Both the position numbers and the translations under genes were made by a program. 64,000 nt of DNA from Hygrocybe punicea. Lineage: Eukaryota > Basidiomycota > Agaricomycetes > Agaricales > Hygrophoraceae. The notes under the pieces are model-generated. The model made no database searches. It was given only the letters and a program-made list of their open reading frames with translations, and was not told the origin of the DNA. This document shows, in pieces, positions 1-64,000 of this stretch (within the stretch, counting starts at the first letter, position 1; every line of letters starts with the position of its first letter). The stretch covers positions 3,782,001-3,846,000 of the forward strand of contig OY744470.1 of the NCBI GenBank assembly GCA_963556145.1. Direction: 5' to 3'.

Positions 1-488
1 GTAGCCCACACTCCCATTGTCCTTCTTGGTGCCATTGTCCTTGGTGCCTACCTCGTGAATGACGTCTATGCATCAGTCGATGCATCATGGCATGTTCACG
101 AGATATTGTAACAACCTATTCATTCAAGTATTAGCATGGATGACGGGACAGGGACACATACCAAGAGGCCAGGCAGTGGGTGCACCACCCACCTGGCCAT
201 TGCCCTCATTCGCAGTTGTCCACCTTATGCCCCGATCGCGTTGTTGGTGGTTGTGGTAATGGTGGTGGTCATGGTGGTGGCCATGGTCATTATCGTTGTC
301 ACTGTCGTTGTCGCCATTGCCATTGTCGTTCACCTGCTGCCATCCTCGTTTTCGTCCTCATTTTTATTCGCGTAGTTATATTTTACCTGTAAGATTCATT
401 AGAATAATATAAAAAACTCAATAAGAATGAGAAACTTACCTGCTGGTGATGGTTGAGTGATGCGTTAAAGCTCGCATCAACCACGTGA
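1..488. repeat. Low-complexity piece of a hAT-type composite repeat
   Basis: No gene is seen. The stretch has a 55-bp imperfect palindrome (50-104) and a run of GTT/GTC/GGT-type triplets (about 240-340). The same association occurs inside the complete hAT-type elements at 15883-17160 and 51155-52439, so this is probably the remains of such an element cut by the window edge. Long frames here are triplet-repeat artefacts. Confidence 0.5.
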
Positions 489-619
489 CTTAAAAGTCAC
501 AGGTAACCCATTATGGGTATGGGTACAGCCATGGGTCACAAAAGTGTGACCCGGACCTGAACCCATGGCTAAACCCGTGGCAAAACCCATGGGTTTACCC
601 ATACCCATGCCATTCACTA
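489..619. mobile_element. Decayed hAT-type MITE, family I
   Basis: The right end reads CCATTCACTA, matching the termini of the intact family I copies at 40323, 45121 and 50649. The interior repeats the ACCCATGGGT-type words of that family. The left terminus has drifted and no 8-bp duplication is visible, so this is an old copy. Confidence 0.55.
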
Positions 620-653
620 TTCCCCCTTGAACTTGTTGAAATAAAACTGAAAC

Positions 654-2772
654 CAGTGTTGGGGAAGTTTGGTTTGGTCCGGTTTTGGGCCTTTTTGCCC
701 CAAACTGAAACTGAAACAGATGTAAACTGTTTACATCAGTTTGGTTTCGGTCCAAATGTGGGCTAGACCACAAACCATGTGAGCTGGGGGCCCTCACTCC
801 AATCTGACCTCACAAGAGTGTCGCACACATCAATCGATGTGGCCAGCCTCATTACAAGGTGGGATTTGGGATTGGGTGGGCTGCATGGTGTAGATGCGGG
901 TTCAGGGTGGCTTTGGAAGATAAGATCCTAACCTAGGGGTGTCAGCGTGAAAGTGACGGTGGATAATCAGTGTCAGGGATAATAAATGAAGTGGAAATGG
1001 AAGTAAAATAAAGCCGCCGTGTAAAACTGGACAAATAATAACAAACCTGGTGATGAATGGAATGAAAACAGATAAATAACAATGAACCTGACGATGCTGA
1101 TGATGTCGGGTACAGTGGGTCAGGTTGGGTCGGGTTGGAAACAATGAATGAATAATGGAACAACAATAAGGATGATGAAGTGAACCATAAAAATCTAAGG
1201 GTCTACAAGAATGAGCATTTGAAGGGATTAAAGATGATTCTGACTATGAGGAAATGGGGACTAAGGGTATCTCCTTTTTTTTGTATGGTCGTTGGGGACT
1301 GTTTTTATAGTACATGAGTGAGTAGTCTACTTTCGGACATGTCTATTTTGGCCAATGGAAAACTACAAAGAGAAGTTGGAATGGGGTTGTTAAGAGGGTT
1401 GCGATGCGACGAAGACAGGAAAATGGAAGGGAAAACAAATATCCAAGGAAAAGATCTAAAATGTCCTACATATCTCCATAAGGACAAGGGGATGCATATA
1501 TTGGGCAAGTCCGAAGTCGGGAATCGAGTCCGATGAGATCCATCTCCAATAATTGGAACTCTGGGGCTTATGAGGCTGCTGGATTTGGTCTGAAAGCGGC
1601 TGTGACAAAGCGGCATATGTCAGGTCACGTTGGGTCACGTCATGTTGGGTTACGTCAGGTTGGAATGGGAGTCATTTGGAGGTGTTGGGTTCGTCTGGAT
1701 TCATGAGATATTGAGGATATGGACTCAGAGGGACATTGAGTCTCTACAATGGCTCTGTCCAAGCAAAACACACATGTTGAATGTGTGTGTTCCGCCTCGG
1801 CTGTTGTTGATTAGGTCTGGTGGTGGTGGTGGTGATGCCCTGATGCGTCAGACACATTGTGCATGTGATGATGGGCATATTGGACCCATGTTGGTCCTGT
1901 ATTGTTTGTTTTCGGTGGACATGTGGTGGTGGTGGCATACAAGCCCCTTTGTGTGGGTGTCCTGACATGTCATGTGTGTTGTACATGTGATGACAGGTGG
2001 GTTGACCCTGCATTGGCTGCATTGTTGTTTTGTGGTGGTGATGGTGGTGGTGGTGGTGGTGGTGTTGCATGGTGGTGATGATGGTGGTGGTGCTGTGGTG
2101 CTGTGTTCTGTTATATACAAATAAAATCAATAAAAAAATCAACCAAAAAAACATACCACAAAGGAGCAGGGGTGGATGCACCACCCCCCGCTGCTTGTTC
2201 CATCTTGTTGACTCCCACTCCACCCTGTTCACGTTCATTTGCATGCACATGCATCTTGGACACAATGTTGTTGGTGTCCAATGTTGCCATTGTGGCCATT
2301 GTGGTGGCAATTGTTGTTGTCATTGTTGTTGTTGTCATGGTGGTGGCCATGGTTGTGGTTGTGGTGGTGGTGGCTGTGGTGGCCGTTGATGGTAACTTAC
2401 TGTAAGTGTGAGTTAGTGTTGAATAAATAAAATAAATAAAATAAAATGTACAAGGGCAGCAGGGAGTACCCTGCCACCCATTTTGTCCACCTCAGGTGCT
2501 CCATCATCCTCATTTGGTGTATGTTGTGGGCGTTATTGGTGGTTGCAGAAGATACTTTGGTGATTTTTGAAGTCAGCCAAATGGCTGACTTGGGACTGTT
2601 GGTTTGCAGTTCAAACTCAGTTTGAAACTGTTTTGGCCCACAGCCAAATCCCCAAACCGGAGACCAAACCATTCGGTCTCAGCCAAAATTTCCCACACCA
2701 AAACTGAAACCAGCGGTTTCGGTTTGGTCTAAACAGGTTTGGAGCAGTCTGAGACTGAACTTTCGCAAACAG
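654..2772. mobile_element. Decayed hAT-type element, family II, holding LTR D1
   Basis: It begins CAGTGTTGGGGAAGTTTGGT and ends near 2772 with a decayed match to the other terminus. The complete copy at 51155-52439 has the same order: terminal pyrimidine/GGTTT words, a palindrome (here 807-860), GT-rich triplets and a GCACCACCC word. The copy is split by LTR D1 (889-1748). No 8-bp duplication survives. Confidence 0.6.
889..1748. repeat. Solo LTR-like repeat, family D (copy D1)
   Basis: It is 860 bp long, starts TGTAGATGCGGG and ends GAGTCTCTACA, so it has TG...CA ends. ATGG is present on both sides, which fits a 4-bp target duplication. Other copies are at 3645-17266, 34048-34917 (inverted) and 50579-53061 (inverted). 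The hAT-type sequence resumes directly after 1748, showing that D1 landed inside it. Confidence 0.7.
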
Positions 2773-3644
2773 AGGCTCCACCATGCCTTGATCTCCACCC
2801 AGCCAGTGTACATCAAGTCCAGCACCTCAGTCATCCAAGGTGCTTGTTACCCAATGTTGTTGAGAGTGATGAAGAGGTTTCAGATGGTGAGGTCCAACCA
2901 AAGCACTGTATGTATCACCCAATTGAAATTTATTTTACTCATTCTCATTGTCACTACAGCCAAAAAGAAATGAGCCACATTATGAAATGCAACTGCCACC
3001 AATCACGATGGTCTTTTGATGGATGTGGATGTACAGGACATCAGCATCGAGGATGTGGATGCACCTCCATGTGAAGACAGGCAACACAATGTTGATCAGT
3101 TTTTTCAGCTGGCTGTGCCAAAGGAAATGAACAGCAAGTAGAAGAAATACAGGGTGTGCAAGTTATGTGCATGAGTAATCATGTTCATTGATACTATTTG
3201 GTACAAGAAATTGGTATAATAGTAACCAAAAAATGCTGGTCAATGAGGTGACAACTTTACAGCACCATTTGGAAGTGGCTCATTTGGTGAGTGAGATGCA
3301 CCTGACAAGCTTGCACAGTTTCTCATGTCAATTCAGGGAAAATACAGAAATTGGGCCAAGACTGCCCAATTTGAATCAAAGTTACCTGGTGACATCAAAA
3401 AATGTGAAGCAGCTCTGAGCAGATTGTGCACACCCTGCTTCAGGAGAAGAAACTGTCCAAGTGTGTCCTCCCTTACTTGGAGAAACTTTTTTGTTAAGCT
3501 GCAGTTGAATGGCTGGTTGTGGTGGATCAGGTGTGCAAGGATGAATACTGTTTTGCCTGCTGTCTATTGATTAATTTCATGTTGTAGCCTATCCAAGCCC
3601 TTGAACATCGGAAGTTCCAGGAGATGGTTGATGTTGCTTCTCAG
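2773..3644 (+). pseudogene. Relic of a hAT transposase N-terminal region
   Basis: In shifting frames the plus strand reads segments such as QFFQLAVPKEMN, TTLQHHLEVAH, NWAKTAQFESKLPGD and QALEHRKFQEMVDVASQ. These resemble the BED-finger and following region of basidiomycete hAT transposases, as I remember the family. Several stops and frame changes interrupt it. The reading stops where LTR D2 begins at 3645, so D2 probably inserted into the relic. No DDE or dimerisation domain is visible nearby. Confidence 0.55.
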
Positions 3645-3830
3645 TGTAGATGTGGGTTTTGGGTGGCTGCAGAACATAAATCCTAACCAGAGGGTGTCAG
3701 TGTAGAAGTGACAGTTGATAACCAGTGTCAGGGATAGTGGTAAAAAAGTAGTAAAAGAAATGGAAAGTGAAGCTGCCATATAAAACTAAGAAAATGGACA
3801 AATAATGATAATCCGGACTGAAAATGGGTA

Positions 3831-4446
3831 AGATAGGGTGCATCCATACTCCATGAATGTCACGTGATAAAGTGTGACAAACACAGATATCCATAATTAC
3901 ATTGTCAATAATACATATATAGGAAATGTGTTACCAACAAAGCTTTTATAATTGTAAATAAGGGAATGCCTTGGTCTTACATTTTGGGTCCAAGCCCCTG
4001 AGACAGAGTAATTTTGATTGACTGTACTAGTGGACTTTGAAAATATGGCCAGACCAACAAAACGGCATTACTCCCTCCTCCAGAATCTTGGTGACTTTGC
4101 TAGGAAGAAAAGAAAAGTAAATGATGAGGATAAAGAAAATGTGGGTCTTTACCCCCCCTTCCCCCCTTTTCAAGAAAATAATAATAACATTGAAACAGAT
4201 CAAAGAAGTGCCTATTAAAAGAATTCTTTGAAGGTCACCAACACTATCATAAGGGTCTCAATGGGAGACAAGCAGCATGGGCAACTAAGAAATACAGGGG
4301 ACATCGAATGTTCCATGAGAGTCTTATGAAAGACCTTGAGGAGGCCAGCATGGTTGAAACTCAGTAGCTTAAATTTAATCTCCGCCATAGTAGTCACATA
4401 CTGTCATGATCACATGACATACCTGGAGTATGGATGTGCCCTATCT
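3831..4446. mobile_element. TA-flanked DNA transposon (616 bp)
   Basis: Inverted termini both begin AGATAGGG and share the word CATCCATACTCC; the match extends imperfectly for about 38 bp. TA is present on each side (3829-3830 and 4447-4448) and once at the corresponding place in D1. This fits Tc1/mariner-type target use, although the terminal bases are unusual. An internal frame (4018-4218) has a basic lysine/arginine patch but no recognisable transposase domain, so the element is probably non-autonomous. Confidence 0.65.
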
Positions 4447-4500
4447 TAAATAACAATGAACATGATGATGCCAACAATGTCAGGTCAGGTCAGGTCGGAA

Positions 4501-4640
4501 CATCAGGAAAAACACTTTGGCTCTCACATTATCCTGGGAATATTCCATTTTCCCAGGGTGTCAGAGAGTGCCACAGAGTGTCACAGAGTGTCACAGAGCA
4601 TTGGAAAGAAACCTCAGAGTCACAGAAACTTGTAACCCGT
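4501..4640. repeat. Left TIR and subterminal repeats of Plavaka element
   Basis: The 17-bp terminus is followed by a zone with repeated CACAGAGTGT words (4565-4600). Subterminal repeats of this kind bind the transposase in CACTA-like elements; the role here is inferred. The transposase stop codon (4648) lies just inside. Confidence 0.75.
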
Positions 4641-4647
4641 ATTATTA

Positions 4648-7600
4648 CTACCAAATAGTTTTGTATGAATACATATTCTGCCAGTTGTTCACCAAGAAAG
4701 TCCCACATTCATCTAAAACATTATCAGTGGTCCATGTGATATCTGCAGACCTTCTGAACAGAGGCATTAACATGCAACTCTGCCTAATGCTTGTTAAAGG
4801 AATAATAGAACCGGAACATTGACCATCTGCATGGTACAGAGGCTTGAGAGTGTACATGTTGTGATAAGGTTCTGCTGTTGGTTTCAGTCCAGTGTACCAT
4901 TCAACATATGTCAAAGGGGTTTTCAGCCAGATTACTGGTGACAGTCCCAGGCAAGAGTCTAGCGATGATGGCAATGTGAAAATCACCCTCACACGTCCGA
5001 TGCGTGTTCCTGACATAAAAAATGTCAACATGAGACTGCAAGCTTACCAGGAAGCTTACCTTCAAGACCGGTGGATTCTGCAACATCAGTGTGCAGAACT
5101 ATGACATTGTCAAAGTGGCCTGCTCTTTTCTTGAAGGCAGGAGCAGCCTTTATAACATCACATTCCTCTTCACCATCTTCTAGACTTGGAGGGTGAAGTT
5201 TCAAAGTGTGATAGACATCTAACCTTGCAAAAGGTAGCATGTTCAAAGATGCCACTCTGAGGGTTGTTGGATTACGCATGATGCGGTTTAAATAGTCCTT
5301 GAGGGCAGTTGAAAATCCTGGAGCATGATGGCGCTCTGCAATGACTTTGATCAATTGACGTGGTTGAGTAGGATATTTAGGAAGTGATATCAGGTTACCG
5401 GTGGCATTGTGAGATAGTGATTTGGAAGGAGGACTAGTGGGACACTGTGAATCCATCCAGGAGATGTAGTGTTGGAATGTGAACATCTTCTCCTGGTGAG
5501 TAAGCCAGTTGATCATTTGTGGAAACTCGTCATGTTGGTTGGAGGCGCGCCATCCGTCCTTGGCTAAATAGATGTGAAGTCGTTCAAACAATTCAGTGTT
5601 GTAATTGTCAGTGGTACCTAGAAACTTGATGGACTGGATGTAGTGGTGCAAGGAATGGAACTTAGGGATGTTAAGATCATCACGTATGCCGGTTTCAATG
5701 AAATAAGTCTTGTGTAGGTTAAATATGTTCAGGGCATCCTGCATGTAACCCAGGGTGACGTCATCATGTGTGCTGTACTGGGCAAGGTAAATGAAGTCGA
5801 GAAGTGCACGACATGTCACAATGGCCTTCTTGGGCAGAACACCCACGAGACAACCCAGGAGAATCTTAGCCATATTCTTCCTCTCCATGCCAGATATTTG
5901 AGAGAGAGCAGAGATACCATTCTTAAAGTGATGCAGTCCATATGCAGGTGGAAGGCAGTGAATATGGTGGTCTAGCTTGTCAGGACTGATGGTGCGCTGA
6001 CACCAGTTTGTTAGATGCTTGAAGACACCTTGGTAGATCTGATGAAGAACATCAGGTGTAACGGCCAGATTGATGTCTGTGTGAGGAAATCCGTCCCAGA
6101 AAGGCCTGTAAACACTTCCAGATACCTCCCTGTCCATGCAGTACTTGTGGAACTGTGATGCTGTAGCTGATGTCCTCTTTGCCTCATCTATTACTCCTAA
6201 TGTCCACTTCTGAGTCCGATTCGGGTGTGTGAATGTATCCTGCAGCTTGTCTGCTGGACACTGACATTTAGGGCATGTTCCGTACTTGGAACAAGTAACA
6301 AGGCATTGTTCTGGGTAGTCCGTGACATACGACGCTAGGACAGGATGGACTTTACGAATAGAACTGTCACCACTGGTCATCTCGATACCTGACTCTCCTA
6401 AGTCTTTCAGGGGTGCCATGATCAATCGCATCGACTTGTGGAATAAACATTGATTTCTTGCTCGATGTTCTTGTTTAGTCAACTTGTCATGGCAAATTTT
6501 GTCCACCGAAAGATAACCCACTAGAACTGCAGCATGCTGAGAAGGCTTTCTTCGTACAGTTTTGGGTAGATTTCCCAAAGTGAGATAGACAGGATATGCA
6601 GACTTGCCACCTGTGAACTGAGTAAGTTGTGTTTTGTCCGTTGCGAGTATCACAGGTGCTAGAGTTGCGCTGACAGGGAGACGTGTCTGATAGGAAGCGT
6701 GAGACCAATTTCAGAGAGTTGAGAGTGGAGAATGTATCATTGCACACCTGGATTATGTGCCACCAAGATCCTGTCCACATCTCAGAATAGACTCTGTTTG
6801 AGCGACTGACGTCTGAATATACTTTCTTTGGGACGTAGACCATACTCTGCGATAAGGTTGGATCACCCCATAGACAACGTATTGCCTCAATCACGTCTCT
6901 GAACCTTACTACATGCTTCTCCATAGGACAATCCTTGAAGGACAGATGCTTGGTTTGCCACTTTCCCACTCTGTGGGGAATGTCATCGATGATCTTATGT
7001 AGAGCATGTGTATTCTGGAATGAAAGCCCTAACTTCTGTCTCACCTGAGGGATCCATGTCAGAACATCAGTGTCGACAGAGAATCCAGAAATCTTACCCC
7101 AGGAATGGACAGAAATCGGTCAAATGTATTTTTTCCTGGACCTTCTTTAATAACCCAATCTGCAACGCGCCAGTCAAGCTCTGATGTGAAAGGATAGAAT
7201 GAGTTTGGCGCAGGGGTATCGTCTCCAATAGTGATGTCACCCTCCCCATCTCGTCTGCTTCCGAACAGGTTTCTCCAGCATTCATGTAGATTTTCGTTCA
7301 TCTGTATCACACACACTGCTCCTTGGAATGGGTCTTCTACCCGACTATCGTCTACATCATCTAGAACCCTGTGCAGCAGATGGCGTGCAGTGGATGGTCC
7401 AGGCCCTGCTTCACCAATCTGGACTTCGGGTAACATAGCAAGTGTGGCTGATGGCATAGGAATGAAGTCGAACAGATCATCGTCATCTGCCATATCATCT
7501 ATTGCGTCCACGACGTATTCATCCATGTGGCTCCTCTGATCTTCCATTTGGTCTGATTGTCCATCGCCAATGCAAAGATCTGAAATCAAGGCTTCTCCAC

Positions 7601-7787
7601 CCTCTCCATCCAAATCTAAGGGGGAGAGCTGTGCCAACTTTCCACGTCGATACCAGCAGCATGAGCATGCTGTTGTGAGGTGGGTGGTGCAGCCCTTCTT
7701 AGTCTTGAAGCTTTTCATGCAGACAGGGCAAGAGAGCTCATCCTGGAGATCCATGGTAGCATTGTTGCAGCGTTCAGTCAAAAGCAA
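4648..7787 (-). CDS. Plavaka transposase, four exons, apparently intact
   Basis: Exons are 7787-7098, 7044-6748, 6686-5060 and 5009-4648, with GT-AG introns that restore one frame of 991 residues. A C2H2 finger (CPVCMKSF...H, residues about 19-40) opens the protein. Next come an acidic linker, the Plavaka signature MWTGSWWHIIQ (about 320) and the catalytic-core block LATDKTQLTQFTGGKSAYP, with the likely first catalytic Asp at 346. A Cys cluster (CSKYGTCPKCQCP) and the conserved ERLHIYLAKDGWRA block follow, and the C-terminus ends NWQNMYSYKTIW. These blocks in this order are typical of the basidiomycete Plavaka group, a CACTA-related RNase H-fold transposase. The start at 7787 is the first Met before the finger. 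No internal stop is seen, so the element may still be able to move itself. Confidence 0.88.
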
Positions 7788-7900
7788 AATATGAAGATAA
7801 CCAGGATAAGATTGCTATAAATGAATAATACTGTGTCACATGGGTCTCTGAGATAAGCCCAAGGAGGAATGGATTTGTGAGAGATCACTGCATGCGTTAC

Positions 7901-7901
7901 G

Positions 7902-7934
<33 letters not shown>

Positions 7935-7936
7935 TA
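7901..7936. repeat. Hexanucleotide repeat (AACCAG)n
   Basis: Five to six tandem AACCAG units lie between the transposase and kinase-like genes. This is an ordinary microsatellite and not the fungal telomere repeat. Confidence 0.8.
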
Positions 7937-8040
7937 AGTTTCACAAGTTGAGTCACTAGTCTCAGTATTGTCCTAGCCAGTGTTTAAAAGTAAGCTCCAT
8001 GAGAGTAAGGCGGTCTGTAGCGCTGAACCTGAGTTTAGAA

Positions 8041-8102
8041 CTGACTTCCCAAAAAGGACCACATTTTATCATCGTAAAAAGTACACCTTTTCAGGAAGTC
8101 AG
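8041..8102. other. 62-bp imperfect palindrome (copy 1)
   Basis: The outer arms CTGACTTCC and GGAAGTCAG are perfect inverted repeats. The inner part has TCCCAAAAAGG facing an A-rich CACCTTTT arm. The core closely matches the palindrome at 10185-10242. It lies just past the 3' end of the kinase-like gene. Confidence 0.7.
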
Positions 8103-8208
8103 CACTGGTCCAGCTGATCTCTCAAAAAGTTATCTTTCACAACATGCCTTATCATTCACGTCATACGAAACAAAAAGAAATATTGACTCCACCGCCATTG
8201 TCTCGCAT

Positions 8209-9891
8209 TCACGGGATCTGCAATGTCTGCCTCATATCCTGAAGCTCAGGACATTCACTAACACCAGGGCACCCATGGAGGGCGGCATGAGAGAAATCGA
8301 GAACTTGGACTACACCAGTTTGAGATAAAACTACATTGTCTGGACATAAGTCTAGGTGACTTACTCCAGCCTGATGGAGGGATAGTATAGCTGCCCACAG
8401 ATTGAACCTAGGAACATAGCATAAATGAAATGGCTTGCAGAGGATGTGAATGATGTACTGCTGGGCACGTGAAAGCATAGAGAATGAGCTCAATGATTTA
8501 CCTGCATCACGCATCAGGAGCACTTGAAAACCCCTCCCCACGTACAGACCATAGAAAGCCAGTATCACAGTGCCCTGAAGCGCCGCGAGCACCGCATAGA
8601 TTTTGGCTTCGTGACGCAGCCGTGCTTTGGATTGGGTGTTAATGGCAACTTTTCCAACAACGTTGTCAGCGCAGTGATGATTGAACCACCCTCGAAATAC
8701 ATTCCCCACCGATACTCTGTCCAGAAACGTAGTCAGAAGAAGTTCATGGTATGACGAAATCGCGTCAGTCGGAGATTTGGAGTGTTTCAGGCGTGTTTGA
8801 ATGGACTTGTGGAAGATCGCTAGTTGCATCAGCCCCTGAATCGCAACTGATGACAGGAGTGCTATTAAGGAGTGGAAAGTAAAGGACTGGCATTCTGGAT
8901 CAACCACTTCCAGGCGCCTCAACTCGTACGTGATGACTTCGCAGTGATCGAGATCGAAAGTCAGACATAAAGTGTCTGCCTATAAACTGGAGTCTCTCAT
9001 CTGAAAACTCAGAGATGCAACTGCAACTCACCTGCGAGGGTAAAGTCAGACCGGAAAAAAAGGTTGAAAGGGTGTCACCACTGGGAGCCGGGGTGACGTT
9101 GGAACCTTGCGTTGCCTGATGAGTACGGCCTAATGGCTTAACTAATTTAACCATGGGAAGATGAATATCTGGGGGGGGTGTCCATGATAGTACTGCCCGA
9201 CTGTAAAAGGCAGAAAACGATTAACGGCATAAAGGGCGTCATTGAGTCTAGGAGGTGAAGAATGTCTGAGCATAGGAGGCCATGAAGTGGCAAGCCAGGG
9301 ACAGGGCAAAGTGAGAAGAGCATGTAGCTATCTCCTCCGAAGAGGAGTGCATAAGGGATGGTAGTGGGACCTGACAGCATCGCTATTCCCATCTATCAGA
9401 GGTGATGATGAGTGGGGGGATTACCACTGAGATTCAGTGCCCACCTTAAAGATTATCAATCTGTGCCCTGTCTCACTAGGGCTCAGCTCCAAAACCACTC
9501 CATTTCTGCCCAGACGTAAGATACCCTCCACGTGATGTGTGAACGCTGTCCAGCTCTTGAACTCCACATGTAGCTGTGGATCAGTGTCACAGTGTGGCTG
9601 GTATGTTCCATCCAGGATCTGATTGAAAGCAGCAATTCTAGTAGTAGGCTTGGGCTGGGTGGGATTTGCGTCAACCTCCTCTACTGCACAACATATAGGG
9701 TTGAAGGCACGCTGGAAAAGGAGGCTAGACGACGATTCGTGGTCTAGGAGGTAATTCCGGAGGGACCTCTCCAGGCCAGCAATGGCTTGAACCAGTACGT
9801 TGGAGGGGGCTAGATGTCTGCCTGGGGCACTTTGAAGGTAGGCATGCAATGAAGCCAGCATATGATTCGGTAAAGAATGATCATGGACCAT
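8209..9891 (-). CDS. Protein kinase-like gene (divergent), Plavaka cargo
   Basis: The first exon (9891-9425) encodes about 155 residues with no recognised domain. One or two middle exons (about 9390-8930) are not resolved with confidence. The C-terminal part (from about 8922) reads an N-lobe-like stretch, RLRHEAKIYAVLAAL, then across a GT-AG intron (about 8410-8458) the catalytic loop HLDLCPDNVV and the metal-site block VLDFSHA, and ends near CPELQDMRQTL. The usual HRD and DFG motifs are thus HLD and DFS, so activity is uncertain. The DFSHA...CPEL ending is common in kinase-like proteins found next to transposons in Agaricomycetes, as I recall. It is the only cargo gene whose exon structure I could not close. 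Confidence 0.62.
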
Positions 9892-10184
9892 GAAAGCCGG
9901 TCATCCTTCCTGATTTGGGGGTGGTATGCTGATGTTGTATGGGGTGGTGGAAGTCGATGTCGTGATCTTGGTGAATTGATGCTCTGAGGGTAGGGGGAAG
10001 ATCATGCTAGGGACGTATGTCTCCAACGTAGCCATCCCTCTTGCTATGGAGATACGTACATAAGTTTGCAATGCGCCCAATCTTTTTGCTTTGGTTCTTA
10101 CCTACTGGCGTTCCCCTCCTTATACTTGCTGTGATGAAGGGACATTCAGTTAAGTATACCGGTAGCGTGGCCAAAGATTCACGT

Positions 10185-10242
10185 GGTGTCCCAAAAAGGT
10201 GCACTTTTTTTCGCCGTAAAACATGCACCTTTTTGGGACACC
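10185..10242. other. 58-bp near-perfect palindrome (copy 2)
   Basis: The arms GGTGTCCCAAAAAGGTGCA and TGCACCTTTTTGGGACACC are exact reverse complements around a short T/CG-rich loop. It lies between the divergently transcribed kinase-like gene (-) and the gene starting at 10264 (+), only 22 bp before that ATG. It matches the core of the palindrome at 8041-8102. A role as a shared regulatory site or RNA hairpin is inference. Confidence 0.8.
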
Positions 10243-10263
10243 TCGCTGCAGCGCGTACTTACT

Positions 10264-12328
10264 ATGGACGTTTCTCCAACAGAGCTCATGGACCTGCTTC
10301 ATTTCTTCCATGAACGCACTGACAGTCTTCTGCCAGGAATATTTGCAATATACCAGAAACTGGAATCATTATATTCACCAACGTATCCGACGTACGCTAC
10401 TCCTTTAGTCACCCTTCAACCTGAAATCCTGCCGCACTTTTCTGTTGCTGCCATGGCAGATAGGCCCTGTCTCAATATTAACCAGCAGGGATTTGGCCAT
10501 GGCACTGCTCACATCGTTGCAGATAAGGTGAGAGTTTCCATCCCTGGGACATCTGACTGTTCACATGTTCAGCTCCACTCCTTCTCACAGACTGCTAACA
10601 TTGATACGGATGCGGCTTATTCCGTTGTTGTGAGTCCTTTTGGGTGGAAGTCATTCCTTTGGCGTCTGATGCTTCCCACATCCAGGTCACCGGAGATGCT
10701 AACACCAAAGCCGTATACGATGCACCGGAAGACTCACCTGCACGGCTACCTGGCTGCTATATCAATGTAAACAGTTTGGAGCTACGCCATTCAAACCGTA
10801 TCGATAGGCGGAAAGACTCAAATCCTTATGGTGCCACCACAGCATCCGCAGCATCCGCAGTTAACCGGAATGGTGAGTGCAACCGAGGGGGTACGAAGCA
10901 CCGGAAAAAGACCAAGAGCAAAGGGAAGCAGCAAAAGGGTTGGGAGGTCACAGATCAGCTGGTTCACATTTTGGGAGCTCGTGCCTCCGAGACCATCTCC
11001 AATCTATCACAAGGTGCGATCAGCAACTTGTCAAACACATTCACACGGTCCTGGATCCAGTCCATGTGAGCTTTGGTGGCAGGTGGTATTTGGGAGGGCG
11101 AGAACACGGCTTTCATCATGGATTCTCTGCAGTCACTCGTCCTTCAATGCAAATGTAGCCTGGAAATGGCTGTGGGGCTCGAGTTTATTACAATGATTAA
11201 TATGGTACAGTTAGCTGCGAAAACAGACTAGTGAGTAGCCCTTACTATAGGTGCTTGCATATACTCATGAGCTTCCCCCAGCATCATGCAGACGAAAGGG
11301 CTTAAGTCTATGGGTAACGTCTTCCATCATTACGTCTCAGGAATGGACGGAGGGCCATCTTTATCAACATTTCGCACGTGGGTAGGCATCGGCACAAAGT
11401 TCGCTTCAATTGCAGGCGCAGGTGAGTAGTCCCTCTGCCTATCATCAGACTTTGAAGCCGCCACGTAGCTGACGTCACCTCGCAGGATCTATCTATTGTC
11501 TAATGATTATAGCAGCCAAAAACCAAAGGGCTGCAATTTCCCAGATGAAGTTCGACGAAATTTACACCATATCAAATGCGCTTCGCTGGCCTGACCCAGG
11601 TAAGTAGCGGTGGATCTGCTCCTCTTTCGACTCTTTTCAGGTCTTTCATCAGATAGTGATGCAGGGAAGGATATTTGCCTACGCCTTATTCCACTCATCG
11701 ACTACCTGTGCCGTAACATCCACTTAAGACTTTCCACAATGTTCCCTCATAGTCTGCTAAATGATACCGATGTGATGGGAGACATTGATTGTTCTGACTT
11801 GGATATGTCAGATAAAATTTTCGACAGCATCCAAAAGAAGTAAGTGATCAGTTTAACCCCTTGATCAAATATTGACCTGAATGCGATAGCTCTTTCATGT
11901 CGCTCACGTGGAACCGTGAAATCTGGGCACAATGCCTAGAGCCTCAGGTGGGGCCATCGGCTGACCCAGCACCTCTCCATGTAATGAATCAGAATCTACT
12001 CTTGTCATATGTATCGTGGGGATCGGTTCCTTCTGAACATCCACTGTCACCCTTCTCTGATTCTGACAGTGACGACCCTAACCCTCAAAATCCACTCAAC
12101 AGTGACTCTGACAACTTGCAGGCACCTCTGCTGATGGATGAGTTTCATTTTCCTGATGACCAGGAGCCCAACTATGTGGTCCTGAACACATGCTTCAATC
12201 AACATGCTAGACAGAACTTAGCGGTTCCGTACCCCAGGGAAAAGGGTGCTAGGAAACTTTATACAGATGAGCAAAGAAGCTATGCCGCTGCAGCCCAGGT
12301 TCCCCAGGATAGTGCTGATTTTGCATGA
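10264..12328 (+). CDS. 577-residue protein of unknown function, Plavaka cargo
   Basis: Seven exons join in frame: 10264-10629, 10686-11013, 11083-11230, 11282-11421, 11486-11599, 11641-11839 and 11890-12328, all with GT-AG introns. No known domain is recognised. Visible features are a basic Lys-rich stretch near residue 210 (KHRKKTKSKGKQQK), a hydrophobic glycine-rich segment near 310-335 (VGIGTKFASIAGAGS) that could be a membrane or buried helix, and an acidic Ser/Asp-rich stretch (FSDSDSDDPN) in the last exon. Its stop (TGA 12326-12328) directly precedes the ATG of the oxygenase gene, so an alternatively spliced fusion with that gene is possible. The frame runs uninterrupted through seven exons, which argues for a real gene. 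Confidence 0.7.
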
Positions 12329-13403
12329 ATGGTAAGGCTTTGAAGTCATCACAAAGTACTGGAATTGATCGTACCTTTAGATGTCTGAGCCATACGACGA
12401 CAATGGGGTGAAGGGAGCCAATAACTATGTTTTGATGGATGAAAAGATATTTGAGGGGTCAGCTTAGCCTTTCTTTCCATGTTATCACCTGCTGATGTCT
12501 ACCTGCTGACAGTAAGGAAGTTTGTATCAACGGCTCAGACAGTTCACTTGGTGTGTTTGTCTGGGGTGATATGCCCCAGGACATGCGTAAGTCTTTGGAA
12601 TGTAACATTCGGAATGCCTTGCTTGTCGAGAGCAGCCCTTCCCTGGTTCATGTGGATAGTTCTGCTGCTTCACTTGGGTTTAAGTTTCCCTCCATTCATC
12701 TAGACATGTACATTCGCAACAGCCCACACGTAGGTGAACCATGTGTGGACAATTACTAATCTTACTGATGCCTTTGAATAGGGCGATGGTGCACCATCTG
12801 ACGTGCACCCTTACCTGCTATGCCGCAAAGGGGCCTCTAAGACGAATTACTATCAACTCATTCCTAGAGTCTCTAAGGAGCTCATGGAACATACTAGAGA
12901 ATATACCAACCTTTGCAATTCCTTCGAAGAGTTTTTTTGGTGGGTAGAAGAGAAGGTTAATTTCATTGTCACTTTATTTTCCGGCTCTGGGAGTACTCAT
13001 GTGATTCTATTAGCTGACTGAACGACTTCCTGAAATTTATGAAGATCTTTCCATGTTTGTGGACGCTCTTCCTGGCAAGGAAGCTTCTCCCTCTCATCCA
13101 TTCAGCGGTTTTGTCCTTAACATCAACGCTATCACACGCTGTCACAGGGACATGAAGGATCGCCATGTCTGTCTGGTTTTGGTTATAGGAGATCACGTCG
13201 GTGGTGAGCTTTGTTTACAGGAACTGGGTTTGGTGGTGCGCTTGCGCAACAGCGATGTTGTGGTCTTTCCCTCTGGTAAAATCACTCACTTCAATCTCCA
13301 CTATCAGGGTGTCAGGGCATCTATAGTTCTACATTCAGACAATGCAGGGCAGAGTTGGGTAGATAATCATAATCATTGGATGGGACACGATTACATGTAT
13401 TGA
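12329..13403 (+). CDS. TET/JBP-like 2-oxoglutarate/Fe(II) oxygenase, Plavaka cargo
   Basis: Five exons (12329-12331, 12381-12457, 12513-12729, 12782-12955, 13014-13403) give 286 residues. If the single-codon first exon is not real, translation could start at 12381, which is also an in-frame ATG. The C-terminal half has the double-stranded beta-helix pattern of this superfamily: H201-R-D203 (in TRCHRDMKD) as the metal pair, GGELCLQE, the second metal His249 (in GKITHFN) and Arg258 (in GVRASIVLHSD) to hold 2-oxoglutarate. All four key residues are present, so activity is plausible. This resembles the fungal oxygenases that Iyer and colleagues (2014) linked to transposons and grouped with TET/JBP, which oxidise methylated pyrimidines. 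The substrate is inferred, and a prolyl-hydroxylase-like member cannot be excluded by eye. Confidence 0.72.
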
Positions 13404-13482
13404 TAAATTTATTTATGCCAATTGACTTTTTATTTGTTTGTCCTTGGTGTGTTTAGGTTGACTTTCCAACTTTCATTACCTC

Positions 13483-15240
13483 ATGACAAGGTCGACATCC
13501 AAATGCGGGAAGCTTTCAGCTTCTTCACACGGCGTCAAGGCAACGGAGCCTGTTTTGAAGCCCAAGCCTAAACCAAAACCCAAACCCAAACCAAAATCAA
13601 AGCCTTGTGCCAACGATGAATCTCAGGATGACTCTGCAATTGATTCTTCAAGTATCTCAATTGATAACCTGTCTACTGCTGACTTGAAGCTCTGGAAGCA
13701 GTTTCAGGCTAAGATGAAGTCACAATCAGCTGCTCAGTTGCAGGAGGAAGAAGATGCATGTGCATTCACATTTATCACATTTTTACTTATATTTATTAAC
13801 AACTATATGGAGTGGTACACAAGTGCAATGCTGAGATGATGGCTGAGGAGGATGATAGTGAGGATGAGGAAGGGGATAGAGTTCCTATGGGCAAGAAGCA
13901 GAAGTTAAATGTAGTCCTGGACACCGATGAGGAAGAGGAGAGAGTTCCTACAGGCAAGAAGCATAAGTTAAATCCAGTCCTGGACACTGATGAGGAAGAC
14001 CTGCATGCCGTTCTGGGTGACGAGCCACTGGGTGATGATGATGACTTCCACCGTTGGTCTACTCCTTTTCAAATTACTGCATGTTAACCCTTCTTCCAGA
14101 TGATGAGGATGTGAATGAGCAGAATGGATGCCTGGATGAGACCTTGACAGGAAACGGTGTAGGTAATCTCTTCATGATAGGGAGCATAGTACTGCTAATG
14201 GTCAATTATAGATTGCTGTTACCCTTGAAGATGAAGACCAGGGCCAGACATCCAGGAGGGGTACATGCTCCCAGTGGCACCTGGCAACACGTACCACTAC
14301 ATCTCAGCTGGGGCACTCTGAAAAGCTAACCAAGAACAATTTCACACCCTGCAGAATGTGTCTAACAAATGCAGGCAAATCTATGGCAAGAGAGAAGATT
14401 GCTTTGACCCATGCATTCCTGAAGGACAAGGATGCCTTCATTTGGGAATCCATTCAACAAGCTGTGAAGGATAGTCAGGCACTTCATGAAGCTTTGGAAA
14501 AGGCACGTGATGATCCAGATTATCAGGATAATTGGATGGAATACATAGGTTTTCAGGTTAGGTTCTAGGCTGTTGAGCTAACACCGTGATCAGATTGGTT
14601 ACACCATAACCGGTTTACGGGGTGACCTCAAGGCAAAGGCCAAAGCCGGCATTGTTGGCCACTTTGGCATTCCAGGTAACATGTCAAAGAGTGAAATAGA
14701 GAATGCGATACGTTGGGTTTTGGATGGGTCGAAGTTCACACGTACTGAAGTCAACATGGAGGCAAGTTTTAATACGCTTTCAATGAGAGAAGACTGATGG
14801 GCCATTCTCACAAAACAGAAATGAGAAGTGGTAAATCCAGAGCCATTTGGTCATCCTATAATTGGCGACATCATCAGAACTCAGTGGTGTGGAAAGGGTA
14901 AGGCTGATATCCAAGCATATATGGCCATGGTCGCTCAGAAGAAGATACCAGAGGCTGTAATCCTAGCAGTTGTTACTGCGGTACGTGTTTTTGTCACTTC
15001 ACATGATGTGTACAACTGGGTAACCTTTACCCTAGGTTGAGAATGCATTGATGGAGTGGGCGAGCGGGGAGTATATCCACTTACAATTCAGCCATGAAGT
15101 CACTAGTTCAAGGTAAAGTGATGAAACTACTGATATGCTCATCATCAAGCTACATGGGGAACTTTGAAGAAGAAGTCTCCTATGTGGATGGAGAAGAAGA
15201 TGAAGACCTTGTTTCAGACTTTCATGTAGAAAGGGTTTAA
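13483..15240 (+). CDS. DUF6532-domain protein, Plavaka cargo
   Basis: Eight exons (13483-13759, 13813-14016, 14100-14158, 14212-14556, 14594-14765, 14826-14980, 15036-15112, 15150-15240) join to 459 residues without a stop. The N-terminus is basic, with a KPKP repeat; a middle part is acidic, with two near-copies of GKKxKLNxVLDTDEE. From about residue 210 it resembles DUF6532: ARE-K-IALTHAFLKD, the GLRGDLKAKAKAG block, FGHPIIGDIIRTQW and a C-terminal ALMEWASGEYIHLQFSHE helix. DUF6532 proteins are abundant in mushroom genomes and have no known function. Exon 6 needs an AG at 14825; other acceptors introduce a stop. The charged, low-complexity N-terminus would suit a nuclear, nucleic-acid-binding role, but that is a guess. 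Confidence 0.72.
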
Positions 15241-15489
15241 CCAGGAGGATGTTTCTGATGCACATCTCCACAGGAAAAACTCCAAATACGCTGCAATTCA
15301 TGCTCAAGACACAGAAAACAGGGATCTCGATGACGTTGATTTTGCTCAGCTGGAACAATCAGCATTGGTATAGAAGTGCAGTGGCTGCTCAGAAGAGTTC
15401 TCCCTCCTTTGCGCTTTATTTAGAAGTCTCTTTCCACCATCCTTGCATTTAATATATGCAAATTTAGATGACTTATATCTGGGTGAATC

Positions 15490-15702
15490 AGAGTAAATCA
15501 GAGTAAATAAAAGCAGAAAAACCAGGCTTTCAGAGCACTCTGTACTGCTCAAACACTGCTCTAAAGTGCTCTCAGAGCAGAGCCTCAAGCAGGTTGCTCT
15601 CAGAGCCACTCAGAGTGCTCTGGCAGCTTTGGCGCTTTCCTCACTCTGAGCAGCTCTGAGACTCTCTCAGAGTGCCTCAGAGCATAAGTGTTTTTCCTGA
15701 TG
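15490..15702. repeat. Right subterminal repeats and TIR of Plavaka element
   Basis: At least ten copies of CTCAGAG/GCTCT-type words in both directions lie between 15530 and 15680, ending in the inverted terminus at 15686-15702. They mirror the CACAGAGTGT array at the left end. Confidence 0.75.
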
Positions 15703-15882
15703 AAACAATGAATGAATGATAGGAACTAAGAGAAGGTCAATGAGGACAACTATGAAAGTCTAAGAGTTTACAAGGACAAGCATTTGAAGGGATTAAAAGA
15801 CGCTTCTGAGTGTAGGAAAATGGGGACTAAGGGTATCTTTTTTTGTACAGTCGTCGGGGTGGTCACATCGGGTCATGTCACG

Positions 15883-17160
15883 TAGTGTTGCCGAAGTTCA
15901 GTTTGGTCCAGTTCTGACCTTTTTTGGCAGAACCATGAACCAAACTTCAGGTCCAGTTTGGCACAGGCAGATGGCATCGAACTGTCTCTCCACGTTTGGC
16001 TCACCCCATGAGCTCTGTTCTCCTCGTGAATGGCAGGCACATATCGCTGCACTTTGTGAGGTAGTTGGGCTGCAGGGGAGCCATTCGGCACTGCTGCTGC
16101 TGCTGCTGCCATTGCTGTTGCCACTGTTGCTGTTGCTGCTGCTGCCATTGCTGCCACTGCTGCCACTGTTGCTGCCGCTGCTGCCACAATTGCTGCCACT
16201 GCTGTCGTGGCCATTGCTGCTGCTGCTGCCATTGCTGTTGCTGTTGCCACTGCCGCCACTGCTGCTGCTGCTGCTGCTGCCGTTGCTGTTGCTGCTGCTG
16301 CTGCCCGCATTGGATGAGCCGCCATGGAAATGGCTCCCATTATCCTTCTTGGTGCTGAATACCTCGCAAATGATGTCCACATGTCAGTTGACGCATCAGC
16401 TCGTGTTCGCGAGGTTCCTTGGCATTGGATGGCTTGATGCAGCATCTGCTGCTGCTGCTGTTGCCACCGTTGCTGCTGCTGGCCATTGCCATTGCCATTG
16501 CCGTTGCTGCCACTGGTGGTGGTGGTGATGTTGTGGCTGTCCTGTGGGTCATGTTGCTGCCACGGCTGCTGGTGCCAGCATTGCTGCTGCTGCCAGTGCT
16601 GCTGCTGGCCATTGCTGTCATTGTTGTTGCCATTGCCATTGCCATCGTCGTTGTTGACGTTGCCATTGCCGTTGCCACCACTGGTGGTGGTGGTGTTGCG
16701 GCTGTCCTGCATCCATTTGGGTTGGCATTGGGATCCATGTTGTGCTGGTGGTGTACTCGCAATGTGGTCACGGTCGAGTTTCCTGTGACAAATAATATTA
16801 GTAAAGTTAAGATAATTGCCGAGACTTACCTGTATTCATGAACACAACACAATGTTGCATTCATTGGCCTTGCGTTGTTGCGGTGTTGGTGAAGAAACAT
16901 GTAATGGTCACATGATACTGTTTGACATGAAAAAGTAAGTAAAGAAATCCGAAAAACAAATGAAATAAATACCTTAAAAATATCCGCGTTCACGGTTTGG
17001 ATGCGGTTTGGAGCAGTTCAGAAAATCCAGCAGGCCTCAAAACCCGGAACTGAACCCGCGGTCCGGTTCAGCACTTGGTTGAACTTAGACTCAACCAAGG
17101 GTTCAGTTCGGGGTTTGAACCGGGTTCGGCTAGGTTCAGAACCAAACTATGGCAACACTA
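15883..17160. mobile_element. hAT-type non-autonomous element, family II (1278 bp)
   Basis: The ends are TAGTGTTGCC and its reverse complement GGCAACACTA. The flanks ATGTCACG (15875-15882 and 17161-17168) form an exact 8-bp duplication, diagnostic of hAT. The interior holds a (TGC)n-rich tract (16090-16310), a 55-bp palindrome (16361-16415) and no transposase. It sits inside LTR D2. Confidence 0.88.
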
Positions 17161-17266
17161 ATGTCACGTCATGTCAGGTTCGAATGTGAGTTGTTGGGAG
17201 TGTTGGGTTTGTCCAGATTCATGATACATCAACAATACAGACTCAGGGGGACATTGAGTCTCTACA

Positions 17267-18018
17267 TCTCCAGGATACTTTAAATAAAGACCATCCTTGG
17301 TCAATACTGCGTGGACTCGGGACTTCGATGTGTGAGATAAAGCCAACGTGGTGGTTGTGGAATTGGGTTTGACCATCAGGAAATCAACCCAGATATGAGA
17401 TAGTTATATATGCCTTGAGCTGACCCACAATCATTAACATTGTTTGACATTATGCTCACACTTAGATCTAGGTAGAGATGGCATGGTTGTGATGGTAGAA
17501 GTCAATCAAATTAGTAGAATGATATTTGATGTGCTATAGATCAACAACACATGTCTTTGAACATCATTCCTCCAAGAAAAGTGAGGTCATGGTGGGGTTA
17601 AAGGAATCTCACCATATATAGCAGAGTGATAGAATCTGAACTTTGCTTAAATGAAAGTCATAACTGTGCCATAGATCAACAAGTTGTGTCCTTGAATATC
17701 ATTCCTCCAAGAAAAGGAATCCCACCCTATATAGCAGAGTGGTAGAATCTGAACTTTGCTTGAATAAAAGTCATAATAGCCAAAACAATAGAGTTATTGT
17801 CCATTTGCTACCACAACAACAGTATGGTACCATAGCTCCTTACCACACAGAAATCCTATTCTGCTCATGTAGCAACTAATGCATCATATTGTCATGGCTC
17901 ATATACTGATGATAGGGGATGTAGCATTGACTTCATGTTGGTAGGGGGTCAGCAATATTCTCATATTAAACTCTAGGAATAGCTGAAATAGAGGGCAAAA
18001 CATATATTTGGTGAACAT
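17267..18018. other. Retroelement-derived stretch with an imperfect direct repeat
   Basis: No gene can be supported. Just right of LTR D2 is a word GACCATCCTTGGTC that recurs in similar form beside LTR A1 (about 38630) and LTR C1 (about 44500), so it is probably a conserved internal-end sequence of these LTR families. Between about 17530 and 17775 a roughly 120-bp segment (containing ATTCCTCCAAGAAAAG and TATATAGCAGAGTG) is present twice. Confidence 0.45.
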
Positions 18019-18180
18019 TGCAGCAGTTGCTGCAAGACCCTAGGACCCCGAGGACCCTTAGATAGTGTTTCCTTTCCTGTTTGTAGCTTAGTCATCATCA
18101 TCCAGGGTTTTCCTTGCTTTCCCCTTCACGCTGTGACTCCCCCTGAGTCTTCCCCCAAGAGGCCTGGAGATTCCCTCTCC
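18019..18180 (+). repeat. 5' LTR of element E
   Basis: It starts TGCAGCAG and ends CCCTCTCC. It has the same length and near-identical sequence to 33415-33576. The CTCC end differs from the usual CA but is fixed by the target duplication, and it matches the CACTCC end of LTR G. Confidence 0.82.
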
Positions 18181-18469
18181 AATGTGGTGGTGAGAGCAAT
18201 TCGAGCCATGCTTCCATAGGACCAGATCTCGAAAAGATCAAAACAAGCAATTTTGAACACTGAAGGAACTTTGCAAACCAGGAAATTGACAGGACACGCA
18301 AACGAAGTGTGAAAACACACCCAAATCAACACCATTGCCCTCGTCTGCCTTGTTTATATTCATTATCATTCATTTCTTATCCTCTGTCCACTTTCAGGAT
18401 TTGATTCAGATTTGTCACACACCAGACTACTCATTGTTTATACAACTTACAAACCTACAGACCTACATT

Positions 18470-19822
18470 ATGGCACCAAAAACACGAAACCCAAAGACCA
18501 AGAAGACCGAAAAGGAGCTCCACGCAGAACGTGATGCATGGATTCTTGAGCTGCAAACACAGTTAGCAGCAGAACACAAGGAGAAAGAGAAAAATGTGGA
18601 GAAAAAGATGAAGGAAAAGATGCGACAGAAAGAAAAGATGGCACAACAAGTACTCCATCGTACAACGGAAGGTACGCACCTCAAGACAACAGCCCAGGAC
18701 TCACCACAGGCAGAGAACACATGACCAATGACGAATGTGAAGTCGTTCACATCCCCTGTGCTACCAACCATGTCTCAAGTCCCCACAACATCAACGGCAA
18801 CCCTGTCTCCCATTTTACAGGCCCCAATGCAGTCTGCATGTGCCCTAACAAGCCCACCATCGCTCAACATGACTGCCACGTCACCACTTGCCCAAAAGCT
18901 GCTGCCATCGCCTGCATTAGCCCCACTGCCCCAAAATGTGTCGCAACCACCCGGACTTCAACACCAATGCCCAGCCCCACTGTTGTCGACCCAGAAACAG
19001 CCAACACGAGTGGTGGTGTGCCCAAACGAGCCCCAGTCCAGCCCAACCGCTGCCGCCACATTGTAGTAGTGGTGCCTGTCCTATCACGTGACCGGAGTCC
19101 CATGGTTGGTTCCCTTATCTAGCAGTTGCCTGTAGTAGACAGATCCCATCCTATCCCATTCCAACTGATTCCCTGTCTGATTCCGTGAGCACCCTCGGAC
19201 CCACTCCAACAACATCACCAAAAGCAATGCCCCCACCTTCATCTGCAGCAACAAAAATGCCCCCAAACCTGTCGTCACCAGCCCCCATGCATCGAGAAAT
19301 GCCCCACATCCCAACGTCGACCCCTGACATGTTGATACTGGCCAGACCATGGCCCCAAGGCCCAACGCAGCCATCCAACGTGTCAATATTGGCCCAAATG
19401 CTGCCGCCTTCGTCTGCACCACCAGGGACACCCCAGAACCCGTCAACCATGCCCCAAAATGACACGTGAACGTGAACGCAGATGCCCCATACCCATTACA
19501 CGCTCTGAGACATGTCGCGAATGACTTCATGGACACCAGGTCTGAAACGCATTGCAAACATGAACAGAAACACCCCAGGCCCCCTACATGCCCCAAAACA
19601 CGCCACAAGTGGCCCCACAGACACCCCATGCCCCAACAAAACCCCAAAATGCATCACAAATGCACCCCAGTATCCCCCAACATAATATACCACCCCTCCA
19701 AGTGCTACTGTCGGCCCTGTGTATATGAATGCGATTTCTCTGACCAACGTACAGGTGCTCAACCATGGAGCAGCACCCACCGCCACAACCATTGCCTGTT
19801 ACCCCAACGCTGTGCCCATTGT
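18470..19822 (+). pseudogene. Gag-like/coiled-coil frame of element E, interrupted
   Basis: From ATG 18470 the frame gives a basic start (MAPKTRNPKTKK), then a charged coiled coil (KEKEKNVEKKMKEKMRQKEK), and stops at 18724. Proline/threonine/alanine-rich coding character continues in another frame (18728-19061), is cut by LTR G1, resumes (19208-19469), and may continue beyond LTR B1 at 32934-33110. A Gag-type structural role is inferred from position behind the 5' LTR only. The frame break and the insertions make it non-functional here. Confidence 0.45.
19062..19207 (+). repeat. Solo LTR G (copy G1, 146 bp)
   Basis: It starts TGTAGTAGTGGTGCC and ends CCCACTCC, the same length as copy G2 at 28768-28913 (opposite strand). 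It interrupts the proline-rich frame of element E. The flanks CACAT and AACAA do not match, so the duplication has mutated or this is one end of a rearranged element. Confidence 0.7.
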
Positions 19823-20299
19823 CATGACCCCAAATGGTTTTGGGTGTAATGTCATGGGTTTACCATTGGACCATGGACTTAGATATTTAAGTGCAACACT
19901 ATGGATGCACACCTACACTCATTAGTACCCATTCTATGCCTTTCCACATTATGCATGATAGTGAAGAGACACAAATAGCATATATGCTTACCTTTATATC
20001 ATTTATTATGGGTTCACTAGCAATGCCCAGACCTAGCTGTTTATGTATAGTGCACAGAGGCACATCCCCCACTCATTAGTATTTATTATATATTTCTCTG
20101 CATTGTGTGTGCAAGGAGACAAGCCCAACTAGCATTCTTACCTATATTAGCAGTAATGGATTGATTACAAATCTTGTTTACTTGTATTGATCAAAAGCGG
20201 CTCAGCTAGATAATGGGAAATGATTAGATAAGATGTGAACAAGAGGATGGTAAGATAATGATAAGATAGGATGCATCAGAGAGTGATTGTGATAGTCTG

Positions 20300-20480
20300 C
20301 TTACATAAAGACAATGGAGGTCTATTGTTCTGAGCAGTCCTTTGTTCTAAACAGTCCAAATGGAGATAGAGCCCATTATTCACAGCCTCTTTGATGCTAT
20401 CCATTGTTCTCATGACTCAGTCCCATTGTTCTCACTTTCCCATTGTTCTCAGTCCCCCATTGTTCTCCAACAGTATAAAT
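20300..20480 (+). promoter_or_regulatory. LTR B promoter: CCATTGTTCT array plus TATA box
   Basis: Five or more copies of CCATTGTTCT (20401-20468, with looser copies from 20325) stand just before TATAAAT at 20474-20480. ATTGTT/AACAAT is the core recognised by HMG-box (SOX/MAT type) factors. The array position directly before a TATA box fits an LTR U3 enhancer. Binding is inferred. Confidence 0.6.
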
Positions 20481-21435
20481 AGGGCCCCCAAATTCCAGTA
20501 GTCAGTAGGATTTTCCCCCTCACCACTCAGTAGTCAGTCTTAGTTGGGTTCACACAGTGTGATCTCTCATTCTCTTAGTACTAGTAATTACTCATTGTAG
20601 TAGCTAGTGCTTGCAATCCAGTCTAGTTCACTCTTATTCTATCATTCTCTGAGTTCCCCTTGTCATTGAGGAGAATTCACTCAGTTCACTCAGTTCAATC
20701 AATTTATTAGTCAGCATTAGTCAGCATTAGTCAGCTAGATACACTTCTAAGGTTAAGGTTTCATCCTAAACAAAACAGAGTATTCAAAAGGTATTAAAGA
20801 TATCCCTGAACTAGTAGCCAATGTGCGTTAGAAGCTTCGGATTTAAGTCAGATATTATAATACCCAGAGATACTCTTAATTGAATAGGCCCTGTAGCCAA
20901 AACAGTTCATATTCAACTGGTGAATATTGTTATCAGTATTCATTAGTTCATATTTTTATAGGCGAATTCTATTGTCACCCCCAGGAGCCGTTATTTAAGC
21001 AAAGACCCCTTCCTTTTATATCAGGGAGCCATAAGGAAAATGGCACCCCCAAATTTTACAGGTATCTCGTAGATCTTGCAACTTAAATTTATAGACATGA
21101 GATCAGCAGCAGATTGATTTTGCGATTCGTATGCCTCAAACTGATATGATGCATGATGTTTCTGGTACATTTGCTGTATCGTGACCATTTGTCATTTATA
21201 CAGCTGCTGCTGCCACCACCACTCTACCCACGACAACGATGGGGAGCAATGCCGGGAGGGTGGTGTGCCCACCAGGTACATCCCCTGATCTCATTAGTCC
21301 AATCTTTCTCCTCCAAGTCAACCACTCTCAGGCTGCAACGACGCTGACGCTGACGATGATGATGACAATGATGCCGTCAACTGTCAACAAGAGACAACGT
21401 CACGTCATCATTGGTAGCACAGATGGGGCCCACCA

Positions 21436-21487
21436 ACCTCGCGAACGGGTAGAGTCGCGTCAATTGACGCATGCACGGTCACGAGGT
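21436..21487. repeat. 55-bp-type palindrome, MULE-borne copy
   Basis: It begins ACCTCGCGAAC, has the centre CGTCAATTGACG, and ends CACGAGGT. It is a member of the dispersed palindrome family also seen at 50, 807, 16361, 31883, 41191 and 51348. Confidence 0.75.
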
Positions 21488-22544
21488 CTTTAGTATATCC
21501 ACTGTACTGTGGGACTCACTGCTCTAATTCTACAGCAACCATGCCCACTCCCTAGTGATATAGCCATTGACACTGAACACCTCGCGAATGCCGTGCGCGT
21601 TGTTTTGCGTGGGAAGTGTTTGAACAAATCCACACCAAGGGTTTCCGGAGTGCGTCGTTGATCGGGAAATTACCTTGTTGTCCGTTAGGAACAAGGATTT
21701 AGCTCTTGAATAACTCTGGGGTATTCCTGTTGGGTGGTTGGGTTGTGGTGTGAATCCTATCGAAGGTTAGCTTTGAGGGATACAACAAATACTTGACAAT
21801 AATATAAGTCAGATGTATGACTTATAGAGGATGAGTGAACAATGAGGTCTTCCCTACTGAAGGTAAAGACTTTGAGTGACAAGAGGTATGCAAGAGTATA
21901 AGCGGATAATAACTCAAGCAAGTATGAACAGTGTAAGATGAACGAGTGTACAACAGTCAAGTATACAAGTAGCAAGTATACGATGAGCAGAGGTACAACA
22001 GAGATGAGCAATAGATGATGGACGATGGGCGATAGACGATGGGCGATGGGCGAGTGTAACAGTAGATGTCAAACAAAAGGGAGGTGTGACAAAATACTAT
22101 GTACAGAATGAATGAACTGAACAATAGGCAAGTAGGATTGATGATCAAGATATTGGACTTTATTCCGAAGCTTCAAACGCACATTGGCTACTAGTGCAGA
22201 ATAAAGTACTAGGATATCTTTGGTGATGATCAATAGAACTTGAAAGAAGACGAATGTGACTGTACTACGTGACAGAACACAAAGAATATATATCAAACAA
22301 GTAATAAGGGAGTATCAATAAATCTGAGATTGATATCCTTAAACAAATGAATGATGACTTGAACTGCAATTAGTATTTGGGTACTAGCTACTACCAAAGT
22401 AGGTAATACAAACAAATACAGATGGGGTGAATCAGAATCTGGGAGAGGGACTGTCCTGTGACTGGGCCTGTCAGATTAGGTGACTGAGCCATCTCCAGCA
22501 GAAACTGGGCTCTATATATACCTATTCTACAGCAGGAGTCATAC

Positions 22545-22880
22545 TGAGTCATAGAATGGTATATCAAATGGAGAGCATAGGATATGACTCATAGGGAGTC
22601 ATATAGAGGAGAGGCATAGGTTTATGACTCATAAGGAGTCATAATGATGAAAGGCATGGGGGGTTATGACTCATAAGGAGTCATAAGAAAGGAAGGCATG
22701 GGTTTGTGACTCATACAGAGTCAATTAATGAGTCACATAGGTATTATAATCAAAGGAGGGGGCATAATGAGTCAGAAATAGTCAAAATTAGTCATAGGTT
22801 GTCATAATGAGTCATGGGAGGTCATGAATATGTCATAAGGGTCATAATTTGTCATGGATAGACCAATGAGTCACATTTGA
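22545..22880 (-). promoter_or_regulatory. Dense GAGTCAT/TGACTC array in LTR B'
   Basis: More than ten GAGTCAT or TGACTCAT words occur in about 330 bp, several paired as ATGACTCATAAGGAGTCAT. TGACTC is the half or full core of Gcn4/AP-1-type bZIP sites. The array stands just upstream of the minus-strand TATA-like word, so a U3 enhancer is plausible. The binding factor is inferred. Confidence 0.55.
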
Positions 22881-23009
22881 TGGGAGTGAGTCATGCCACT
22901 GGTCTAATCTTGGGTGTGTGAATCAGAGGCAAGGGCTGTGCCAGGCTATGCTTCTAGAATCATCTTCCTGAGGCTGTGCTTCTTGATCAATTGATGCCAT
23001 GCCATGTGT

Positions 23010-23400
23010 GTATCCTTATCAGTTAAGAAAAAGATAAGATCAGGGCTGGGCTGTATTTGATCAATTGATGTGAAATATGATGTGCTTCTTGATCAGGGGA
23101 TGATGAGTGGCATGTGTTATCTCTATGATTGGAGATAAGGATGTGGCTGTGCTTCTTGTGCTTCTTTGGCCTCTGATAAGATGTTTTGGGGGCCTTATCA
23201 GTTAAGATAAGGGTATTCCTTCATTTCCTCTGCATAGATAAGGGTTTTCTTGTATGTCCCTTCTGTAGATAAGGATTTCCTTGCATGTCCCTTGTATAGA
23301 TAAGGGTTTCATGTGTGTCCTATGTGCAGATAAGGATTTCCTGTGTGTCCTATATGCAGATAAGGGTATTCCTTTCTACTCCATATGCAGATGGGGACAT
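23010..23400 (-). promoter_or_regulatory. Tandem AGATAAGG (GATA-site) array in LTR B'
   Basis: From 23200 a unit of about 30-38 bp repeats, each with AGATAAGG followed by TTTCCT and TGTGTCC-like sequence, at least six times; looser copies begin near 23020. AGATAAG is the classic GATA-factor site of fungi. The array is adjacent to the GAGTCAT array. Confidence 0.6.
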
Positions 23401-23539
23401 TCCAGTATGAATGGTCCTTGTAATGTGAGGTGTGCTGTAGGGATGGTGACTAGTGACAGCATATTACTATGTTTTGATCCAAATCCTGTTTGGATCATGA
23501 CAGCATGTCAATTGACACGGCCGTACCCATTCGCGAGGT

Positions 23540-24330
23540 GGAGTTGGCTTGGGGAGCAGGGAGACATACATGCGGGTCTTCTATCTGGTGGGTATTTATT
23601 ACAAGAGGTGCATTAAGCGCGTTCAATGCCTATGTTGCAAGAACCAGAGAACAAAGTCAAATTCACCATGAGGGTGGGGACTTGTCCTCGTCCCCCTCCC
23701 TTTTGCCCTTGCCTTGTCCATCCTCGTCTTTGTCCACGTCATGGCCCACTGCTGTTGCTTGCATCTGCATCGCGTTGTTGTCATCGCACCCTCTCATCAT
23801 CATTGTTAACGTTGTTGTAGTTGTGCTGTAGTTGTTGTAGCGTGGCTGAAGACAGTGGTGGGTTAATAGAAGTCAAAAAATGACGGTTCTGGGAACGTAC
23901 CTGGGACGGTATGTGAGTGCACCACATTGCTGTCATTGCTGTGTGAACAGGGGGTGCGTGCGTTGGTTTGTGAGAGGTTCCTGGGGTGAAGTACACTTCC
24001 ATAATGTGATTGGATGATTCGAATAGCTGGTACTTGTGGTAGCGGTTGGATGTCAGTTTGGAATTGCAATGGCGAAGGCCTTGTATGCACTCACCAACTC
24101 TCCCTGCAATCACGATCGCAATGTGCTCCCCTTCCCTTTCAATCAGTAGGTTCACCACTCATTAATTTGCAGACCAAGGAGCGTCAGATCAAGATAGCAG
24201 TTTCAAAAAGATCCGTGCGTGAGTGAGCACACACATGAGGTTCGTTGATTGCGTTATCCCACAATACGTTCATGCTATCGTTCATCCTAACAGTCAGTCT
24301 CATTTGCTATTCAAAATTTTGACTTCGTGT
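23540..24330. other. No gene recognised (MULE interior)
   Basis: GT/GTC-rich triplets typical of the hAT-type composite (23700-23840) follow the half palindrome at 23503-23539. No coding signal is convincing. Confidence 0.4.
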
Positions 24331-24339
24331 TCATGCGGC

Positions 24340-26370
24340 ATGTTTGATGCTTCACCCAAGATCAGAATCCATCTCACTTGAGATTGAACCGTTTGGCTGC
24401 CAGCAATTTTGGTGCAGCGCTTTTGCTGTTACCATCAATGTTGACTTTAGGTCTGTTCCATTTTTTTTGGTTTTTATCTCACTGTTGCAATAAACGGGGA
24501 CCTTCAACCCAATAGGAACGCTGTAGTAGTGGATCACGTGACAGAGGCTCCCATGGTTGGTTTCCTTAGATAGCAGTTCCTGTGGTAGCACTCCTCAGCT
24601 CGATACATCCATGTTCCGTTGACCTGAGCTTCTCCCGAGTCCCTTGAGTCCCTCCCCCGAGTCCGTCCCGCCTCTACACCTGGTGATGAGAGTGTTTTTC
24701 GTCCCACGTCTTGACGCCTGAGAGTCCCTGGCATCTCCTTCATTTTCAATCAGTACCCTTTTCTTTCTGATTCAGAGCACAGAGAGCACCCTTGAGAGCA
24801 CCCCGCAGACCTACAATTTCCCAGAGACCGCCCCGATTCACAGTCCACAGCGTTTCGCGTTTCCACTCACCCACACCATCGATCCGCGCACCCACCTTCC
24901 AAAAACACGCCCCAGTAGTGCTGACCGCACCCTCGGTTATTTCTTTGCTTCCTACTGCCCACTCGGCTCAATTCAAGCCCTTCGCACCTCACATTTCCTG
25001 CATAGAGTGCCGTTCCCGCGCTTTCGAGGCCGCCACGTCATCACCACGTTGAACGTCGACCCCCATTTTTTTCGCACTCGCCAGCCTTACACGCGTCTAT
25101 GGCACCCCCGCACTCACGCTCGATGGCCCAAACCCCCATGTCCACTCGCATTAGCGCCCAACGGCCCATTGCAAGCCGATTGGACCTGCCACGTCACCGT
25201 ATCGTGACCCCCCGCATTCCTCGATTCCAGCCCCATACAGCCTCGCCGGACTCCCAACAGCCACGCTCCGCTCACCAGAGCCCTCTGCTTTCCTTTGGCA
25301 CCCCGGACAAGCCCTCGCCATCCTTTTTGAGCGCCCCAGCTATATGCCGCGCCATCACCACGCGCCCTCGCCTTCCAGCACAAACAGCCTTGCTTCCCAG
25401 CGTAAACGGCCGCATGCCTACCCGCATAGCTCGCAGCGCCCGCCCCTGACAGCAGAGAGCACCCCGCTCACCCACTCCACCGCTTTTTGGGCCCTCCACA
25501 TCCTACCGCGTCGTTGGACGGCGGCCCCTGCATTTCGCCTTGCAGCTTCGCGAGGCCCCCCACAGCTTTGTCCGCGACTGTTTTCCAGAGCCTATGCGAA
25601 GAGATCCCTCGACGCTGGCGCCCGCTCTAGCGCCAAGTACATATTCCTCTCTCAGTCTCTTTTCCTCTTGTCCCGATTTCACTAGTGTTCCCTTGTTTTG
25701 ACCCCTGCCTTTGCCTTCTTCACATGGTTCATTGTTTCCACCCTTTTTCCAGCTTTTCACAGCGACGAGGGCGTCGCTACAGGAGGGGGGGCACTTGTAG
25801 TAGTGGATCACGTGACAGAGGCTCCCACGGTTGGTTTCCTTAGATAGCAGTTCCTGTGGTAGCACTCCTCAGCTCGATACATCCATGTTCCATTGACCTG
25901 AGCCTCTCCCGAGTCCCTTGAGTCCCTCCCCCGAGTCTGTCCCGCCTCTACAACGCGAAGTGCAAAGAAGGCTGATTGTTTTTCGTGCTAGCCTCGTGTT
26001 TCGTTCACCAAGTTGTTGCAATGCATGTGATGTCCTGCCAGCCGCCTTCAAGCATCAATCTTGATTTTAGATCCATTCCATCTTGCACATCACTGCCGCA
26101 ATTAATGGGGACCTCCAACCCAATAGGAACGCAAAGTGTGAAGAAGGCCAACAATTTTCTTTCGCGCTAGCCTCGTTCTTCGTTCACCAAGTTGTTGCAG
26201 TACATGTGATGTCCCGCCAGCCACCTTCAAACATCAATCTTGATTTTAGGTCCGTTCCATTTTGCATATCACTGCCGCAATTAACGGGGACCTTCAACCC
26301 AATAGGAACGTGAAGTGCAAAAAATGCTGACAATCGTTTCTTGTGCCAGCCTCATTCTTCGTTCACCAAG
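24340..26370 (+). repeat. Tandem repeat of about 178 bp, split by element F
   Basis: Units end with AACCCAATAGGAACG. Unit boundaries are near 24521, 25957, 26133 and 26312, giving steps of 176 and 179 bp, with a partial fourth unit. Element F lies exactly at one boundary. Shared words include TTCGTTCACCAAG and ATCAATCTTGATTTTAG. Confidence 0.8.
24522..25951 (+). mobile_element. Miniature LTR retroelement F (1430 bp)
   Basis: Two 156-bp direct LTRs (24522-24677 and 25796-25951) start TGTAGTAGTGG and end CCTCTAC. The flanks are an exact 5-bp duplication AACGC (24517-24521 and 25952-25956). After the left LTR comes TGGTGATGAGAG, like the TGGTGGTGAGAG of element E (likely primer site). Before the right LTR is a purine tract (AGGAGGGGGGG). 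The 1.1-kb interior has proline/arginine-rich frames but no retroviral domain, so it is a TRIM-like, non-autonomous element. Confidence 0.88.
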
Positions 26371-26441
26371 TCACAGTGTCCCCACTCAGGCTGTGTGAGC
26401 CACCTTCCTGCTTCCATTCTCTTCAAGATCGCTCCCTGAGA

Positions 26442-28494
26442 TGGCGAAACAACAAGCTGGTGTGTACCTGTGGTGAAATTGCCTGCTATAACATCTGACC
26501 ATTTCGTTGTCATAGTTTTGTTTGGTATAAATTCAGCAACTTTTTTACCATGTCCCCACTAATTGCATAGCAGATTTCTATGCCTTGGTCATATTGTGTG
26601 CTATCCATGGAATCAGATAATTGCCTCTGTGCGCTCCATTTCGATTATGGCCTCTCGTGTACATTCCTCGAGTTTTATTTTGATTTCAGATTACTAAAGT
26701 TCATTTTGCAGTATCGGAAAGTTCATCTTGTGTTCCTGATGCTACTTCTCCTGCCGAGTCAGGTAATGGTCTCATAGGTATGTTTTCATCGCTCTGCTCT
26801 CACATTCGGCCTTGCTAAGTGATCCCGCAGTACCTGAAAGTGTTTCTGCCGTTCCATCTTCTATGGACTTAGAGACGAGTCTATCTGGTATGTTCTTGCC
26901 ACTCATCTTTATTTTGACATATGCTAATTTTAATCTTGCAGTACCTGAAAGCATTGCTTGTGAACTTGGTGCAGCCTCTTCATTACTGTCTGATAATATC
27001 CTTTGTGGGTTTACTTTGCATAGGTTTGATTTTAGACCCCTGATATTTGTGAATGATATTAGCTGCTCGCGCTGCTTCTGAGTCTCCTCCGCCTAGTGTT
27101 TTTTATGTGCCTGGTTCAGGATATAGTGACTATGAGTCGTCGCCCCCTTCTACAATGTTTTCGAATGGTTTCATACCTAGGCTCACCATTGTGCAATGCC
27201 TCAACATCACCCTTCCAACCGTCCTCCCGAATTCTTCTGTTCAATTGGTTGGTTGGTCTAGGACCGTTCCTGAGACACACTTATCACTGCGGTCGAACTC
27301 CTCGATTCCTTCTATCAAGGACCTCCGCCAGTTTCTTGGAGACCAACCAGCCAAGTTCAAAGAGGGGTTTCATAGTGTTGTTCTCGAGTGTGAAGGTACG
27401 TTGTGTCAGCCGTTAGTCACAACATAACACAGAGTACTTATCTGCTTCAAGGCGATGTTCATACAGTCCATTTTCGTGACACCCGATTGTGGTCTAATGC
27501 GACCTTACTACTAGACACAGTACCCAAAATATGTGCTGTTCTTGATTCAGTTGCTCAGCATGGTCTCCTTGACCCCGCCGACTTCGAGTTACTTCTGCAA
27601 ACTCTAGCTAAAGCGACATTGGGTGGTTTTCCGAGAGACCTTGCCATTCCAGGTACAGCTACGTTGGCTGAACTCTTGGATGAGAATTGGATAGGTGAAC
27701 GCATTCTTGATGCCCATGCATATTCGATCATGGAGCTCGTCAACTCTCACAACCCACACACACTCCTCATTCTTCCTGCCATATTCCACGCCCAACTCAC
27801 GAATGCTTACAAGGCCAGGAAGCTTTCTTGGGGACTTAAGGAGTTACGCGACTCATTGTTGAATGAGCTACTGTTCTTCCTTGTGTTCATGTTCAACAAA
27901 CTCTGTTGTCACTGGGCACCATGCATTGTGTTGATGCGATCCAATGTCATCCTTCAAGGTGACCCTTTGGGCTGGGAACCAGATGATGAAATGCTCAACA
28001 AGCTCCAGTGGTTCCTTGGCGATGTGACTGAGGTCCAAGGAAAGTGGACCAAGGCCCCGCTTGATGTACCATTGCAAGGTTCTGCAATTGGCTCATGTGC
28101 CATCGTTTCTCTCACCACAGTACACTCGTACTGCTTGGACCAAGCGCCATCGTGGACCCCAGACAAATCCTTGGATTTTCACATGGAATGGCTCGGCGAT
28201 ATTTTGCATAGGCATGTTATGGCAAAGCATTTACAACTTGTAAGTTGAACTGCTCAACTTTCTAATTTCAGTTTTCTTATCCTAACATCTCAGGCATCGC
28301 ATGAGCTCTCTTCTAGTCCTCCTCAATCTGGATCAGAGAAAGTCATCATTGTCGGGGCAACCACCAAGCGCTCCAACCCCATCATAATTCCGAACCCTGT
28401 TGTGGCCCTTCCCGCCACAATCGATGACCCAGCTGGCGATGACGCTAGCAGTGATTCAGATGGATCTACCAATGGAGATGACAATCAGGCATGA
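26442..28494 (+). CDS. Ulp1-like (C48) cysteine protease of the MULE
   Basis: The start is uncertain; 26442 is the first plausible ATG. Upstream are two or three short phase-1 exons that each begin VSES/VPES (26720-27015). From 27060 the reading is continuous across GT-AG introns (about 27396-27452 and 28241-28292) to a stop at 28494. The protease pattern is visible: NWIGERILDAHAYSIMELV (like the Ulp1 substrate-binding start), the catalytic His in KLCCHWAP, the Asp in GDPLGWEPDDE and the Cys in GSAIGSCAIVSLTTVHSY, then WLGDILHRHV. The C-terminus is acidic (SDSDGSTNGDDN). Ulp1-type proteases are known passengers of Mutator-like elements in plants, and I recall the pairing in fungi. The role is unknown; deSUMOylation of host factors is one idea. 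No stop or frameshift is seen. Confidence 0.68.
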
Positions 28495-28579
28495 AAGTTT
28501 GAGCCCACTGTCCCCAGATCCCAAAGTGGCTTGCCAACAATCTACAGCTCCATTAGATCCTCAGCGGCCATGACCCGGA

Positions 28580-31361
28580 ATGTGGTTCGCAACGCTGGAG
28601 GAGGCCGTGCATTTTGGGTATGAATATGAGTGACGTCGTGGCTATGAGTGGAAAAAGAGTGAGAGTGAACGGAATGTGCATGGTTAGTGATTTTTTCTTT
28701 GCAGTGGGACACTTTTTATTTGCTATGATAGGGAAAATCAAACGCCTCCGCCTCCGATGTTCCCGCTGGAGTGGGTCCGAGGGTGCTCACGGAATCAGAC
28801 AAGGAATCAGTCAGAATGGGATGGGATAGGATCTGTCTACTACAGGCAACTGCTAGATAAGGGACCCAACCGTGGGACTGAGGTCACGTGATAGGACAGG
28901 CACCACTACTACACCGCTCAGGGATGCGGAAGCCTCGCCATAAGAAAGATATTGACCCTACCGATCATCGCCGAGGAAAGACAAAACGTTCTCAATGTCT
29001 AGCTCACATCAACATCCGAATCTCACCAACAGGATATCAATTTGCTTCCCTCAATCTTACACATAATCACCCAGCTACACATGATGATCATCTCCCTAGA
29101 TATGCCCCACCTTCTACCAAGCAAATGGAGATGGTTCAGGAGTTGGCGAGTGTTAAGTCCCTAACACGTGGTGATATCCATACACTCCTTGCTGCTCGTT
29201 TCCCTGACCATCCTCTCACTCTCCGCCAAGTTTCAAACCTTCTCAATAACGCCAAGCGTCTGGCTCGAAATTATGTTGAGAACCTTGGTGATATTACTGC
29301 CCTTGTTCAACAACTTTTTCAGCAGAAGGAGGCCAATGACCGATGGATCGTTCATGTCCGGATTCATGATAAAACACGCCAACTCCGAGGTATCTTTTGG
29401 ATGTCTCCGGCACAAGTCAAGATCGCGCAGCGCTTCGGTGATGTGGTAATAAACGATGTCGCTATGCTTCAAAACAAATACAGCCTTCCCCTGAACCTCT
29501 GGGTTGTCATTGATCAATTCTTCACCACAAGCAACATCGCCTATGCATTTCATGATGGTGAAACGGCAGATGATCACTCTTGGGCATTGGACTGTTTGCT
29601 CAGTGTTCTTCCTTCCATTCCAGAGCACATTTTATTTTCAGACTACGACACTGGCCTTGAGGCAGCTGTTTCCAAGCACTCTGGCATATGGCATGGCCGA
29701 TGCCTCCATTATCTTGATGGTAATGTCACCAAGAATCTTGCTCCTGTTCTGGGACCTTTGTTCCTTACTTTTCAGGAAGCCTTTTGGGCCATTTACTACT
29801 CGCCCTCTCCTCTCGCATTTGAATGGGCGTGGACCCAACTCCTCAATAACTATCCGGTGGCATGTCCATATCTAGAAGGAGAACTTTGGCCTACTCGTCA
29901 ACAATGGGCTTGGGCATTTGTTGCCACACGTTTTACCTGTGGAGTACGAACATCTGGCCGTGTTGAAGGGGAAAATGCTGTCAATAAACTTCTTGGTGAT
30001 TTCAAGACAACCCTTTATGATGTTTCAATGAAACTCATTGAGTGTGCCGAGCTTCAGAATGATACAGAGGCCTTACATCTTCGTCAGGTGAGTCCACCGT
30101 TTTTAGACATCATTCATTAAGTTCATATCTGTATAGGCTTCACGCTTGCGTCATCAAGGCCAAACCGATCTTCTCTTCGCACAACCGCTTGCATTGTTGC
30201 ATCAACATTGTATTCCATATGCTATTCAGAAATCATACCAGGAGATGGAATCTTCAGTCTTTTACATTGCTCAATCCATCTATTTACCGGAAGGTGTTGT
30301 CGCTTGGGTATGTATCTGTCATGTACCTCCAATTTAGCAACTGACCTGCTTCAACAAGGCAAACAGTCTGGCAGACCCACTACCAATCAATATACCTGCA
30401 GATGAAGCTGAGCAAGTGCTGGTAGCCTCAGAGGTATGCCCATGTGTCTAATCGTTTATCTCTTCTGCTCAATGTCTTCCTAGAGCATGCTCAATGACTT
30501 TTCTGCGGACAATGTCCACATCTCAGCGAGATACCTGGTCAAATTGATCACAGATCGTGGATGGACATGTGCGGCGCTTTTCAATGTGACACATTATGCA
30601 ACACAGGCCATTCATTATGTCACTATCCTGGACACTGGTCACCCGATCTGTGATTGCATGATGGGGACAAGTCTAGGTATCCCCTGCCGGCACTTCTATT
30701 CAGTTCTTCGATCCAGCAAGTCTCTGATCGCTCAGTTCCACCTTGGTCTCTTGAACAAAAGGTGACTTTGGCACCCTATCACACCGTGCTGCTCAATCAA
30801 GTCATTTTCAGATGGCTGCAAGTTCCCACACTCGACATCGCAACTCTTCCACCGGTTACTATTGGGTGTCAGGAAGTGGATGTAACACTTGCCTTTGCCC
30901 CAACACAACCTCCTTCCTTTCACCCTCGTTCCTCACCACCTCCAGTCACTCAAACTTTGCACCCTAAAGTTGTGCATCACCAAGCTAGGACGAAATTCAA
31001 GGAGGTTCTTCGCCATGTTCATACTGAGGAAGATTTACAAAACCTATCGGCTGACATGGACAGTATTATGTAATGCTCATTCACTTGGCCACAGGCCACA
31101 ATTGGTATGCTAATCAGTCCCATTACTAGGGCTCGATGTGCTGAAGACACTGAACCGAATATCCTACCACCCCATGAGATTCGGACCAAAGGGTGTCCTC
31201 GCAAAAAGCGTCTTACCTCTGCAATTGAAGAACATCCTAGAAAGAGGATGAAGATGTCTGGCAACAAACGCCAGCAAAGTCCTACAGATGGGCCAGGACG
31301 CAGAAAGTGCGGCAAATGCGGCACTCGTGGCCATTATGCCACAACCTGTAAGAATGTGTAA
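28580..31361 (+). pseudogene. MULE transposase with SWIM and zinc knuckle, disrupted
   Basis: The frame starts MWFATLEEAVHFGYEYE (28580), meets one TGA (about 28631), crosses an intron, and is then split by solo LTR G2 (28768-28913). Read without G2 and one copy of its duplication, the frame passes from a basic KRLRLRC segment into DIDPTDHRRGK, the N-terminal zinc region. The main exon (to 30087) holds the MULE core: VVINDVAMLQNKY, LFSDYDTGLEAA, and SGRVEGENAVNKLLG. Further exons encode a SWIM finger (ICDCMMGTSLGIPCRH, about 30650) and a CCHC knuckle (CGKCGTRGHYATTC, 31310-31350). Introns near 30088-30136, 30307-30359, 30433-30483 and 30763-30811 keep frame. A product could only start after G2, lacking the N-terminal finger, so this copy is probably inactive. 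Confidence 0.82.
28768..28913 (-). repeat. Solo LTR G (copy G2, 146 bp) inside the MULE transposase
   Basis: The ends are TGTAGTAGTGG and CCCACTCC on the minus strand. The exact 5-bp duplication CCGCT (28763-28767 and 28914-28918) fixes both ends. It matches G1 at 19062-19207. Confidence 0.87.
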
Positions 31362-32683
31362 TGTTAACCCTTCAAATTTTGTAGCTGGTGTGTATGAAAT
31401 GTACCAGTATATCCCCCTAGGGCCCCTTCGGAACCCAACTGTGTTGGTCAATGGTGTTTACCCATTGATGGGAGTACCCAATCCTCAAACCTGAGATGAG
31501 CTCGTACAATTTACAGGTATGATCAGTCAACCCCTTTGGTATCAATATTCTCATACAGATTTCCTCAGTACAAGAGTGCATTTTATCAGCCAATGCACTG
31601 GGTTTACCTCCACTTCCCGCCAATACCACTGTCATGGAAAGAAGGTGCCACATTGCAGTACGAATCGGGGTAGCAATTGAATAGGCTGTGACTGCCCTTT
31701 CTCCAAGCCTTTATGTCGTTAAACACAGGTAGCAAGACTGTATGTACTAGGTTGAATCGTGTTCTTTGTTAGTTGTTCGTCGAACTGCAATGATTGTTCC
31801 TTTTTAGCTATGATCTATGACTTGTGGGTGCAACCAAAACATATCAGAACCGATATTATTTTGTCCATCCCACCTCGCTGCGACCTCACAAACGCAGTGC
31901 ACGCATCAATTGATGCGGCTGTGCGTGTTTGTGAGGTGATTGGAGGATATTGGATTGCCGTTGTCATCATTGACCTTGTGGTTGTCAATGCTGTTGTCCT
32001 TCTTCCTCTAGTGGTCCACCTTTGTCATGCCCACCTTGCCATTGTCACTCTGTCATTGCTGTGAGTCACTTGACAGGTGGTTGGGGTCAGAGGATCACCC
32101 TACATTGTCGCCGTTCACATTGGGCCCTTCCCGTCGTCGCATGTCGTTGTGCTTGGCCAATGGGCCCTTCCCATCATCATGCGTCGTCGTTGTGCTCGGC
32201 TGTGGAGCACTGCCATTGTCCTATGTCGTCGCCCATCGCCGTTGTAGGGGGAGTCCTTCTTTGAGAACAGTTGGCAAAGAAAGCTGGGAATATCGGTCAG
32301 TCTGATCAATAAGCTACGCTCACCCGCGTACACTCAAGGCTGGTTAAGTAAGACGAACGACATACTTTGGCTGATTCTCTACCTTTTCGTTGATCGTGGT
32401 GATTGGCCGAGGGCCCTCCCCATGCCGTCGTGGTTCCCTGTGGGGCACTCCCATCACCCTACATTGTGGCCGTTCGCCATCACTGTATGATTGCGGGTAG
32501 TACCAAGCGTCATGGAGTCAACGTCAGGGGCAGTAGCATGAAGGACTTTAGATCAGTATCGGATGGGGAGCCATGATGTTGATAGCTCCCCCAATCTCAG
32601 TTTGTGCCTTTCTGTGCCTGGCCTGGACTAAACCGGGTGCTGGCTTACACGATAGCTCCTGGGGGTGCCGAATAGAATTCGCC
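31362..32683. other. MULE right arm, non-coding
   Basis: No gene is supported. It contains a member of the dispersed palindrome family at 31883-31937 (ACCTCACAAAC ... GTTTGTGAGGT, centre CATCAATTGATG), GTTGTC-type triplets (31960-32240) and the right TIR (about 32654-32683). Confidence 0.6.
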
Positions 32684-33414
32684 ATTTTTATATTCCAGTA
32701 GTGAATATTAGTATTTTAAGTACATCACGCATCCAATTGCTATTCATACCTACTCAAAGTCTCAATTCTTAATTGAAGAGACCTCACTATTACATTCTAT
32801 TGATTCATATATTACATATACCCACAAACCCCTTCCTGATAGGTTATTGGATATTAAAAACCCACGAACAACAAGAAGGTACCTGAACAAAGTCAACTCT
32901 GGTAATTCTTGGTGAAACAAACATTCACATAACACCGTCACCCATTTCCCAACCCAGCCATACAGCCCTCTTGCCAACCAGTTCCCACCGAAATTATCCC
33001 ACCAATTGCACTGCCCCCAAGACTTGTCGACACAAGCACCCAGACTATATCAGATAAACCACAGCCACCCCCCCAACATGAATCTACTTGAACGGGTGTA
33101 GCCCTTGCCCTCAACACCGCTATCCCACCTTGATTTTTGCTGACTTTGTCACATGGCCAAACTTGCATAAGGAACAGAACACGACCCACAACTTGGTACA
33201 CTCCTGGACCTTCCCTCCGATTGCAGGACGTTCCTGGAGATCCTTGTAGAGATGATGCACCCAGTGCAGGGTGTGTTTGACCCCACTTTTGGGCCCCTTG
33301 TAGCTCCTGTGGTAGTCACATTAGTAGAGAACTGGGCAGAGTTTCATGGAGGATGAGGACTTTCAGAGACAGGACAGGTGTGCAAGGATGCACACCATTG
33401 TGGAGGGGGGTACC

Positions 33415-33576
33415 TGCAGCAGTTGCTGTGAGCCCCTAGGACCCTGAGGACCCTTAGATAGTGTTTCCTTTCCTGTTTGTAGCTTAGTCATCATTATCCA
33501 GGGTTTTCCTTGCTTTCCCCTCCCTGCTGCAACTCCCCCTGAGTCTTTCCCCAAGAGGCCTGGAGATTCCCTCTCC
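33415..33576 (+). repeat. 3' LTR of element E
   Basis: It is the partner of 18019-18180, with the same length and ends, preceded by a purine tract and followed by the AACAT duplication. Confidence 0.82.
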
Positions 33577-33581
33577 AACAT

Positions 33582-35050
33582 GCAAAAAATGAGAAACTAC
33601 AAAGCAGCGTCACACATGAACTATTCCCAGCCAATTGATACTCTACTCGGGATTCACATTGCCTAATGTGAACACATTATCTGTGTGTCTCTTCTCCTTG
33701 ATGCGAGAGAGAGCGCTTCCTTCAATTGTTTTTCATCAGTTATTTGGTATTGAGGTTTCATATGTCCAACCAAACAAGTTGTCCAATATCAAAGATAATG
33801 TGTTTATGTTTTCTATTGGCAAAGTGCTTTATGTCATCAGCAGTTCATTGTAAAGAAATACTTGCAGCATATTGTGCATCATGAAGGGTCATGAGAAAAT
33901 CATTAGTGGAGGGATTGTTGGATTCAGGTTCGTCAACAGATAGGAGAGTTCAGGGATGGTGGCCATATTCTAAATAGAAAGGGGAGAAGCCAGTGGAAGA
34001 ATGCAATTGGTTGTTATAAGAGAACTCAGCCTGTGATAACCATTCAGTGTAGAGACTCAACGTCCCTCTGAGTCTGTATCATTGATATATCATGAATCCG
34101 GATGAACCTGATGCCTCCAAATGACGTGCATTCCAACCCGACGTAACCCAATGTGACCTGACCCAACGTGACCTGACATATGCCACTTTGTCACAGCCGC
34201 TTTTGGACCAAATCCAGCAGCCCCATAAGCCCTGGAGTTCCAAATATAGGAGACAGATCTCATTGGACATGATTCCTGACTTCGGACTTGCCTTATATAT
34301 GCGTCCCCTTGTCCTTTTGGAGATATGTAGGACATTTCAGATCTTTTCCTTGGATATTCATTTTCCCTTCCATTTTCCTGTCTTTGTCGCATCGCAACCC
34401 CCCTCTTTACATCCCCATTCCAAATTCTCTTTGTAGTTTTCCATCAGCCAAAATAGACAAGTCCAAAAGTAGACTACTCACTCATGTACTATAAAAACAG
34501 TCCCCGATGACCATACAACAAGAGATACCCTTAGTCCCCATTTCCCTACAGTCAGATTCATGTTTTAATCCCTAAAAATGCTCGTCCTCATAAACCCTTA
34601 GACTTTTATAGCTCACTTTGTTGTCCTTATCGTTGTTCCAGTATTCGTTCATCGTTTCTGACCCAACCCAACCCAACCCGCTGTACCCGACATTGTCAGC
34701 ATCATCGGGTTCATTATTATTTATCTGTTTTCAGTCCATTCATTGCCAGGTTCTTCATTTAATTGTTTGTTTTGTCCATTTTCTTAGTTTATATGGTGGC
34801 TTTACATTCCATTCCTTCTACTATTATTCCCGACACTGATTATTCACCGTCACTTTCATGCTGGCACCCCTAGGTTAGGATCTTATCTTCCGAAGCCACC
34901 CAGAACCCGCATCTACATTGGACCAATCAGATCGCATGAAATTGGTGTAGAGCCAGAGGCATTGTTCCAGTTCTTGATTAGTGCATGCTGTTTGTCCATT
35001 GGTTTTGGGATGATAGGCAGGATAAAGCAGTACTTTTCACTCTACCACAT
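33582..35050 (-). pseudogene. Ty3/gypsy integrase relic, split by LTR D3
   Basis: On the minus strand, 35030-34918 reads TAYHPKTNGQT...NQELEQCLWLYTN, the integrase catalytic-core end. After LTR D3 (34917-34048) the reading resumes as EWLSQAEFSYNNQLHSSTGF, then PFYLEYGHHPE and, past a frameshift, TLHDAQYAA...FANRKHK...VWLDI. These match the usual gypsy order (YHPQTDGQTE, AEFAYN, YGRHP, VWLDA). Several stops show it is dead. At its 3' side it is cut by element E at 33581. No reverse transcriptase was found in the window. Confidence 0.75.
34048..34917 (-). repeat. Solo LTR-like repeat, family D (copy D3)
   Basis: It is 870 bp, TGTAGAGACTC to CATCTACA, the inverted equivalent of D1. The integrase frame on both sides shows a clean insertion between ...SDWS and EWLSQ. 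The duplication is not exact. Confidence 0.72.
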
Positions 35051-35057
35051 GTTTCTA

Positions 35058-35190
35058 CCCACTCCCTAGGGACTCCCTAGGAACAGTAGAAACTACATTC
35101 CATCCAACATGCCCTAGGGAGTCCCTAGGAAGTTCTTAGGGATTCCTTCTCAACACCTCAACTTCATCAATTTTTACTCCCTAGGGATTG
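35058..35190. repeat. Cluster of CCCTAGGGA palindromes (copy 1)
   Basis: Five or more TCCCTAGGGA or near copies, separated by CTCC, lie next to CACTCTACCACATG. A similar cluster and neighbour occur inverted at 53455-53650. Confidence 0.7.
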
Positions 35191-36700
35191 CATTAAAAAT
35201 CATGATGCCTTTCAAACTGCCCCAGATTCCCCCCAAGACTTTTCCCTCCTCTTTCAGAGATGCCTTGAATTTCTCTACCCTCATCCTGTCTCTGTTCCTT
35301 TCTGCACTTTCTTTAATAGATGACAGCAACTTTTGCATTTTTGTCCAGCATCAATTCTAAGCCACATAAGTAAAGAAATCCTCATGTCTTGCAATGATTT
35401 CTTCAATTTCTTGGTTTTGATGCTGGAATGCTTGCATCTCTCTTCGAGACCAACTTCTAACTTTCAGCAGATGGCATGGTCTTTCACAGCCTGGGTGGCA
35501 GTAGCTTGGACTTCCTGAATGAAGCTTTGCCAGTGGATTCTAATTCATACCATCCCAACCATAATATACATTTTACCCAATGCACAGCCTCATCATAAAT
35601 TCTAGTACTTTTCCACTGTATCACTCATCCAGATTCAGACAATTGTTTTTTATTCTATCAAGTTCACCAACCCCCCCTCTCTAACACAATATTGTTTGTT
35701 ACTCTGATTGTACCCCACAAATTGTCAAATTTTTATATGGACATCTCTGGTTGCTGCAACAGAAATCATTGAGAAAGTAAGTAGTGATACAATTCTGATG
35801 ATCATATTTACTCCATAGACATTCAAGCATTCCATCATAAAGAAGTGGGACCTAAGCCACAAATGTTTAAGGTCATTCAATATGCAAGAAAAGCTGTGGC
35901 ACTTATGCATTACAAACAATTCATTCTGTGGACTGGAGGCATTCAATCAAGTTCTGGATTATCAGAAGAGTCAGTATGGGGGCAGAAAGTAGAATTTTTA
36001 TGTCATCAGTTGACACATTAGCAGGGTTGTTAGATATATAAGTGTCTTTGGTGGCTGTAGATACTACTTTTGGTGTCTTGAATGCAAGGAGTCTGTAATA
36101 GATAGGTTTGGGTTTGGCAAGTATCCCTGAAAATATCCTTCAGGGATCTTCAGTTGAAGCATGGTGCCCTGACTAGCCTGGTGAAATGTTGCTTGATGTC
36201 ACATGTCACCCCCCCAACTGGTGAATCAGTAATTCACCAGCACATGTCACATGTCACACCTAGTGGTGAATTGACCAAATTGGTACAGTATTGTGGTTTT
36301 CAGTCATGTGGTTGTCATTGTCTCCATTCATGTTTCTGTGTTGTTACTATGGTAGTATTGTGCCTGCAGCAAAACCCATAAGTCATTCACTATTCATACC
36401 TGTAAACTCAAACATTTATTTATTTGTTAATTCTTGATACTACTACAATATGAAACAATTATATTAACAATAATATCAATCCCAGCTTCGTCATCACCAC
36501 TCTCTTCCTCCTCCATATTTCTTGATTCTTGCCAGTTTTCATCCCCTTTGCACCCTCTGTCTTTGAATAATTTTTTTCTGGAATATTTTCACAAGATAAC
36601 AACACAAATAGTATCAATTTGTGACTGAATATCTGCTCTTATTTGCTCACAAAAAATTGAAAGACTGTTGAATCAAATGTGCTATCTACAGGTAACAACT
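35191..36700. other. No gene recognised
   Basis: This is AT-rich, with short frames only. A Lys/Arg/Ser-rich minus-strand reading near 35330-35520 could be a decayed coiled-coil protein, but it has stops. Near 36190-36290 repeated GTCACATGTCAC and GGTGAATTG/AATTCACC words resemble those at 53870-53960. Confidence 0.4.
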
Positions 36701-36719
36701 ACATTAATGTACTAAAGAG

Positions 36720-36955
36720 GTAGAGGAAAAGGGAGGAGTGGAAGGGAGTGAAAATGGAAGGACATAAAGAGAAGGGAAGAGAGGTGGAGTTAGCCAACAG
36801 AGGGAGGAGGAAGGGGGGAGAGAGAATTAGGGGACAGGGAAGAGGGGGCAAGAGGAGAGGGCAAGAAGGGGGGGGAGGGGGGGAGAAGGGCAAAGAAAGG
36901 GGGAGAGGGGGAAAGAGGGGGAAAGAAAGGGGGAGGGGGAGGGACAATACTCACC
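36720..36955. repeat. Purine-strand low-complexity tract (GGGA/GGA)n
   Basis: About 235 bp is almost purely A/G on the plus strand. Frames here are artefacts. Such tracts can form triplex or G-rich structures. Confidence 0.85.
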
Positions 36956-37203
36956 AAGGCTGTGGCCATTGCTGCAGCTGCCACTCCCCCATTGCTGCTG
37001 TTGCTGCAGCCATTGGCATTGTTTCTGGTGCTGCTGTAGCGTCACTGCCTGGGATCCCCTTGTGCTTGTATAAGTGTGGGGTGAGTTAGTAAATAAAAGA
37101 CACGAAAACAAAGAAAAGATTTACCTAGGCAGTGAGGGTGGGCACACCACTCCCTGCTGCATCCTTTCTTTGTTACAATTCCTGCCACCTTGCTGGTCCC
37201 TGT
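36956..37203. repeat. Fragment of the hAT-type composite repeat
   Basis: TTGCTGCAG triplets and the word GGGCACACCACTCCCTGCTGC echo the interiors of the family II hAT elements. No termini are seen. Confidence 0.45.
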
Positions 37204-38607
37204 TGTGATGGCGAGTGTCGGTGTAGATCTGAAATGGAATCTACAGAAAGGGGTGATCAGCTAAGAAGTGATCTGAGGTGTGTAGTTTCTATTTAGCAGT
37301 CTAATCAATCCAACCCAAATCCAGGGGTTCCAGAACAGAGGGGAAGTGTGGGGGAAAAGGTTGAAGAGAGATATAGACAATATGAAGGGAGGTAAGAAAT
37401 AGAACTGAGGTGGGACAATAATCTGTATTCTTCTATATCTATTGTAGTGTAAATGTACTACTTTTATACTACTGTAAGAAACCTGTGCTATAGTAACTAT
37501 GTGCTACAAGTAAAGGCTGTAAGTGATAGGGGAGGAAGTGAAGTGGAGGATAGGAGGTGGGTGCTATGTACTAGGGGATGGGAAATGAAGATATATGATA
37601 TACAAATGGATACAGTCATCTACTGGCCCTTGGGTCAATCAAATCTTTGCCGGAGTTGACCAAATATACTGTAAGTTTATGGGAAATTTCATACCAGCCA
37701 ATCACTGCATGACCAAATAGTGTAGATATTTGAGCACAAATTTTAACTATCGGAGAGCATTTGAGCTGAATAAAGGCAGATCAGCGTCAAAGTCTCTTAT
37801 CGATGATCAAACGGGTCCTCGGGTCGCATCACATCACGATCCAAATTTGGTATGAATCACGATGAAACTCTAAATTGTTTAATCATCAAGTTCCACGTCA
37901 CTCTCCTCATTGTCTTGCTCGCTGTCATTTCCATCCTCTGCAGTCTCTGGGTCTGAGTTTTGGATTTTGCACAGCCAACCATAGAGTCGTTGAATGTGTG
38001 AAGAATAAATTTTCATCATTAAGAAATTAGTGTCTCAAAAAGGCAGGTGTGATGTGACATGCCGATTGCTCAAAAACCTGGTCTTGAATGGAGTTTTCAT
38101 GTTTCCTCTCACACTATGGTCAGAAACACATCATTATATCATTGAGAAGTATGTCAGGATGACTGTGGTGGAGTGGTTGGAAATCTGACCAGTATTTTAA
38201 GCTTTAATTGATGAAACAAATTTCACTTTTGATCAATTCTACCTAAGGTCATTGCCTGTAATTAGATCGGGAGACCCTACACCCTCAAGACTCCCATAGC
38301 AGGTGGCTATAGCATATTAGCATACATATCAAAAGGGTGGAAGTCACAAGTTAACAGGGGACTGTAAAATTAGTGATTGACCTGAGGAGTGGTAGTGGCC
38401 CAAGGGCCAGTAGATGACTGTACATACAAATTCAGGGTTGTTAGGAACATCACATCGTTGATAGGGATGATTCCAGAGTCGGAATCCGGAGCAAAATCAT
38501 TAGAGAGGACTGAAATTGGGCAGAATCAATGATATTGGACTGGAAATGGACAGGAACAGAGTGGAATATGAAGAGGAAATGGATCCACACAATCTGGAGC
38601 CTTTACA
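37204..38607. repeat. LTR A (copy A1), split by a mariner-type element
   Basis: It starts TGTGATGGCGAG and ends GCCTTTACA. Without the insertion at 37613-38420 it is about 594 bp and aligns with copies A2 (42649-49834) and A3 (46359-46991). Confidence 0.75.
37613..38420. mobile_element. Tc1/mariner-type non-autonomous element (808 bp)
   Basis: The first 20 bases, CAGTCATCTACTGGCCCTTG, are repeated exactly inverted at the right end; the perfect match is 22 bp. TA flanks both sides (37611-37612, 38421-38422). The empty site is seen in LTR A2 at about 44140 (GGATACATAC). The interior has no transposase frame. Confidence 0.9.
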
Positions 38608-38831
38608 TCCAGTCAGGACTCAGATAGAGACCATCCCTGGTCGATCCAAATGAAATAACAAAGATCCCAGGGTCATGGGAAGAAATGAGTGTAAGCAACA
38701 TCAAAAACAGACAGAATCAGGAGTACAATGTGAATGGAATTGAAGCTGGCAGGTATCAAAGCGTCAGGAAGTGGTGATCTGGAGCTACTCAAACAGGGGG
38801 CGAAACAGCTGAACAAAGAAATAATGGTCAC

Positions 38832-40325
38832 ATGATGGACACAACAAATACAAACACAAAAATTGTCAATGTGACCTCATCATTCATAACCAACTCAACA
38901 AGCCCAACAATCTTCAACAATCCTAACCAATACCAACAGCTCATAATGTTGACAGAATATGATAACTTCCTCAAAACACTCAATGCAGAAATGTGGCAAG
39001 ACTTCGAGAATGCCATAGCTGAGTTACTGGAAGTCAACACAGCTGGAATCGATATTATATGCAATGGGCACAAGGATGGGGCACAGCAATGGGTGGTGAG
39101 ATGATGATGGGCCATGGTAAGAGATTCCATTCCCATAAACGGTATAAACTAATCAATTCCTGGTAGCAGAACTACAGGGGACTTATGATGAAAATCTAGA
39201 ACAGTGGAATGTGGTAACAGAACCAAAGGACTTCTCGACGGGTGGGGAAATGGTGGTTGAGGTTGAGGAATGGTTGCGGAACTGGGAGACATACTTGAAG
39301 TGGGAGCGGGAAGAGGCAACACGCTGGGAAGTCAAGGCCACTTTACAACTACAAGAGGAGATGCAGGAGGAAGAAGCAAGGAGAAAATGGGCTGTAGAGG
39401 CGGTGGAGCTAAGGCAGAAATGGGCGGAGGAATTGCGCCAGTACAAGGAGGAGATAAATAGGAGGGCTGAGGCAGTGGTGGAAGCGAAGCAGATTGAGCA
39501 TGTGAAAAGGGTGAAGGTGGTAGAGGCAGAGGCAGCAAAAAGGGAGGCTGAAGCAGCCATGGAAAGGGACCGGGAGGAGACCGGACAAGCCAGCAATCAC
39601 AGAAATGAGGACAACAAGGACGAGGATGGCAACTGGTCCGACAAACAACTACAGAAATATGAAAAGCTCTATGCATTTAACATGATCCAGGATAAAAGGG
39701 CCAACTGGGACAACAAGACTGTTCACAGCAATTATAACAGTGGGAATGAATTTTTGAATGCAAGCGGGAATGGAGGTCCGGGACTGAAGGGAAAGCTTCC
39801 AGGGGTAAGTAATATCTTGCGAACTCATATCTGTGGTGCCTAACTAATCTGTAGTACATGCAGTTGTTCTGGATCCAGCAGTGCAATGCCTGTGTAACCG
39901 CCAATGCGGTTTGTCACAGAATTGAGCAGTACATGCGCGACCAATGCAAAAAGCTCAAACAATGGTGTGGATTGTCAACAAAGAGGCTGGCCACTGGAAC
40001 TGGAACTGGGAAAGCAGAATGGACAGGGAAGGGAAAGGCAGGTAGTCCAAAAAAGAAAGTCATTGCGAAGAAAATACCAAAGCCTGTGAAGAAGCCCAAG
40101 CTACAGGCTGGAGAGATGTCAATGAGCAAACAGACGCTAACCAACATCAAAGTGGATATGGAATTGGAGCAGGACAAGGGCAATCAAAGGAATCCATTCA
40201 AGCACCCATGGATCAGAGCTGGAATCAATGAACACGTGCAGGCTGTATGGGACATGGCCACAGAAACACAACAGGAAATTTCAATGATTGCAGATGGCTT
40301 GATGAAATACATCACAGAGGTCTAG
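38832..40325 (+). CDS. Coiled-coil protein with Cys cluster, in element A
   Basis: Not a family I can name. Three exons can be joined (about 38832-39095, 39173-39807, 39855-40325): an Asn/Thr-rich start, a long charged coiled coil rich in Glu, Arg and Ala (39250-39600), and a C-terminal part with CNACVTANAVCHR ... MRDQCKKLKQWCG, a possible zinc-binding cluster, then a Lys/Pro-rich basic stretch (KKKVIAKKIPKPVKKPK). The reading ends in a TAG supplied by the first bases of a hAT element inserted at 40323. Past that element, 41370-41483 carries a related-looking tail (GQLDMIGRKLDEAKRK) in another frame. It lies between the LTRs of element A, so it may be a Gag-like or captured gene. Confidence 0.45.
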
Positions 40326-41361
40326 TCATATGCACGGGTATTGAAACCCGCATGGGTCACGGGTACAGGTCTGCGCGGGTACAGGTACGGGTAGCCAAAT
40401 CAGGACCCGTGATTTACCCATACCCGGCCATGGGTCCACAGGTTTTTCATGGGTAGTGTCACGATCCCGTGACACGCGACTTTGACGACTATGCAGCAAC
40501 AGCAAGACCAAACGTAACGAAATGAAGACGGGCGAGGTTAGGGAGCAAAAAGAGCAGCGGGAAGTGGTGCACCTGCGCTGCAATAAGTATTTATTTATAG
40601 AGTTCTATCATACTGATTAACCAGACAACTACAGACACACCACACAACCATGACAACGAACCAACTATGAGGACGGGGACAAAAAGGACCAGGGGATGAG
40701 GACTGCAACCGCAACCGCGACAATGGTAACCGCGACAATGGCACCCGTGATGACGGCAAGCCACGACAATGGCAAGTCACGACAATGGCAAACGACAATG
40801 ACAAGCCAGGGTGATGGCAAATGACGACAACGGCAAGCATGGTGGCAACGGACAATGAAGGCAAAGAGAGGAGCAGTGGGGGTGGTGCACCCACCACCTG
40901 CTGCAACAGGTATGTCTTTTATTATAATTATACATTGCTATGCTACTGACTACAGCCACAGATGCTCCCCAACCCCCACCCACACCCACCCTCCTCAACC
41001 AGTGGGCCAACGGCAGATGCCAAGAGCAGTGCCAGCCAAACGACCACCAGACACACCGGCGACGGCACACCCTCAACCCACCTTGCAAACCAACATCACC
41101 GTGCCAATCGACACCGGCACCGCGTCCGCGAGGATACCACCTAGGAGACAAGGGGGAGACAAGGAGGAGACAAGGAGGTCCACCCACGTCACCTCGCGAA
41201 GATGCAGCATGACGTCAATCGACGTTGGTGCTGTGTTCGTGAGGTAATGGGAGGTTGGGCCTTCTGGCATAGACCCGTGGGTAAACCCATGGGTATGGGT
41301 TTCCACGGGTATGGGTACGGGTAGCCATGGAATACCCACGGGTTACCTGTGCCATTCACTA
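40323..41361. mobile_element. hAT-type non-autonomous element, family I (1039 bp)
   Basis: The ends are TAGTCATATGCACGGGT and, inverted, TAGTGAATGGCACAGGT. The exact 8-bp duplication is CAGAGGTC (40315-40322 and 41362-41369). Inside are GACAATGGCAA-type repeats and a 55-bp palindrome (41191-41245). It truncates the coiled-coil gene. Confidence 0.88.
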
Positions 41362-41483
41362 CAGAGGTCCATACATGCCTAACCCATTGGACGACGGAGC
41401 TAAACTAATGTGCACAAACCAGGCCCACATCTTTGGGCAACTCGACATGATTGGTAGGAAGCTGGATGAGGCAAAGAGGAAGT

Positions 41484-42648
41484 AAAAGGGAATGGACAAA
41501 AGGAGATGGAAACAGGGCATCAGAAACCATACATATCTGTATAATAGTGGGTATAAAATAAAATCGTGAACGGAAAGAGGTGAAACAGAGAGACACATGA
41601 AACGGAATCCGGTGGTTGAGGTGGAGAACAGGACCAGAATACAACAGAAATGAAATGGGACTGGAAAGGGTGGGAAAAAAAGAAAACTAGAAATAGAAAT
41701 GAAAATATAAATAAATGAGATACGGAAACAGGAACGGAAAGCGGAATGGAAGACAAAAACACAAAAGTAGGAGACAGAAATGAATCTGTATCCCCACAAG
41801 AGTTTCTGAAAGAAGGTCAGAGGCAGAACGACAAGAGGAGATGGAGAGCTTCTTGCAAATATTCGAGCAAGGTGTCGAGGGGGCAGAGGTCCAATATATG
41901 ATGACAAAATACGATGAAGGTGGAAATGAGGAATAATATAAAATTGAGAACTGGAGTGCTGACACCAACACAATCCCATACAATGGGTGTGCCATGTGAT
42001 GGGTGTAAAAACAACGGGGTGCCCCAAGTAGGTGAGGACAACAATGTGCCCCATGTGGGCGAAGATGGAACCAGAAACGATACAGGATGGAAAATGACAA
42101 TGGGCGACGGGGATGGAGGGGGTGACAGAGCAGCCTCAGAATTGGAACCGGAATCAACTAAAATGGATGGAGGCAGAGGCAATGGGTCTGGAATAGGGAC
42201 AAGCATGGAACACTCAACCAAATTGAATGAAATCTCAATAGACAAAGACAGAGGACAAAAAGGATGCAATATTGAGGATGGAATATCTAATTCTGGGGAA
42301 TCCAAAGAACATGGGAGTGGGTCCAGCACAAGTTCATAGATGGAAACCAGAGGGGATGAAATAGGAGACAGAATGGAAAAATCGGGAACAGGACCAGAAG
42401 GTATGATGGAATCGATGACCGGCATTGATAAATCGGGAAGGGGGTTGGACGGGGACAACACAGGACTGGACGACAAAACCTGTGAACAAATAACAGCCTC
42501 AACAGGAACTGGAGTGGATGGGGATGGAGGATACGATGATGGAGGTGGAGTATATGAAGGACCGGAATGAATGTGGGGTACAGAATGAACAACAGTGGGT
42601 GGGATCGAGGATGAAATCAGAGCCGGAGATGAAATGGTGGGCTCTAGT
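41484..42648 (-). other. Ser/Pro-rich frame in element A, unknown
   Basis: From about 42648 down to 41817 the minus strand stays open, with PPSPSTPVPVEAV-like low complexity and short repeats (SSPTWGT twice). There are no domains. It may be the Gag-type frame of an LTR element read on this strand, or chance openness of biased DNA. Confidence 0.3.
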
Positions 42649-42821
42649 TGTAATAGCAAGTGTCGGTGTAGATCTGGAATGGAATCTACAGAAAGGGGTG
42701 ATCAGCTAAGAAGTGATCTGAGGTGTTTAGTTTCTATTGAGCAGTCTGATCAATCCAACCCAAATCTGGGGGTTCCAGAACAGAGGGGGAAAAGGTTGAA
42801 GAGAGATATAGATGATACAAT

Positions 42822-43916
42822 GTTATGTGAATGTTTGTTTCACCAAGAATTACCAGAGTTGACTTTGTTCAGGTATCTTCTTGTTGTTCATGGGTTTTAG
42901 TATCTAATTAACCTATCAAAAATAAGGGTTATTGAGGGTTTATGTATTGTACAAGTCAATAGAGCTGGAACAGTGAGGTCTCTTCAATAAGAAGTGAGAC
43001 TTTGAGTGGGTGTGGATGATGGTTGATAAGCGTGATGTACATGTACTAGAAATACTATATATTCACTACTGGAATATAAAATGTGGATTAATGAATACTG
43101 ATAACAATATTCACCAATTTAATATGAATTGTTTTGGTTACAGGGCCTATTCAATCAAGAGTATCTCTGGGTATTATAATATCTGACTTAAATCCGAAGC
43201 TTCAAACGCACATTGGCTACTACTGAGAACAATGGGAAAGTGAGAACAATGGGACTGAGTCATAAGAACAATGGATGGCATCAAAGAGGCTGTGAACAAT
43301 GGGCTCTATCTCCATTTGGACTGTTTAGAACAATGGACTGATCAGAACAATAGACCTCCATTGCCTTTATGTAAGCAGAATGACATACCAGTTGTGGTAG
43401 AGTACAAACAATCATTTTCTAACAAAAACCCAGAATCTACAAACTATCACAATCACTCTCTGATGCATCCTATCTTATCACTATCTTATCATCCTCTTGT
43501 TCACATCTTATCTAATCATTTCCCATTATCTAGCTGAGCTGCTTTTGATCAATACAAGTAAACAAGATTTGTAATCAATCCATTACTGCTAATATAGGTA
43601 AGAATGCTAGTTGGGCTTGTCTCCTTGCACGCGCAATGCAGAGAAATATATAATAAATACTAATGAGTGGGGGATGTGCCTCTGTGCACTATATATAAAC
43701 AGCTAGGTCTGGGCATTGCTAGTGAAGCCATGGTAAATAATATAAAGGTAAGCATATATGCTATTTGTGTCTCTTCACTACCATGCATAATGTGGAAAGG
43801 CATAGAATGGGTACTAATGAGTGTAGGTGTGCATCCATAGTGTTGCACTTAAATATCTAAGTCCATGGTCCAATGGTAAACCCATGACATTACACCCAAA
43901 ACCATTTGGGGTCATG
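42822..43916 (-). repeat. Solo LTR B (copy B2)
   Basis: It is 1095 bp, the reverse complement of B1. The exact 5-bp duplication ACAAT lies on both sides (42817-42821, 43917-43921); if the ends are set at TG...CA instead, the duplication is lost. It lacks part of the promoter region of B1 but keeps GAACAATGG copies (43215-43345). Confidence 0.8.
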
Positions 43917-44306
43917 ACAATGAAGGGAGGTAAGAAATAACACTGAGGTGGGACAATAATCTGTATTCATTGTAGTGTAAATGTACTACTTTTATACTAC
44001 TGTAAGAAACCTGTGCTATAGTAACTATGTGCTACAAGTAAAGGCTGTAAGTGATAGGGGAGGAAGTGGGGTGGAGGATAGGAGGTGGGTGCTATGTACT
44101 AGAGGATGGGAAATAAAGATATATGATATACAAATGGATACATACAAATTCTGGGTTGTTAGGAACATTGCATTGTTGATAGGGATGATTCCAGAGTCGG
44201 AATCTGGAGTGGAATAATTAGAGAGGACCAAAATTGGGCAGAATCAATGATATTGGACTGGAAATGGACAGGAACAGAGTGGAATATGAAGAGGAAATGG
44301 ATCCAT

Positions 44307-44485
44307 TGTAGTGAAAGTGGCCTGGGTAGACGCGGATTCAATGTGCGAATTCTGTCAGTGGGATCAAAACCCAAACTCTTGTTGTTTGTAACTATTTACA
44401 ACAGCCACTACATACAAATGATAGAACAAATAGGGACTATGGTGAAATGAGTGAATATGTACCCAGAGATATATATGTCTCTACA
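44307..44485. repeat. LTR C (copy C1, 179 bp)
   Basis: It runs TGTAGTGAAAGTGG to GTCTCTACA. It is nearly identical to C2 (47374-47552) and to the partial C3 (49661-49811). The following sequence (GAGACTGTCCCCAGTC) resembles that beside LTRs A1 and D2. Confidence 0.8.
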
Positions 44486-44624
44486 TCCAGTAGGGACACA
44501 AATAGAGACTGTCCCCAGTCTCACACAAGGCAAGGGAGAAAGAAATAGGAAAAAGAAAAAGAAAAATGGGGAAGGAGGGAAAGGACAACACTGAAAAGAA
44601 GAAGAAAAAAAAAATCCAAACAAC

Positions 44625-45017
44625 TCAACAATAATCTTCCAACACATAATCTTCCAACTTCTCTAACCGATCCACCAACTTTACCATCTTTTGCTCCAAA
44701 ACCTTAAGGGCCTTAAGGGATAACAATGCAGACTCAAGAGCAAGCAAGGTTGCAGCTGGTATGTCATCGATGACAATAGACTCCAGTTTGGGCATTGAAG
44801 GGGACAGGACCTCGAGTAGACCAGTGTAAATATTTTCGAGAGGGGGAGACACATGGGAAGGCAACAAGGATGAGGGAGGCAATGGGGATGGCAATTTTGG
44901 GAATGGCATGGATGCAGATGGTGACAGCGTGTCAGGGCTTGTATCTGAGGACAAGAGCGAGTCTGTAGACGCGAGTGGCTGGGGTGCACAAGCTAAACCC
45001 ATTGCATGGCGCTCCAT
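44625..45017 (-). CDS. Ser/Pro-rich protein with helical C-terminus, C element
   Basis: 130 residues run from ATG 45017: a Ser/Pro-rich first half, then VIDDIPAATLLALESALLSLKALK and a coiled-coil-like end. A matching C-terminus (VTDDLPPATSLAI...LKALK) is found on the same strand near 48000-48100, in another cassette. That conservation suggests a real protein family of these LTR cassettes. No known domain. Confidence 0.4.
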   Translation of the reverse strand: MERHAMGLACAPQPLASTDSLLSSDTSPDTLSPSASMPFPKLPSPLPPSSLLPSHVSPPLENIYTGLLEVLSPSMPKLESIVIDDIPAATLLALESALLSLKALKVLEQKMVKLVDRLEKLEDYVLEDYC

Positions 45018-45120
45018 CTGTTCCGAGTTGTGTTTGATGCACGAGTGCTGTTGGGTGGGTTGTTGGGGCTTTTTGGTTGCGGTCTGTCAACAGGTATCAG
45101 TACAGATCATCCCCAGGGAT

Positions 45121-45425
45121 TAGTGAATGACACGGGTTTATCGCGGATACACGCTGCCAACCCGTACCCGCACCCACGTCGACCCGTACCGTAATCCGCC
45201 GGGTTTTAGCTTCAAAACAAGCCCGGAATCATCCAAAACGGACAAGAATTGACTGAGATATGGTCAAATCATTGTTTTGAGCATATCTCTCTCAGTTCTT
45301 AACCGTTTTGGATGATCCCGGGCTCGTTTTGAAGCTGGCGGGTACGGGAATCTCAACCCGTACCTGTACCCGCATTACCCACGGGTCCTAACCCGTGCGG
45401 GTTTAAAAACCCGTGTCATTCACTA
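45121..45425. mobile_element. hAT-type foldback MITE, family I (305 bp)
   Basis: TAGTGAATGACACGGGTTT is present at both ends (inverted), and almost the whole element is one long palindrome (TCATCCAAAACGG ... CCGTTTTGGATGA). The exact 8-bp duplication is CCAGGGAT (45113-45120, 45426-45433). Confidence 0.92.
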
Positions 45426-45433
45426 CCAGGGAT

Positions 45434-46353
45434 GACAGCATGGGCGTAGACGGTGACGGGGGGCAAAACGAGGGTGAAACAGGGGTGGAAATGGTGGAAT
45501 ACATCGAAAACAACATCTGTTGGGCACTGGCACGGTCTCCAGGTGATGGTGTGGGCTCAGACAGTGGGCGCATGTCACGGATCGCTTCCAGGGATGACGT
45601 CGAGGTCGTAGACGCGAACACGGGGCGAAATGGGGGTGAAATGGAGGCAGACATGCCAGGACGCATGGAAAACGGCCTTGGGCACACACAGACGTGTTTT
45701 CCTTGGGATGGTGCGTGTTCAAACGATGGGTGTACGTCGTGGCATGCATCTGGGGATGATGGAGAGGGTGTAGATGCAGATGGCAGGCAAAATGGGAGTG
45801 GAATGGGGGCAGAAACAGGGGCCGATGTTGAAAACGGTGTCTGCGGGGTGCTAGCATGGATTCCTGGGAACGACGTGGGCTCAAACAGTGGGGGCGTGTC
45901 ATGGCTGGCCTCTTGGGATGATGGCGAGGGTGTAGACGGTGATGGCGGGCAAAACGAGGGCAAAACGGAGGTGGTCATGTCGATACGTGTGTTTTCAACA
46001 TGTTGGGGCACGTTGGCGCATCGTCCTGAGGCTGGTGAGGGCGCAGATGGTAGGGGTGCATCACAGTTCGTCTCTGGGGATGACAGCGTGTCTGTAGGTG
46101 CAAACGGGGGGCCATTTGAGCCGGAAACGAGGGGGGACGCGTTGATACGCATGTTAATGTTGCGTTGGCGCACACGGACACATTTTCCTGCACAGGAACC
46201 ATGGGGACAATGATGGGGGGCATACCTAAAGATGCACATGCAACAGCCATTGCATGGCAGGCATTTTCCTTCGTCTACAGGGCATCCATTACTCATTTGA
46301 TGCACAAGATGCGCTCCATGTTGGACAGGCTCATTGTGGCCGTTTTGGGGCAT
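45434..46353 (-). other. Open frame with four to five degenerate Ser/Pro repeats
   Basis: On minus, a Cys-rich start (CLPCNGCCMCIF) is followed by repeats of about 55 residues containing PPSPSTPSPSS and a DxxxxxxPTSFPG-like spacer. The DNA shows the same imperfect tandem structure (GATGATGGCGAGGGTGTAGA-like words). A bona fide protein is uncertain. Confidence 0.35.
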
Positions 46354-46358
46354 TCCGG

Positions 46359-46991
46359 TGTGACGGCGAGTTTGGTTGTAGACCCGAATGGGAATCTACG
46401 AAAAGGGTGATCAGCTAAGAAGTGATCAGAGGAGTTTAGTCTTTGTAGTGTCTAATCAATCCAACCCGAATCCAGGGGTTCCGGATCAGAGGGGAAGTGT
46501 AGGGAGTGGAGTTACGAAGACTAATATGGAGACGATACGAAGGAAGGACTAAGAAATAGAACTGAAGGAGAGCGATAACCTGTATTTTCTATATGATGGG
46601 ATATGATATGATATGGTGGGATGTAATAATATGGTTGTAGTATAAGGGTACATCTTTTATACTACTGGGAGAGATCCTGTGCTCTAGTAACTATGTACTA
46701 CAACCGAAGGCTGTAACTGATAGGAGTGGAGTGGAGCGGAGTATAGGAGGAGTGATGCTATGTACTAAGTAACGGGAAACGAAGATATATCATATGTAAC
46801 TATATACGTACTGATTCCGGGTTGTTAGAGACATTGCATCTTGAGTATGAACGATTCTGGAGGTGGAATCTGGAGCGGAATCAACGGAAAGGACCGGAAT
46901 CGGGCGGAATCGACGATACGTGAATGGGACTGGACGGGGACAAAGTGGGATATGAAGAGGATTCGGGTCTAGAGGGCCCGGAGCCTCTACA
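46359..46991. repeat. Solo LTR A (copy A3, 633 bp)
   Basis: It runs TGTGACGGCGAG to GAGCCTCTACA, uninterrupted. CCGG is present on both sides, fitting a 4-bp duplication. It serves as the reference copy for A1 and A2. Confidence 0.8.
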
Positions 46992-47373
46992 CCGGGTCCA
47001 GTCTTTTGGGCGGAATCTGTGGGGGGTCGTCTTCTGAGTCCGTTGGATGTGTTGAGATGAGTGTGGGGGGCAGGACTAGTGAGATAAAAGGGAAATGTGG
47101 AGGGGGGGGTGTATTGAACACCGTGTGACATGGCTGTGATGCCGTGACAAAAAGGCCAAAAGGCCAAGTTCTGCAGCCCAGGGGGTGCAACTGGTATGAA
47201 GAAACAATACGAAGGTGTTGAAAAAATCAGAAATGGGCGTAGGAGCTGGTGGGAGACTGGAGGTGCATGAAATGCTGCCGAATACAGGGCGCTGTTGACT
47301 ATGGGGTGCTGTTGCTGCCAGAAAGAGGGAAAAGTTGAAGAAAAGCTTGACAGTCCTCGCGGTGGGCTCCAGA
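46992..47373. other. Interior of C-type element, no gene
   Basis: No convincing frame. The last 15 bases, GCGGTGGGCTCCAGA, recur just before the LTR at 47570. Inverted, this is TCTGGAGCCCACCGC, a possible primer-binding site (TGG...) if these LTRs are read on the minus strand. Confidence 0.45.
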
Positions 47374-47552
47374 TGTAGTGAAAGCGGCCTGGGTAGGCAT
47401 GGATTCAATGTGCGAGTTCTGTCAGTGGAATCAAAACCCAAACTCTTGTTGTTTGTAACTATTTACAACAGCCACTACATACAAATGATAGAACTAATAG
47501 GGAATATGGTGAAATGAGTGAATACGTACCCAGAGATATATATGTCTCTACA
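47374..47552. repeat. LTR C (copy C2, 179 bp)
   Basis: It has the same ends and length as C1. It is separated from the next LTR (47570) by only 17 bp. Confidence 0.8.
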
Positions 47553-47569
47553 TTGCGGTGGGCTCCAGA

Positions 47570-47811
47570 TGTGGTGAACGTGGCCTTTGTAGGTGTGGAT
47601 TCGGGGTGTGCAAGTCCTTTTTGTTGGGGTGAAAACCCAAAACTCAGCTTGTTTGTATGTATGTACACAAAACACTATATAGGTACTGTATAATATCTAT
47701 AAAAGGGAGTGTACTAAGGAAATGGAATCTAATGAATGGAGGGGAATGCAGAAGGAAGAGGGATGAAGGAAAATAGAAGAATACGTGCTCACAGAGATAG
47801 AGATCTCTACA
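47570..47811. repeat. LTR C' (diverged, 242 bp)
   Basis: It runs TGTGGTGAACGTGG to GATCTCTACA and is related to LTR C throughout (CAAAACCC, TTTGTA words). It is followed by the conserved internal-end word GACTGCCCTCAGTC. Confidence 0.7.
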
Positions 47812-47990
47812 TCCACAGGGGACTCTAATAATGACTGCCCTCAGTCATAAACACAAGGATTGTACACAAATAAAAAAAGAGGGAGGGAATGAAAGTGGGT
47901 GGGGAATATACTCAAAGATAAAATAAAAACTCAAACCACAAGCTGCCTCCTTTCCAGACTCTCTATCCTTTCTGACATCTCTGCTAATCT

Positions 47991-49640
47991 CTACTCGAAA
48001 ATCTTGAGGGCCTTGAGGGTGATTATGACAAGCTTGATGGCAAGTGAGGTTGCTGGAGGAAGATCATCGGTGACAACAGACTGGGTAGAGTCAGGATCAG
48101 GTGCTGAGGGGGTTGAGATTCTGAAAAGTCCATTGAGGACACATGGGAAGGGGTTGTCGAGGGGTATCAGGGTCAAAGGTGTAGTGGGTGAGGGTGAAGC
48201 AAGAGGGAAGGGAAGGTCGTCAAAGGCGGAGGGTCGGTGTACTAAACTCATAGAGTAAATAGGTCGGATTGGGGGAGACAAGGGCAGGGATGGAGACTTG
48301 GGTGTAGGACGATGGAGATGGGGGTACGAGGTCGAGGAACAGATGTTGGCGGCCAATGAGTGTGGGTGTGTGGATATGTAGAAGCGGGGTCTGGGGATCT
48401 TTGTGCGTGGCTGGGAATGATGATGGGGACGTTGACGGGAGTGACAGGACTTGGGCATGGGTGTAGGGATTCGGTTGTGTGTGCATTGGGTTGGGGAATG
48501 GGTTTGGGTGGCTGGTGGGTGTGGGTTCATGGTTGTGGATAGTCGGGGACTTCATTTGAGCTCGCAAATGGACTTGGAGGGCATCGTGGGGTTGGTCAAG
48601 GGCGTAGGTGGTTGAACAGGGGTGGTCGAGGATGGGGATGGCTTGGGATTGGGGGTCGAGAGTGGGGGTCAAGGTGGGGTGATGTGGTGGCTCGCGTGGG
48701 ACAAAGAGGGATGGGGACAGACTCATTTCGCACAGGGAGGGCCATACAGAGGTCCAGGGGTGTGAATGAGAGTGTGGGGGCCGGCATGCGCGGTAGTCGT
48801 TGGCCTTGGATGGTGGGATGTGGGGGTTGGCTGTTGGGTGACGTGGCACAGCGTTGAGGGCTCGAATGCCGCAGGGACGGCTTGTACGGCGTCACAATGG
48901 GTGCTGTGTGGCCTTGGGAAGTGGTACAAGGCGGTGGGTGGTCCAGCGAAGGTGTGAGCAGCCAGGGATGTCGAGTAGACAGGGGTATGAGGCAGGTTGG
49001 TGTGGCATGATGTTGGGGACTCGATAACGGCAGCAGCAGCTGGTACAGACTCATGAGGGGTGCTGTGGGGTGCTGGGAAGTGGTGCGAGGCAGCAGGGTG
49101 TCTAACGATAGTGGGAGAGGCCAGGGACGTCGAATAGGTAGGTGTATGACGCTGAGTGACATGGCACACACGTGGGACCTCGTTAATGGCAGGGATGGCT
49201 TGTGGGGGTTTGCGAAGGATGGTGTGGGTACTCAGGGGGTTGTACAAGGTGGCAGGTTATCCAACAAACAAGTGAGCAGCTGGGGATGTCGAGTAGACGG
49301 GTGCATGAGGTGGATTGATGCGGCACGCGCGTGGGGAGCTCGAACACGGTGGGGATGGCTTGCACAGACTCGCAAGTGGCAATGGAGGGTGCTGGGATGC
49401 GGTACGAGGTGGCAGGTGGTCCAATGAACGTGTGAGCAGCCGGGGATGTCGAATATGCCAGGTCGTGAGGCAGGGTGACCTGGAACGCAGCCAGATTGCT
49501 GTAAACACGTGGGACCAAATCATTTGGGACGTTTGAGGCACATGGGGGGCTGTATGAATGCGTAGGGGATGGTCTGCAGGGTGGTACGAAGCCGACGTGG
49601 GAGACGCAGGGTCGCGTTTCTGATGTTGTAGGGCCTGGGA
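47991..49640 (-). other. Pro/Ser/His-rich frames with tandem repeats, C' cassette
   Basis: Minus-strand frames stay open in turn. The C-terminus (near 48000-48100) matches that of 44625-45017. Between 48830 and 49520 the DNA is a tandem repeat of about 157 bp (four units), each coding a YSTSLAAHTF...PHST-like segment in one frame. The frame shifts between segments, so the gene is probably broken. Confidence 0.35.
48830..49520. repeat. Tandem repeat, about 157 bp period, four units
   Basis: GGGATGTCGAGTAG or a close variant occurs near 48965, 49124, 49283 and 49443. The units share TGGTCCA..GTGTGAGCAGCC and GGTACAAGGTGG words. Confidence 0.75.
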
Positions 49641-49660
49641 CTCAATGGACTGGGTCCCCA

Positions 49661-49811
49661 GATTCAATATGCAAGTTCTGTCAGTGGGATCAAAACCCAA
49701 ACTCTTCTTGTTTGTAACTATTTACAACAGCCACTACATACAAATGATAGAACAAATAGGGAATATGGTGAAATGAGTGAATACATACCCAGAGATATAT
49801 ATGTCTCTACA
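49661..49811. repeat. Partial LTR C (copy C3)
   Basis: It matches C1 from ATTCAATATGCAAG to GTCTCTACA; the first 28 or so bases are missing. It is followed by a 20-bp remnant of LTR A. Confidence 0.7.
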
Positions 49812-49940
49812 CCGTATGATCCAGAGCCTCTACACCATCATCCACCTTGGCCCCATTTCCGTGCTTGCAGATGTGGTCCCATCATCTTCCTGGCCTGCGC
49901 TAGGAGATAATAATAACATATAAACAAAAAACTCACAGAA

Positions 49941-50474
49941 GGGCACAAGGGGGAACCGGGATTCGAAGGTCTGAACGTGGGTTGGTAAATTTCTTTTGGC
50001 AATGCTAGGGACCCCACCCCCCTTGTATTTCTATATATGGTAACTGCATATTATGTAATATCCCACCTTGAAACACTCATGTCAAACAAGGTTTGTGTCC
50101 TGTTTTTCTTCTTGTTTTCTTGAGTCTTCTTCACTGACTGCTTGCACTTAGATTTGCCTTGATGCTGCACCAAGCTAGCATGGCTGCCATACCCTATCAT
50201 TATGGTAGTTAGATCTGTAGAGCATCAAATAAGTACTTGCCGTTTGACTTTCTGGCAACATGTTTCAATGATTCTGAGTGGTGTGAGTTATCTATGAGGC
50301 CAAGGGAGACTACAAGTGCCTTCATGGCCACCAACTCACTCTGCAATGGCATGCCACATGTCTAAATAAGGTAATGATCTACGTTTCCCTAAATTTCCTG
50401 ACGGCCACCTGACCGGCCCCCCCCCCTACCTCGGGTGCTGGGTTTTAATCCCAGTTCCCCCTTGGAAGGGCATG
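49941..50474. repeat. Inverted pair with tRNA-like GGGATTCGAA word
   Basis: CAAGGGGGAACCGGGATT (49946-49963) recurs inverted as AATCCCAGTTCCCCCTTG (about 50445-50463). The minus-strand reading CTTCGAATCCCGG is close to a tRNA T-arm/B-box, so a SINE pair is possible. No poly(A) tail or duplication is clear. Confidence 0.4.
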
Positions 50475-50648
50475 ACCCTCATTGATCGTTGTTGTCCTTG
50501 CCATCGTCTTCATCTTCGTTGTGTATCATTCATGGTTCACATCCTCCATTCTTGTCCTCACCATCATTGTGCCACTGCTGTGGAGACTCACTGTTCTCCT
50601 GAGTCTGTATCGCTGATATCTCACAAATTTGGACAAACCTGATGCCTC

Positions 50649-50965
50649 TAGTTAATGGCAAGGGTAACCCATGGGTACAATTGGATGTACCCATACCTGC
50701 ACCCGACGTACCCATGATCCGAAACCCGCCGATTTTACCTGTCATTTTGAGCCAAAGATCATCCAAAACGGTTAAGTATTGAGGGAGAGATGATTAAAAC
50801 ACTCTATTTCAGTGTTTTAATCATATCTCAGTCAATACTTGACCGTTTTAGGTGATCTTTGGCTCAGATTGAAGCTGACGGGTACGGGAATCCGTACCCG
50901 TACCCGCACCTACCCGTACCCATACATTTTACCCACACGGGTTTCAATACCCGTGCAATACACTA
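50649..50965. mobile_element. hAT-type foldback MITE, family I (317 bp)
   Basis: The ends are TAGTTAATGGCAAGGGT and, inverted, TAGTGTATTGCACGGGT. The exact 8-bp duplication is GATGCCTC (50641-50648, 50966-50973). Long palindromic arms meet around a CTCTATTTCAG core. Confidence 0.92.
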
Positions 50966-51154
50966 GATGCCTCCAAACAACTCCCATTCCAACCCATTGT
51001 AACCCGACGTGATGTGACCCGATGTGACCTGATGTATGCCGCTTTGTCATGGCCGCTTTTGGACCAAATCCAGCAGCCTCATAAGCCACAGAGTCCCAAT
51101 TCTAGGGGACAGATCTCATCGGACTCGATTCCTGACTTCAGACTTCCAATATAC

Positions 51155-52439
51155 TAGTGTTGGGGAAGTTCGGTTTGGTCCGGTTTGGGGCCTTTTTGCC
51201 CAAACCGGAAACCGAATGGTCCGGTTTTCCACCCAAAGTCCCCAAACCAGACCGAAACCGATGCAAACCGTTTGCATCGGTTCGGTTTCGGTCCAAACGC
51301 GGTCTGAACCGCGGACCGCTAGTGCTCAGTGCCCCTGCACCATTCTGACCTCGCAACAGTGCTGCGCACGTCAATTGACGTGGCCAGCCTGTTTGTGAGG
51401 TGAGATTGGGGTGCTGGGGTGCTGGCACACCCTGCGCCGGCATTGAGCCGCACGCGGGCTTCTCCATGGGTGTCCCGACGCGTCACATGCGTTGTACATG
51501 CGATGTGGGTTGACCGCGTTGGCCGTTTTCGGTGGACGCGTGATGGTGGTGGTGGTGGTGGTGGTGGTGCCCCATGCGTCATACGCGTTGTGCACGCGAT
51601 GATGGCTGGGCCGCTTTGGTTGTTTTCGGCGGACGCATGGTGGTGGTGGCATAGGAGCCTCTTCGCGAGGGTGTCCGGACGCGTCATACGCGTTGTACAC
51701 ACGACGACAGCCGGGTTGACCCCGTGTTGGCCTTCCTCGGTGGTGTTAGTGTTGCGTGGTGGTGGTGGTACGGTGCCGCGTTCTATAATGGACGAATAAA
51801 TCAGTAAAAAAATGAATAAAGGTACATACCACAAAGGAGCGGGGTGGATGCACCACCCCTGCTGCTCTTCCACCTTGTTGACTCCACCCCATTCACGTAC
51901 GTTTGGCGCGCGTTTTGAACGCATTTGGCGTGGCGCTGGGGGTGGGCCGTGGGCGTTGCTGTTGGCGCGTCCGGCGTGGCGTTGACGGTGGTTGTAACCA
52001 TTGCCATTGTCGTTGCCGTTGTCGTGGTTGTTGTCGTGGTGGTGGCCATGGTGGTGCATCAACCTGTAATTTGTCAATGCGTTAGTTAAGTTCAAATAAA
52101 TAAAAATAAAAAACATACACGGGCAGCAGGGAGTACCCCGCCACCCGTTTTGTCGACCTTGGGTGCTCCATCGTCTTCGTTTGGCGTATATCGGGGGTGT
52201 TGTTGGTGGGGTTGGTGACTTTGAGTGACTTTCGAAGTCAGCCATGTAGCCAACTTTGGACTGTCGGTTTGCGGTTCAAACTGAGTTTGAAACCGTTTCG
52301 GCCCACGGCCAAATCTCCAAACCGGAGACTGAACGGTTCGGTCTCAGCCAAAATTTCCCAAACCGAAACCGAAACCGGTGGTTTCGGTTCGGTCTAAACC
52401 GGGTTTGGGTCGGTCTGAGACCGAACTTTCCCAACACTA
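51155..52439. mobile_element. hAT-type non-autonomous element, family II (1285 bp)
   Basis: The ends are TAGTGTTGGGGAAGTTCGGT and, inverted, TAGTGTTGGGAAAGTTCGGT. The exact 8-bp duplication is CAATATAC (51147-51154, 52440-52447). It contains a palindrome (51348-51401) and GTC/GGT triplets but no transposase. It is the best-preserved family II copy. Confidence 0.92.
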
Positions 52440-53061
52440 CAATATACACATCCGGGACATCCCCTTGTCCTTATGGAGATATGTAGGACATTTTAGATCT
52501 TTTCCTTGGATATTCATTTTCCCTTCCATTTTCCTGTCTTCATCGCATTGCAACACCCCTCTTTACATCCCCATTCCAATTTCTCTTTGTAGTTTCTATT
52601 GGCCGAAATATACATGTCCGAAAGTAGACTACTCACTCATGTACTATAAAAACGGTCCCTGACAACCATACAAAGAGAGATACCCTTAGTCCCCATTTCC
52701 ATATAGTCAGATTCATGTTTTAATCCCTTCAAATGCTCGTCCTCATAAAGCCTTAGACCTTTATAGTTCACTTCGTCATCTTTATTGTTGTTCCATTATT
52801 CGTTTATTGTTTCTGACCCGACCCAACCTGACCTGCCGTACCCGACATCGTCGGCATCATCAGGTTCATCGTTATTTATCCGTTTTCAGTCCATTCATCA
52901 CTGGATTTGTCATTATTTGTCCAGTATTACATGGCGGCTTTATATTTTACTTCTATTTCCACTTTTACTATTATTCCCGACACTGATTATCCACCATCAT
53001 ATCTATGCTGACACCCTAGGCTAGGATTATCTTCCAAAGCCACCCCGCACCCGCATCTACA

Positions 53062-53450
53062 CCGCATATGGGGCCAGGGTCAGTATGGTGGGCCTGGCAT
53101 TGCAAATAGTAAGCAGATAACAATAATAATGATAAAACTACTAAGGGGAGTGGATAATCCCTCCCACTGCTCACGGTTCTTGGCATTGTAGTTGCTGGTA
53201 GTGAAATTGTTGTTATTTGTTGAATGACATGTGACTTTCTGATGCAGTTTGTTGACGTGTTTTGTTGATGCATTACCAAAATTGGTCCATGCACCAAATA
53301 AAGGTATATAAAGCACTGAAAATTCATTACTTCATTTGAGGTGCCAACCCCCTTTAGAATTATTAGTTATGGTAACAATAACAACAACAACAACAACAAT
53401 AATAATAACTGAAATAGGTAGTGTAAATTGAGTTCTAAAAGGGCATGCCT
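53062..53450. other. No gene; (AAC)n microsatellite
   Basis: A minus-strand frame near 53080-53327 has no recognisable domain. An (AAC/AAT)n run lies at about 53372-53410. Confidence 0.5.
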
Positions 53451-53454
53451 GCAA

Positions 53455-53650
53455 TCCTAGGGATTCCCTAGGGAGTCCTGAGGGACAATATACTCCAGGG
53501 ACTCCCTAGGGACAGCAGGGAATCCCTAGGGAGTCTCTCTGGTGGGGACAGCATTTTTAGTAAAAATAGCTGGGATAGGATGGCTAGGGAATCCCTAGAG
53601 ACTTCCTGTTGTCCCTAAGGAGTCCCTAGGAACTAGGTAGGAACACATGG
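53455..53650. repeat. Cluster of CCCTAGGGA palindromes (copy 2)
   Basis: At least eight TCCCTAGGGA-like words lie in 190 bp, ending next to ACATGGTAGAGTG. It is the inverted counterpart of 35058-35190. Confidence 0.72.
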
Positions 53651-53971
53651 TAGAGTGTAAAGAGCTCAATGGGGAGAGGAAAGTGGAAGCAGAAAGCTAA
53701 CAGGCATTACAGCCTCACTGACTTCTCATATCACTGGGACAACAATGGCTCCAACAGGGAGTAAACATGTTCTTGTACATTATAATTACTATGTTTTTTC
53801 TATATAAGCATATACACCTAAATTACTATATATGGTATTATACTTAAATGAAAATTGTTCTGTCAATTCACCAGACCTGCACTAGGACATGTGATGGGTG
53901 TGACATTTCACCAATTTCTGATGACACATGATGCGTAACTGGTAAATCAACTGAAATAGTACAGTAATGAT

Positions 53972-54077
53972 TAGTGTTCCTCAACTCAGCTGGTCAGGAA
54001 AAGCTGATCCTGGTTCTGATTTTTTGGTGCATAACCAGGATCAACTTTTCCTGACCAGTCAAGTTGAGGCAACACTA
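53972..54077. mobile_element. 106-bp foldback element, hAT-like ends
   Basis: TAGTGTTCCTCAACT faces AGTTGAGGCAACACTA, and the arms continue through TGGTCAGGAAAAG. Flanks GTAATGAT and GTATAGAT agree at six of eight bases, fitting a worn hAT duplication. Confidence 0.65.
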
Positions 54078-55060
54078 GTATAGATCAGACAGTAATGAGT
54101 CTAATGACTCTGTCCACATTCCAGTACTTGATCTCTGTCATAAAATGGAAGTCTCAAGAATTTCTTTGATTTTTGATCAGTATGAATTTACAGCCAAAGA
54201 TTTCCTACATTGAAGAGGACAAGGTGATAAACAAAGATAACCACAAAGCAGATAAAAAATCTCAAGGGATTACAAGTACCCAAGTTTCAAGGGTTTTAGA
54301 AAAGACCCTGACCTAACCAACCTCTTTCTTATGCCCTCCTATCCATCCCACACCACCCTTCTGTGGCTGGAACAGCCCAAGAAACCCTTATCATTATTAT
54401 TCAGACCTCTACATGTTTCAGGATTCTTGACCATTTTGCTGTGAAGCCTAAAATTCAGTGAAGACCTCAGTTCCATGTATCACACTGCTCACCACTCATG
54501 CATTTCAATAAGGACACACATGATCAGCCTTGTTTGACTTGGTTCTAATAGAAGAGTTGAAATTCAGTGATAGAAAATTAACATCAAGAGACAATCTCAC
54601 CCTCTAAGATAACAAGTTTTACTTTGATCAGGATGGGAAGAATTATTGATGTCTTAAAGTGCCTACCCACTTGGAATGGACAGTGATCAGCATGAAATGG
54701 TGATGTTGTAAATTTACCCACATTCTGGAGAAGACATGAATGATATAGAATGATTAACATGCGGGTTACACCACTGCAACAGAACATACTTGCTAGAAAT
54801 GACAAATGTCAGATCATGAACAAATAAAACCCATGATGACACAGACAATCTGACAAGTAAACAGATTGCTGGTGATTAGCATGACATGCTGCGCTGGGAA
54901 GAAAAGATCATACAAGCTGAGAGTCAATATTGGCCAGTAGAGCATCAGGAGAGATTGTTGCAATAGCAAGAAACTATCACACACATGCTGAGGGCAGAAT
55001 CCAGGCAGAAGGTGAGCAGACATCTGACATCAGAATGATAAGATGACACACCACCTAAAT
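54078..55060. other. No gene recognised
   Basis: AT-rich sequence with only short frames; nothing matches a family I know. Confidence 0.5.
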
Positions 55061-55079
55061 AGCGAAATCAGCCACAGCA

Positions 55080-55790
55080 GGTTCAGTAGTGAGTATTCAG
55101 AAGGACAAGATTACCCACACGCTGAGGGCAGACATCAGCCAGGAGATGGTCAGCTGGCAGTCTTGCAGCGGAAGAACAAGATTACTCACACGCTGAGGGT
55201 AGACATCAGCCAGGAGATGGTCAGCTGGCAGTCTTGCAGCAGAAGGACAAGACAACCCACAAGCTGAGGGCAGACATCAGCCAGGAGATGGTCAGCTGGC
55301 AGTCTTGCAGCAGAAGGGCAAAGGTACCCACATACTGAGGGCAGACGTCGTTCAGGAGATGGTGAGCTGGCAGTCTTGCAGCAGAAGGACAAGAATACCC
55401 ACATGCTGAGGGCAGACATCAGCCAGGAGATGGTCAGCTGGCAGTCTTGCAGCAGAAGGACAAGAATACCCACATGCTGAGGGCAGACATCAGCCAGGAG
55501 ATGGTCAGCTGGCAGTCTTGCAGCAGAAGGACAAGAATACCCACATGCTGAGGGCAGACATCAGCCAGGAGATGGTCAGCTGGCAGTCTTGCAGCAGAAC
55601 AACAAGACTACCCACAATCTGAGCGCAGACATCAGCCAGGAGATGGTCAGCTGGCAGTCTTGCAGCAGAAGGACAAGATTACCCACACGCTGAGGGCAGA
55701 CATCATTCAGGAGATGACCAACTGGAAGTCTTGCAGCAGAAGGACATGAGTATCCACCAACTGAGGTAGACATCCATCAGGGGAGTGTCA
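55080..55790. repeat. 71-bp minisatellite, about ten units
   Basis: CAGGAGATGGTCAGCTGGCAG or a variant recurs near 55138, 55210, 55281, 55352, 55423, 55494, 55565, 55636 and 55707, a step of 71 bp. The central units are almost identical. Looser units extend out to about 54950 and 56000. The period is not a multiple of three, so it is not coding. Confidence 0.9.
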
Positions 55791-55999
55791 ACAGGCAGTC
55801 TTAAAACAAAAGGACCAATTACTCACATACTGAGCCAGACATCAACATAGCATAGGTCATCAGGTTGTGTTACAGCAGAAGAACACCATCACACACAATC
55901 TAACCACCAACATTGGCAATCACAGTCAACACAAACTCTTGCAGCAGATGGTCAACATCACACACATTCTGGCAGCATCCAGCACCTCAATCTGGTGAA

Positions 56000-56506
56000 T
56001 ATGTTATCTAGAATGTTCATCCTATTACGTACCCACTACATGAAACATAAGATCCTAAGCTTTGATGCTTGGGACCTCATAACACAGGAAGATGACTTAC
56101 ATCCTAACCAATATACCATGATAGCAGGTTCAGTGAGGTGCACCACAGTCATAAAGGCAGAGCATACCTTCTACAATATCAATACAACACATTAATCAAA
56201 ATGGACTTCCCCAATGTGACACATCTACTTGCCAGCTGAACATCAATGCAGTCCCCTAATAATGAGTGATTCGGTATTTTCATCACAAGGTTACTCACAT
56301 CCTATATTGCATGGTCAGTATCCATCTGCGATAGTTTGCTGAGCTCACATACCAACTGCAAAGGCAGTAAGTGAGAATAGTCAGCAAGTCATATGCTCAA
56401 TGTACAGCTTCACACCTCTAAACGGTTTTTGATCCCTCGCATGATTTGTAAGAAGCTTGGATGGCAATCCTGTAATTCCAGTCAGCAGAACCTTCATCAG
56501 CATGTT
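56000..56506. other. No gene recognised; 3' side of NACHT gene
   Basis: Short frames only. This is the transition from minisatellite to host-like genes. Confidence 0.5.
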
Positions 56507-58198
56507 CTAATTGTGAAATAAATGATCCACCTTCAATGTCTGTAGCAGTTCATTGAGGATACCTGTGATCTCGTGGACTTGTCGTTTAGCAATCAGAGTG
56601 TTCACCCAGGAATCAAAAGATTGAGAAAAGAAGGCTCCAAGACAACTCATCAGAGAACCACCAGTCGAAGAATAAGATACATGGTTCTGTCCCCCATTCG
56701 TCAAAGTGCAAAACAAGTGGTAACACCAATTGGCACAAGCATACACCTGTGGTTCCTGTTGAAATATATAATCCCTCGTATATCCTGTGATGGATTTCAA
56801 ACAATCGATGGCGATGAAAAGGTGGCGAGCCGGAGGATCGATGTAAATTTCCCCCGAACGCGACTTCGTCGTCAGGTAGTCCCGCAACGACGTATGAAAC
56901 AGCTGAACTGATTGGTCGTCATTCCCAGGGACCATGAGAATCGATTGAAGCTTTAGTAGAGGTTGCAGTACGGCCCATGTTTCCAGCTGAAGGAGATTTG
57001 CAAGAGACATGATGGGGATGGGAGTTTGATGAGCATGATTGTGCCGATGACCCGTTCGAAATTGTCAGTGCGTGGAACAGCTGAAAAGACTTGAGTGTAA
57101 AGGGCATCCAGTCCAGGGTGTGTCACCGCCCCTGAAAGCTTTTGGTGCGGCAACGCACTTCCGTCATTGATAAATTTGATCAATGTGACAGCGAAGATGA
57201 ATGAACCAGCTGCCACGCTGACAAGTTCGTCAAGTTCCACATCCGATGGCCACGGTTGTGGTATGCTTCGCATGAGACGGGAGTGTTCTTCATAAATGGT
57301 GTCGAATTGAAATCGACAGAATCTGCGAATATCGATAGCAGCATCGAAATCTTGCAACGCCAAAGAATACATTGCTGAGCGAGCTGAAGACGTTTCGAGT
57401 TTCTTCTGGATATGTTCTTCGATCCTGCTTGTGAAAAAAAAACGGATGGGAAGTCGACGGTCCGTCTGGCATTCGTCGATAACGATACCGATGAATTCTG
57501 CCATCGAATTTCTATCATCGCACTCATCCAAAGCATCAATGAGCACGAGCATCGGGTTTCTCGGGAAAATGGCAAGGATGGGCTTTTTCACCGCCAAAAT
57601 GGGTTCCAACACCAATTTCTGGAACTGATGCCTCAACGGACCATCGACAATGGTCGGTTCATGTGCGAGGACAGTTTGTAGCAGAGGCTTTGTGGCTGGG
57701 ACAGAAATAGAGAGCTGGTAAGCAAGCGTAGAGATGAGATTCCCTATTTTGCTTCGGTTTCCTGCTCCTCGGAAAAAAAAGAAACTGGCGGCAAGTCTTT
57801 TCTCCTTAGCGCAAGATTCGGCGATCGTGAGTGATACCGCAGACTTCCCTGACCCAGCTGGTCCATTGAGCCAACAGATCGGACGACGACGGCTCTCTTT
57901 ATCAAACCATTGGCTGATCGCCCCAATAACCTTTTCCCGAGTGCCAGGATGGCATTTGGACGCCCGACCTCCCACACGAGTGTACGCTGCGTCATCGACC
58001 GGAGCAAGGTACTGGCGGAGATCTGCCAATGATATTGGAGGTGTCACCAACCACCACCTGAGGTATACGGCGTTTCGTACCTATCTCCCTGGTATGAGCT
58101 ACGGTGATATTCGTCGTACTATTGATCTGGTCTCCAGCTATATCGGAGAACTGGCTGTTCTGGATCGTGGCATTGGTGGCACCGGAAAAGCTGGGCAT
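56507..58198 (-). pseudogene. NACHT-domain NTPase (NLR-like), one frameshift
   Basis: Exon 1 (58198-58081) encodes MPSFSGATNATIQNSQFSDIA, the short leader seen before many mushroom NACHT proteins. An intron (58080-58023) joins to DLRQYLAPVDDAAYTRV. Then come the Walker A motif GPAGSGKS, Walker B LVLIDALDECDD and FFFTSRIEEHI (sensor-type). The reading stays open to about 57030 (RVIGTIMLIK), where the family sequence continues one frame over as SLANLLQLETWAVL ... ILMVPGNDDQSVQLFHTSLRDYL, to a stop at 56507. No GT-AG intron explains the shift, so a one-base indel is likely. No WD40, ankyrin or TPR repeats follow; the protein ends after the usual QSFDSWVNTL region. Such STAND proteins are thought to act in non-self recognition. 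Confidence 0.78.
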
Positions 58199-58421
58199 AC
58201 TGAGAAAGTCGCTGCGAAGATACTGATACGATTGTGAAGGGCAAAACGACTTCAAGTTGCACAGCCTCGCTGGGCGCTTGACGGTCGGCTGAGATCTGAA
58301 ATGGGTCTTGACTGATTTTGTGCATGCTCACTCGAAAGTCAATTATTTCTACGCCAACCATTTGTACGCCATCAGTCAATGTGCCCTAGGACTCCGAATT
58401 CATCCAAAAATGGGTGAACAT

Positions 58422-59287
58422 TTATTGCATACCAGGCATGACGTCCTTCAAATGCTCCTTTTTCAAGCATCGTGCAACAACACCACATGTCTTGCATTGA
58501 CGTTCCTTCGACTCATATGCATCTTCATTATATCTGCTGCCTGCCATTGGAGGGTGCCTGTCACCGTGATATGGCTTGCTGCCATCACCATCAAGATAAC
58601 ACGGCCCTGAGAGGCAATACATCACACCGAAGTTGGACGTTTCGCAGCGACATGTGCCCGACGGGCGGTTGAAGAACGCAATCCCTACACGAAATTGTTG
58701 GGACAAAAAAGAAGAAACTGATGGTGTTGATTTAAACTCACCTTGGTTCTCCAGATGGGAACAGTCCTCACATATCGTATAGTCACAGTTGGTGCACCTC
58801 TTGAAAACACCCCCAGCATCCTTCTCACCTTCACCTAAGGAGTCACAGTCGTCATCATCTTCCTCGATTGGAGCGCCTTGGAATCTACGCAAACACCCAT
58901 CGCACTTCGTTACTGGAGTCGGGTTGTGCCTACGTTCCTCCCAAGCAGCCTTTTCAAGCACGCTAAGGCGACCCATTACGGAATTGGGACCTCCATACTT
59001 CTTCATCATTTTGTCGACCTTGTGCAACAAAGGTGGTTTCATGCAAGCACTGCGCTTGTGTTCTTTCCAATCGGCTCTCTGGCATGCTGCACTAAAATAT
59101 CATTCTCGTGTTAGAGTTGCCCCATTCTCTTCATTTGCGAAGTTTACATACGAACAGTAGCTGTTCAAAATTGCCATTGAGATATTAAACGGCCTCAACT
59201 TTCAGGTATGACTCACATTGTTCCATGGCATTTTGAGCATTGCATGGGCTTCTCACATTTGGTTTTGCAGACTGAGCAACGTGCCAT
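58422..59287 (-). CDS. MYND-type zinc finger protein
   Basis: From ATG 59287, CSVCKTKCEKPMQCSKCHGTMYC continues across two introns (about 59208-59160 and 59150-59087) into RADWKEHKRSAC: a full MYND finger. A second Cys-rich module follows (CDGCLRRF ... CTNCDYTICEDCSH, ZZ-like). After an intron (about 58745-58685) a conserved tail reads CRCETSNFGVMYCLSGPCYLDGDG ... ERQCKTCGVVARCLKKEHL, stop at 58422. This combination is common as an uncharacterised family in Agaricomycetes. MYND fingers bind proline-rich partners. The gene is 224 bp upstream of the NACHT gene on the same strand. Confidence 0.8.
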
Positions 59288-59599
59288 GGTGGTCAAGTAG
59301 TAAAAGGAACACGGTCACCAAACTCCGCTCGAGGTGCATATTTATCAAGTTGCCGAGTTTTCAAATACTAACCCCTGCAATACCAAGTAAGTTTGACCGT
59401 CACGTCCGGATATCGAACGATATACCAGTACACACCCGTTCGCTGACAGTTTAGTCGATAGACTCCTCTGTACCTAGTGACTGCAACACTCCGCTGGATT
59501 CCACCGCCCGCTACTTATTTGGACCGGAAATGAACGACGGGTGTTGGTGGCCAATGGCAGCATTCGTCACCGTCTTGAGCAACACCCTACCCCCGCCCA

Positions 59600-60790
59600 A
59601 AAACACCTTTTCGCAGTCGACTTCGACCAGCCACGACTGGATACACCCATCGCGTTTGTGCTGAAAACGAGGTGCCAAATAGCCTCGTTATTGACTCCAG
59701 GCCTACCCCCCTCCCACTTTTTTTGTATCGCCAACCACTGCTTTCTCGCCTCGTTTTCGATCACCGATAACTTGATTGTACCCTCCACACCTAGTACAGG
59801 CCCAAAACGAGAGGCTGCGGGGTGCCAATCGCCCGCGCTGTCGATCGATGACCAATCCCCCCTTCTGCTTTTTTGATCGCCCACCATTGCTAACCCCCAC
59901 TGTTTTCGACTATCCACTTGTTGCTTGGGCCCCCCGCACCTCGTTTATGCCAGAAACGAAATGTTTGGGCATCCCTAACACCTGCATTGCTGACCAGAGA
60001 CCATCCCTCTCCCATTTTTTTACATAGGCCACCACTCCTTCCCCCCAATTTCGGCCACCCACCATGGGACGCCCGTGTCTACCTATAACGATAGGATGGA
60101 ACATACCTGACGCCCCCGTTTCCGACCAGTGACTCCGACTTTTTCCACCACCCACCCATTCCGACCACCCACCCATTCCGACCACCCATGACCTGATTGA
60201 ACCCCCCGCACCCCATTCCTAAGCCCCAAACGAGAGGATGGAGAGTGCCAAAAGCCCGCGCCGCCAACCAGCCACCCACCACCCCCTACCACTTTTTTTC
60301 GACCACCTACCACCCCTTTCACCCCCGACCTCGATCACCCACGACATGACTGGACACCCCGCACCTCATATATGCCGAAAATGAGAGCCCGGGGTCTGCA
60401 AAATCTCCACTGATGACCAACCTCCCCTCCCACTCCTTATATTGCCCATCACCACATTTTTCATTGCCTCCGACTTCACTTGACCTCTTTATGTCGAAAA
60501 CGTGGGGTTATTGCCTGCCAATCTCCTGTGCTGCCGACCGGTTTCCAACCACCCCTCTACCACTGTTTTTTATGTCCACCATTGCTAACCCCGCTGTTTT
60601 CGGTCATCCACGACTTGATCAACCCCCCCGTACCTCGTTTATGCCGAAAACGAGTAGTTTGGGCCTGCCAAGCGACCGGCAATTAACAGCGCGTGGAGGA
60701 GTTCAGCCCCACCATTCCTTTTCCCCGCGCATGACCACGCACAAATGGATGTCACCTTTTATTTCGGCCGGAAACGAGAGGCTGTGGGAT
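59600..60790. repeat. Degenerate tandem repeat, about 140 bp, eight to nine units
   Basis: The words CACCTCGTTTATGCCGAAAACGAG and GACCACCCAC (each variable) recur near 59664, 59805, 59954, 60226, 60378, 60494, 60644 and 60768. C-rich blocks alternate with T-runs. There is no coding potential. Confidence 0.75.
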
Positions 60791-61031
60791 GGCGTTTATC
60801 CGTGCTGCTCGCTTCTTGGTCACGAAGATTATGTGTGTTAGCATTTTCTACCATCCGTGCGACCCCAGCGGCAGCTATGTGGAGCTGCTTGAGCTGCTTG
60901 CTGCGAGAAGGGCCCGCTGGGATGTGGCGGATAGAGAAAGGATAGGTGGGTGCTTAGTTGTCGACGAGGAGTTGCTGGTCCTTGCACATGTAGGGCGTAT
61001 TACTGAAGCTGAAACGGTTCTTAGCGTGTAG
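60789..61031 (+). CDS. Possible small protein, 80 residues, unknown
   Basis: An open frame MAFIRAARFLVTK ... VELLELLAARRARWDVADRE runs past the tandem repeat into less biased sequence. No family recognised and no upstream signal; chance is quite possible. Confidence 0.2.
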   Translation: MAFIRAARFLVTKIMCVSIFYHPCDPSGSYVELLELLAARRARWDVADRERIGGCLVVDEELLVLAHVGRITEAETVLSV

Positions 61032-62476
61032 GGTGCACGGAAAACTAGTTTTGTTGTATGAGCCATGTGTAGCGGCGGTTGCGTTCTAGTGTTTCTCAAC
61101 TGGCATCCACCCCAAGCCGCAACGTAGCACGCACCCGTCCGCTAATCACTTCGGTTCGGGATATCCCAACCTCAGTGCCCCACACCACAAAAACCTGTGT
61201 CACTCCCACCCAATGCCGCCAACAACGACCCCAGCTCTGTTACTTGAGCATCCTTGGGCTTCTTGCCCTGCACAGCTGTTCCATTTCATTCGTGACGCAG
61301 CTGCAGGGGAATTAACGGTTCAGGTTCGAATATGGTAAGCAAAGACACCTTACATAGAACACCCTATTCAACCGACAGCTCGCTCCGTTTTCCAGACTCA
61401 TGCACAACCGCCAAGATCCTCTCACACTTTCACCATCTCTGCCATCGTTCACGGCATTTCCTGCGCCCACAGCCGCACTGACGCACGTGTGCCTCCCACA
61501 ACCGACATCCCCATCTCAACCCATCCTGTTTTGCTGTGGTTGACGCATTTCACCAACAACTTAGCAGTCACAGCCCATGAACGTTGCATGAACACCTCCG
61601 CTTCACTGTACCACACTGCCAACAGTTCATCCAACCCAAGCTTGAAGAAAAAACTTGAGTGTATGGCTAGAGTGGGAGGGTAGCCTCACCCTTAATATTC
61701 AGCGCACCCCAATCATTGATATCTATTGTCCCATCCCAATTCCCACCCCATCGTCGTTCACGCCCACATCCACGCTCAATTTCGCACCTGTCTCACGAGG
61801 ACGTCGTCACAATGGCTCTGAGCCATCTCGGCGCGACAAATATTAGCGCTGTTGGCACCAGACAGCGATGTAAAGCACAGTGGGGGATGGGTCAAAAGCT
61901 AGCAGCTTTAAGCTGCAAGACATGACGTCGTACGGAAGCGATAGCACCTTTAAACTCTATGGTGTCTATAGCGTTCTTGTTCAATGTCCAATGTTCAACC
62001 CCAAACAATTTTGTCAATTAGTCTCCCGCACAAAATCCCTACTTGTAACCATCTATTCCCGGCGTCAAATGTAATGTCGAACTCGGATGTGGCCGGGGAG
62101 CAGAGCGCAGGCATGCTCACCTACATGAGAATTTCTGAAATTCATGCGCCTTCCACCGGATGTTATCGAGTTTCTTGTTCCATCTCATAATGGTGGAAGT
62201 TAACTGAGGTGTCTTTGAAACTTGCATGGACGAGACGAAGGGAAACACCCTGGTTTCTACAAACTTCTGCACTGTATTCATCTTGAGTTGAGAAGTAATG
62301 GGCAGTAGTGTTGCCACGGTCCAGCTGCTACCATACTAGTACTACATCTCTTCAAAGCTGTCATTCTCTCAATACTTCCCGGGCCAACCCACCCGCCATC
62401 AGCAGTCCTTGCTCCTCTGACGTCAACTCTCCATCGCGTCCAATGACCTTCAGATAAACAGACCTGATGAAAACAG
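61032..62476. other. No gene recognised
   Basis: Several short frames on both strands, none with a motif. The strip 62280-62476 is the 3' side of the helicase gene. Confidence 0.45.
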
Positions 62477-64000
62477 TTAGGTCCGATATTCCAAGAAGCC
62501 ACAAAAATCAACCCACTCGAGTCGTGAAATATAGTTCCCATCAGATTCGAGAGTCAGCTCGGGACCGACATATCTGCGGAATGAAATGGTGAAAGTGCGG
62601 ATGCAACGAAGGCTAAATAATACGTTATATACGTCACTCACAATCTATTCCGAAGTGTAAATTGCAAGAATGCTTTCCAATACGGGTCTCGCTGCAAAAG
62701 TGCTCCATTACCAATCACTACTAATAGCTCCTTAGCACGAGTGATGGCAACATTCATTCTGGAATGACAGATACATCAGCAATCTAATGGAGAGATGCCA
62801 TATTCAGTTTACCGTTTTCTATCAAACATGAGGCCAAAACCCTTTTTCGTGTCTTCTTCCACAAAACGCCATCGGCGCCTTACGCAAGAGATGATAATGA
62901 CGCGACATTCCCGGCCCTGAAAATCCTGGATGCAAAAACCGTCAGATTCTTCGAACGCGACATTGGTATAGGGAAAAGTAGCAAAATGGACCTCTACAGT
63001 ACCAACGTCCACTTTACTCAGCGCTTTTTTCCTCAAAGCTTCTCGGATCTTCCATACTTGCGCTCTCCACGGTGCCATGACGCCGATGTCTTCAGCTTGC
63101 AGTGGCGGTGACGAATTGCTCCTTTCGGAGAAGAGTGATTCGATCGTTTCAACAATCTTACTGATGTCTCCTGAGTTGTACCATGAAGTGCGCTGTCAGG
63201 AACAACGTCAATTTATAGTGAAACGGACATTGATAAATCAATTTGGATCTGGAATGCTACCTCGTCGACGGATGCCTCCGTTGAATTGTTGCCAATGAAC
63301 ATCAGAGGAAAATGTGGATTCCGAAGACCTGACCAGGAAATAGTTCCGTTGTTGGCGCACGGTTCCAGAGAATCGTCATAAAAGATAGCCGAAGGCGGCA
63401 TAAGGATTACAGGATGACTTCGGTAGTTCTGAGTGGACAAACAATCAACAGTCGAAGCACATGATACAGGAATGTGGAACCTTGACGAGGTTTGTGATCG
63501 GTGAAAAATTTGATCTGTCACGATTTGTTGTATTGCTGTGAATCCTTGATCTTGCATCTGGATCATTAGCGTACAGCGGTCTCTGGAAAAGCCGTTCCAG
63601 GAGTGAAACATTGAGTTCTTCCTTGCGAGCGTTATCGGAAGTCACAATTGGGCCAACTGGGAGTAATAGAAAGATAGCCTCAGCTTGATATTGATAATAC
63701 ATGGTTCCTATGAATAATCGTAATACACGTACGCTGGTTGGGATCTCCGCAAAGAACGACCTGTGGTACACATACAGTATCCAATGTTCTGGAAGGCAAT
63801 GATTCCTCTTGAATAGCGTTATTGATGACGACAGATATGGGGATGAGAATTTCCGGCTCAGATCCTTGTGCGGCCTGAAATAGTGAAATATCAGGGTAAA
63901 AATCTCAAAATCTCAATCCTGTACCTCATCGATTAGGAGGTGAGTCCAATGTGGTTTGACCTCGTGGTGTTTGCGATGAGGATGCAGGGTAGACACCATG
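62477..64000 (-). CDS. SF1 RNA helicase, MOV10/SDE3-like, C-terminal part
   Basis: The gene runs off the right edge. From the edge inward: HWTHLLIDEAAQGSEPEILIP (motif II, DEAA), VVLCGDPNQ (motif III), SLLERLFQR, then NYRSHPVILMPPSAIFYDDSL (motif IV region), FCIQDFQGRECRVIIISCVR (motif V), the GFGLMFDRKR block and NVAITRAKELLVVIGNG (motif VI). A final exon ends ...GFLEYRT with stop 62477-62479. Introns of about 50-60 bp separate the blocks. The order and wording fit the UPF1-like group closest to SDE3/MOV10, which acts in RNA silencing in plants and animals; in fungi the role is inferred. No break is seen in the part present. Confidence 0.82.

Follow-up and report, generated by a model that had tools for sequence, protein, structure and literature searches.

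A PlavakaB-like DNA transposon in Hygrocybe punicea with a kinase gene and a TET/JBP-like oxygenase gene

Genes and features of the element

The window, i.e., the whole stretch of 64,000 nucleotides of Hygrocybe punicea DNA that was analyzed, contains an 11.2-kb Plavaka element with the following features.

4499..4500, no strand: left 2-bp target-site duplication (AA)
4501..15702: Plavaka element, 11.2 kb, bounded by terminal inverted repeats (TIRs)
4501..4517, + strand: left terminal inverted repeat CATCAGGAAAAACACTT, from a motif search of the window
4648..7754, - strand: Plavaka transposase gene, exons 7754-7098, 7044-6748, 6686-5060 and 5009-4648; 980 aa
8041..8101, no strand: imperfect dyad 5' of the transposase gene, related to 10185-10242 (by alignment only, no genome-wide count)
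8209..10035, - strand: kinase gene, exons 10035-9445, 9392-9032, 8979-8848 and 8805-8209
10185..10242, no strand: near-perfect palindrome of 58 bp, in the promoter region from which kinase and oxygenase diverge
10264..13403, + strand: TET/JBP-like 2OG-Fe(II) oxygenase gene, modelled with 12 exons; a relative with an open frame encodes about 815 aa
13483..15229, + strand: DUF6532 gene, approximate exon model from comparison with other families
15686..15702, - strand: right terminal inverted repeat, from a motif search of the window
15703..15704, no strand: right 2-bp target-site duplication (AA), from empty-site alignment

The original prediction placed five genes inside the element, but only four (transposase, kinase, oxygenase and DUF6532) emerge once the sequence is compared to two diverged families. 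Comparative splicing across these families fuses the tracts 5' of the oxygenase exon into a single oxygenase gene of roughly 815 aa, and separate genes upstream of this exon were set aside. ORF 9421-9900 belongs to the first exon of the kinase, which is about 561 aa long in a relative with an open frame. Because these tracts merge into the oxygenase and kinase models, the separate 577-residue protein that had been proposed is superfluous. The transposase was rightly described as intact: its frame stays open over the four exons of the 980-aa model, and the Pfam Plavaka profile PF18759 matches two ORFs of the gene (E 6.6e-85, 285.6 bits at a cut-off of 26.3, and E 6.1e-21). Its N-terminus carries a Cys/His motif resembling a zinc finger, with a Pfam score under the cut-off. 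A TIR-bounded unit thus holds both an open-frame Plavaka transposase and the oxygenase. In the window, the oxygenase is broken by two stops (11067-11069 and 12326-12328) and the kinase by both a stop (9903-9901) and one inserted nucleotide in exon 2, as judged from exon models with splice sites left unscored.

Ends, insertion site and class

The matched 17-bp inverted ends are exact and form the sole pair in the window: with up to two mismatches, CATCAGGAAAAACACTT occurs only at 4501-4517 (+) and 15686-15702 (-), at an average of 0.01 matches in shuffled sequence. The same host repeat had been reported to continue on either side of the element. Fused with a single AA, the flanks indeed align across the join, where 5 bases are gapped, to this repeat's other copy (about 1073-1297). 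Since the fused flanks align through to that copy, the insertion, its ends and the AA duplication are real. PlavakaB elements are defined by CATCA..TGATG ends and a target-site duplication of 2 or 3 bp (PMC12730594). The repeat CATCAGGAAAAACACTT provides 5'-CATCA..TGATG-3' ends on both sides and the AA duplication lies within this range; by its ends, duplication and transposase, the sequence fits a full-length PlavakaB-like DNA transposon.

Copies and gene order in the host genome

The host genome (92.2 Mb) contains many copies of the element. With at most one mismatch, the TIR matches 74 times in forward and 73 times in reverse orientation, compared to 0 and 0 for a reversed-pattern control. 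Identical ends and a 2-bp duplication are found in all eight other family A copies that were fetched with both ends in view (family A being that of the window), while the duplication is TA in family B (one copy) and measures 2 or 3 bp in 5/7 non-autonomous elements. Two checks had been proposed, namely whether other TIR-bounded copies enclose the cargo genes and whether gene order is conserved, and both turned out positively. Of the 87 clusters in the genome, 22 contain transposase, kinase, oxygenase and DUF6532 in one constant arrangement, and family B, whose transposase protein is 72% identical, keeps this arrangement. One could argue that kinase, oxygenase and DUF6532 merely lie beside or within one Plavaka copy by chance, a reading for which no support was found beyond the single window. 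The genome copies refute it, including ten fetched copies with about 95% identity along the element, and its probability is negligible.

DUF6532 was identified by the match of the family B model to Pfam PF20149 (E 1.1e-34), and the window exons match the same profile in the genome search (C36:3796603-3796992). The original prediction counted this gene among the oxidation cargo. While its presence in the element stands, its assignment as cargo was set aside by a genome-wide co-location test: DUF6532 lies within 8 kb of 19 of 98 other Plavaka loci (random mean 1.2) and was not found within that distance at the remaining 79, and no oxygenase match lies within 20 kb of any of the 98 loci. Because it also occurs near some TET-free Plavaka copies, DUF6532 is better read as a Plavaka companion than as oxidation cargo, though one that accompanies only part of Plavaka.

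The oxygenase and the kinase

The TET/JBP-like oxygenase exon announced for this element is present; this last exon (13014-13403) encodes the catalytic residues HRD...H...R. The protein matches Pfam Tet_JBP (PF12851) with E 4.3e-8, yet its 33.0 bits fall under the cut-off of 34.9; PF12851 appears in the precomputed annotation of 12 out of 24 database relatives. The 2-His-1-carboxylate motif (HxD/E...H) is retained, with H104 and D106 invariant in 27/27 aligned rows and the distal H152 and R161 kept in 90% or more of these. PE-type TETs are defined by HxE instead of HxD (PMC12730594), and HxD is found in 27/27 rows, the window included. AG-type TETs have Gly/Ser and Asp at the positions of Gly331 and Asp337 of CcTET, five and eleven positions past the first His (PMC12730594). 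Counted from the first His without structural alignment, position +5 is Asp in 27/27 rows (D109, invariant) and +11 is Val in the window protein. A double-stranded beta-helix like that of NgTET1 and CcTET was looked for in the model of a relative (P0012, not the window protein; core pLDDT 74-88, mean only 59). In Foldseek this model matches NgTET1 with E 1.3e-3 and an rmsd of 1.3 over 75 columns, and its fold matches include the 2OG oxygenases NgTET1, CcTET and CMD1. VIA-align does not single out TET, as GGCX and cupin chains score on a par with NgTET1. An AlphaFold model of a full-length Mycena relative had a mean pLDDT of 40 and was discarded. Against PDB sequences, the oxygenase profile returned CMD1 alone (E 1.5, not significant) and a single-sequence search four unrelated chains (E 0.19 or worse).

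The predicted kinase-like gene is likewise present, as a four-exon model. It stays just below the Pkinase (PF00069) cut-off (E 9.8e-7; 28.9 bits versus 31.7), with the motifs HLDLRPDN and DFS read by eye, and a protein search gave 0 out of 6818 candidates at E 0.001.

A second carrier of the gene pair

The same kinase and oxygenase pair occurs in family C, comprising about 15 copies with inverted repeats of roughly 415 bp. On exon-level evidence only, its transposase is of the DDE_3 kind that marks Tc1/mariner, as two exon ORFs score 28.8 and 35.0 bits (cut-off 28.6) and a third exon matches DDE_3 with E 0.015. Seven copies with both ends show no consistent duplication outside TTATTG..CAATAA (one chance-like TT match), and TA is present inside both ends. 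Family C and its relatives among the Tc1/mariner elements of the genome have the DDE_3 transposase in common. The 13 full-length copies of the family C transposase with an identity of 90% or more adjoin the kinase-oxygenase pair; the 150 matches that were scored out of 456 candidates also include many relatives with at most 82% identity. Because kinase and oxygenase turn up together again in another type of transposon, they are regarded as one cassette unit, possibly a portable kit that counters silencing by DNA methylation. A further oxygenase (family D; 44-47% identity) has Helitron genes about 5-13 kb downstream in opposite orientation; its interpretation as a Helitron passenger was dropped, no boundaries being established.

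The promoter palindrome

Allowing up to two mismatches per 20-bp arm, the palindrome occurs 32 times in 92 Mb, always in the kinase/oxygenase promoter; in 32/32 cases, the match to the first exon of a family A or C kinase is 311-377 bp away. Conversely, of the 33 kinase first exons typed as family A or C, 32 have the palindrome. A diverged form is found in 7/7 sampled non-autonomous elements; as these dyad-bearing elements are mutually related, its retention may reflect inheritance. The loop is inverted between families A and C and the arms resemble terminal inverted repeats, which would suit a palindrome without function, either a very small hairpin element that inserted there or a remnant of another transposon's ends. 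This origin is possible though doubtful, given the confinement of the palindrome to this promoter and the persistence of its arms where the surrounding DNA is just 66-74% identical between the two families.

Methylation decay, selection and descent

In 11 copies, CpG has changed to TpG or CpA in 1040 of 9314 cases compared to 182 of 47,524 at other C. The excess ranges from 17.7- to 50.2-fold in each of the 11 copies and is about 30 times overall, from which it follows that the copies were methylated. The genome has five C5-methyltransferase exon matches. Because the copies are heavily CpG-decayed despite the oxygenase, any protection would be at best partial or in trans. The same decay bears on the substrate. 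As sequence does not predict it, the enzyme might act on something other than 5mC (e.g., 6mA, thymine or RNA) and still aid the transposon; the Asp and Val at the positions of Gly331 and Asp337 of CcTET (PMC12730594) are in line with this, and CMD1, the sole though non-significant PDB profile match, makes a different product (PMC12730594). We deem such a substrate unlikely, as decay this strong and specific to CpG indicates that 5mC is the relevant mark on the copies.

The dN/dS ratios (NG86) are 0.07-0.22 for the four genes between families A and B and for kinase and oxygenase between A and C and between B and C, at dS values of 1.2-3.9 that are near saturation. Low ratios would also be expected of a host regulator that is carried by transposons and retained for the benefit of the host, and a chromosomal kinase relative, with which no oxygenase was found, lies at C36:1357-1359 kb. 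Yet every kinase-oxygenase cluster found belongs to mobile family A, B or C (10 of the genome clusters are oxygenase-only and without family assignment), and a host service appears improbable. The trees disagree on the direction of module transfer. The tree of the oxygenase last exon (omitting seven A2 rows, long-branch P0015, P0016, P0021 and also P0023 and P0024) groups A and C against B and sequences of other fungi (100/98), and the kinase tree weakly agrees (88/85). The full-length oxygenase tree of five rows with a Mycena outgroup prefers A and B (82/81).

Relation to known TET-bearing transposons

A TET-bearing Plavaka is already known, so the core finding is not the first of its sort: TET genes were described in PlavakaB families of Agaricus bisporus and Gymnopus confluens (Kojima 2025, PMC12730594). 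These likewise have an internal TET/JBP-like oxygenase together with a Plavaka transposase, ends of the form CATCA..TGATG and duplications of 2-3 bp, but their TETs are of the PE type with HxE (PMC12730594), unlike the HxD of the window. The main text on the PlavakaB TETs does not mention DUF6532, and both of its mentions of 'kinase' concern IS3EU (PMC12730594). The TET-bearing IS3EU elements of rust fungi also unite transposase, TET and kinase genes, the TET gene lying between the other two; IS3EU is another superfamily and its kinase is described as an alpha-kinase (PMC12730594), whereas the kinase of the window matches Pkinase below cut-off. Mushrooms have further transposon-borne TET/JBP oxygenases, namely CcTET of Coprinopsis cinerea and the AG-type TET of Kyakuja/KDZ elements, but with another transposase class and with AG hallmark residues after HxD that the window oxygenase does not match. 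Tc1/mariner is missing from the list of TET carriers in that paper, in whose text 'mariner' occurs 0 times (PMC12730594).

New here are the four-gene content with DUF6532 as a companion, the HxD oxygenase in a Plavaka, a Tc1/mariner-type element as an addition to the published TET carriers, the kinase-oxygenase pair that this element and Plavaka have in common within one genome, the palindrome of the shared promoter and the CpG decay of the copies. These bear on the question whether transposon-borne TET genes act solo or within a defined kit. That two superfamilies share a unit of two genes and a promoter site separates 'core' from 'cassette', and tests of the anti-silencing idea need no more than a single kinase, a single oxygenase and the 58-bp site.

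Proposed role of the cassette

We consider it fairly probable that a PlavakaB-like element gained a kinase and oxygenase cassette that counters silencing by oxidation of 5mC. The element would be moved by its own transposase, with the DUF6532 companion carried along, and would have acquired a divergent two-gene cassette, kinase plus TET/JBP-like oxygenase, around one palindrome-bearing promoter region. The oxygenase most likely oxidizes 5-methylcytosine of transposon DNA to 5hmC and beyond, by which CpG methylation would fail to silence the transposase genes fully. The kinase probably tunes this oxidation step by targeting a silencing or chromatin protein or the oxygenase itself, and the palindrome is probably a putative binding site that ties regulation or targeting of the cassette to the elements. 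Erasure of methylation by the cassette, which the original prediction raised, is plausible, and the copies bear a strong signature of CpG decay. Both genes being broken in the window counts against this account, as do the Pfam matches of oxygenase and kinase just under the curated cut-offs and the weak structure models.

A bolder alternative, which we regard as very improbable, is that the oxygenase hydroxylates 5mC and the kinase phosphorylates the resulting hydroxymethyl group, creating a new eukaryotic base that would block silencing proteins. The palindrome, kept by gene-less members, would then be the address site for both enzymes, and the cassette would move as a unit between transposon superfamilies. 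This reading takes the hypermodification of bases in phages as its analogy.

Boundaries and gene content of the Plavaka element

The 17-bp sequence CATCAGGAAAAACACTT is found at exactly two sites in the window with up to two mismatches allowed. These are inverted relative to each other (4501-4517 and 15686-15702), and shuffling gave a mean of 0.01 occurrences, which agrees with the matched inverted ends of the original prediction. The host repeat also resumes on either side as predicted: once the flanks are joined minus one AA, their alignment with the repeat's other copy (about 1073-1297) runs on across the junction, where it has a gap of 5 bases. Together, the inverted pair and the alignment across the joined flanks confirm the element with these boundaries, and a target-site duplication of 2 bp. 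The Plavaka element is a genuine, well-bounded transposon of a known kind, named reportedly in a 2014 paper. Immediately to its left, the same host repeat holds a 620-bp unit (3829-4448) with 40-nt inverted ends (88%), and two interleaved repeat pairs of 64 and 52 nt (87-92%) occur at 17530-17776.

Five genes had been proposed inside the element, but splicing guided by conservation between families (A and B, both Plavaka, and the Tc1/mariner-type C) yields four.

Genes of the element
Minus strand: Plavaka transposase, 980 aa, four exons (Pfam Plavaka, E = 6.6e-85)
Minus strand: kinase, about 561 aa, four exons (Pkinase, E = 9.8e-7; 28.9 bits, below the 31.7 cut-off)
Plus strand: TET/JBP-like oxygenase, about 815 aa, 12 exons (Tet_JBP, E = 4.3e-8; 33.0 bits, below the 34.9 cut-off)
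Plus strand: DUF6532 gene, approximate exon model (Pfam DUF6532, E = 1.1e-34 for the family B model)

The oxygenase model is least secure in its first exons, and the family B and C models begin later. All 27 aligned rows have the catalytic H and D of the oxygenase HxD motif, and ≥90% of them also have the distal His and Arg. For the structure model of the relative P0012 (mean pLDDT 59; core 74-88), 2OG-Fe(II) oxygenases are the top fold matches, and NgTET1, CcTET and CMD1 appear in the first ten rows; with a second structure aligner, TET could not be told apart from cupins and GGCX. Between-family dN/dS ratios (Nei-Gojobori) of 0.09 for the transposase (A-B), 0.19-0.22 for the kinase, 0.07-0.16 for the oxygenase and 0.14 for DUF6532 (A-B) indicate purifying selection on all four proteins during the life of the families, these values being safe in direction only because dS is 1.2-3.9.

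A published survey describes TET-bearing Plavaka elements, all of them PlavakaB, from Agaricus bisporus and Gymnopus confluens, and earlier reports cited there implied Plavaka-TET links in five fungi (Kojima 2025, PMC12730594). The TETs of both species are assigned there to the PE type with HxE, whereas the oxygenase described here has HxD.

Copies in the host genome and genes that travel together

The window is part of contig C36 of the host genome (92.2 Mb, 42 contigs). With at most one mismatch, the terminal inverted repeat (TIR) has 74 forward and 73 reverse matches (0 and 0 for the reversed-pattern control), with positions given for the first 100 of these matches. A search for further copies with the same TIR, as the original prediction had advised, recovered them: ten were fetched, and all align along the window element at about 95% identity over 10,922-11,127 of its 11,202 positions. 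All eight copies with both ends in view have the paired TIRs and a duplication of 2 bp (CT, CT, AA, TG, CA, CT, TC, TC); the other two have one end outside the fetched stretch or not found. This set was named family A. In family B (one copy fetched, L029 and L030), the left end is identical to that of A, the right end differs at 2 of 17 positions and the duplication is TA. Protein identity between A and B is 72% for the transposase, 57% for the kinase, 63% for the oxygenase and 55% for DUF6532.

Genome-wide clustering of typed protein matches, some rows having been dropped beforehand, gave 87 clusters. Gene order proved to be conserved: all four genes occur in 22 clusters, one of them a merger of a family A element with an adjoining family C element, and family B keeps the order of family A. 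The others comprise transposase only (n = 25), kinase and oxygenase only (n = 14), oxygenase only (n = 10), kinase and transposase (n = 7), DUF6532 and oxygenase (n = 6) or other sets (n = 3). Certain partial clusters look like a single element split by nested insertions, e.g., C1:4968-4985 kb.

DUF6532 lies within 8 kb of 19 of the 98 other Plavaka loci, against a mean of 1.2 and a maximum of 6 under random placement (1000 trials; 13 contigs, two of approximate size); at the remaining 79, none is in view within that distance. Of the 48 DUF6532 loci that belong to neither family A nor family B, 18 have such a Plavaka locus within 8 kb. At the family A and B transposase loci (n = 29), DUF6532 is within 8 kb in 2 and within 13 kb in 20, the former number being low because the gene sits at the far end of the element. 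No oxygenase match occurs within 20 kb of any of the 98 loci. Given this absence and the co-location of DUF6532 with other Plavaka elements, we read DUF6532 as a probable companion of several Plavaka lineages, and the kinase and oxygenase as the added pair. The proposed cargo of oxygenase, DUF6532 and kinase-like protein therefore seems to hold for the pair rather than for DUF6532.

The pair in a Tc1/mariner-type element

Family C accounts for all 14 clusters with kinase and oxygenase only, as well as for the element merged with one of family A. Two copies on contig C34 share 99.7% identity across 8,748 bp, and the second is a unit of about 9.95 kb with inverted terminal repeats of 412-418 bp. 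Nine more copies, with different flanks, show the right end in every case and the left end in six of the nine stretches. The 32 genome matches of the terminal repeat form, by eye count, 12 inverted pairs around family C (11 roughly 9-11 kb apart, one at 50 kb) and 8 unpaired matches. Inside are the kinase (minus), the oxygenase (plus), a gene without a Pfam match and a Tc1/mariner-type DDE transposase. Of 456 candidates 150 were scored; each of the 13 full-length matches of the transposase exon at ≥90% sits 0.9-1.0 kb from a family C oxygenase, and many of the other matches are more distant relatives. Alignment to the window covers a block from kinase end to oxygenase end (about 8213-13401; 66-74% in pieces), though diverged untranslated parts would escape and the borders may differ. 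Trees conflict on which families hold the closest relatives of the cassette genes.

Tc1/mariner is not among the ten transposon lineages named in the abstract of Kojima's survey, and "mariner" is absent from its text as available (PMC12730594). Within the full-text-searchable literature, which most subscription papers lie outside, the titles and abstract starts among the matches listed contain no description of the kinase-oxygenase pair or the DUF6532 link.

The extra gene of family C (L031, about 2586-4503, minus) adjoins the kinase and encodes acidic and basic tracts. One family C element appears to span 50 kb, its two ends lying at C34:119527 and C34:170007, its oxygenase side at 128 kb and the remainder of its transposase at 169 kb; this seems to be a large nested insertion or rearrangement. 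A family A element at C35:3238-3252 kb, which a family C element adjoins (C35:3257-3267 kb), has an oxygenase exon just 82% identical to that of the window, possibly through recombination between the two families.

A palindrome in the shared promoter region

A near-perfect palindrome lies between the kinase and oxygenase genes (window 10185-10242). A genome search for its 20-bp arm, allowing up to two mismatches, gave 32 forward and 32 reverse matches, and none in either direction for the reversed-pattern control. Every one of the 32 palindromes sits 311-377 bp from a match to the kinase first exon of family A or C, and the palindrome accompanies 32 of the 33 typed matches of this kind; in family B it is diverged, with both arms changed. 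Seven sampled elements of 1.8-2.1 kb with the same ends match A or B at both ends, and the palindrome is matched in all seven. Their other matches, among those listed (at most eight per pair), are a second related dyad, end sequences matching each other and short matches to the flank of the family B copy. Two subtypes can be distinguished among the seven, different across about 1 kb but alike in the ends and the palindrome region. As the seven are mutually related, retention of the palindrome is suggestive of a cis function, short of proof. The transposon appears to hold an unexpected, portable two-gene cassette with a cassette-specific promoter site.

CpG decay and a possible role of the cassette

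The transposase of the window copy, predicted to be intact, is indeed an open frame in our model, with no stops or frame changes; the kinase is broken by one stop and a 1-nt insertion, and the oxygenase by two stops (splice sites not scored in any of these). Comparison with other copies shows that the kinase stop, like the second of the two in the oxygenase, is a C-to-T change at CpG. A stop-free oxygenase model without frame changes or large inserts is present in 4 of 11 copies (C1:4.58 Mb, C34:1.30 Mb, C35:4.35 Mb and C35:6.21 Mb, the last of which served to build the model). Across the 11 copies, with direction taken from the majority base, 1040 of 9314 CpG cells had become TpG or CpA, compared with 85 of 17,965 for CA, 62 of 13,449 for CC and 35 of 16,110 for CT. 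The excess per copy is 17.7- to 50.2-fold, and decay is strongest in the window copy (201 of 720). Such an excess is the signature of methylated CpG, and five C5-methyltransferase exon matches occur in the genome.

CpG methylation would then be the silencing mark, which the oxygenase most likely counters; the kinase probably tunes or extends this counter-action, and the palindrome probably ties the cassette to the elements. Since the copies are still heavily CpG-decayed, the counter-measure would be partial, in trans or confined to certain stages. Escape from methylation silencing is also argued for in Kojima's survey (PMC12730594).

Relatives of the cassette genes outside families A-C

A further oxygenase group, family D (C33:3440500-3457499; L035 and L054), shows 45% identity and HxD, with no kinase match nearby. 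Helitron genes (Helitron_like_N, PIF1) of opposite orientation are located some 5-13 kb away. The genome oxygenase search gave five further loci at 44-47% identity. A relative of the cassette kinase (L062:4026-5748; C36:1357-1359 kb) is 34-37% identical in both parts, has no oxygenase match beside it and is a possible source of the cassette kinase.
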